Origin: Branchiostoma floridae | Lineage: Eukaryota > Chordata > Leptocardii > Amphioxiformes > Branchiostomatidae | NCBI RefSeq assembly: GCF_000003815.2 | Contig: NC_049986.1 | Location: 14,773,811 to 14,837,810 of the forward strand | Direction of reading: 5' to 3' | Length of the DNA: 64,000 nt | Shown: positions 1 to 64,000 of the stretch, piece after piece | Layout of the letters: each line of letters starts with the position of its first letter | How positions within the stretch are numbered: the first letter of the stretch is position 1 | Notes under the pieces: model-generated | Told to the model about the DNA's origin: nothing | The model's database searches: none | The model's input: the letters and a program-made list of their open reading frames with translations, nothing else | Program-made: the position numbers and the translations under genes

Positions 1-61
1 AAATAGGGTCAATAGTACGCGAGGGGACCTAATCTCGAACCAGATCCACGGTGCGTAATGT

Positions 62-155
62 ATAGTATCAAACTTCCGTTTGACTCCCTTGGCCGACTAC
101 ACTCCTTGGTCAGCTTTAAAATTATCTTATGGCACCGTAGGATCTGCTTGGAGAT
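62..155. mobile_element. Truncated MITE of the ATCTCCAAGCAGATCC family (family B)
   Basis: The right end reads ...GTAGGATCTGCTTGGAGAT followed by TA. The same end, with the same upstream text (actacactccttgg, atcttatg), closes the fuller copies near 29,378-29,553 and 30,065-30,840. The left arm is not recognisable here. Flanking TA suggests a TA target duplication, as in Tc1/mariner-like or ISL2EU-like elements; the superfamily is not settled. Confidence 0.6.
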
Positions 156-244
156 TAGACGGGACCGGCCATAGCACGATGAGGATATAACTCCTCTGGC
201 CGGAGGACTCCCCTTGCGTACTTTTGACTCTATTTGTCCAATTT

Positions 245-290
245 CTACTATTAGAACACCGATCAGCGGAGCCTGATAGAGACTACTGTA
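245..290. mobile_element. End of a MITE of the AGTCTCTACCAG family (family D)
   Basis: The text ttctac...cgatcagcggagcctgatagagact matches, with changes, the right arm of the element at 7,199-7,402. Only one arm is recognised. Confidence 0.45.
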
Positions 291-300
291 CATGGCCTAT

Positions 301-1089
301 AAACCATATAAAGCAAGGACGTTATGGTATGAATGACCTACTGTAACCCGGGATCGAGAGCTGCCGATCTCGTTCCCCCTAAGGAAGAAACCATTCATCT
401 TCAATATTATTCTTCAATAAACTTAACGTTATTATTATGTTGTCAGGAAATAATAGCAATCAATCTTGTATTTGATCATAAGTGCAATTACAGGTATGAT
501 CATTTAGATCATTTACACCTTACATCTTACTGTGAAGGATATTTTGAGGGATTGTTTTCTCATCCCCTTTCTTTTATATAGGCCCTTCCAATCACATGAT
601 GCGAGCGCGGATTACACGAACTCGTGAGTGGGTCAGCTGTGTCAGAGATCAAGTGAGAGATCTTATTATTCCTCTTGAAAGTACCTCAAAAACTCATGTC
701 TTGTCTAGCTAGGTTCTCTAAAGATAGCCCTGTTCCTATTTATCAGTAGAGATAGGAGTGGACCGTCCGATGGCAGCTTGTTTGAGAGAGCAAGTTCAAC
801 CCGGCCTTGGACCCAAGTTGGAGAGAGGAGCTCATAGTCATACGGAAACAACAACAACAGATTTTGATACAGAAGGTGGGTACAACGCGCGATTTGATGT
901 TATTTTAATGGCAATCAAGTGTCACAACACAGTAAGTTTTTAAGCAAGGGCGTTATATAACTTATAAGTTGCTCTTCGCCTGTCAACAAATATTTGTACC
1001 CGGCCCCAGCCAGCGCCAGCTGGTTTGGCGGGCAAGACGATTGCCCGCCGCGCACGAGGACCCCCGGGGAGCTGTTGTCTGAGGACCTA
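301..1089. other. Intergenic stretch, nothing recognised
   Basis: No open frame here has the look of a coding exon and no repeat family was matched by eye. A GC-rich pocket near 1,000-1,070 is the only compositional feature. Confidence 0.4.
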
Positions 1090-1296
1090 CTCTATCTCCA
1101 AGTAAAGTAAAGGTTAGGCTCCGGCTGTTTTTTTTAAACGTTTTTTTAGTTGTTTTTATCGGGCTTTCTATTTTTTATTGTATCTTGTATTGTTAGATTT
1201 TGACAATACAAGATACCATTCAAAATAGAAAGCCCGATAAAAACAACTAACAAAACGTTTTAAAAAACAGCCGAAGCCTAACCTCTGCTTGGAGAG
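1090..1296. mobile_element. Hairpin MITE, CTCTCCAAGCAGAGGTTAGG family (family A)
   Basis: The two halves are near-perfect reverse complements: the left arm contains aaaggttaggctccggctg, atcgggctttctatttt and tatcttgtattgt, and the right arm carries their complements and ends AACCTCTGCTTGGAGAG followed by TA. The element is about 207 bp and almost all stem. Related copies lie at 12,358-12,551 and 25,936-26,101. It is non-autonomous; no transposase is visible. Confidence 0.85.
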
Positions 1297-1703
1297 TATG
1301 ATATTGCCTTGCTCAGTCACCGTGGCACTCGTGCACTTGGGATAACAGACGTCCATCATAGTAAGGGGGAATGGGATAAGTATATGTATAACATGAACAA
1401 ATATAGACCATGACTAATAATTTCTCCAGAGTCACAAATTATAAACTGTTGTATCATTGATTAAAGCAAGGACTGTTTGATGAGGTTACAAAGATTTTTA
1501 ACCACCTTGATTAAAGGTGGTTTATATAAGTACCTGTTTCTCAATTTTGCTTTATTTGTAGATGGCAGAGCGGACTGCACACATGGACCTGAACTTCTTG
1601 ACCACAGCATGAACTTGATGAAGTAGTGGTGGAAGAATTCACATGGTATAACCTCCTTGGTAAGTCCAAGCTGTTAACTATGTTGTAAAATTATTGTTTT
1701 GAC

Positions 1704-1740
1704 CAAGGAGGTTAAAAAATCACTTTTTTTAACCTCCTTG
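1704..1740. mobile_element. Ultra-short foldback insertion with 7-bp target duplication
   Basis: Arms CAAGGAGGTT and AACCTCCTTG enclose a 17-base A/T-rich loop. The seven bases on the left (1,697-1,703, TTTTGAC) are repeated exactly on the right (1,741-1,747). See the finding on this family for the other copies. Confidence 0.75.
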
Positions 1741-2066
1741 TTTTGACAAAATGAATGGCTCTCTGCTCTACTTCTACGAGTAACTTACAGTTACACCTGT
1801 TAAAATTTTCATGTACAGACTCAGTGTTTGTTTTAAACTTTTTGTTTGAAGATTGAATGAGATGTTCAAACTAGCTCAAAGTGAAACTGTTTGTCCACAG
1901 ACCCTTGGGGACAAATTCATACTTGTACGTTTTTGTAGTTGTGCAAGAGACAAGCTCATTTACATGAAGCCTAGAGGGATTTAGATTATAATCTCATAAT
2001 CTCATTACCACCCAGCATCAAAGAAAGTGTTAAACAAAGGAAGCTTTGGCTGGGGTAGTTCACAGC

Positions 2067-2257
2067 NNNNNNNNNNNNNNNNNNNNNNNNNNNNNNNNNN
2101 NNNNNNNNNNNNNNNNNNNNNNNNNNNNNNNNNNNNNNNNNNNNNNNNNNNNNNNNNNNNNNNNNNNNNNNNNNNNNNNNNNNNNNNNNNNNNNNNNNNN
2201 NNNNNNNNNNNNNNNNNNNNNNNNNNNNNNNNNNNNNNNNNNNNNNNNNNNNNNNNN
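2067..2257. other. Assembly gap (191 N)
   Basis: A run of N. Sequence on both sides is non-coding. Confidence 0.99.
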
Positions 2258-2314
2258 ACATTTTCTATCATTTTGACAGAACCACCTAGCTGTGAATGAT
2301 TTGAGATACTGAAA

Positions 2315-2486
2315 TACTGTAAATGCATTTAAGTTTGTCGGGATTTAATTTCGAGGTAGCGGGAAAAAGGACACAGTCTAATACCATTATAGAAAAATGT
2401 TCGCGGTGGTTTTAAGTTCAAGGTGAAGTGGTCACCAGGAAAACGGCGAACATTAATCCACCGCAAACATTTTTGCATTTACAGTA
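2315..2486. mobile_element. MITE, TACTGTAAATGCA family (family C)
   Basis: The ends TACTGTAAATGCATTT and gcatttACAGTA are inverted repeats. The interior carries the paired phrases 'gggatttaatttcg.ggtagcgggaa' and 'cgcggtggttttaagttc'. Further copies or part copies lie at 6,908-7,066, 13,486-13,570 and, more distantly, 53,950-54,090. Confidence 0.75.
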
Positions 2487-2998
2487 TACAGATATAACGT
2501 CTTAGTAGGGTTGTAGCCAGCCTGAAATCATTTTCAGTCCCCTTGATTTTAATGGGAATCCTATCAAGCACCAAAGGCATGGCGTGACGTTGCGCGTCAT
2601 TTCTAGGGGGTCTGGGTCCCAGAAAATTTTTAAATCCAGACCCTCTGAAACACTATTTCCTGCATTTTGCTTGTAGACTAAGCTGCTCAATGGCACCTGT
2701 TTTGGTGAAGAAGAACACATGGGTTTTAGTTTTTTTATATCTTTACATATCAATTTTGTCTGTCCCAGGGGACGGAATGGGGAAAACTTTTCCAGTCCCC
2801 AGCTGCAAAATTCCTTCAAAGGACCGAAGGAAAGGTGCTGACTACAACCCTGCGTCATAGATATAAAAAAGAATACTTGAAGTGTAAAACCGCAAAACTG
2901 CTACAAATACAACAGCCAACAGACCAACTCCTCTACTCTAGCCTAGAGCCAACATGTCCCCCAAACGCCCAAGGAAATTCTACAACAGGCCCCGAGTC

Positions 2999-3095
2999 GT
3001 GCGGTTAAAATTATTATTGATGAATGAAGACCTTTATTGCACATTTTTGCCACACCGGGCTAAGAACAGGTCAGTACAAGACTTGTTGAAAAGAT
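2999..3095 (-). mobile_element. CR1-like LINE 3' tail (5'-truncated)
   Basis: On the minus strand it reads ...ttcttagcccggtgtggc, then a caataaaggtcttcatt end. The same end closes the segments at about 15,600-15,805 and 24,935-25,081. The match between three unlinked places shows a repeated 3' UTR. The CR1/L2-type label is an inference from the short tandem end. Confidence 0.6.
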
Positions 3096-3099
3096 TCAG

Positions 3100-3685
3100 C
3101 TAACTGATACAAAATGAAGTTGGATACATTCAACTTCTCCTGGCTTTTCTGTCATACTCATAGTGAAGATAAATTGTTGTTTATTGCAAATTCTTGCCCG
3201 TGGTTTGTCTATTTGCATTAGGAATATGAATTTTTCTACAGCACTTAGGTGTGTGAAATAAGGAAATAGGTTTTGTCTGCACTATACTACAAAATGACAT
3301 TCATCCTCTATTCTTGAGAAGGACTGTGTGACCCTCCTAATTTGCATAGGCCATAAAGATGAAAGTCAGGCCTGGCATCTAGACTTTACTTTTTGGATTA
3401 GCTGCTAAGGTGTGGACCACCCAGTTTGGTTTTTCTTTTACCAACAAGGCTAGTAGAAACAAGGTAAGATTCTAGAGCTTAGAAACAAAACTTACCACAA
3501 TGTACAGCTGCGACCCAACACTATATTAAGGGTGTGGCCTGTCCTGTGGTACTTCATGTTGTTGTGTAAGGCTGTCCCAACATCTATGCCCAGATGTTGG
3601 CAGTGATGTGAAATGCAGTTGGCAGTGTTTAAGAGATTTTTGCCACCCATGAGGTAAAGTTTGAATGCTCTTGACTTTGGTCCTG
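3100..3685. other. Intergenic stretch, nothing recognised
   Basis: A/T-rich sequence with no credible exon and no inverted repeat seen. Confidence 0.4.
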
Positions 3686-3688
3686 GCT

Positions 3689-3770
3689 AGGGGTGGGTAC
3701 TGGTACAGAATACAGGTGATGACCAGGTCCAGACCTGAACCTGGACCTAACTGTTAAGTACTAGTACCCA
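3689..3770. mobile_element. Fragment related to the hAT-type GTACC MITEs
   Basis: It begins TAGGGGTGGGTACTGGTAC and ends in gtactagtaccca, with 'aggtccagacctgaacctgg' between. The vocabulary is that of the complete elements at 3,977-4,374 and 35,188-35,631, but no clear target duplication was found. Confidence 0.45.
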
Positions 3771-3976
3771 AATATGCTGTGTTGTAGCCTAATAATAATT
3801 GTACTTGTAGAAGTGACACATGCGAGGTGCCCAGGACTTATTGGATAGTTGTAAAAGTGACACCAATATGGAATCCATGAGTGTGGTTACCAACTTTGTT
3901 GGTGATGCCAGTCTACCACACTTGTGTCACTTTTATCACACCAGTTCTTGTCTTGAATACAGGAATGAATTTCTTG

Positions 3977-4374
3977 TAGGGCTGTGTACCTAAGTACCCG
4001 TACCTGTATTGTACGTAAAAAAATGTTTAAGTACAGGTTCGGACCTAAACATCTGTGTACTGTACCTGTACCTAAACAAACTAAATCACTATCAAACACT
4101 ACTTTTTAAGACTGATATCAACAATGACAATGGTGATAATCTTGCAGTTGAAACTTAAGAAAACTTGCAGAAGAAATTGTTTTGAGATTCAAACATGTAA
4201 TTCCAAGTACAAAGATGACAATTTATCACTACCGTAAGACAGTTACTGAGTTAGGTACATGTTAACTTGCATATACTTGGTTAAACTTTTTTAGGTACAG
4301 GTGCAGGTCCGGACCTGTACCTAAACCCGTGTACCTGTACCTGTACCTGTAATTTGTTTAGGTACACAGCCCTA
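3977..4374. mobile_element. hAT-type MITE, TAGGGCTGTGTACCTAA ends
   Basis: The terminal 17 bases are perfect inverted repeats (TAGGGCTGTGTACCTAA / TTAGGTACACAGCCCTA). The flanking octamers are atttcttg and atgccttg, 6 of 8 identical, which fits an old 8-bp target duplication. The interior is rich in 'aggtacaggtccggacctg' phrases. The element is 398 bp with no coding capacity. Assignment to hAT rests on the 8-bp duplication, better preserved in the copy at 35,188. Confidence 0.75.
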
Positions 4375-4382
4375 ATGCCTTG

Positions 4383-5668
4383 CTAGCTCTGATACCATAG
4401 TTTGTCCCTTTAGTTCTTGTTACAACATTCATCACTGAACTGAAACTGAATGGTGCCAATTTTTGAAAATGTAGTTTTTTTTTTCCACCTATCTTGTTTT
4501 TTTTCCGCAGTCTGCAGAAGATGTCATCCATAAAATTTACTTGCTGTGGCCTTACGAGAAAAAAAAATGGGTACCTGCTGAGTGTAATACCAGACAGGGT
4601 GTTTTCAGTTTGGGCGGTATTTTTAATTTCACTCACTATCCATTGTTTGATTATACTGCTGCTCTGTTCCCTGATGCAGGGCAGCAGGGGTAGGCAGCAG
4701 TCAGTTAGTCTTCACACTGCTCTTCCATGCGGCTGAGCTGCTCTGTCCAGTGGGTCAACCCCGGCCCTGTGAGACTGCACACCTTCATGTCCCTCCTAAC
4801 ACACTCCATCTAATAAGTTTTTCTCGGTCTACCACGACCCCTGTTGCCTGACGCTTTCAGTTTGGTGATGGTGTTACTAGTGATGCAGTCACTTGATCTT
4901 TCTACGTGTCCAAAATGAGAAACTATGAGCTATTCAATTCTAAAAACAGTTCCATGACAGACATTTTTATCACCTTTTTAACACTTAGATGTCAAGAATA
5001 TGATGTATACTAGACTAGTAGTATACTTTGATATCTTTACATATGTNNNNNNNNNNNNNNNNNNNNNNNNNNNNNNNNNNNNNNNNNNNNNNNNNNNNNN
5101 NNNNNNNNNNNNNNNNNNNNNNNNNNNNNNNNNNNNNNNNNNNNNNNNNNNNNNNNNNNNNNNNNNNNNNNNNNNNNNNNNNNNNNNNNNNNNNNNNNNN
5201 NNNNNNNNNNNNNNNNNNNNNNNNNNNNNNNNNNNNNNNNNNNNNNNNNNNNNNNNNNNNNNNNNNNNNNNNNNNNNNNNNNNNNNNNNNNNNNNNNNNN
5301 NNNNNNNNNNNNNNNNNNNNNNNNNNNNNNNNNNNNNNNNNNNNNNNNNNNNNNNNNNNNNNNNNNNNNNNNNNNNNNNNNNNNNNNNNNNNNNNTCACT
5401 GTTGTCATCTTTACCTGTTGCTACCTGAGCTAACAAGCTGATCCAGAAGACTCTGAAGTATTGAGTCTGTACGCTATAAATCTATCCTGCACAACACACA
5501 AAGGAGGCTACACAAGTATAGGCTTTAGCGAAATACATATGGGTATGAATCTTTCTACAAAAACAGTGTATCAATGAATACACAACTTTAAAAGTTGAAT
5601 GTGGCTATTGTATAGCCGGCATTTGGGCTAAAAAAACACTGATGTGCATTTTGTACGATGGTGGTAAC
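4383..5668. other. Intergenic stretch with assembly gap
   Basis: Contains the N run at 5,047-5,395. No exon or repeat recognised in the rest. Confidence 0.4.
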
Positions 5669-6255
5669 ACCTGGGTGCCTTAGCTGATGAAATTCGTACG
5701 AATCTTATGTGATACGCATGAATCACTATGCGAAAATGTGCAAACCTCATGTGATACGCACAGATCTTCTGTGATACGCACAAACCTTACGCAAACCACC
5801 TGACCGCTATGTTGGAGAAGGTATGTTTCTGAGTGTTTCTAGTATTTCTACCCATGATATTTTTATCCCAAACCATGGAATGGACAATGCGCTATCTCAA
5901 AGACATATTTGATAGCCTGTGAGCTACACTTAAGCTTCATTGCGACGTGTCAGATCATATTTTGCCTTCTCCGAAGATCGAGCCCGCCATCTTGAATATC
6001 CTGCTCCATCAGTCAAGTGACCCCGGCAGTGGTCGGCCGATTTTCGTAAGGTTCGTGCTTATTATGTAAGATTCGTGTATGTCACATACTAGTAGTAATT
6101 TGTGCGAATCACATAAGGTTTGTTCATTTTCGGATACTCTGTAGTGATTACTGCGGTTTTCATAAGATTGGTGCATTTTTGCATAGCGATTCGTCCGTAT
6201 CACGTAAGATTTGTACGAGTTTCATAAGGTTTGTGCAAATGCTTACTAGGTAAGC
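5669..6255. mobile_element. Foldback element built of 'cgaatcttatgtgatacg' units
   Basis: The left part (5,669-5,800) repeats caaacctTATGTGATACGCA-like units. The right part (6,040-6,250) carries the same units inverted (cgtatcacgtaagatttg, cataaggtttgtgc). The outer ends are tgggtgccttag and ctaggtaagcacccct, imperfect inverted repeats. The centre (about 5,810-6,030) is not repetitive. No transposase is seen and the exact ends are uncertain. Confidence 0.6.
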
Positions 6256-6313
6256 ACCCCTCGGAAATGCAGATCCCTGGAAATCTTTTGAATAGGTATT
6301 GTTATGTAATTAA

Positions 6314-6849
6314 AGGTCTACTAGGCAGTTATTTGCGCTTCAAACTGAAAACAAAAAATCCATTTTTCGGTCATTTCTTTATATAGTTAGTTGAATCAAG
6401 CCTACCACGTTACGGAACACTATTCAAGGCATGTCAGGAGTCGATATTTTCCCCGTGTGAGCGCTTTTGAAAACATGGGAATCTGCATGCCCGCGCTGGG
6501 TTTCAGCCATTTTGTTTCTTCACCGACGAAACCCGAGTAGTCCCGAGTCTGCCCGAGCCTACCCGGAGATTTTGTTTCACAAGCGAGTCATGACGTCACG
6601 CACCCGGAACTCACCGGAGATTCCAGACCAATAACCGTTGATGATTGATTCTTGTTTGAATTCTCACCAGTGCCTAACTAGGGGGGTCAACAAGTTACAG
6701 CGCGCATAGGACGAAATGTTTGTAGGCTAATTCTCTACGTTGCAAATGTGAAATAATGACACAAAAGTGTCAAAAAGTAGTAGTAAATCTGAGATTTCTT
6801 AGTTCTAGAATATTTCAAATTTGAGCGCAAAAAACTGCGTAGTAGACCT
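6314..6849. mobile_element. TTAA-flanked MITE, AGGTCTACTAGGCAGTT ends
   Basis: Left TTAA (6,310-6,313) is followed by AGGTCTACTAGGCAGTTATT; the right end is aactgcgTAGTAGACCT followed by TTAT. The arms agree for about 28 bases with a few changes. TTAA targets are used by piggyBac and Kolobok elements. The interior (536 bp) holds a CRE-like tgacgtca near 6,590 but no open frame of note. Confidence 0.7.
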
Positions 6850-6907
6850 TTATTTTTTTTAAGATTGAAAGTGATTGTCCCACTGACATCTGTCATACAT
6901 GTACTAG

Positions 6908-7066
6908 TACTTTAAATGCATTTTAGTTTGCGGGGATTAAATTTCATGGTAGCAGGAAAATGAAGTGTTTTTATGTTCCCTGAGTTTGGTGGTTTTGAAT
7001 TCGCGATAGCACCATCCCACGAACTTTACATCCCACGAAAAAGTTAAATGCATTTACACTTACTGT
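6908..7066. mobile_element. MITE, family C (TACTGTAAATGCA)
   Basis: Carries ttaaatgcattttagtttgc and gggattaaatttcatggtag, then the inverted end aaatgcatttacacttactgta. It parallels the element at 2,315-2,486. Confidence 0.65.
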
Positions 7067-7198
7067 ATTGTAGTCACATACTTGGTATTTCAGCACCACT
7101 ACAAAATGCCAGTTTGAAACCAACTGCCTGTTTCTAGCAAGGATGCTACAAAATGGACAGAGCAGTCTTTAGATTTGACGTTCTTCCTCTTTGACATT

Positions 7199-7402
7199 AC
7201 TAGTCTCTACCAGACTCCGGATCGCTGGAAAATCATAGAAATNNNNNNNNNNNNNNNNNNNNNNNNNNNNNNNNNNNNNNNNNNNNNNNNNNNNNNNNNN
7301 NNNNNNNNNNNNNNNNNNNNNNNNNNNNNNNNNNNNNNNNNNTCTCTCTATTTGTTCCATTTCTACGATTTTCCAGCGATCCGGAGCCTGGTAGAGACTA
7401 TT
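7199..7402. mobile_element. Hairpin MITE, AGTCTCTACCAG family (D), interior in a gap
   Basis: The left arm agtctctaccagactccgg...aaaatcatagaaat is mirrored by the right arm atttctacgattttcc...ccggagcctggtagagact. The loop falls in the 100-N gap at 7,243-7,342, which was probably unassembled because of the hairpin. Confidence 0.75.
7243..7342. other. Assembly gap (100 N)
   Basis: Exactly 100 N, probably a gap of unknown size. It lies inside the hairpin MITE. Confidence 0.99.
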
Positions 7403-8049
7403 TCATTACTGCTGAGCCCCTGTAATGGGATTACTAGCACTTTCACCGATCTAACCATTTACCATCTGAGTACAATGTCTGTGTAGACAGTGTAGTACAG
7501 TATTACTTTTCTGCTATAGTGTTATACAGTAGGTCATGTGGAGAAATGAGTGAATGCGAACTCAATCAAATTGTGTCTGATGTAACTTGTAAGTAGTCAT
7601 GTGTTATTACTGCAACGAGTACCTCAAACATTTTATCATCATGATTGATACGTCATCATCATTATTAATACATGTACTGTGACAATGTCGTATAGTATGT
7701 ACATGGGCAGAGAGGGAGCAGCGCGAGTTACAATCATGAATAAAATCATATTTATAACAAATACTAACACAACACATGTAATTTGATGCACTTATTTATC
7801 ATATTAAATGTAGAAACGGAAGACGAGAGTGAAGATCATGATGGAAATGTGATTCAAGTTGAGGAGGAACGCACAGATGNNNNNNNNNNNNNNNNNNNNN
7901 NNNNNNNNNNNNNNNNNNNNNNNNNNNNNNNNNNNNNNNNNNNNNNNNNNNNNNNNNNNNNNNNNNNNNNNNNNNNNNNGCACTATCGTGCACTGATCTT
8001 CCCACCAAACAGAAACACATTATGAAAAATCAATACAGTATTTGATTGC
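7403..8049. other. Intergenic stretch with assembly gap
   Basis: Holds the 100-N gap at 7,880-7,979. A short open stretch just before it (about 7,810-7,879) is acidic (ETEDESEDHDGN...) and could be the start of an exon cut by the gap, but it cannot be assigned. Confidence 0.35.
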
Positions 8050-8340
8050 AACTGATGTGTAGGGTAAGGAGGCGAATTGGATAGAGTCGTCTGCTATTTT
8101 GTAAATGATCTTTAATAGGAACGGGGGCAAATTTGAAACGCATGGTCTACTGTTTTTGTAAATGATCTTGAATGGGGAGGGGAGGCTAATTCAAATGCAC
8201 CATGACCATCTTCTACAATTTTGTAAGTAATCTTGAAAAGGAAAGAGGGCCTCACCGTCTGTTATGTAAATGACCTTGAATGTGGAAGGAAGGCAAACTT
8301 GAACGCACTTTCAACTATTCTATGAATGATGTTAATTTTA
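8050..8340. repeat. Degenerate array of ~65-75 bp units, relative of the minisatellite
   Basis: About four diverged units share 'tctgctattttgtaaatgatctt(g/t)aa', then 'aggg..gcaaattcgaa.gca'. The same vocabulary recurs at 9,975-10,090, directly beside the homogeneous 40-bp array, so these look like the ancestral, longer units. Confidence 0.6.
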
Positions 8341-9459
8341 AGGACGAATTTTAAGGCTATTTAACTTGATTGGTCATTGGTCCTTGGAAGTTGACTTTGA
8401 CCCCACGTTACGAAGAGATGCATACACATCTCAGTCCTCCGTCTGCGTAGAGCTCCCGCTGTCTCCCCCTAACTCCTCCTGACCACCGCGAAAGCAGAAA
8501 ACTCGTCACCACCGAGGACGGTTTTGGATGCCGAAGGGAGCTCGAGGGCTTAGCGGTCTCGCGTACGGGGGACCTTTGCTTCCCCGGAAGATTTGGTGTT
8601 ATGCTTCCTTGCGGACGACGAGACATTTTGACAGTTTTCCTCGTGTACTGAATATTGTGTCTGCTTTGCAGGAGGTATACAGCTATGTTTGCTGTGTTGG
8701 ATGCCATCGAGTACGACTGAATTTTTGGTGGCCAGCCACACCTTTTGTAACCCTTGTGGTTTTTTATTGTTAGTGTTCTAGGGGATTTTTTCCTGTTTGG
8801 GGAGGAAAGACCCAGGGAACAGAGCTGGCTGCATTATATGATTTTTTCTTTCAGCGTTTAAAAAGCTTAACTTAATCCTGGCTGGGGTGAGTTAAGGACG
8901 CCTTTAGTTCATGCTGACGTTTTGTCCCATTTTGGAGCTGTGTGATTCTTGCGTGATTTCTTGATTTTGTGAATGTTTTAAGCCGAATCGGAGCTACATG
9001 AGATAGATCTTTGTGCAGAAACAAGATGGCGGTTCTCTTTGAAATCTTTTGTCTCGCCAATCTACCGTAATACTCCATCAGGGAAAGATATGGATGCTGG
9101 CATTTATTGCTGAGGTGTGGAGCAGAACGAAAGTTTCCAGATTTTGATGTCTTTTATTTTCGGTAATATTTCAGGCAGAAACAGAGGACAACGATGGCAT
9201 GGTCTATGAGGCAAGATGGCGACCCCGGGATTTCTTTGTCTTTCAGGACTAGATGTTACTCCTCTGAGAGAGTTTGGCCTAGTGTTCAGCCACCGTCTCT
9301 GAGCTTTGAATGCTGCAGTTGGTACGATTTGGGTGTCATTTTCTGTTTTGGCGAGGTAAAATTTCTTTTGCAGTCCTAGATGGAACGTCGCGGTTGTGTT
9401 TGGGGTTCTGCGAGTATTTGCATTAGTTTGGGGTTTGATTTGCATGTGCCTGAATGTGT
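8341..9459. other. Unassigned T/G-rich stretch
   Basis: No exon recognised. 'aagatggcg' occurs twice (about 9,022 and 9,205). This block separates two parts of the same decayed array (8,050-8,340 and 9,975-10,090), so it may be an insertion, possibly together with the 80-bp array that follows. Confidence 0.35.
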
Positions 9460-9890
9460 AACTGTAAGGCGACGAGACACCGCGGAAAGCTGGTATTTTC
9501 TTTTTAGTATGGGATTGTCATTCAGTGCGACGGGGTTCCGCAGAAAGCTGAATGATTCGGAAAGTGTGTAGTTGTATTTTAGCTTGGTGTGACTTTACCC
9601 AGCGCGAAGGGTTTCCGCGGAAAGCTGGACAATCCGAAAATTTGTGTACGTTTCTCTCGTGATACAATGTGATGACATCCAGCGCGAAGGGGTTCCGCAG
9701 AAAGCTGGATGATCCGACAAGTCACGTACGTTCTTTCTTGACAATGCTGTGACATTAACTGGCGCGAAGGGATTCCACGGAAGGTTTGGACGATCCGAGA
9801 AGTTGTGAATGTTCTTTTTTTACTTTTTGTGACTTTATCCAGCGCGATGGGGTTCCGCGGAAGGCTGGATAACATGCTCTGCGGGAGTGT
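9460..9890. repeat. Tandem array of ~80-bp units
   Basis: Five to six units start with 'cagcgcgaagggg', continue 'ttccgcggaaagctgga', then 'tgatccga', and have a variable pyrimidine-rich half. Unit starts are near 9,521, 9,598, 9,679, 9,759 and 9,839. Successive units differ at several sites, so the array is old. Confidence 0.8.
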
Positions 9891-9974
9891 GTAAGGACCT
9901 GGGCCGGACTGAGGCTTGGCTAAGAAGGGTACGTGGGAAACGGGCACTGAAAAAAGGAGTGAACAGGTTGATAT

Positions 9975-11683
9975 GCGTTTTGTAAATGATGGTGAGGGGA
10001 GAGAACTTGAAAGCAGATGGTCTCCTGTTTGGTAAATGATGATGAAGGTGAACAAAATCAAAAGCAGGTCGTCTGCTATTTTAAATTATAGGGAAGGGGG
10101 GACAAGGGGGGTGTATTCGAAAGCAGGTCGTCTGCTGATGGGCAAGGGGGGCGTATTCAAAAGCACGTCGTCTGCTGATGGGCAAGAGGGGCGTATTCGA
10201 AAGCAGGTCGTCTGCTGAAGGGCAAGGGGGGCGTATTCGAAAGCAGGTCGTCTGCTTATGGGAATGGGGGTGTGTGTTATCAAAAGCACGTCGTCTGCTG
10301 ATGGGCAAGGGGGGCGTTATCAAAAGCAGGTCTTCTGCTGATGGGCAAGGGGGGAGTATTCGAAAGCGGGGCCTCTGCTGATGGGCAAGGGGGGGCGTAT
10401 TCGAAAGCAGGTCGTCTGCTGAAGGGCAAGGGGGGCGTATTCGAAAGCAGGTCGTCTGCTGATGGGCAAGAGGGGCGTATTCGAAAGCAGGTCGTCTGCT
10501 GATGGGCAAGGGGGGGCGTTTTCCAAAGCAGGTCGTCTGCTGATGGAAAGGGGGGCGTTTTCGAAAGCAGGTCGTCTGCTGATGGGCAAGGGGGGCGTAT
10601 TCGAAAGCAGGTCGTCTGCTGATGGGCAAGGAGGGGCGTTTTCCAAAGCAGGTCGTCTGCTGAAGGGCAAGGGGGGCGTATTCGAAAGCAGGTCGTCTGC
10701 GGATGGGCAAGGAGGGGCGTATTCGAAAGCAGGTCGTCTGCTTATGGGAATGGGGGTGTGTGTTATCGAAAGCAGGTCGTCTGCTGATGGGCAAGGAGGG
10801 GCGTTTTCCAAAGCAGGTCGTCTGCTGAAGGGCAAGGGGGCCGTATTCGAAAGCAGGTCGTCTGCGGATGGGCAAGGAGGGGCGTATTCGAAAGCAGGTC
10901 GTCTGATAATAGTGCAAGGGGGGGCGTTTTCCAAAGCAGGTCGTCTGCTGAAGGGCAAGGGGGGCGTATTCGAAAGCAGGTCGTCTGCTGATGGGCAAGA
11001 GGGGCGTATTCGAAAGCAGGTCGTCTGCTGATGGGCAAGGTGGGCGTATTCCAAAGCAGGTCGTCTGCTGAAGGGCAAGGGGGGCGTATTCGAAAGCAGG
11101 TCGTCTGCTGATGGGCAAGGTGGGCGTATTCCAAAGCAGGTCGTCTGCTGATGGGCAAGAGGGGCGTATTCGAAAGCAGGTCGTCTGCTGATGGGCAAGA
11201 GGGGCGTTATCAAAAGCAGGTCGTCTGCTGATGGGCAAGGGGGGCGTATTCGAAAGCAGGTCGTCTGCTGATGGGCAAGGAGGGGCGTTTTCCAAAGCAG
11301 GTCGTCTGCTGAAGGGCAAGGGGGGCGTATTCGAAAGCAGGTCGTCTGCTGATGGGCAAGGGGGGGGGGCGTATTCGAAAGCAGGTCGTCTGCTGAAAAG
11401 CAAGGGGGGCGTATTCGAAAGCAGGTCGTCTGCTGATGGGCAAGAGGGGCGTTTTCCAAAGCAGGTCGTCTGCTGATGGGCAAGGGGGGGCGTTTTCCAA
11501 AGCAGGTCGTCTGCTGATGGGAAAAGGGGGGCGTTTTCGAAAGCAGATCGTCTGCTGATGGGCAAGGGGGGCGTATTCGAAAGCAGATCGTCTGCTTATG
11601 GGAATGGGGGTGTGTGTTATCGAAAGCAGGTCGTCTGCTGATGGGCAAGGGGGCGTTATCAAAAGCAGGTCGTCTGCTTATGG
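9975..11683. repeat. Minisatellite, 40-bp unit, about 40 copies, ends in a gap
   Basis: The unit is 'gatgggcaaggggggcgtat' + 'tcgaaagcaggtcgtctgct'. From about 10,090 the array is nearly homogeneous. Variation lies in the length of the G run and in 'attcgaaag' versus 'tttccaaag'. A variant unit (cttatgggaatgggggtgtg) recurs at about 10,257, 10,740 and 11,594, and a multi-unit block at about 10,620-10,740 is repeated at about 10,783-10,900, showing higher-order duplication. The first 110 bases are degenerate longer units. The array runs into the 280-N gap, so its true length is unknown. Confidence 0.95.
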
Positions 11684-11963
11684 NNNNNNNNNNNNNNNNN
11701 NNNNNNNNNNNNNNNNNNNNNNNNNNNNNNNNNNNNNNNNNNNNNNNNNNNNNNNNNNNNNNNNNNNNNNNNNNNNNNNNNNNNNNNNNNNNNNNNNNNN
11801 NNNNNNNNNNNNNNNNNNNNNNNNNNNNNNNNNNNNNNNNNNNNNNNNNNNNNNNNNNNNNNNNNNNNNNNNNNNNNNNNNNNNNNNNNNNNNNNNNNNN
11901 NNNNNNNNNNNNNNNNNNNNNNNNNNNNNNNNNNNNNNNNNNNNNNNNNNNNNNNNNNNNNNN
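11684..11963. other. Assembly gap (280 N)
   Basis: The N run begins inside the minisatellite. Sequence after the gap is unique, so the array ends within it. Confidence 0.99.
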
Positions 11964-12237
11964 TGGTTTGACGATCCCTTTTGGATATTGATGTTTCGGT
12001 GTTCAATTTGATCTTTGACCTTCCGCTTTCGTTACGATTGTACCTTTGGCAAATAAAAGTATTCCTGCGGTGTGCACGCACTCGCCCCCATCCTAACACA
12101 TGTGTTGGTGTTTTTATTGTGTGTGTGAAGAGTACGAACGCATCAACAGGCACCACACACACAAAGCTCGCACATGTTTCACGCCAGATAAGTTGATACA
12201 AAGTGAGTCAGCAACGATTCTCTTAGATTAGTGAAAG

Positions 12238-12261
12238 CAAGGAGGTTATATAACCTCCTTG
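12238..12261. mobile_element. Ultra-short palindromic insertion with 7-bp target duplication
   Basis: A perfect 24-bp palindrome: CAAGGAGGTT, ATAT, AACCTCCTTG. Seven bases on each side are identical (GTGAAAG at 12,231-12,237 and 12,262-12,268). The same 24-mer occurs at 47,658. Confidence 0.8.
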
Positions 12262-12357
12262 GTGAAAGCAATATTTCCTTGGCGTGATAAGAGACATTAT
12301 AGGTAAGTAATGTTCTTCCAACCACCGCCAACTGACAGGTCTAGACATGTTAGTGTA

Positions 12358-12551
12358 CTCTCCAAGCAATGGTGTTTTCGGCAGTTTTTGACGTGTTCAG
12401 TTGGGTCTCTTTGCTGGGCTTTCTATTGTGTATTGTTTTCTTCACGTCTGTTTGGCCGGCGAACATGAAGGCTCCTGTACAAAATTGAAAGCCCCACAAA
12501 AAGGCCTAAAACACATGAAAAACAGCCGAAGCGCAACCTCTGCTTGGAGAG
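12358..12551. mobile_element. MITE, family A
   Basis: Ends CTCTCCAAGCAATGGTGTTT and ...aacctctgcttggagag, with tgctgggctttctattgtg on the left mirrored by aaaattgaaagccccaca on the right. Arms are more diverged than in the copy at 1,090-1,296. Confidence 0.7.
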
Positions 12552-12647
12552 ATACAGTATAATACACATAGTGTAATACACATCTATGTAGAATTTTTGC
12601 CCTGTAGGAGTGTAAGGTAAATATAGCTTAGTTCACGGTGATATGTA

Positions 12648-12830
12648 CTCCCCACGCAAAAGGACTGGTTTTAACGTTGTTTTTTTTATTTTATTTTGCT
12701 ATGTCGCCAAACCAAGTGTTTAAAGAGGAAGTTTAAACAAAAAAGAAGGCCCGACAAAACCGCCTGAAAAAAAACAAACGTCAAAACCAGTCGGAAGCTC
12801 CTTGCAGAGGTTTGGGAGCAAAATTGCGGC
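12648..12830. mobile_element. Possible diverged relative of family A
   Basis: It starts ctccccacgcaaaagg. 'actggttttaacgtt' on the left is mirrored by 'aacgtcaaaaccagt' on the right, and a 'ggcccgacaaaaccgcctg' phrase resembles the interior of family A. The right terminus is unclear. Confidence 0.4.
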
Positions 12831-13067
12831 ATTGTTATGTGCCGCGTCTTTCGTCCGCCCTCCCCAACAAGGGCGGGACAAGAAAGAGGCATATGATAAA
12901 GTCTCAAATTTTTCCCAACTGCTCGGAGCCGAATCTCTGTTTGGGGCGTAAGGGCAGGCAATATGCCTAACTAGTCGATCCATGGTGGGTTTGATAACAA
13001 ATACACATCTGTGTTTGGTTGGTGTGAATGAAAGGTGTAAAAGGCCCCTCCCCCTGGAGTTAATCCT

Positions 13068-13345
13068 CGATGTAGTTTTTCAAAACCGACGTCGGTTTTC
13101 AAAGCGATGTAGTTTTTCAAAACCGACGTCGGTTTTCAAAGCGATGTTGTTTTTTAGAATCGACGTCGGTTTTCAAAGCGATGTGGTTTTTCAAAACCGA
13201 CGTCGGTGTTCAAAGCGATGTGGTTTTTGAGAACCGACGTCAGTTTTCGAAAGCGACGTGTATTTTCAAAACCGACGTCGGATTTCGAAAGAGCTTCGAC
13301 GTCGGGTTTCGACGTCGGGTTTCAAAAAAGCGATGTCGGTTTTCA
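13068..13345. repeat. Tandem array of 37-bp units with a GACGTC palindrome
   Basis: The unit is 'gatgtagtttttcaaaaccg' + 'acgtcggttttcaaagc'. Five good copies run from 13,068 to about 13,250, then decaying copies follow. Each unit contains the self-complementary core AAAACCGACGTCGGTTTT, so a single strand can fold at every unit. Confidence 0.85.
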
Positions 13346-13485
13346 AACAGCGACGTTGCAACGTAAAATAACGAGCGAGAGGTGACCGTGACATCGGATA
13401 CCTAAAACGTCGACCGACGCGCAACCGGGCTATCGGCCTCAAAATACAACGCTCGGAACCGCAAACTACACAATTACCCAGGGTG

Positions 13486-13570
13486 CTACCGCGAACTTAA
13501 AACCACCGTGAACAGTTCTTTTCCCGCTACCGCGAAATTAAATCCCCGCGAACGTAAGTGCATTTATAGG
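13486..13570. mobile_element. Partial MITE, family C
   Basis: The phrases 'gctaccgcgaaattaaatcc' and 'gtaagtgcatttata' match one arm of family C. The other arm is not found. Confidence 0.5.
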
Positions 13571-13823
13571 ATAGATCTGGGATCCTGGTCGGGCGGCAGG
13601 ACATCCATCTGGTGGTGCGGAACTAGTGCTGTCTGTGCAAGGATATTACCTCGTTCATTACTTGTCCAAACACCAAGGCGCCTGTATGTCTCTTAGACGT
13701 ATCTTATTGGTTTCTTCGTCCGGTACGTCTTGGGTCAGTCTTGATAATAGTATTTTTCATGGTAGATGAATCCCATTCATCCCGTATTTTCCAGCGTCAA
13801 TAAAAGTGAAACAACATTAACAG

Positions 13824-15878
13824 TAACCAAGGAGGTTTCCTTGCGTTAACAAAATGTGGCTGCTAAAAGTTAGTTTTCCATTACCTGTATTTATAGCCCA
13901 TTCAGGTATAAAGCATCATCAAATGTCTTTCATCAATTCAATCATTCGTCTTTTACAATAATGCCCCCACGTCGATCCATTTAATTGAAGGGGCATGCCA
14001 CTCCGGAAGGGAGTGTTATTTTCCAATTGTTAACGTATCAATAAATACATAATCAGTCGACCTTTTGTGGGATTCCACTTGTGATGAGTTATACGCGATG
14101 TGTTTTGTAAAACAATATGACATGAGTTCACTAACACCGTAGGCCTTTCCAATGCATTCTCTATACGTATGTAGACGCTTTCTTTATCGTGCATATATTC
14201 GGAAAACATTGAAGAGCGCTAAGAGCACCAAAAAGGCCAATTGCTCAGTAGATATAAAAGAGAACATAACAGAACAAGACGAGTTTTATTTAGCGCTCCT
14301 GAAATTAGTAACTTTAGTCTGACATTGTCAGGCACACTGTGATATTCATCCATAGACTTAGATTGATTAGCGGGTACTTGGGGGGTTTAGTAAAAGACTG
14401 AATCCCTTTTGATATGCGTGGGGCAAATGGGCACTTTATCGTATAATGTGAAGTAGTATGCATTTATCACTTCTTAACATTAATTAATCGGAAAATAGCA
14501 CTCCATTCTTGCAGAGTTATTGTGACCTTTTTCAACAAGGACATTATTTGTAAACATAAATGCATCTTCGGCTGGTGAGACGATCTGAGATGTAACCAAG
14601 GAGGTTTCCTTGCGTTAACGCAACGTGACCACGAAATGTTAGTCTTCCATTTATATCTGCATTCATAGTCCATTCAGGCATAAAGCCTCATCAAATGCAT
14701 TTCATCAATTCAATAATTCGCTTCTTACAATAATGTCCCCACGTCCCTCCATTTAATTGAAGGGACATTCGACTCCAGAAGGGAGTGTTATTTTCCAATA
14801 GATAACGTATCAATAAATACATAATCAGTCGACCTTTTGTGGGATTCCCCTTGTGACGAGTTACGCGATGTGTTTTGTAAAACAATATGACATGAGTTCA
14901 CTAACACCGTAGGCCTTTCCCATGCGTTCTCCATACGTATAGAGACGCTTTCTTTATCGTACATATTTTCGGAAAACATTGAGGAGCGCTAAGAACACCA
15001 AGAAGGTCAATCACTCAGTAGATATCAAAGAGCAAAGAACAAGACGAGTTTTATTTAGCGCTTCTGAATTAGTATTGTAACCTAACCTAACATTAGTTTG
15101 GCATTGTCAGGCACATTGTGATATTCATCCATAGACTTACTAGTAGATTGATCAGAGGGTACTTGGTGAGTTTAGTAAAAGACTGGATCCCTTTGATGCG
15201 TGTGGGGCAAATGGGTACTTTATCGTATAATGTGAAGTAGTATGTATTTATCACTTCCTAACATTAATTATTAATCGGAAAATAACACTCCCTTCTTCAG
15301 AGTTATTTTGACTCTTTTCAACGAGGACATTATTTGTTAACATCTTCGGCTGGTGAGACGATCTGAGATGTAACCAAGGAGGTCTCCTTGCGTTAACAAA
15401 ACATGACCACTAAATGTTAGTCTTGCATTACGTGTATTTATAGCCCATTCAGGCATAAAGCGCCATTTATAAATTCATCAAGTGCCATTTATCAATTCAA
15501 TAATTCGTTCCTTACAATCATGGCCATCCAAGTTAAGCCACAATGGCAGACAGTGTTATTCCTGACAGCTTTTGATAAACCAACTCTAACCAACCATACA
15601 GCTAGCTACATTTATCCAATTACCAAGAAGCGAGAGGAAGTCGAATGTCCTAGAATAGATTAGACGCATATCTGTATAACGTTATATAGATGTGTATGGT
15701 TGTTTCCATTGTTACATATATAAGATTCTTACCATGTGACCTGTACTTAGCCCAGTGGGACAAAAATATGCAATAAAGGTCTTCATTCATTCATTCATTC
15801 ATCCATCGTTATTGTGACCTTTCTCACCAAGGACATTATTGTTAACATCTTCGGCCGGTGAGACGACCCGAGATGTAG
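13824..15878. repeat. ~780-bp tandem duplication, two full copies and a broken third
   Basis: Copy 1 starts about 13,824, copy 2 about 14,595 and copy 3 about 15,374. All begin 'aaccaaggaggt(t/c)tccttg' + 'cgttaac' and share long stretches ('cccattcaggcataaagc', 'aatcagtcgaccttttgtgg'). Each full copy contains an inner inverted pair 'aagggagtgttattttcc' / 'ggaaaata.cactcc'. Copy 3 keeps only its start (to about 15,530) and its end (from about 15,806, ggtgagacgacccgagatg); the middle is replaced by a LINE tail. Confidence 0.85.
15600..15805 (+). mobile_element. CR1-like LINE 3' tail ending in (ATTC)n
   Basis: Contains 'ccaagaagcgagaggaag', 'cctgtacttagccc' and the end 'caataaaggtcttcattc', which expands to six cattc units. 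It interrupts the third copy of the 780-bp duplication. Confidence 0.65.
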
Positions 15879-15879
15879 G

Positions 15880-17561
15880 ACAAAAATCAGCAAGTGTGCG
15901 GGCCACCTGCCGAAGGGTGGGCGGTGTGGATCGATGGACCTTCCCACTCGGAAAATGACAATCTGTGAGTGCGATGGCCAGAATAGTCACAACATTGCCG
16001 TGAAATTTGTTTTCAAATCGCCGAAAAGACGCCTGCTGTCACTTACTTCGGTTGATCACTTGTATACTAATGTGTCTATATACTATTTTGGCGGAAATCC
16101 AAAGTCAAGAAACGTAAAATCAAACTACTGTTGCTCGGAATGAAGTGATTTGATCTCTGAGATTTGATCTGTGAGGGACGGCTTATGTGCTATTGTTGGG
16201 GCTACAGTACAAAGCTATTGTGTATCTCCAACTATAAAATATCATGCGCAGATTACACATAAGCCGGAGGGATACCTGGCTTGACCTTTTTTCTGACACA
16301 CGAAAAGATTGTTACGGTCGTCCAATACCACCTCTTTATTCTCAAGAGGAATTCTAAAATATTCTTTAGATTCTGTATGTGGGGACACAACTATTGTGCA
16401 TCCCCAACCAGCAAACATTATGCGGCCAAGCTTGTCGAAACACTGCTTGCAGGCACAGCAGAGAGAAAGCCAACACTCGGTCGAACAAGCCCGGCGCTCT
16501 CCTGTCGTTACCTGGGCGGCCCGCCTGCCTGATCACGCCGCCGCCCCCGCCAGGTAAGTAGCGAAGTACCCACGTGACTTAGCCGTCAGGCAACGGATGG
16601 CGTCCGTGGGTGACTAAGGGATTTACTGTAATTGCTTTGGTATTTCAACATGCAGTGAAGGATCTTTATTCATGGTTACTTCAAGTTAGGATTAGAGGGC
16701 GAAATTGCACGAAAGGAAGTAGAGAGGAATTGACTGCAAAACGATAACCTTTCATAGAGAGGAATGGATATGCCCGTGGCCTTTTCTACACTGAACTGTA
16801 TTGTCTTTTCGTATAACGCATAAAATCTTAACCCGGTATTTCATCACAGAGTAGTACAAATGTATATAAAGGTAACTTTTATGAACGTTGCAGCAACGTT
16901 GTGCTCATGGTACACGTATGACAACCCCTGACCTCTCGACAGGTGAGTCATATCGGTGTCCGTGCAAAAGCGCCGTTTAGCGAATCGATCTCAAAGTGTA
17001 ACACTGAGTTCTGGTTGTGGCAAAAGTTAACTGCATGTTCATACAATTACTCCCATACGAATTCAAGTTCCAATAATGTAGAGGAATAATGACAGGCAAA
17101 TACTTCATTATAGCACTGCAGTTCCTACTATGGTTGCCGTAATATTTTTTTTTCGGAAACCATGCTAAATACAGCAAACTTCAACGTCACCTATTTCGTT
17201 TAGAAAATCTCTGTCTCTGTCCCCCACTCTGTCTACATGTACACATTTGTATAACGTTATTCATATATTATGTATAATGCTTTATACATATACGTCATCT
17301 AGGTAGAAAGGCATTCCCACTCACAGACACCTTTTATCAAATATCTTAAAAGGTTTCAGGTGTGACAAGATAGAAAAGATATGATATCCCAATGAACGAT
17401 GTGTTCCCATCGATAAATACATTACGCCTTCAATCAAGTTGACACAAACGTCGAAGGGTGACCATGGAATAATATAACGTGAGTCACGGTCAACAACAAC
17501 CGTACACGAGCGCCCTCTTTCGGACTGATTAAAAAATACACAAACGATTACAGCTGTTTAA
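15880..17561. other. Intergenic stretch downstream of the SURF4-like gene
   Basis: No exon is confidently recognised. A GC-rich piece at about 16,420-16,555 ends in a good donor (ccgccag|gtaagt), which could be an orphan exon, but nothing downstream on this strand joins it. The 3' UTR of the minus-strand SURF4-like gene should lie in the last few hundred bases. Confidence 0.35.
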
Positions 17562-20500
17562 CTACTGTGACCTGCTGACCCTCCTGCCCCTCTGCGCGTC
17601 CATGGACGCCTTGCCCGGCCCGACCACGGTCTCCAGCAGCAACCCGCCGATCGCTGCGAAGTTCAGGAAGAACTCGGAGCGGAGGAACTCCCGCTGGGGG
17701 GAGTCTGACTCCTCCAGCCACCAGGAGCACACGGTCAGGTTCGTCAGGAAGAACTACAGACATGGGGAGGGGGTAAGTCAGATATAATTTCGAAGTGGCG
17801 AAGGCTGAGCGATGGACATCCGATTACTGTCACACACGCACGCACGGACGCACGCACGCACACAGGCACACCGGCACGCACGCGCGTACAGGTGCACACA
17901 CACACACCTGTTAATTGGGCCTTACGCTCAACAACCTGTCACACGGCCAATCTTTGCATATCTAGCTGTGATTGTAATAAAGTAACGATGCCCCTACTAA
18001 AATTGATACATTTTCACTGTAACCCATACATTGTTCAAACCGGGTAAGTGCCTTTTAGATTTGTCTATGAACTTTAATTTAAGTTTTCACAATCCGGATC
18101 TGAATTGGTGGTGTAGAAAGACACAACCTACCAGGACCGAGAGAAGTCCCGCGCACACCCGGGTTTTAAATCCGAGGATAACACCACCTAGCAGGAGATA
18201 TCCGAACAGCAGCAAGACGTTTCGTGACCCAAGGTGAGTGGCGAGGCGCAAGAACATCAGCCCTACCAGGACACGACCTAAAAATAGAGGTACTCTGAAA
18301 ATTACATAAGTTCTTAATACACAACACTGAAGAGCTCTTTATGGAACATTTACTTGCTTATCTTAGTGCCCTTTCATGGCAATAACTTTCATGGCAACGC
18401 CAGGCGAAAGAAGTTTGATTCGGGAGAACTGCAAATTTCTTCATCAGTTTCTCTTTGTCGGTAACCATGACTCATGAGAAGTTCCTGTCTGTGTAGTTAG
18501 ACAGCCTAGCCTATTATTCAAACACATGCACATTATATCCATAAGGTTACTCGTTTTATGTCATAAACGGTTGAACATGGAACGATATAATTAAGACAGA
18601 AGACCAGAGGTGTACCTGCAAGTTGCATGAGTGTCCGCAATTTCCCGTCCCATTTCAAAGATGGCGGCCCGGGTTCCATGGTTCCCGGGTCCGTCCAGCG
18701 TTCCAACATCACCATGGTAACACAGCCGCATAGGGACAAGTCCCTGTGTGACAGGCGAGGAAATTTATTAAGAACGATCCTAAATCTAAATCTACGCAAT
18801 GGCCTCATCTCTTCTTAGAACCAAGATCTGATCAAAGCTGTCTGAGTAGCGCTAAGTAGCCAGAGAAGTCAATTTGAACTTTTATAAGTAAAAGAAATTC
18901 TCATGAAAAGATAGTCTAATAATGTTGTTCAACAAGTAAGCAATACTGACCTCATTGCACCAAAGCTGTTCTTGTAGTGTCGGAAAAATATTAACTGGAA
19001 CAAACGAGAACAATCTTAAAAGAAAATTATGGAAAGATAGGACGAGCCACTGAGACTGAAATGATGTACACATATTTTCTATAGGTGATAAATGATCAAC
19101 AGGTGGTTTATCACTTGATATATCCAGTATTACTGATCGGGAAAAGCTCACCTGAAAAACCGTCCCACAAACCAGGGCCCCACATCCGACCTCAAATCTC
19201 TGCTGGGTTAGAATCAGCAACGTTCCAAAAAACTCAGCAGTCACTAACAGGCCGAGTATAGGACCGACTAACGCTCTGGACAGGCCCCAAATCTGAAATG
19301 AAAGTTGAGAAGATATTGTGGAGAAAGTAGGTATATAATCTGCAGCTGAGCGTTGTTTGGTTGAGCACAGCACTTTTCATTTCCCATTTTCACTTGAGTT
19401 ATCACTTGAATTACTAGTACTGTAGCCTGGGTGCCATTCTACGTAGTGACCGCTGATCCAATCCATTCGCTAGCGTTTACTATGCAGGATGGCCGCACTC
19501 AGGCTAGAATTGCTGTACGAGTACATCGCCTTACAGCCACGGTGAAGTATACATGTATATGTATCAATTCACAATACATGTACGTTCAGTTGCAACAACA
19601 ATTCCTGCATGATAAACATGATCTACGAACCTGTGCGAAGTAGTGTACATTAGACCACCAGCTGTACTGTTGGTTGTAGATATCGTCCATGAAAGCCAGC
19701 ACGATCAGAACACGTGCGATGGCGTTCAGGTATCTGCGGATTGTTTTTGTGCCGACCGCCTGGGGTACAAACAGAGAAGGAAATATATGAATAGATAAGA
19801 CAAGCACATTTTAACGTGCCGCATGAGTTATCGAGTTCAACGACCTTCCAAGTGCAAGACGCGATACGTTCTCTTCTGTCAGATGTTGAGAAGTAAACTT
19901 CCCGTGCGTTTATTTTCTCCAATGCTCCCCGAGCAGATTAAAGCTATGTAGATATCTGCCTCTTGTCTACATTGTCCAATCGTCATGTCATTATGACAAA
20001 ATTGTTCCATTTTGTGAACAGACCCGAAAATTAAGGCTATAGTTCGGGTTCAATTGGCCAGAAAACATTGTGGACGAGCAGGTACACATCACATTACAAG
20101 ACACGTAATCGGGCTCAGACTGAATATGTTGCACGGGAAAATTGTCATGCGTTGTTTCTATACATGTGTATCAATGAACGCCTGCTGAAATGAAATCCCA
20201 CGTACTGTATGCAGGAGAAATATAAAAAAGGGTTTCATCACATTCACCGGGACGAAAAGAATATGTTTTCATTTATTTACCGAATGACTCTTTGGGAAAA
20301 TAAGGCACTGTTATACAAATTGATACAATGCTAGGTAAGGTAGCACATAGCGCACACTACGTACCTGGTGCTTCATAACATAAGGCACAGAGAGAGAATG
20401 AGACAGCAACAACACTCATTTTGATCTTGTCATTTGGTACGTAATTGATACTGCACTTTGGTTCACCAGTCATATCAAAAACCGCAAGACTTGTCGGTCG

Positions 20501-20620
20501 ATTAAGAATATAACAACTCCTTATCATAGGATAAATAGTTCCAAAAGCAAGAAATCAACGTACATCAAAACAGTCTCTAACCTCGTTGACGAGTTCTTCT
20601 GCGGTGGTTAGGACCTCCAT
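17562..20620 (-). CDS. SURF4: SURF4-like ER cargo receptor, tandem copy 1 (seven exons, 272 aa)
   Basis: Exons on the minus strand, in order: 20620-20582, 19759-19631, 19292-19152, 18994-18951, 18743-18616, 18277-18132, 17753-17562. All junctions are GT/AG and phases (0,0,0,2,1,0) close on a 272-aa protein; human SURF4 has 269. It starts MEVLTTAEELVNE. Family marks are the first membrane-segment context NAIARVLIVLAFMDDI, the GLLVTAEFFGTLLIL helix, ILGFKTRVCAG (GFKTK in human) and the C-terminal FFLNFAAIGGLLLETVVGPG. SURF4/Erv29 proteins are polytopic ER membrane receptors that load soluble cargo into COPII vesicles. This copy is the more diverged of the two and its C-terminus (RRVSRSQ) lacks the dilysine retrieval signal usual in the family. 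A perfect CRE lies just upstream. It is a tandem duplicate of the gene at 21,709-27,084. Confidence 0.93.
17820..17908. repeat. CA/CG-rich simple repeat
   Basis: Runs of cacgcacg, cacacaggcac and cacacacacac within 90 bases, in the 17,754-18,131 intron of the SURF4-like gene. Confidence 0.8.
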
Positions 20621-20650
20621 TTTACTGGGATTGTTGTTCTGGGCTCGATG

Positions 20651-20658
20651 TGACGTCA
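20651..20658. promoter_or_regulatory. Perfect CRE (TGACGTCA) 31 bp upstream of the SURF4-like copy 1 start codon
   Basis: The palindrome TGACGTCA lies immediately upstream of the minus-strand ATG at 20,620. CREB/ATF proteins, including the unfolded-protein-response factor ATF6 with related sites, bind this core. A role in ER-stress control of an ER export receptor is an attractive inference, not shown. Confidence 0.5.
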
Positions 20659-21708
20659 CGACCGGAGGACACGAAGCTGTCCGACAAGTTTTCATCTGGC
20701 CTTGTGACGACACAGTTTACCCGTGATGGCAGACACAAAAATCACGGGATAAACGATCAAAACCCTTTTCGTTTTTACTCGTGGCTGTAAACGCCAATTT
20801 CAACATGATACAAAAATATATACAGTTTCTGTATGTTTTTAAATAGTTAACCACGTTTCCCTATTCAAGTTGTGACAGTGAAATGTTGCGGAGACTAATC
20901 ATACGAAGAAAGGAACTCTCAAACTTTTTTTCAATTGTATTTATTGCAAAAGCTGAAGGTACCGTAAGCACTTAAAACCCAACGCCGATCATACATCGGA
21001 TGTACTTTCTATGCTATCCAAGAAGAAGCAATGACGTCGTTCCACGTTGGAAGCTTGCCGGTTTGTAAAATATCCTTGCTTAAGAAATAAATAACTTATA
21101 ACAATAGCAGCGTAGCAGAAATTGAATGGCTAAATAAGGGACTACATACAAGACTACACCAAAAGATGCTGGATATAAATTTAAGAGGTACCAACGTATA
21201 TGAATCGTATCAGTAAAATCCTATTATACAATCGAAGGATGCATTTAACCTGTCAATGCCGAATGGAATTGTATGTACTCATAATTCCCTGACAACCGGT
21301 AGCACCACCAAATGACACGTTACTTATGAATATATCCACTAGTACATCTGCAACCGTATTGAGAATTGTAACCCCTACTGAAAGAACTAACCAATATCTT
21401 GAAGCGAAATAGTAAAGTTTTCTCGGACCCATTTGTTGAAAAAAGCATAACCTGTTCAAATGGGCTGTGAAACCATGCGAATTGAATGTACGGAAATGAA
21501 GTACCTTTAAAATATCATAATTAAAACGACTCACGGCAAACCGTTGTGGCACCATTTTAGAAGGCAGAGAAGGGTGCCACAACCGTGTTCTTTACCATTG
21601 TCGGGCAATGATTACGAATACTTTCTATAGATATAAATCGTCTAGCCCAAGGCACGTATCTAAAACAAAGTATTTCCCTATCACCATCTCCTCAGCCAGT
21701 TGAAGTTT

Positions 21709-24700
21709 TCACTCGTCCTTTTTCCGCTCGTCCAGCGAGGCCCTGCCCGGCCCCACTACTGCCTCCTGCAGCAGCCCGCCCACCGCAGACATCGCCTGGA
21801 AAAACTCGTACTTCACGAAGTCTCGGTCCGAGCTGTCCCACGGCAGCAGCCACCAGGTCCGCGTCACCAGGGTCACCAAGAAAAACTAGAATAGAAATAG
21901 ATACTGGATAAGTTAAATGATAACTTATAGTGCAAGATACTATGCATGAAGGTCAATTGCAAACAAAGTGGTATACAGAATTGAAAATCAAATGAAATAG
22001 ATAAGTTAAAAAGGAAATGACATCTGTTCAAAATGTATTTCTACTTTAACGATTTGAGGGTTTTGACTTCTTTTCCGTATGCAGTGGGAGATGAATTGTC
22101 CAACATTTTCGTAGATAAACGGCTTGGGCGACTTAAGCAAGAAGATTTTTTTGTGGGTCGGTCAGGCGCGATAAGCTTGGAAAAATTCTGTAGATTTCTA
22201 GGGGTAATTTGCGTCTTTCAGAATGGTACAGTGACCATTAAACCTGGCTGATTCCACGATGTTTCCGTCTGATGTTTCTCTAACAAACAAACAAACAAAC
22301 AACTAGAAAAAGACATGAAGAACGGAAAATTCAATTTCTATATGATTTACCTGCAGAGCCATAATGATGGCGCATTGCCTGGTCCTGTAGCCGACCATGA
22401 CACAGCCCAGCAGCACGTAACCCACCATGGTGATGAACAGGACGGGATAGCTGGGACCGAGCTGTGCCAGCGACACGTACATAAAACCTACCAGACATCG
22501 GCCTGGGGATGAAAGATATAAAAAGTTAGATCCAAACTTGTGTTGTTACAGTCTTGTTGGTATGTTGATGTCAGGTTTACTTATTCTTAGAATATAGCGA
22601 TAGCTATCAGGCAGAAGCGTATATTAATAGGTCTTAGTCTCGTTTAGGCTAACGTCATCGTCTAAAACGGGGCCCGACTGGGCTGTTTGTGGAAACTAAA
22701 AATAGAAATGTATACGTAAAAATATACACAAATAATGCCCACGTCTACTCTTACTCTTTACGTTTTGTAGTTTGGTGTCTTTTATATGATACTTTTCGTT
22801 CCCGAAACTGCCTGGCCGTGACGTAGGCCTTAACGACGCAAATTGTATCTCTGTTATATATGTTGTCTGACTCTTGCCTCTTCCATCATGACCTCAATGA
22901 AAAGCGGCTTGCAGGCCAATTTGAGCTTTCATGAATAAGCAAAGGTTCATACAAACAAACAAACGAAGTACCTGCGAGTTGGAGCAACATCCGGGTCCTG
23001 TCCTCCTTCTTGACCTTGAGAAGCCCCGGGTCCATGCTCTTCCGCTCGGACCAGTGGTCCAGCAGCAGCAGCAGCACACAGCCGGTCAGCGACAGACTTC
23101 TACAGCCAACACAGGTGGGATAGGGCGGGGGTTATTTGACAAGAAAAAAAATCACCGGTTTTAGTGGCAAGTGTGCAGATATTCATTGTCACACTGGCAG
23201 CACCAAAGCCGTAGATGTTTTTGGCACCTTTAGACAGATTAGCCGTGAGGCTCGGTGGGCATCACTCCACCGTCATGGGGGCAGGGGCATAGCGAGTATC
23301 GAACTCAGGACCTACTGATGCTGATACCAACGCTCTAGCCGTTGCGCCACACAGACACCCCAATAACCCCATTTAACAAGACGTCAGCTTAAATCGGGGG
23401 TCGCGGTTCAAATCTGTTTCATCCAGAGGTTTCGAATCACAGCCCGCTTATTCTTGCTCATCCTCCTACGCACGGTCTCCAACCGGCAAATCGCCTATGT
23501 GGGGACGGAACCAGGCAATCAGCGCCCAATCAGGCCTTTGCGAGATCCCTTTTGAAAACTGAAAGGCTAGTCTCTGATTGGCTGACAGCTAGTTTGTGGC
23601 GACGCTCACAGTATATAACCGGGAGTGGCCCTTCAGATAGCAGGGTCCCCAGATAGGTTGGGAACCGTGCGTATGAGGATGATTCTTGCTTTGTGTGACG
23701 TCCTTGCTATTGCATCATAATGTAACGTTTCTGCGGAAAACTTTCATCTTTTGGTTTATCTATCTATCAACTACTGTATCATAGTGTCCTTTCTGTCGGT
23801 AAGTATAGAATAAATAAACTTACCTCAGGATATATTTGGTGTACTTGAAGTATTCATACATGATTGCCTGGAAAAAAAGGCAAAAAGAATTTTAAAAAGA
23901 CAAAGAAGAAACAGATGGGTATAACAGACAGACACATATATTTCCCTATCTTTCCAAAATACCTTGTACAGAAGAAAGACTTTATGATGCTCAGGGCTAA
24001 GATGATGTTGTGTTACTGGTTACCCGACAGACCCAACAAAAACCTTCCGACCCTAACGTTATCCTTTTTTGTCAACCACTAGAACGGGCTAGGGACATAA
24101 AGACTTTCAATCGGACATCTGAGTGATAACATTGACGTGGAACCATATGCATTTTCCATCATTCTCCTCATTTCTGATGTTGAAACTACCACTCAGTTTT
24201 ACATTTTTAACCGTATTTGCTGGATCACTTCGGCCGAAATCTAAGGGGAAAAAAGAAAGAATTCATAACTGCCGACCCTAATTTTTTTCAGAAGCGCAAT
24301 CAGAAACGTTGATTTTTTTCCCTTGACGCTCACCTGAAAGACGACGTTAGTAAGCAAGATGCCGCAGCCCCACTCGACCTTCCTCCTGGCCAGCACCAGC
24401 AGACACCCCACCAGCTGCCCCACCATGTTCAGCGTCACGGCGATGCCGGCTGTGGACGCGCTGATCTTCCAGGAGTGCTGGAAATACCGCGTCTGGAAAA
24501 TAAACAAAATGTGCTGGACTCAAGGCATCTATCTGTTGGACGTGTCAATATGACTGTACAACATTAAACTAAAATCATAATGATAGAAGTATGATAGAGT
24601 AGGTTAACTGTTTTTACTCAAGACTGCATTCGATCTACACGTAGGACGTGTCGAGGTGACTGTACGATATTCGACTCAAATCTGAAGGATGATAGAATAT

Positions 24701-27084
24701 GTCAGCTTTTTTACTGATCTTATAATTAGCGATGGCAAATCTCTAAAACTGTCATACCTTATGCAGTAAGGGCTATTTGTGACGTACGTTTTCTACAGCA
24801 TGCTTCCATAAACATGTTAGTGATAGGAGTATCCTAAAGTTTATCTCACTTTAGACATATGAGTAAGCTTGAAAAGATTTTATTTCTAATGCGTTTTGAT
24901 ATAACGTTAATCATGATACCGAATATATTAGTAGGTAAACCTACGTTATCACCATTACCAAGAAGCGAGAGGAAGCTAAATATATTTGCTGGACTACGAT
25001 ACTTGTACCAACATATGTATATACATTTTTGTTGTAACCTGTACTTAGCCAAAAAAGGTTGAATAGATGTCTTCATTCCATCAGTTCTACAAACCTGATT
25101 GGTCCAGTTGTAGATCATCCGCAGCCCGTCATCGAAAAACGTCATCATGAGCAGTAGACGGGCGATAACCGGAAGGTTCCTCTTGAAGAACCGGAAAACC
25201 TGAGAACACAGGTGACTATACAATCATCTATTCTTCACACTATCATCATTTTCATCGCCAGGGAAATATCACATAATGAAGACCCTTGTTAAGGTCTAGG
25301 TCCCAATTCCCAACCCGGGGGCCGGCCGGGTAGCTTTCGGAATCGAAAACTGTGATAAGAAAGGCAACAAAACACTTTTATTTTTCGTTTCCGCAAAACC
25401 CGCAAACATCCCGGCCGGGCCCCGTTTCGGAAATGGGACCTAAGCCTTAGTGAGGTAGATCGACAAGAAGATACAGTACACAAACATCGTGAACGTGCCT
25501 CATCGTTCAAGAGATGACTAAACGGCACCTGTTCATAGTGAGACCTTTACCAAAAGTTATTGAGTTCTTCGAATTTTCCTTTGAAAAGCGCCCCTCCTAG
25601 AGTTTCGAAGACTTTAAGGTCAAGTTTACAGAGTCTCTTCTTCTTCTTCTTCTTTCATTAGGGCTGCCACTCTCAACTTGTTGAGTATTCTGCAGCCATA
25701 GCTTACTGACCGAAGACCACTGCGAAAACGAAGTGCAGTCAGCATCATTACTTAAAGGTAATGATGCTGACCTAAAGGGCATATACTCAGTCTGCCTTCA
25801 TCTTGCAGCTGATGTGTACGTTAGTGAAGAAATGAGCAACAAACATATCCGTGGTTTGTATGTAGAACGGTGATAAAGGTCAGTGAATATCATAACCGAA
25901 CCTGTATAAACATCCGGATCCGTGAAAAGGATCTACTCCCCAAGCAGAGGTTAGGCTTCAGCTTGTTTTGAACGTCTTTTATGTGATTTTGACGTTTTAT
26001 CTTAAATTGTGTTACGTTTTCTTTAAAAGCTGGTGGACAAAAAACAAAATAAAAACGCCTTAAAAGACGCCAAAGCCGGAGTCAAACCTCTGCTTGGAGA
26101 GTAGTAAAAGTTTCTGAAGAAACCATTGGACTATTGAGCTACATAAATAGTACGTTGACGTTAAAATAGATACACGTGTACACTGTACAAAGAGTGACCC
26201 GAGTCGGACAGAAGGTAGTGTATTGAAGAATAGGTCTATAGTGGCGTTTGAGGCTGTTCACGTTCTTTGTGAAATTAAGGCTCCCTGTGGCTACCAATTA
26301 TGTGAGTTCTACAGGACACTAAAGGGGCCGACATGATGACCCCCTTAACATTCATGTCACGTTGAAAGGAGTTCATACACTGTACATACCAACTAGCCAC
26401 ATTCCGTGGTCGGAGGCTAACACCCAGAACGTAAACAGTACTTCAAACAAGAAACGTAGCTGTTCCACCGCATGTTTCCTGGAACTCAACACCTAACTTA
26501 ACACTGTAAATACGTAACATAACCCTCTTCCGCGGGAGACGAACCAGACTTTAATATGATTATATCATCCGATACCATGGCCCGTTCGTAGTCGCATTCT
26601 CTGTAATGAATGATGTACCCTGCAACTATGATTGCCAAACTACAAATTACTTAATGGACAAGCAGAGAAAATGATAACATTTCGAATAGACAGTAATATT
26701 TTGATGGCACTGCACCACCCAATATGATTACAGAAAACACATGTTGAATCGCTGATATGATCATACAAAATACCATCGCATGTTATATAGCTGAAATGTA
26801 AACAAACTGGAAAGAATTTGCAGGGAACGTTCATTAAATGTTCAACAAAACTCACAATTCCATGCTCCAAAATACATATAAGTGGCTGAACATAGGCGGG
26901 CTACACGGGCTACTAGAACGGTTGAGCTTTTAGCTGCCAATACACAGTAAATTATGACAGATACATGCAGGCCGGTAGTACCTATCCCTACTCACAGACA
27001 AGACATATAAAGACATACCACATCCCAAACGCTCTCTGCGACGTTCCGGACCCTGTCCGTGAATTTTACGGAATCAGAAGACAT
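21709..27084 (-). CDS. SURF4: SURF4 ER cargo receptor, tandem copy 2 (seven exons, 276 aa)
   Basis: Exons on the minus strand: 27084-27019, 25199-25095, 24492-24334, 23867-23824, 23099-22972, 22502-22351, 21885-21709. Phases are the same as in the neighbouring copy, and exons 4 and 5 are identical in length (44 and 128 nt). The product starts MSSDSVKFTDRVRN and has the family signatures RNLPVIARLLLMMTFFDDGL (human YLPHVARLCLISTFLEDGI), NMVGQLVGCLLVLAR (human NLLGQLTGCVLVLSR), and KYEFFQAMSAVGGLL (human KYDFFQTMSVIGGLL). It ends ERKKDE, a classic KKXX COPI retrieval signal. This is the conserved member, expected to cycle between ER and cis-Golgi as a cargo receptor. Its long introns hold a tRNA-derived SINE, a 248-bp MITE, a LINE tail and a family A MITE. 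No CRE is seen upstream. Confidence 0.95.
22282..22303. repeat. (AAAC)n microsatellite
   Basis: About five CAAA units in an intron of SURF4 copy 2. A similar short run occurs near 22,953. Confidence 0.85.
23165..23358 (-). mobile_element. tRNA-derived SINE
   Basis: On the minus strand the head reads TGGCGCAACGGCTAGAGCG (A-box-like, complement of 23,331-23,349) and then CCTGAGTTCGATACTCG (B-box-like, complement of about 23,294-23,310). The spacing suits an internal pol III promoter. It does not fold as a tRNA because the would-be acceptor stem does not pair, so a SINE head is the better reading. The 3' limit is approximate. It lies in the same orientation as the host gene, in an intron. Confidence 0.65.
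23446..23693. mobile_element. MITE with ends 'ttgctcatcctcctacgcac'
   Basis: The left arm atcctcctacgcacggtctc is mirrored by the right arm gggaaccgtgcgtatgagga. Inside are two CCAAT-type motifs and a TATATAA, so it could act as a promoter-like insertion. It sits in the 23,100-23,823 intron of SURF4 copy 2. Confidence 0.65.
24935..25081 (+). mobile_element. CR1-like LINE 3' tail
   Basis: Shares 'accaagaagcgagaggaag' and 'aacctgtacttagcc' with the copy at about 15,600-15,805, then 'gatgtcttcattcc'. It lies antisense in an intron of SURF4 copy 2 and stops 14 bases before the exon at 25,095. Confidence 0.6.
25936..26101. mobile_element. MITE, family A
   Basis: Ends CTCCCCAAGCAGAGGTTAGG and aaacctctgcttggagag, each flanked by TA. 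It lies in the first intron of SURF4 copy 2. Confidence 0.8.
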
Positions 27085-28064
27085 TTAGACAATGGATGAA
27101 ACTGTTCTCGGTGCACAACGTCTAGCCGCGGTCCGCCCAGCTGTAAATACACATCGATTCTCCGGATTTGATGCACGGAGTTGATGAACCAGTTCCGACC
27201 TGGCCGACCTCTGACCCCGTTGTCATAGCAACGCAAATTTGCCGGGAACATCTAAGAGCGACCCCTGTCAGGTGGAAAAGGATCTGGATAGCTTATACAT
27301 GTATATCTAACTCCGAAGGTGAAGTTAAAAGAAGTCTTCACATCCGTGACAAAATCACGAAACATGACCTTTTTTTGCAGAGAACAAATTAGATCCATAT
27401 AATATAGCGACAAATTAGACTAGAATAGATAACAACTTGTAAATGTTAGAATAGAACAGTTCGCACATTACGTCGATGAAGGTTAGAGTTTCAGAAAATA
27501 AGATACGCCAAAAATAGGCTTTACACTCAAGCAACTGCAAAAGTTTCCGTTTCCAAAATCATGTCCGGTTGCCTGTATTTTTTAGTTCTATGCATTTCTA
27601 CAACTAGGTTACAGCAACGAAGGCTCCTTGGTTACAATTTTACCACAGCAAAGTTTCTAGTGGATTGTTTTTTATCGATGTCTGATCAGCAAAGTATGAT
27701 ATTTTCCATTTCAACAAACAAACGATTTCTGTCAACTCTTTCTTGAGGTAAGAAATGGCAGCTATTATACACACTCCGGCCGTGTTTTCTGAAGGCATTT
27801 GGATCATCATCGCGGCTGGAGTCTGCATAAATAGCTTTGTAACAAAAGCGTCTATCAATTATAACGCCGTACGATGTAAGACCAACTGATTTGTATTGTA
27901 TAGACAAAGAACTTTCATCTGATTAAAGCTCCTTGGTATAAGATGACTGGCTATATAAAAATTTAGTAACAGTAATCTAACACAGTACATGGCGATTCTA
28001 GGCTATATAATATTTAAAAAGTCACAATGTACAATGTAAACCAAAGCTGCCTACTGGTACGTAC
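27085..28064. other. Upstream region of SURF4 copy 2
   Basis: Should contain the promoter and 5' UTR of the minus-strand gene. No TATA box or CRE was seen next to the start codon. The remainder shows no exon or named repeat. Confidence 0.35.
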
Positions 28065-28071
28065 TTACTAT

Positions 28072-28086
28072 CAAGGAACCTCCTTG
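28072..28086. mobile_element. Shortest foldback insertion (15 bp), near-perfect 7-bp flanking repeat
   Basis: CAAGGAACCTCCTTG is a loop-deleted form of the CAAGGAGGTT...AACCTCCTTG element. Flanks are TTACTAT (28,065-28,071) and TTACTAC (28,087-28,093), 6 of 7 identical. Confidence 0.6.
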
Positions 28087-28102
28087 TTACTACTTACTTA
28101 GA

Positions 28103-28253
28103 GTTTAGCCGGCCTAGGAATGTGTATGGCCAAGGAGGTTTCCTTTTTCAACCTCCTTGGTGTGGCTAGGTAGCCAATACACACTTCTAGGTCGGCTACA
28201 CTTTTGATAGCTTGATACTATCTTATGCTACCTTAGGATCTGCTTTGAGAGCA
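28103..28253. mobile_element. Diverged family B MITE, interrupted by an ultra-short foldback
   Basis: 'agccggcctaggaatgtgta' is mirrored by 'acacacttctaggtcggct', then 'ctatcttatgctacc' and 'taggatctgctttgagag', as in family B at 29,378-29,553. The small foldback at 28,131-28,159 sits inside it. Confidence 0.55.
28131..28159. mobile_element. Ultra-short foldback insertion
   Basis: Arms CAAGGAGGTT and AACCTCCTTG with a 9-base loop. Flanks are GTATGGC (28,124-28,130) and GTGTGGC (28,160-28,166), 6 of 7 identical. Confidence 0.7.
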
Positions 28254-29020
28254 CTATATGTACTTACATCTAGTTCAAACTACACATAGGGAGTCTGCAA
28301 CAGACGATAAAAGGAAGCCATGTATTTGCTGTGCACAACAAGTGCCTTCACATGACCTGAGGCAGACTTTGCAGGAGTGGAGCGGGTCTGGTTGCACATC
28401 GCCGAGTCCATCTGAACTGATCGTCCGGCAGGACGAAAAGGACAAGAAGAAGTATTTGCTGTAAAATGGTCCTTTGTCTGCTCCGGGTGAATCCAGCTTT
28501 TGTGCAAACACAATGGTTTGGTACTGACTTTTGTTTGTAGGCCTGTATGGGTATGATGGTCAACAGAATTCACATCTGTCGACCTTCTTCTTGTAAAACC
28601 GAAACTTGTCGCGTGTAATCCTCTAGGTCGTCTCAGAGACACAAGAAAAATGTTTCTTTAAAGCATTGAGACAATTTTAGAGCTTATTTATCAAAATTGT
28701 TCAAATTCGTGTTGATCCGAGATATAACCAAGGACATAATGTTCTTGACATAACTTGGAAAGAAAACCTCCAAACTGCGAACTGGTAAATAAACTTTGAT
28801 GATCTTTGATACACACCCCTATTTGCCTTTGTCAAGGACGTCCTTGCCTTTGTAAAGCAATGCCAGGCAAAACTTGAAATCATCATTTCGTTTGTGTATG
28901 TACCTTGGCGTGTGCAAATTACAGTACATAGTTTTTTTAAAAGCACATTATATAGTCTACATAATGTTCCTGGCATGTGTAGACAATCAGAACAAAAACG
29001 GGTTGGCGCGACAACAAAAG
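28254..29020. other. Intergenic, one unrecognised open stretch
   Basis: The plus strand at about 28,258-28,464 reads openly with a cysteine pair (KPCICCAQQ) and a lysine-rich end (DEKDKKKYLL). I do not recognise it and there is no supporting splice context, so it is not called a gene. Confidence 0.3.
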
Positions 29021-29024
29021 TCGC

Positions 29025-29211
29025 CCTCACGTGAGTGCTTCAGAAGAGAGCACTGATTGGTCGCATGTGGGATAACCTTTTTGGTCAAACGGAATACGTC
29101 ACATTCAAATCTGCAGCTGTGAGTGAGTGGGTACGTACACAATCCGGCGTCCAAGCAAGCGGTGTTAGACAACTCTCAAGGAAAAGCAACTTGTTTAATA
29201 CAGCGAATAAG
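29025..29211 (+). promoter_or_regulatory. Candidate promoter and 5' UTR exon of the zinc-finger gene
   Basis: A cluster of CACGTG (near 29,028), an inverted CCAAT box (gattggtc near 29,056) and a CRE-like tacgtcac (near 29,096) is followed by a GC-moderate stretch ending in a strong donor, aataag|gtaagg, at 29,211. The zinc-finger coding exon begins after an acceptor (cctgtag|tgtccg) near 31,192, so an untranslated first exon here is plausible. No transcript evidence is available. Confidence 0.4.
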
Positions 29212-29377
29212 GTAAGGCTTTTGTTTTTGTTTCCAGCCTGTCAGGTTAACTGCTTGATGGCTGTGTTGTCTGGCAAAGAATGACGTACGAAACTAGCCTC
29301 CTTCGTAGACTTCTGCAGCGGCAGCGGTTGTCTCTTGGGGAGCGCTGAATCGCGATTTTCAACCTGGGCCAAGGTTA

Positions 29378-29553
29378 ATCTCCAAGCAGATCCTACAATG
29401 GCATAAGATAGTACATGTACTAAACTGGCCAAGGAGTGCAGTCAGCCAAGAGGTGTACATTTGCCCCGGTAGCGAAACACACTCCTAAGCCGGCTTCACT
29501 CCTCTGCCAGCTTTTGATTCTATCTTATGCTACCGTAGGATCAGCTTGGAGAT
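29378..29553. mobile_element. Complete MITE, family B
   Basis: ATCTCCAAGCAGATCCTAC...gcataagatag is mirrored by ctatcttatgc...GTAGGATCAGCTTGGAGAT, with TA on each side. The 176-bp interior holds 'ccaaggagtgcagtcagcc' and 'cactcctaagccggc'. This is the intact reference for the interrupted copy at 30,065-30,840. Confidence 0.85.
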
Positions 29554-30064
29554 TAGCTAAACTGGCCTCTGTAAGGCCTGGCAACAGGCTACCCAAATTG
29601 TGGTATCTGTACATGAGGGCTTTCACAAGGGTTTCTGGACAGTTTCCCGTCATTCACTTTCCCCGTCAGAACATGTCCCCATCATGCTTCTGGCACAAAT
29701 TTTGAAGAAACATTACATCTTTCTCGTTTTGAATCCTAAGGGACTACTTGAGTGTATATTTCATTACTTGGAAAGCATTTTCAGACAGCTTGTAGCAATA
29801 GTTTCCGTTGTCTTCCAGAAATATCCTATTTCCATAGGCCGAGTGATTACACTTCCAGTCGGTCCAAATCGCTCGTAAATCTAGTAGATCCTAACTTTTT
29901 TGAAATACACAAACAGTCGTTTTTCATGTGGGCTATTTGCAACCAAGCAACAAAGGCCGTTGCGTGAAGTATGTCGGAGGTCTCCCCTTGACCCCTTTGT
30001 TATTCATTCTGCACAGTTATGTGTCTGACAGTAGTAGTTATTCATTCAAAGGGTTTGGGGTGTA

Positions 30065-30840
30065 ATCTCCAAGCTGATCTTACGGTAGCATAAGATAGTA
30101 TATAGAAAGAAGTTTATTTGCAAGTTCGTGCCCGAGAGCTAATTGCAAGTATATGGTATACACATAGTGACAATGGACAGTCATAAACAATATTCTAATC
30201 TAATACTAGTGTTGGCTATTTCTAAACAGGTTGGGTTTGACTTCTTTTTTGGAAGCAGAGGGAGACGAAAAGCCCCATATTTTCTAAAATTTGTGGGTTC
30301 TGCTATTTCAAGAGAAAAGTGGCTTTCTTTTCTTCTGTCAATGTGGGGAAGTTGGGATAAGTCTTTGTGACTTCTCTAAACAGGGTGATTCTTTCGGTTT
30401 CGTTGAATGAACATTTGGAAATGAAATGTGTTTCGTCTCCCACTGCTTTAGATGTACAATATTTACACATCCTTTCACACACTGGTAATCTCTTGTATCT
30501 CCCTTTTCCACCTCAAGAGGGTGAGCGCTAATTCTGACTTTGCTTATTGCGGAGCGCAGCTCGAAATCAACTAGTTCTAAGTACTTCTCTCTAGCGTATA
30601 CAGATTTAAAAGTTTTGTAGAATCTCAGCTTACCGGTATCTATACTTATATTATGTAGAGACGTCTGGATATACATATTGGTAATTCTGTAGTATCAAAA
30701 GCTGGCAGAGGAGTGAAGCCGGCTTAGGAGTGTGTTTCGCTACCGGGCCAAATGTACACCTCTTGGCTGACTACACTCCTTGGCCAGTTTGGTACATGCA
30801 CTACATGTATCTTATGCCATTGTAGGATCTGCTTGGAGAT
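30065..30840. mobile_element. Family B MITE split by a LINE insertion
   Basis: Left piece 30,065-30,101 and right piece 30,690-30,840 together match the complement of the intact copy at 29,378-29,553. The hexamer TAGTAT at 30,096-30,101 is repeated at 30,690-30,695, the target duplication of the inserted LINE. Removing the insert restores the expected text gcataagatag...atcaaaagctgg. Confidence 0.85.
30102..30689 (-). mobile_element. 5'-truncated LINE: end of reverse-transcriptase protein and 3' UTR
   Basis: On the minus strand the protein shows the post-RT region typical of many LINEs: LRSAISKVRISAHPLEVEKG (compare the 'LE.E.GR' phrase of RT C-termini), then a Cys-His cluster of the type C..C....GDETHFISKC in a second frame, so at least one frameshift is present. 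The 3' UTR (agaacccacaaa, ttttcgtctccctctgcttcc, aacctgtttagaaatagcc) ends in ttgcaaataaacttctt. The same 3' UTR lies at 58,249-58,530. Clade not determined. Confidence 0.75.
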
Positions 30841-31211
30841 TAATTGGGGTATACTCAGTGAGTAATGGGATGGCCAAACATGATCTCCAAGCAGATACAG
30901 GGTCCAGCTCAGCTTGTTACATTGTTGTTGATGAAAAAAAATATCGAACCACTGGAAAGATGCAGGTCGGCTTAGAAACATCCTTAGAGGCACTGACTGC
31001 GTGGGTCCAACATCTGCTTGAAGACTACTCTTCATGCTGATGGTATGGAAGGTCATAGCATTTTCTTACTGCCGGGTTTCTATGCCAGCCGGATTTCAAC
31101 AGGTACTTGGAAAGCTAAGTCCTATTAGTTTAAGCCTAGCTCTACATCACTCATAATTTCTAATTGTTTCTTTGCGTTTTTTCGTCCTGTAGTGTCCGAG
31201 ACTCGGCCAAC

Positions 31212-33142
31212 ATGGCAACCACAGCTGTATCTCGTCTGAAAGAACAGGAGGACAGGGAGGGATGTGGAGAGGATCTTCCGCGCACCTACAAATGTAGCAA
31301 GTGTGACAAAGAATTTTGTAAACCGAGTCAGCTGAAGTATCACATGCGTACTCGACACACTGGTGAAAAGCCGAGGTGTGAGGTGTGCAGCAAACACTTC
31401 AGTGGGCCGGGTCCTCTGAAGATCCATATGCTTACTCACACCGGAGAGAAGCCACACAGGTGTGAGGAGTGCAACCGACAGTTCAGTCTGCTGAGTATTT
31501 TAAAGACACATATGAGGACGCACACCGGTGAGAAACCCTATAAATGTGAGGAGTGCAGCAAACGGTTTACTCAGTCATGTGCTCTGAAGAGGCATATGCG
31601 GACTCACACTGGAGAGAAGCCGTACAGATGTGAGGAGTGCAGCCGACAGTTCCGTGACCTGGGTGATCTAAAGAAGCATATGCTGACTCACACCGGAGAG
31701 AAACCCTACAAATGTGAGACATGCAGCAGACAATTCGCTCACCCGACTTCTTTGAAGATGCACCTTAGGACTCACACAGGTGAAAAGCCATATAAGTGTG
31801 AGAAATGCAGCAGACAGTTCAGTCAGCCAGGTGCTCTGAAGATGCACATGCGGACTCACACCGGTGAAAAGCCGTACAGGTGTGACGAGTGCAGCAAACA
31901 GTTTATTCGGCTGGAACGTCTGAAGAATCATATGCGGGCCCACACCGGTGAGAAACCCTACAGATGCCAGGAGTGCAGCAGACAGTTCAGTTTCTCGACT
32001 AATCTGAAGAGTCATATGAAGACTCACACTGGAGAGAAGCCATACAGGTGTGAGGAGTGCAGTCAACACTTCAGTGATAAAGGCACTCTAAAGATCCATA
32101 TGAGGACTCACACCGGTGAGAAACCTTACAGATGCGAGGAGTGCAGCAGACAGTTCAGTCGACTGTTTCGTCTGAAGCAGCATATAAGAACTCACACCGG
32201 TGAGAAGCCGTACGGGTGTGAGGAGTGCAACAAGCGGTTCAGTAGGCTGGATCATCTGAAGACGCATATGAAGACTCATACTGGCGAGAAACGTTATGTA
32301 TGTGAGGAGTGCAGCAAACAGTTTAGTGATCTGTATAGTCTGAAGAGTCATATAAAGACTCACACCGGTGAGAAGCCGTACAGATGTGATGAGTGCAGCA
32401 AACAGTTCAGTCATCAGGGAAATCTGAAGAGTCATATGAGGAGTCACACAGGTGAGAACCTTACACATGTGAGGAGTGCAGCAAACAGTTCAGTCATATA
32501 GGAAATCTGAAGAGTCATATGAAGACTCACACGGGTGAGAAACATCACACCTGTGAGAAGTGCAGCAAACAGTTCAGTCATCTGCACACTCTGAAGACAC
32601 ATATGAAGACTCATACTGGAGAGAAACCTTACAAATGTGAGGAGTGCAGCAGGCGGTTCAGTGAGCTGGGTTCTCTGAAACAACATATGAGGACTCACAC
32701 TGGTGAGAAGCCATACAGATGTCAGGAGTGCAGCAAGCAGTTCAGTCAGCTGGGAAATCTGAAGAGTCATATGAAGACTCACACAGGAGAGAAGCCGTAC
32801 ACCTGTGAGGAGTGCAGCAAACAGTTTAGTGAGCTGAGGTCTCTGAAGAACCATATGAGGACTCATACTGGGGAGAAGCCGTACAAATGTGAGGAATGCA
32901 GCAGGCATTTCAGTGAGCTTGGTTCTCTGAAGATCCATATTAGAACTCACACTGGGGAGAAGCCATACAGATGTGAGGAGTGCAGCAAGCAGTTCAGTCA
33001 TCTGGGAAATCTGAAGAGTCATATGAAGACTCACACAGGAGAAAAACCTTACAGGTGTGAGGAGTGCAGCAGGCAGTTCAGTCATCTGTGTACTCTGAAG
33101 AAACATAGGAAGACTCACACTGGGGGGAAACTTCACACATAA
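31212..33142 (+). CDS. C2H2 zinc-finger protein, about 22 fingers, with one frameshift
   Basis: The coding part is one exon. An acceptor (cctgtag) lies at about 31,192 and the first good ATG is at 31,212 ([12 protein letters not shown]). After a roughly 25-aa leader come 14 fingers of the form C-x2-C-x12-H-x3-H joined by TGEKP linkers (the first is separated by RTRHTGEKP). At about 32,456 the linker reads ggtgagaac-cttacaca where the paralogous linkers have ggtgagaaaccttacaca: one base is missing. The frame then closes at 32,501, while finger 15 and seven more fingers continue in the next frame to the stop at 33,142. Such tandem TGEKP proteins are nuclear DNA-binding factors. No KRAB, SCAN, BTB or ZAD domain is visible. 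The frameshift could be an assembly error, a polymorphism or a decayed gene; the otherwise clean second frame favours a recent event or an error. Confidence 0.93.
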
Positions 33143-34199
33143 AAGGAGTGCAGCAAGCAGTTTAGTGAGTTGGAAGAACAATAACTGTTATTTGTTGGAA
33201 GAACAATAACTGTTATTTGTGAAAGAAAACACAGTAGGAGCTTCCACCAGATAAGTACTCTAAGAGCAAACATCAAAAGAGACAAGTAGGGAGCAGCCAC
33301 AAAAGTGCTTGTGAATGTGTCATTCACTGACACAAATATCATGTTGTAGAAGTTGATGGATGTAGACAATTTTGTACGATTGATGGTGATCTGACTGTAT
33401 TGTCTTTGTCAAGGCTAGAGACAAGCACTACAATTGCTGTTTATCTTAAAATTTAGGAATAGTATTGACTGTCATGGGGTTTTGCCCCATTGACTATTGA
33501 AATAATCATTGAAAATTGTGTGGTTCTTTCATTTATTTTATTGTAATGACGACTAACCTTAACATTGTTCTCCCATTTTTTGTAGTGTCTTGGAAAAAAA
33601 CGTTCGCGAACCCACACTTCTAGATTAGATATTGATAATAATGAGAATGATGATGTACTTGTGTACCTAGGACTCCAAGTGATAGAACAGCATTACAGAG
33701 AAAACAAAATATATATGATATTTGTAGTGTTTTTCAAGTGCACCACAGTACGTGAAGAAAAAGCAAGATCATTGTATGATCGTAGTTTGATATTATAATT
33801 AGAAGAAGTCTGTATGGTAGGTATAGTGCCTCTCTTAGTTTGACGTATTTGAGTGTGGATAAAATAGCTCCATGTAATGGAACTGTGCAAGGCTTAAGGG
33901 AAGGTGACATGTACAACTGTCTGACATAGACTTTGACAATTATCCTTATAAGACCTATGCATATAGTCTAGATAGTAGAGAAGAGTTGCATAACATGAGG
34001 CCTTTAGTTGGTATGTAAAACAACACCCTCTGTCAGGTCAAGCCTCTAACGACCAAAATCCTATTGAGATGTTGTTAGTTTGTAAATATGTCATACTTTT
34101 AACTTTGACTAATCCCTTCCACCATTTTTAGAAATTAGCTGTACTAAACATGTGACATGAATATGTACTGTGTGAATATCAGACATATTTAGAACAATA
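33143..34199 (+). other. Likely 3' UTR of the zinc-finger gene, poly(A) signal at 34,194
   Basis: A/T-rich sequence with no credible exon. AATAAA at 34,194-34,199 (aacaataaaggc) is the first well-placed signal downstream of the stop. Two adjacent copies of 'gaacaataactgttatttgt' follow the stop near 33,177. Confidence 0.45.
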
Positions 34200-35187
34200 A
34201 AGGCAATATGCTCTGTAAAGATGGTTTGATTTGTATGTTTTTTTAGTGATTCAGACATTCAGTCATGATCATCGAGTGAAATAACCACTTAGTCTAGTAA
34301 TTTCTACTATTAGTATCCAAACTTGAAAAGGCAATGTTTGAAAGCAAATCAAATCGAAACATGTTTTCTTCTAATTTCTATTCCTAAGAATTTGGAATCA
34401 TGACTATCTCCAGTTCTGATGGGGGTACAACAAACACCCTTAAACGTCCTTGTTCAATTTTTGCAAGTCAAAATCCAAAACATTGCTGCTTTCATATTCT
34501 GCATGATAACAAATAGGTTGGCACACTTGACATGATTCAACAAAGGTACTCAAGAAAATAAGTATATGGCACAAGTTAAAGATGCTGATAAGTACATCTG
34601 TGTTGGTGGAAATCATTCTGAAGCATAGCTGAACTGTAAAGGAATGAGCAATCTGCATAACAACTTAGGATCTAGGAGTGGTGGATTGTGCATTCCTTTA
34701 CGTGACTGAAGTTCATTGAAGAGGTTCATCAGTCACGTAAGCATACAATTACTATAAATTTTCTTCCAACATCGAAAATTTGGAGGTACATACTCTACCT
34801 TTAAAACAGTCCCTGTTGAAAACAAAATTGATAGTAACTGAAGATGGTCAAAATTGGCATAAGTCCAATCATTTTATTTGAAAACTATTCAACCCTGCTT
34901 CATTACTGATAGTCTAGAATTAGTTTGTCTAATGTATTAACTAAAGAGCAGCAATACGATAATCACACTTTCATTTGTAAATATGATATTATTAAAGTAA
35001 CCTATTATCTTATGTATAAGTTGTTCATGACCTAGTGTTTGCACTTAACATCACAATATTAATTCATGGCTTTTCAAAGTTGCACCACTGTAATTTCATA
35101 ACTCATAACTGTAAATAGAATATTTTTCAATAGGCGCAATATCAATGTATGCTGAAAAATGAAGAAGAAATAAAGTTATCCTATGAG
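34200..35187. other. Intergenic, nothing recognised
   Basis: A/T-rich, no exon. A short inverted pair 'attcctttacgtgactgaa' / 'ttcatcagtcacgtaag' lies near 34,690-34,740. Confidence 0.4.
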
Positions 35188-35631
35188 TAGTGGCGGGTAC
35201 CTAAACTCATATTCAGGTTCAGGTCCGGATTCAGGTCCAGCAGTTAAGGTTCAGGTCCAGACTTTAAGTCCAGACTTGAACCCATCATTGCATATTACAT
35301 GTATGTGCACTAGAATTTTTTTTTTTTGAGGAGGAGGGGGGGTGGTGCACATAAAATTGCATGTTAGCATGAAATGCAATGTGAAAAATGCATGCAAATT
35401 ATATAGAGCCAGTGTAAAGTGTGACATGTTTTTTGTCTTTTACCAGTGCAAATTTCACTGTCTATGGATTCCGAAGGTTTTAGATGGTTTAGAACAAAAA
35501 AAGGGAACATAAGTGACAGCTAGCTTTTTGCAAGTCCGGACTTGGCTCCGGACATATAGGTTTTTTTTTGGACTTGGACCTAAACATTTTTAGGACCAAT
35601 TCCAAGTCCGGGCTTTAGGTACACACCACTA
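35188..35631. mobile_element. hAT-type MITE with perfect 8-bp target duplication
   Basis: Ends TAGTGGCGGGTACCTAAA and tttaggtacacaccacta are inverted repeats with two changes. The octamer CCTATGAG occurs on both sides (35,180-35,187 and 35,632-35,639). Interior phrases 'aggttcaggtccgg' and 'aagtccggacttgg' resemble the element at 3,977-4,374. 444 bp, no coding capacity. Confidence 0.85.
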
Positions 35632-35823
35632 CCTATGAGGTTATCCTTGTTAAGAGGTGCTCTCAGTATAAAATTTACCCAAGCAACTTTGATGAAAGAC
35701 AGCATCTGAAATATCAGACCATTTTCAAAACTTATCCATTTGCTTGAGTAACTTTTGTATTGAGAAACTGACTTTTAACTCAAATCATTAAGTGAAATAC
35801 AGTGTACTAGGCATCTACTGTGT

Positions 35824-38800
35824 TCACAACTTGATGTCCAGCTGGTAGTTCTTGCTGTCCAGTAGGAAGCTGAAGTCTGTTCCCTGCTCATGCTCTGTGG
35901 GTTCCTTCCCCCTGAGGAACAGCCGAGCCTTGGTCGTGCCCTTCAGAGTCGCCTTGTCTCCCTCCACATGGAGGATGCCTCCTTCACGCAGGCCCTGCAC
36001 AGGAAAGAAATGATTTTTTTATCCTGTAATTTAATTTACCTATGCAGTAGTTTTATTTTGGGGTTGGAGGAAAGAAAGTTTTCATACTGTTGTAATACGC
36101 TGGAAATACATCCGCTGTGCCATGAAATTTTGGTGGAGATTTCCCCACAAAAAAGGTACAGGTTTCAATGTACAGTAGTTTTTCCCCAAACAATTTTCAC
36201 AAAACAAATTCTTGAACTAGATATATGTACTCCTACTGCATGGCCTACATTATATATAATAAAGGGAGTTTCTTACCAACACTGCTGGTGTGTCATCCTC
36301 CTCGTGATACTGTTTTATCCTCGTCTCTCTGGTTTCCTGAAACACAGAAGTACTCTGTTAGTTTTTCAGCAGTACTCTTTTTTTAAAAATGTTCTTGTAC
36401 AAAGTCACCCATGATAGACACTGCTCTCTTATGTATGTAAAGGTCACATATACTAAAGGTATCCAACAGAAACTACTAACTTGACTCCGCAGGCTTGATG
36501 AAAAATATTTCAAAGTACTTCAAGCACCATAATGTACTTCCATGTTGATTTCAGATTGCTTTGTGAATGCCCTGAATCTCCTTTCAGAGAAAAAGGCTTC
36601 AACTTTCAAGGGCATCATTCTGTAGAAAGTATTTAGAATTCAATGGCTAAATTTCCTGTGTGCACTTACATGTACACTGTACTTATCCCTTGGTATGTTC
36701 TGTTCTGTTAGGGTCAGGGTCTAGGAAACAAGGGTTAACGTTGCACTTAACCCTTGGTGTGTTCTGTTAGGATCAGGGTGCAGGAAACAAGGGTTAATGT
36801 TATACTTACGCCTTAGTTTGTGCTGTTAGGATCAGGGTGCAGGAAACAAGGGTTAACCTTGTACTTACCCCTTGGTGTGTGCTGTTAGGATCAGGGTCCA
36901 GGAAATGAGGGTTAATGTTGAAGGGGACCAGGCCGATGGCCTCAAACGTGGGCGGCTGGACGATGGGCATGTCGTTGGTGGTGCTGATGCTGATGGTGGA
37001 GACGTTGGTCCCTGCACTGGAGCCGATGTACGGCATGCCATCCTGGGACAGCAGGAATACACAGTTATCAATTGTTACAGTACAAGGATCATCATGATGG
37101 TAGGGCATCACATTTCTATTGGTTAGTTAGCTATAGCAAGTTTGATGATGAATCATCTATGTACTATTTCTCCCAAACCACAGAGTGGGGTGCAATCTTC
37201 TAATTACGTGTTGCATACCATATCACCCTTGTTGAATGTTGTTTGCTGTTAGTAGGCAGACCAGCACCAGTTTTACATTTGCCAGTAATAGGCTTGATAC
37301 ATTTCACGCTATCTGATACAAAACTGACACATTCATTCGTCTCTTGACTGCTCTGCCATCATCCAGGTACTTGTCCACTCAGATTCCTACAATCTCAGCA
37401 CCTTCTGGAGGCATTATGTAAAGGTGTTTTTTAACATAGCATTTTGAAGATAATAAGCTAAGGTATAGGACTATAGGTATATTGTTATATCTGTTATATT
37501 CTTTTTTTTTTTTGGCATGTGTATATATGGACCAGGTGCCTGATTCAAATGAATAAACAACAACTGGGACAGGTTGAAAGGCGTGATTTTGAAAGGACTG
37601 TTTTACCATCTATGGCTTCTATGCTTATCTGGGCATTTTTCAAATTCCAAGGCTGCTTGCCCCTTACCCTGCAATAATTAGTACTGCACGCGCATATGAA
37701 TACAACTATATCTAAATGTAAGCATTGTTGAGTGGTAACTACATATCATCCTAACATAGAAATAGTCGAGTAAAATGTCATACCTCAAACACTCTCTTCT
37801 TTATCTCAGAGACAATCTTGTTGTCATAGAGAGCCTTCAGGAGACGGAAGGTGTTACCACCACCTGTACAAATATGTGGCATGTCACATTTACTCTTTCA
37901 ACAGAAGTTCTTTATGGAGTCAAGTATGGTCAGAGAACACAACACAAGAATATAATGTTGTTTCATGTAGAATATACTGTAGTTTAACTTGTCAATCACA
38001 CACTCCTGGCAGAGGTTGGTGCAACTTAGTTAGAAAGACTTTGCCACCAATTTGTCATATCCCTAGTTTCCCATCCACAGAACAGACAGAAATTGAGAAA
38101 AAGATTACAATCTTCCCCGCCTACCTCTGCTTGGAGAGTAGACAATAATGATGTTGTTGTTTATGAAATATTGCAATAGAAATCACATTGCTGTATTATG
38201 TGAAATGGTGTACTGTAGTGTCAGAAGACGATCCTATCCTTACCAATGAATATTGCCTCTGCAGCCTTCACTGCTGCCACAGGGTCTGGCTGTTCGTGGA
38301 TGCTGTCCAGTTTGTACCCTAAAAATGACATCAGAGATGTTAAACATACAATTATTAAATCTAGTAGTCTATATTTTTTAGTTTTTTTTAGTGGCACAGT
38401 TTTAGAAGCAAGATTATCTTCAACAAAGCAGATTTCAGTACAATCAATAAATATTGATAATGGCATGGCAACGTTAGCAATGCATCTGTAACTTGTGTAA
38501 GAATAAAAAAACTGTCTAATCTTACCCATGCTTTCGTACTTTGTCCGTGCTATCTTGGCGTAGCCATCTCTGTCGTGCAGGGCATAAGGTATGAACAGCA
38601 CTGTCTTCACCTGGCTGTGGAGAAAGAAAACAACACTGTTACACAGGTACTCATGGCTGAAAAAAATAAAAACACCACACATCTGCTTGGAGATGAGAAC
38701 AACAAGATATCCATATGTTGTGGAAATGAAAAGTTTTATTGGCCTTTAAGTTATTGCCATTGCAGTATGATATGCCCTTTTGGGTAGGTTGACTTCCATG

Positions 38801-39442
38801 GACATCTGTGCTACCAGCTAGCTGAACAGGTGTTATAGTGGGCGGTTCCATTGTAAAACGGCCAATTAATGATCCATTTGTTTACATGGTGTGTGCCGAT
38901 GGCGTGACCAGAAAAGGGAAATGTTACGAACACAAAATGGTAAGATAATGTAAAAGGGGGTTATAAGACTTTGTCATACTTCCCAAAAATTCATAACAAA
39001 GATGAGAAGATACCGGTCTCTTACTACTGACACGTGCGTGACACTCAGCCATATGTGCCGGAAATTTGTGTTGTTTTCAGTGTCCGGTACGAACAAATAC
39101 TCGAGCCTATTCAAAAGAAGTTAATTTTCTAAGTTCAATCCTTCAAATCTGAGTCTATTATCCTGTTCATAACTTGCGTTTTGACGTTTGCCAAAGAGTT
39201 CCACCCTTCGCGATGTGCGACTGAGCCGGATGCACTTGCCGGTGGCTAACGTGGTGCTACGCGGAAGCTATAAAGAAAACACCCTGGATGTGTGTACAGT
39301 ACACTGTACAGTCTTTCTGTGTAGCTACTTGGAGACCTTACCTTCCCAGAAAACTCTTGATCTGCGCCTCGCAGTGGTCCAGGTAGCCACTTCCGTGCAG
39401 AGTAGAGTTGGAAACCAGCAGCAAACGTCTCTTGGACCCCAT
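35824..39442 (-). CDS. pepE: Alpha-aspartyl dipeptidase (peptidase E family S51), seven exons, 249 aa
   Basis: Exons on the minus strand: 39442-39342, 38614-38526, 38318-38244, 37863-37784, 37042-36869, 36336-36277, 35994-35824. Total 750 nt, all GT/AG. The start [14 protein letters not shown] is the usual family N-terminus. Then come [37 protein letters not shown], the nucleophile motif GSSAGTNV (Ser in the position of Ser120 of bacterial PepE), the histidine motif NPHFLDP and the C-terminal [12 protein letters not shown]. The family is a cytosolic serine peptidase that cleaves dipeptides with N-terminal aspartate; it occurs in bacteria and some animals, including frogs. The donor of the 174-nt exon lies at the end of a 59-bp tandem repeat that has copied the exon-intron junction. 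The gene is head-to-head with V-ATPase subunit G. Confidence 0.95.
36681..36930. repeat. 59-bp tandem repeat made from a dipeptidase exon-intron junction
   Basis: Four copies start near 36,681, 36,745, 36,804 and 36,863. Each reads 'actta.cccttggtgtgt' then 'ctgttaggatcaggg' and 'aggaaacaagggttaa'. The last copy is the genuine exon end of the minus-strand gene (encoding [14 protein letters not shown], then gtaagt). The others lie in the following intron, and the 36,804 copy also keeps a perfect gtaagt donor. Confidence 0.85.
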
Positions 39443-40264
39443 CTTGTCGTCCACTCTCGCACTTTCACTGGGGCTGTTCAAAATTCATCACATTGTGCCT
39501 GTTTGTGTTTCCGTGCGTGCGTTCACGCACGCGGTGCGGGTCAGTTCATATCCACATATTGCCAGCAAAGCATGGCTACCAGAGAATTGATAAAATTCTT
39601 TTGTTTTGGACACAACAGAATTTAAGTTAGACCCGAGGAGTGATAGTGATAGTTGGGCCAATGAGCCTCATCCTGGATTATAATGAGATTAAAACTAATA
39701 AAAGGTTTCATGGCTCTGTTGCAAGACTGATTAGAAAAAAAAAAAGCTTTCCATTTGCTCTTATCTGTGAAATAAAATGGCCATGTTTCTTATTTTTACA
39801 AAACTTTGTTAGCTAACATAAGCTGCTATAACGCAAGCAACTTACAGAAACAAGTAGTGATGGCAAAAAGATCGCTAACTTATAGCAATTTTTGAAAACA
39901 TGCATACAAATACACTCGGACAGGAATGTAAATAAAATCTACGAACGAAATTAAAGCAAAAAAAAAACAAACTTGTATGCCATTAATTGATCATTGGTCA
40001 CCAGGTGTTTTAATTTCATACTGTAAATTTCTTTCCATGGATTTTTCAACCTTTATTGTAACGTTAATGGTCCTCATATTAATATTAAAGAACTCTGCAT
40101 ATTTCTTATACAAAGTAATTTTGAGGCAAAACTTATTTTTCACTAATTCCGCCTTGTCCGAAAACCTTCAATACCAGGCACTATGAATAATTTCAGAGCC
40201 ACCGACCATCACACCCCTGTGTAGAAGTCGACTGGTCCTGCACAGACGTCACGAGATCCACAAA
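39443..40264. promoter_or_regulatory. Shared upstream region of the dipeptidase and V-ATPase G genes
   Basis: Two divergent start codons lie 822 bp apart. A CRE half/core gacgtca at 40,246-40,252 and a YY1-like aaaATGGCG overlapping the V-ATPase G start are visible. No TATA box stands next to either gene. Bidirectional promoter use is an inference. Confidence 0.4.
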
Positions 40265-43200
40265 ATGGCGAGTCAGACCACCGGCATCCAGCAGCTACTC
40301 GCGGCAGAAAAACGCGCCGCAGAGAAGGTTGCAGAGGCCCGAAAACGTAAGGAGATGTTCAGATACATGATGAATATTATATAGGACAAGAACATCGTAA
40401 AATTTGTGGTTTAATGTTGACATAAGTTGCACAATTTGAGGTGAAATGTTGGGGTTGCCGGTTGCTGACGTCATGATCATGTATCATCACGACACCTGGC
40501 CCTTCATCGTTTCTCTAAATGTGAAATTTTGTCGAGTATTATGCCATTAAACTCACCATAGATTATTGTTAAGGTTACATTGTACCCCTGTAGTTGGCAA
40601 AAAAATTATAGTACTTAAAACTGATGATATTAAGAATCAAATTTGGTTGTCAAAATTGATAACGTTAAATGTTTCCCCAGGTAAAAACCGCCGTTTGAAG
40701 CAGGCGAAGGAGGAGGCGCAGGCTGAGATAGAGACATACCGACAGGAGAGAGAGAGGCAGTTTCTGGAACATCAGGAAAAGGTACAGGAAATTGTCATCC
40801 TGTTTTTTTTTTTGTTATTTAAAGGGGGATTCCACTCATGAAACGAGTATTTTTCCCATATATATTACACTCTTCGGAATACAAATGCACCCGACTTTTG
40901 ACTAAATCACCACGACTGACTTTTCGACCAAACACTGTTCTAAACCTATGAACCCCCATGTGGGACCGCTTCCAATTCTCGGCTTTGACCTGACGTCACG
41001 GGTTTTCCAAATATGGGCATCCGCACAGATCAAAACACGAAGCAGACGACAAAGTGTCATGGCGGACTCAGGCCGTGCGTGTCTCAGACGAGTTCGACTC
41101 AGACGACATTATGCCATACGCATATGAGCCTGAACGTGATTCTGGAGAGTCGGAGAGTAGCGATGAGAACAATCAGCCTGCAGAAGCCTTTGCTGGGACC
41201 GCCACGCAACCAGGGGCGGCACGGGACGGCCGGGATTACGAGACGGAGGGTTGCATGCATGCTAGCGCCAAGAAGCATATGGTGCAGATGTGATGACTAC
41301 AATTGCAACTGCAGCCTACAGTGTGTGAGTGTATGTGTTGCCACGACCTTCGTGAGCTGACAGATCCCGTGGACCACAGCAACCCCGATCGCAGCGGTAT
41401 GGGCGTCGGGAGCGGCCGTAGCCAGCTGAAATGCGTCAAGCTACACGAGGAATTCCATCCCGTCTCATGAGGTCTGCACTGAAAACTGCACTTATATTAT
41501 CTACAGTGACAAAATGACTTGGACTGGAAGATGTCAGGGAGCCATTGAGAAATAGGTAAATGTAGATTTTGTGTTTCTGTTCCATTTATTTTGCACGATC
41601 TGTGTGTGGGGTCGCACGATGGTGAGCTTACGGAAACATAGCCACATGTGGTCGAATTTGTGACCTGTATATAAATCTAGTAGCAGGACTCGAAATACTG
41701 TTTTTTTGTATACCTGCACTGGTGCAGGTAACATTGAAAATTACCTGCACCAGACAAATTTTACCTGCACCATTCTGAACTTAGTAAGTATGAATCATAC
41801 TAAAATTTTTCAGGAACCTTTTTTCACTACAGTATATTACCTGATATGTTGTGCACCTAAAAGTTTTCAAACCTCGTTTCCGGTACTTTTTGTGTGAAGA
41901 AATGGACAGTTTTGTGATAACTTGTGCCACCAATTTAGTGTGAAAAGTTGGAAATGTTTGGAGGGGGGCTGTTAGGGCAATACCAAGATCTGAAAATAAC
42001 CAGATTGAAACAAAATGGCAAGCAGTGTACTTGTTGCAATCTTTTAATACAAAAAAATATAACATTACAATTTACATGCATTTTTGTTTCTCCCAGAATC
42101 TTACAACTGTCAGCGTACAGACAGTTTTCGTGCTGGGTCCACAAGAATCATCTTGGGAGATCAGTGTGGCGCGTGGTTCCAGCCTGTGCAGTCACCAAAA
42201 TAAGACAGACCTATCCCTCTAAAGATGAGACTAATTACATAGGACATTTTCCTGTTAAGATATTTCGCCACCACATGTTCAATTGCTAAATTGATCTGAC
42301 GTTAAACCAGAGAGTGATCTATAAATCTGTATTCTACTAACTTTTTACTGTTAGGGTTATCCATTCTTGTTAAGCTTGGGGTTAGAATTAGAATTAGGGT
42401 GAGGCTTTACTGCTAAAATAAAACAATCTTGATAACAGTGTTACACAGTTTCCACATTATTTGCACTATAACAGGTGCATTCAACCAAATGCGGACATCT
42501 ATCTACCTCACCTGTATAAATTTATCTACCTATCCATGCTTTATACAACAGGCCAAATAGAAACCTTGAACATATTAAGTATCCTTATTTTCATATTCCT
42601 TTGAACTAGATATACAGCAAGAAAGACATGTATATCATATCAATATACAATAATTATTACATTTCTGTGTAATTTTCACAAATAGGCAGGGAAAACTTTG
42701 GTGGACACACATATATTGTTGTAAAGCAGCATTTGTTTCTGACATGTAGGCAGGATATTTATTAATAAAATGATCCACTGGATATACAATGGGAACTTGT
42801 CCTTATTAACATAATAATATAGCCTGTCATATAAAATCAGTATATCAGGATCTACCTGGATTTGACCTGAAGTATATGGGCTACTGCCAACATGTTCAAG
42901 TTGCATGTTCATGAATTAATATTTATATTTTCACATTTCTTGTGTCTAAGAGAAATAGCAGCAGCAGTTTTGAAACGTTCAAAACAGAAACTACATGTAG
43001 TTTTGTCATATAAAGCATGTATGCTACAAAAAACATAACAAAAATGAGAAAACATGACCATGAAAACAGTAGAGTTCCAAACGAGACTTGTTTACTAGCC
43101 TGTAAACCTTGAACGGTACTGTGCAATGGCAGTTTTATTGTCTGGCCTGGAAAGTCAGGCTTTTGGAGCACCTAGCCACCACAAAACTCCCGACGCCTGT

Positions 43201-46139
43201 GTATGACAACCTTCAACACCTTTCTTTTTGAAAGTGTAGTCCTGATTCTTCTCATAGATGTTTTTGACCACATAGTCTCCTAGCCTCTTACTGTAGTCCA
43301 ACCGCTGCCTTAGGTCAACTGCAAAGAATATATTCTGAAGTCAACAATGTTCTTGTGATTAAGATATTCATTGATGACAAAATAATACTAGGCCACATTT
43401 GCATCTATGTTAAAAATGACAATCATGAATAACAAGAGAGGCTGAAATTTACAAACTCTATCTCCCTTTCCATGCAAAAACTGACACTTCCATGTCAACC
43501 TTTTGCTGAAATCGACCATACATGAACTATTAGTATGATCTTAGTATTACAACATTACCCAACTCCAAGATGGCTTTTCTGAATATAACATCCATCAAGC
43601 ATACAAGCAAGCAAGAATGGCTTCTGGGCTGCTTACAAAAGAACATATCACTTATAACAGTGCTTAGCACATTTCTGCACCCAATATATATTAGTACTGT
43701 ACTGACTATAATTCTTAAATCGGATATTTGAAAGGTTTTAAATATAGATTACACTAGCTACTATACAGTATAGTAGCCACATATTCTTTTACATGCCAAA
43801 ACAGAGAACATTTCTTATATTAATTTCAGAGTCACTCCCAGGAAAGAAGCAATAATAAGCTTATCATGATAATGATTAGATTTTGCATGCACTACAAAAT
43901 CTGTTAGTGCAATAAATATTTTGGTTTGACTTTGAGGTACCAGTGCCTAGTCCATTAGCCCAAATCATACACTTCTGTCAATCTTTTTTACCAGGACAAG
44001 TAATCTTACCAAACATATCATGTCCCTTGACAAATCCAGTGTTGTCATTTTAAGAAATAAATATTCATACATGTAAGTAGGCACATGAGGACACTTTTCT
44101 ACTAGTAATGAAATTAAAAATTACCTTTTGACTTGGGCTTTTCCTTGACCACGTCCTTCTCTTTTCTATCAAACAAAAACAGAAGTGGCAGTTATGCACC
44201 AGTTTATGCATAATTTTAAAGACATGGAACTCTATGACATTATTGCATGCTATGGAATTCTGCAAATCCTGCACTTCCGGTGTCTGCTATCTTAGCCAAC
44301 CTTGGGAACAATTTCTTGTAAATTGTACAACTACAGGCAGTCGAGTGACTACCAGACATTTTGGAATGTACACAAAAAGTTTGAAGACCGTATTTTTTGG
44401 GGATACAGACTGAGAGATGTTAGCACTTGAATACAATGTAAAAGTTTGGTAATCGTATGTCAACAAAAATGGCGTGGCCACGAACACTTCTGAATGCAAG
44501 GTCAATTTTAGGCCCGATTTCTCGTAAACGGTATAACTACAAATATAACGAAAGCAGTCGAGTTACTATCAAACATTTAGGAATGTACACAAAAAGTTTG
44601 AAGGCCTTAGCTTTTCAGGATGCAGAGATATTATCACTGTAGTAAACTAGGTCATCACATGTCAACAAAAAATGGCGTCGCTAGCCGAAAACACTCTGAA
44701 TGCAAGGTCAATTTTAGGCCCGATTTCTCGTAAACGGTATAACTACAAATATAACGAAAGCAGTCGAGTTACTATCAAACAGTTAGGAATGTACACAAAA
44801 CGTTTGAAGACCTCAGCTTTTCAGGATGCAGAGATATTAGCACTGTAGTGAGAGCTGAAAGTAGTCGCTTGTCGCCATACACGTGCATCTGACGTATGTC
44901 AAAACAAAATATGGATAGCCTCAATACCAGACTGACTACGCTGGTTTCATAAGGAGAATAATTTGCCAAAGGCAAGGGTTTGCTACCAGAGAGGTTGGTC
45001 GGCCGTGGAGGAGAAATGTGAATCTAATCGTGGACTGACTCCCTTGGCCAATTCCCGATTTTTTTCCCGAATTGTACGATCCACGCACCCCCGTAGCAAG
45101 GCCTGGTGGAGGCTAAAAATGACGCCGCTAACAGTAAACACGCTACTTTCATGGTCAGTTTCGGGCCCAATATCTCGGTACGCTGAGTGAGTGAGAGCAA
45201 ACCGAAAACGGTAAAATTACTATCGGACATTTAGGAAGGTACACAAAAAGTCTGATGCTCAGCGTACCTCGGAATACAGAAATTTGGCAACTTTTTACGG
45301 ACCATTCTGCTATCTAAAAATGACTATCTACATATTGGCAGATCGCTACAGAATGGCCCACAAATAATGATTGGAACGCGTTTGCCTACCAGTTCTGATA
45401 GAGGTTGTGCACACATATTTAGTCTAGCCAAAAAAGCAATCCTGAGCATCTAACATCGAAATTTATGCCAGTACCAACCTTTTCAACTGGAAGAGTCCTT
45501 GGCGGCTTCGTCGATCCAGCCCGTCCGTAAAACACCATGCGCATTGAATTCTGGGATTGTTGGTAAGGGACCAGCGGGGAATTCAAGAAGTCGATCGCTA
45601 TAATGCACGCCCTGCGTTCAGGCTTCAAGTCATGGTACATTTGACAAAACAAACTTGATTCAAGCATAACAATTTATTCTCTGATGAATTATGATACCCG
45701 CTTCTGGAGTGGAATGCCCCTTTAAAATCATGCATCATGCATGGTGATGAAAAATGACACAATATTTCATGATCAAATTAAAAATTAATCAATTTTCATT
45801 GCCCTTTGAAAGAAAGGCCCAAGGTCATTCAGAATTCTCTGAAATGCTTCAAATATAAAACTGTCCTATGAAAACCCTGGCATGTCTTTGTTGAAAATGG
45901 TGGTATTTTTCCTCAAATATTAAATGTAGCTTGCAATTTGAGCATTTACAAATGATTTTTTTTTCCAGCACATGGGTTCCAGAACAGACATTGTGCGCCG
46001 CATGGACGAGCAAACGTTGCAGAAGATGGACGAACTGAACCAGAACGTCTCTCAGAACAAGGATGAAGTGATGGCGCGAATCTTGGAGCTGGTTTATGAC
46101 ATAAGACCTGAGCTTCACCAAAATCTCAAAGTTAACTAG
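40265..46139 (+). CDS. ATP6V1G1: V-type proton ATPase subunit G (three exons, 117 aa)
   Basis: Exons 40265-40346, 40681-40781 and 45969-46139; phases 1 and 0; 117 aa against 118 in human. It starts [20 protein letters not shown] and continues [19 protein letters not shown], a charged, alanine-rich coiled coil; exon 3 reads [14 protein letters not shown] and ends [13 protein letters not shown]. Subunit G pairs with subunit E to form the peripheral stalks of the V1 sector, which hold the catalytic head against rotation while protons are pumped into endosomes and lysosomes. Intron 2 (5.2 kb) is almost wholly one inserted element, 40,823-45,721. Likely poly(A) signal: AATAAA near 46,986. Confidence 0.97.
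41085..42289 (+). pseudogene. P2X7 C-terminal (ballast) domain-like gene, two exons, decayed
   Basis: Exon 1 carries an acidic leader ([19 protein letters not shown]), as is usual for standalone P2X7-like proteins of invertebrates, then after a frame change a cysteine-rich zinc-site region ([19 protein letters not shown]) and [12 protein letters not shown] donor (aatag|gtaaat) stands near 41,555. Exon 2 (acceptor at 42,096, stop at 42,289) encodes [20 protein letters not shown] and [17 protein letters not shown], which match the family phrase 'YRQF.WW.HG.LG...R.VIPSCVV..IR..FP'. No in-frame ATG leads the acidic segment: the nearby ATGGCGGAC is in another frame. At least two frameshifts separate the parts of exon 1. 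In vertebrate P2X7 this domain is cytosolic and binds zinc and guanine nucleotide; the role of free-standing copies is unknown. Confidence 0.7.
43141..44165 (-). CDS. Candidate minus-strand exons of an unrecognised gene inside the element
   Basis: A clean open exon at about 43,320-43,141 follows an acceptor (tttgcag) and reads [34 protein letters not shown] and on to a stop. Upstream, 44,165-44,125 reads [13 protein letters not shown] between a tgatag acceptor and a gtaatt donor, with matching phase. A third stretch near 44,040-43,995 ([10 protein letters not shown], then gtaaga) also has matching phase but lacks an acceptor. The composition is charged and helical. I do not recognise the family. 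It could be the element's own gene, a host gene carried in it, or chance. Confidence 0.35.
44296..45300. repeat. ~203-bp tandem repeats inside the TTAA element
   Basis: Units start near 44,296 (diverged), 44,468 and 44,671, with a further diverged unit at about 45,119. Shared text: 'ggtcaattttaggcccgatt', 'tctcgtaaacggtataac', 'gcagtcgagttactatcaaa', 'ggaatgtacacaaaaagttt'. Units 2 and 3 are nearly identical and start at ATGGCGT. Sub-terminal repeats near a transposon end often bind transposase; that role here is a guess. Confidence 0.8.
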
Positions 46140-46817
46140 GCCCTAGGACATAAGACATAGTGCAAAATATTCCAAAAGAAGCTAGAAATATAATCTCCAC
46201 CACTCAAGAAGTGAATGAAATTGAAAAAAGTTGCAGTCATAGCTTTAGTTGTCATTGGATATAGATTTAACTTATGATATATGTGGTTACACGTATTATC
46301 GTACTTGGAGTAGGGTGAAATTTGAATGTCAGTAATTTGTCAAATTGTGAATTATGTGACTTCTGTGTTAACAATATATAGATCCTGCTGCATGATTGTA
46401 ACTTTGTCAAAACATGTTATAAATATTTGTCTCCATGTTAGCCTAGTAACTGAAAACAGTATTCCTCTATGCATAAGAACTAGTACTGTTTTTTGTTTAT
46501 TACATACCATAAGTATAAGTCGTATGTACTTGCTATGTAACACTAGTTTTTGATATTCTGATGGGGACCTTTAATTGCTGCATTTACCTGTACTTGTCAA
46601 ATGGCACTAGCCTCACAGCTAGCAATATTTTGATTTACCCAATTTCAAAAGATTTGATATTGGCACTACAGGAAGCCTACCTATTGATACATAGGTAGGC
46701 TTCATATAGTGGATCTAAAAAAAGTCAAGTTAAGATATAGAACTGACGTTATGAATTACATGTATGTGATGTGAAAGCATTATCATCAGTTCTGTAGCTT
46801 ACACCACAGTAAAATAC
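46140..46817 (+). other. 3' UTR region of V-ATPase G
   Basis: A/T-rich and without exons. 'aggaagcctacctattgata' is mirrored by 'cataggtaggcttcatatag' near 46,670-46,705, a small hairpin. Confidence 0.4.
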
Positions 46818-46843
46818 CAAGGAGGTTGAAAACAACCTCCTTG
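46818..46843. mobile_element. Ultra-short foldback insertion with 7-bp target duplication
   Basis: CAAGGAGGTT, gaaaac, AACCTCCTTG. Flanking heptamers are identical: AAAATAC at 46,811-46,817 and 46,844-46,850. Confidence 0.8.
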
Positions 46844-47387
46844 AAAATACTTACTGCTTCTTGTTTTTACACATCATTATGCAAAACCGTTGTTTGTCAA
46901 AACATTCCTAGACTGAAGTAAAATCTGGAGAGAGTAACATGTCTGTTGATTGTTTGTTTGTTGGATTATAATTGTTTGTTGATTCAATAAACATAATTGT
47001 TGAAAGAGATTCCTTAACGGGAATTGGTATACTTGGAAGTCAGATAAACGTTGAAAGTGGATAAAATCAAGACTTTTATGTGAGACATTTTTGGTCATCA
47101 ATTTTGTTATTGTTAGCTGTTATTGGTAACATTAACTGTCCATTTATATCAATCCTTATTTGGTGGTATTGAATGATTGAAGATCACATGGGAAGAGATA
47201 TAAGGAGAGGGAAACATCAATGGTTATTGATGTCATCTTTGTTTATTCCTGATTCTTCATTGATGTCAGTTTTGTGTATTTTAAGAAGAGCTGCTCAGGG
47301 TGCTAAGGTGGTGTGATGTTTCACACAAGGATTAAAGGACATTCCAAGCCGATGCCACCATCTTCATGTGGACAACAAACTAACTTG

Positions 47388-47775
47388 AGGCCACACCAAT
47401 TTAATTTCTTGGTTCACGGATTCGCTCGCTCCTATTTTTTGGAAAAAAAAATAAAAATAAAAATTACCACTCAGCAAATTTTCACCATTAATGAAACCAT
47501 TCACCAACTTTCTGGTGTAGCAAACATAAAAACTGACACTACTTTTGTAATTTTCAATGAACAGGTGCTGTTACTGTACAGTAATAGTATTTTTGTAATT
47601 TTTTCAAGCTGAAAACTTTTTATTCTTTATGTTTTGGATTAGCCCTTACCTTTACCCCAAGGAGGTTATATAACCTCCTTGCTTTACCCCAACCATTTAC
47701 AATTTTTATTTCGCCCTCTCGCTCCATATTTTTTATGAAAAAATCCGTGAACCAAGAAATTAAATTGGTGTGGCC
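47388..47775. mobile_element. MITE with ends AGGCCACACCAATTTAATTT
   Basis: The left arm aggccacaccaatttaattt, cttggttcacggat is mirrored by atccgtgaaccaag, aaattaaattggtgtggcct. The arms exceed 34 bp with no mismatch seen. No clear target duplication. The 24-bp palindrome at 47,658 lies inside. Confidence 0.85.
47658..47681. mobile_element. Ultra-short palindromic insertion with 8-bp target duplication
   Basis: The same 24-mer as at 12,238 (CAAGGAGGTT, ATAT, AACCTCCTTG). Octamers CTTTACCC at 47,650-47,657 and 47,682-47,689 are identical. It is nested inside the MITE at 47,388-47,775. Confidence 0.85.
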
Positions 47776-48600
47776 TGAGGTGAATAATGAAAAAGTAATA
47801 TCTTGAATAATGAAAAAGTAATATCTGGACTCACAAATGATTAGTATGAAGTCTCTTAATAAATGTGTTAGATGTTTGAAAAGTGTTGATATTCTGACAG
47901 CTGGTAATAGCACACATCCTCACAAGTTAGCATTGCTGCCTTTATCATATCCAATGAGGAAGAAGTCAGACATCCGACACTCAGGTGAACATTTCTGAAT
48001 ATAAAATTGAGTTCTCTAAACTTTCTTTTGTAGTCTGGGTTCATATCAGATTTACATCAGATCACCAATGTTCTCTTTTTGCACAATGTATGTCTAGAAC
48101 AGGGACTTCAGAGAAGTAAGGGATTATATTTTTTGCCTTCATAACGCCCGCAAAGACTCTTGGCTCCATAGGAATGTTTGAGGTGAAAGACTGAATGTTC
48201 TGGATGAAAGCTTCTTGGCTCTAGAGACATGAAAAAGTTTTAATAGAAGGTAGCTGATGACATTTCGTCATGAGCGATGTCCCTTGAGTCAGAAACGCGT
48301 GTCTGGGAGGCACAGATAAGGGTGAGGGAATGACTTGGGGGTCATTATACAAGTAATACTTGGTAACATCCGTCATCTCTGAGGCATGTGACTTGGATTC
48401 ATGCAGACCATTCTAAATCTGTCAGAGGGGTGTGCATTTCCTATTAATATACGCTAAAAGCAGAAAATTAGATCCTTCGGGCTTGATAGTATCGCACAGA
48501 ACTGTGTACAACGTATCTATGTTCAATCGAAAGGTTGTTTTGGAAGATAAAAACTTTATGAAATGATTTTAGTTTGTAATTTTCTTGAACCCGGTTCTGG
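47776..48600. other. Intergenic, nothing recognised
   Basis: A direct repeat of about 24 bases (tgaataatgaaaaagtaata) occurs twice near 47,778-47,825. No exon is seen. Confidence 0.4.
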
Positions 48601-48624
48601 GTATCCCAACATGCTGCACGGGAC

Positions 48625-48670
48625 GTCCCGGCTGCGCATGCTCACTATCCTGACAGCCGCCATATTGATT
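48625..48670 (+). promoter_or_regulatory. NRF1- and YY1-like sites upstream of dynamin
   Basis: gctGCGCATGCtc resembles an NRF1 site, and gccGCCATatt is the complement of a YY1-type AAnATGGCGGC site. They lie about 80-125 bp upstream of the dynamin ATG, typical for TATA-less housekeeping promoters. Confidence 0.4.
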
Positions 48671-48750
48671 TTTGAGAAGGGGGTGGAGGAAGATGGAGAC
48701 GTGATTCTCTTGCATCTTTTGCGGCGTTTTCTCAAGTATAAACGAACGTT

Positions 48751-64000
<15,250 letters not shown>

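Follow-up and report, generated by a model that had tools for sequence, protein, structure and literature searches.

What are the short foldbacks that recur in this part of the lancelet genome? The window, by which we mean the whole 64,000-nucleotide stretch of Branchiostoma floridae DNA that was analysed, holds a series of inverted arms with almost no interior, and an earlier note had listed six of them, each bordered by a direct repeat, and had taken them for insertions of a mobile family of 15-37 bp. All six are present, with 7-8 bp direct repeats that show 0-1 mismatch, and relaxed scans added 1,467-1,509, 28,833-28,846 and the weaker 28,729-28,747 (Table 1). One part of the earlier proposal stands, that these are DNA-transposon insertion sites with target-site duplications (TSDs); the idea of a tiny mobile family is not supported, as the foldbacks look like variable joins of trimmed terminal inverted repeats (TIRs). 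We believe with high confidence that each foldback is a footprint left when a P-superfamily transposon of the cut-and-paste kind was excised.

Table 1. Features of the window and of the 8,684-bp element; "footprint" denotes a foldback read as a very probable excision footprint, and protein domains are predicted matches.
Feature	Position	Strand	Flanks or score
43-bp probable footprint, two diverged ends	1467..1509	.	TSD ATTAAAG (7/7)
37-bp footprint	1704..1740	.	TSD TTTTGAC (7/7)
24-bp footprint, same sequence as 47658-47681	12238..12261	.	different TSD, GTGAAAG (7/7)
Relic 16-bp foldback in ~780-bp tandem repeat	13828..13843; copies 14597-14612, 15375-15390	.	flanking repeats mismatched at 2-3 of 7
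15-bp asymmetric footprint, 10 nt of one end and 5-6 of the other	28072..28086	.	TSD TTACTAT/TTACTAC (6/7)
29-bp footprint	28131..28159	.	TSD GTATGGC/GTGTGGC (6/7)
Probable 19-bp footprint, imperfect arms	28729..28747	.	TSD ATATAAC/ACATAAC (6/7)
14-bp footprint CAAGGACGTCCTTG, related end type	28833..28846	.	TSD CCTTTGT (7/7)
26-bp footprint	46818..46843	.	TSD AAAATAC (7/7) at 46811-46817 and 46844-46850
Host MITE of the 47658-47681 footprint, ~399 bp with insert, 40-bp inverted ends	47383..47781	.	
Left target duplication CTTTACCC, 8 bp, of the 47658-47681 footprint	47650..47657	+	
24-bp footprint CAAGGAGGTTATATAACCTCCTTG	47658..47681	.	empty site in 6/6 other MITE copies examined
Right target duplication CTTTACCC of the 47658-47681 footprint	47682..47689	+	
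TNP-like_RNaseH_N (PF21787), 8,684-bp element	L059:1501-2670	minus	1.5e-21, over cut-off
TNP-like_GBD (PF21788), 8,684-bp element		minus	3.4e-4, 21.4 bits, below cut-off 24.8, 62-aa open stretch
TNP-like_RNaseH_C (PF21789), 8,684-bp element	L065:3191-3586	minus	3.3e-7, over cut-off
RAG1_imp_bd, 8,684-bp element	L059:3152-3910	minus	7.2e-10

A chance origin had been thought very unlikely, and on our controls we reject it. When all 1,024 5-mers were ranked as possible ends, CAAGG came first with five foldbacks of at most 60 bp that carry an exact 7-bp direct repeat, followed by ACCGA with four (from the tandem array at 13.1 kb) and then by two, and 1,016 of the 1,024 scored 0. Two hundred first-order Markov resamplings of the window gave no exact cases and an average of 0.005 cases with at most one mismatch, and with scrambled 10-mer ends, a cruder control (n=60), 58 scored 0 and two scored 4, the real end scoring 5. 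An unbiased scan of the window for perfect inverted repeats (arms of at least 8, loop of at most 40, flanked by 7 bp or more of exact direct repeat) returned six hits, four belonging to the CAAGG foldback family and two to the array at 13.1 kb. Among the window's CAAGG...CCTTG pairs of up to 60 bp, those starting CAAGGA have TSDs with 0-1 mismatches, apart from two exceptions (the three ~780-bp-repeat copies, with 2-3 mismatches, and a pair from the 12,238 end that reaches a farther CCTTG and overlaps), and none of the four starting CAAGGG has such a TSD.

The ~780-bp tandem repeat (window 13794-15466) carries a CAAGGAGGT(T/C)TCCTTG foldback in every unit. These unit starts had been suggested as further relics, which agrees with the presence there of a foldback of like kind and less well with its flanking repeats, mismatched at 2-3 of 7 positions; it is probably a footprint amplified by tandem duplication.

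The 24-mer at 47,658, like its identical copy, had been described as lying inside or near other elements, and it does sit within a multi-copy MITE, of which there are 40 other near-full copies among those scored genome-wide. An empty site, which the earlier note had proposed to look for, was found in all six of the other MITE copies examined: the site there reads ACCTTTACCCCAACC, with the 8-bp repeat present once and the 24-mer absent, and one of the six carries a substitution. The 24-mer at 47,658 is a real insertion.

Beyond the window, we searched the assembly of its own genome (513,431,437 bases in 431 contigs). The pattern CAAGGAGGTT-N0-30-AACCTCCTTG has 1,535 matches and the reversed pattern has none, so that the search proposed from the window alone gave a positive result. 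The flanks of 50 elements, made up of 45 of the 50 listed from the 1,535 and the window's five, likewise agreed with the predicted 7-8 bp direct repeats: a duplication with at most one mismatch borders 46 of the 50, compared with 31 of 2,450 mispaired flanks. The 46 include L024 and L038, whose flanks are common to both and which are copies of one site. Exact duplications border 32 of the 50 elements, 30 at 7 bp and two at 8 bp, and the symmetrised consensus of 35 exact 7-bp TSDs is GTTTAAC, with T2 and A6 at 0.70. Four of the 50 have no TSD at the scored boundaries (L004, one of two in L023, L028 and L045); nested within L004 is a 15-bp footprint whose TSD is exact, and it is at L004:1501-1515 that the reverse complement of the 28072-28086 15-mer recurs, there with the TSD CCTACAC. 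Across all end types 1,535 is a lower bound, because footprint-like foldbacks of related end types exist. Three such foldbacks, with exact 7-8 bp repeats, were seen at L019:644-653 (CAAGGACTTG), L024:5836-5855 (CAAGGACGATAACGTCCTTG) and L060:56-68 (CAAGGGCTCCTTG). Pattern matches on viral contigs (three loci, two identical) were rejected as family members, their printed flanks being without a 7-bp direct repeat. Among the matches listed in a search of the published literature, judged by title or abstract opening, none describes such footprints in a lancelet, and of 184 papers matched by a literal search for the two 10-mers, the 20 listed look unrelated by title.

The window is rich in these sites. 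It holds five exact foldbacks where 0.19 would be expected from the genome mean, three clear and one probable footprint lie inside 800 bp at 28072-28846, and five of the eight gaps that separate its nine sites measure less than 1 kb (P 0.0006 by simulation). Over the first 12.6 Mb of C1 there is little clustering overall, with 5 gaps under 20 kb against 3.7 expected and one 64-kb stretch that has four sites. The local density may reflect local hopping or a hotspot; P elements are known to hop locally, according to the text cited (PMC7776569).

The earlier note had suggested looking for a longer element that shares these ends, and two now stand as candidate parents, one of them with predicted transposase domains. 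A pattern of 25 nt taken from a long-armed foldback matches at 17 places in the genome, and three facing pairs among them have the same spacing of exactly 1,217 bp. The C6 copy of this 1,217-bp element was read; it has a perfect 39-bp TIR, the TSD GTGAAAC on both sides and a longest usual-start ORF of no more than 87 aa, and is non-autonomous. Three places in the genome match the RNase H domain of the P transposase (21 matches in the protein search), and by extending the C11 place outward we delimited an element of 8,684 bp (C11:17071456-17080139) with a perfect 38-bp TIR and the TSD AAGTCAT on both sides. Its TIR is nearly identical to that of the 1,217-bp element, and the 1,217-bp element can be aligned with it over ~151 bp at 79% at the left end of the longer element and ~560 bp at 74% at the right. 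On the minus strand of the 8,684-bp element the predicted order is RAG1_imp_bd, TNP-like_RNaseH_N, a weak TNP-like_GBD and TNP-like_RNaseH_C (Table 1). Judged by its RNase H N and C parts, its 7-bp TSD and its matching TIRs, this element belongs to the P superfamily, and it is presumably autonomous.

Both parents begin with CAAGGAGGTT and have the GAAAG/GAATA end type, not ATAT or AAAG, and no footprint of the window is assignable to that exact parent. Intact-type ends, defined by the exact outer and inner TIR pattern of the GAAAG/GAATA type, occur only 14 times genome-wide, and foldbacks of this end type give 66 forward and 62 reverse matches, symmetric ones being counted on both strands. The stretches read at the C19 and C6 paralogues of the transposase locus contain no exact CAAGGAGGTT end. 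A genome search with PF12017 gave 0 matches, with control genomes equally silent, and a PDB sequence search with the RNase H part gave nothing convincing. Within the window, Pfam on 20 ORFs found no transposase, only host-gene pieces (SURF4, dynamin, peptidase S51, P2RX7_C), and an Rfam scan found 0 matches. The window also contains an array of 84-bp units that resembles C2H2 zinc fingers and whose frame is broken near 32.5 kb (31164-33181), and a minisatellite of 39 copies of 40 bp that is open in several frames (10103-11683).

The structure of the sites is that of excision footprints: stumps from both ends lie inside an intact TSD in 46 of the 50 elements, and for one end type the stumps agree with the TIR of the parent. 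The earlier description of the foldbacks as close to nothing but two terminal repeats was apt, since they look like pairs of trimmed TIR ends. We infer the conversion of a full element into a footprint, as no single site was observed in both states. Identical palindromes do recur at sites with different TSDs, namely the 24-mer at 12,238 and 47,658, a 33-mer at L018 and L030, a 31-mer at L034 and L037 and a 20-mer at L013 and L032, and because the TSDs differ, these are separate events in the copies whose flanks were compared. Among the matches listed, the ATAT end type accounts for 61 elements with 36 distinct sequences, in which the 24-mer occurs 11 times, the 33-mer eight times and the 31-mer four times.

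Such recurrence, together with exact TSDs and constant 10-bp ends, is what would be expected of nano-transposons, units of 15-40 bp with 10-bp TIRs that a larger element's transposase would move in trans. We consider this very improbable. Interiors vary among sites while the arms remain perfect, one end type consists of trimmed joins of a 39-bp TIR, and asymmetric forms such as 28072-28086 are without half of one end; moreover, the Drosophila P element is described as having 31-bp TIRs and internal transposase-binding sites in the text cited (PMC7776569). The foldbacks resemble MITEs in having inverted ends and TSDs and differ from them in being far shorter and without a shared interior, their movement as units being hypothetical. 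A MITE reading was rejected on the missing shared interior and on the 61 distinct sequences found among 78 foldbacks, and the mobile miniature family of the earlier note is not supported, as the interiors are not copies of one element and the retained TIR is mostly no longer than about 21 nt.

For excision footprints, the lengths of the retained ends would carry information on the cut. Using a 39-nt TIR as reference, we measured 78 foldbacks of one end type (61 distinct) among the matches listed, and the larger retained TIR length against this one TIR is 15-22 nt in 77 and 28 nt in one. No base is inserted at 46 of the 78 joins, 12 of which have a 2-nt and two a 1-nt overlap, and 32 have inserts relative to the one reference TIR. 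One 29-mer (21 + 10 nt, 2-nt overlap) makes up 11 of the 78, identical copies that are possibly non-independent. At least 23 nt are kept on one TIR by 1 of the 61 distinct foldbacks against 8.4 under constant decay, a comparison that overstates the sharpness because a GAGGGG variant is present in 9 of the 61 and an end of another type in others. When the reference is a panel of six sister TIRs, three of them read and three inferred from the foldbacks themselves, 56 of the 61 keep at most 22 nt, and the others keep 23, 23, 24, 28 and 33. Beyond the limit, 51-, 54- and 79-mers with at least 25 nt are among the 17 genome-wide hits to 25 nt of this end and a sister end, whose other checked members (C11:9343688 not among them) belong to elements, and one end of a 66-mer at C4:10733098 seems to contain a complete sister TIR. 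These lengths point to a limit near 21 nt that is soft, rests on one end type and allows a minority of longer joins; a first estimate of 17 nt was superseded by about 21 nt after the parental TIR became known. A 42-mer of 2 x 21 nt arises from each of two different end types.

The longer joins bear on a second alternative, in which gap repair after excision is aborted and leaves extreme internal deletions of resident elements, with no direct joining of ends. P-element repair often stops at incomplete synthesis and is then completed by end joining in the experiments described (PMC2895639), and some foldbacks do retain at least 23 nt. This route predicts retained lengths that vary widely past 21 nt and may reach hundreds of bp; within a search range of up to 80 bp, 1,430 of the 1,535 matches are at most 42 bp and 105 are 43-50 bp, and a separate search found 64 at 51-80 bp. 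We therefore give aborted repair very little credence. Among the foldbacks of 51-80 bp listed, a number include a second end and look like overlapping neighbours, and one dispersed 46-mer provides 7 of the 21 sequences among the 43-50 bp matches listed. This 46-bp foldback (L024, L038 and places on C2, C3 and C4) contains the duplicated sequence a second time, together with a piece of TIR, and looks like a templated-insertion footprint carried within another repeat.

An origin from another superfamily that makes 7-8 bp TSDs, such as hAT, with the sites as its footprints or as remnants of its MITEs, is extremely improbable: many hAT ends begin CAnnG and the genome does contain a hAT-like element (L018:6229-8014, 1,786 bp, perfect 12-bp ends CAGTGCTGTCTC, 8-bp TSD TGTAAGGT), but hAT excision leaves altered TSDs and is not known to leave 10-21 nt of TIR, and a hAT origin was rejected on the predominance of 7-bp TSDs and on the P-type transposase domains encoded by the element with these TIRs.

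In the excision scenario that we favour, a staggered cut would fall about 21 nt inside the TIR, as inferred from the retained lengths. The transposase would cut at the element boundary on one strand and about 21 nt into the TIR on the other, leaving each side of the donor break with a single-stranded TIR tail. End joining would then seal the tails, either directly, by annealing at 1-4 nt of microhomology, or with filler partly copied from nearby. With the same tail on both breaks, annealing of a self-complementary word would yield a perfect palindrome: the 24-mer would come from ATAT, the 20-mer from TTAA, and the 33- and 31-mers from a 2-nt overlap (the tail assignment is putative). The element would depart, with TSD, TIR stump, TIR stump and TSD remaining in that order. 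One palindrome could recur because annealing at 1-4 nt of microhomology favours the same product.

A close experimental parallel comes from Drosophila. Excision junctions of P{wa} in spn-A mus308 double mutants, as presented in the sections cited, keep the 8-bp TSD and at most 17 nt of TIR per side, with recurrent (AT) and (TA) microhomology palindromes, asymmetric truncations and filler (PMC2895639), and Drosophila P transposase cuts 17 nt inside the TIR (PMC7776569). The lancelet scars share with these footprints, as there described, the arrangement of TSD, TIR stump, microhomology or filler, TIR stump and TSD, the independent recurrence of the same palindromes, the asymmetric truncations and a limit set by a staggered cut, which for the lancelet is proposed from the retained lengths. 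They differ in being natural, in reaching ~21 nt and in having mostly 7-bp TSDs, whereas the P{wa} footprints were made in the laboratory in repair mutants and reach a maximum of 17 nt. In the account of Galileo cited, TSDs are 7 or 8 bp with the consensus GTANTAC (PMC4168063), and the mostly 7-bp and occasionally 8-bp TSDs of the lancelet, with a palindromic target and T2 and A6, resemble this Galileo/1360 branch (PMC4168063); Galileo is described as having long, internally repetitive TIRs, unlike the 38-39 bp TIRs of the lancelet parents. Zebrafish Pdre2/THAP9 similarly combines a P-type transposase with internally deleted relatives, and differs from the lancelet parent in its 13-bp TIR CATACCTGTCAAC, 8-bp TSD and THAP domain, according to the descriptions cited (PMC10983969, PMC7776569).

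In P, Galileo and THAP9 a THAP DNA-binding domain, which may or may not be obligatory, is N-terminal. The ORF stretches scanned at the lancelet transposase loci gave no THAP match, and RAG1_imp_bd is predicted there instead. The RNase H match recurs in the C19 paralogue, together with RAG1_imp_bd at L048:1-180 (plus strand; 4.5e-4, just below cut-off). Two separate copies, on C11 and C19, thus show a match to the importin-binding part of N-terminal RAG1 upstream of the P-type transposase. Aplysia N-RAG-TP is likewise a mobile element with RAG1 N-terminal-like sequence (PMC8355894), but in that description it is entirely RAG1 N-terminal-like, whereas the lancelet domain stands upstream of a P-type RNase H transposase, the two being compared by description (PMC8355894).

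The lancelet system is unusual in its limit near 21 nt rather than the 17 of Drosophila P, in its many footprints against few intact ends and in its RAG1-type N-terminal domain. As a tentative proposal, one we regard as possible but somewhat doubtful, these traits may together describe a P lineage with a RAG1-type N-terminal fusion, a cut at ~21 nt and a genome-wide archive of footprints that far outnumbers the surviving copies. If so, the archive would give the transposase cut position and the spectrum of germline end joining directly from sequence, and the fusion would suggest P-type transposases, in addition to RAG/Transib, as carriers of the RAG1 N-terminal module. The finding of a RAG1-like N-terminal domain with a P transposase is relevant to the assembly of RAG1.

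Palindromes this short could pass for regulatory hairpins or miniature elements; as read here, they record transposase cutting and the cell's repair of the cut. Cut-and-paste transposons are usually known from the copies that stay, and here the departures seem to exceed the residents. Reading these departures in large numbers would make the position of cleavage, the choice of target and the pathway of repair measurable from a reference genome, an approach that could be tried on any genome with P-type elements.
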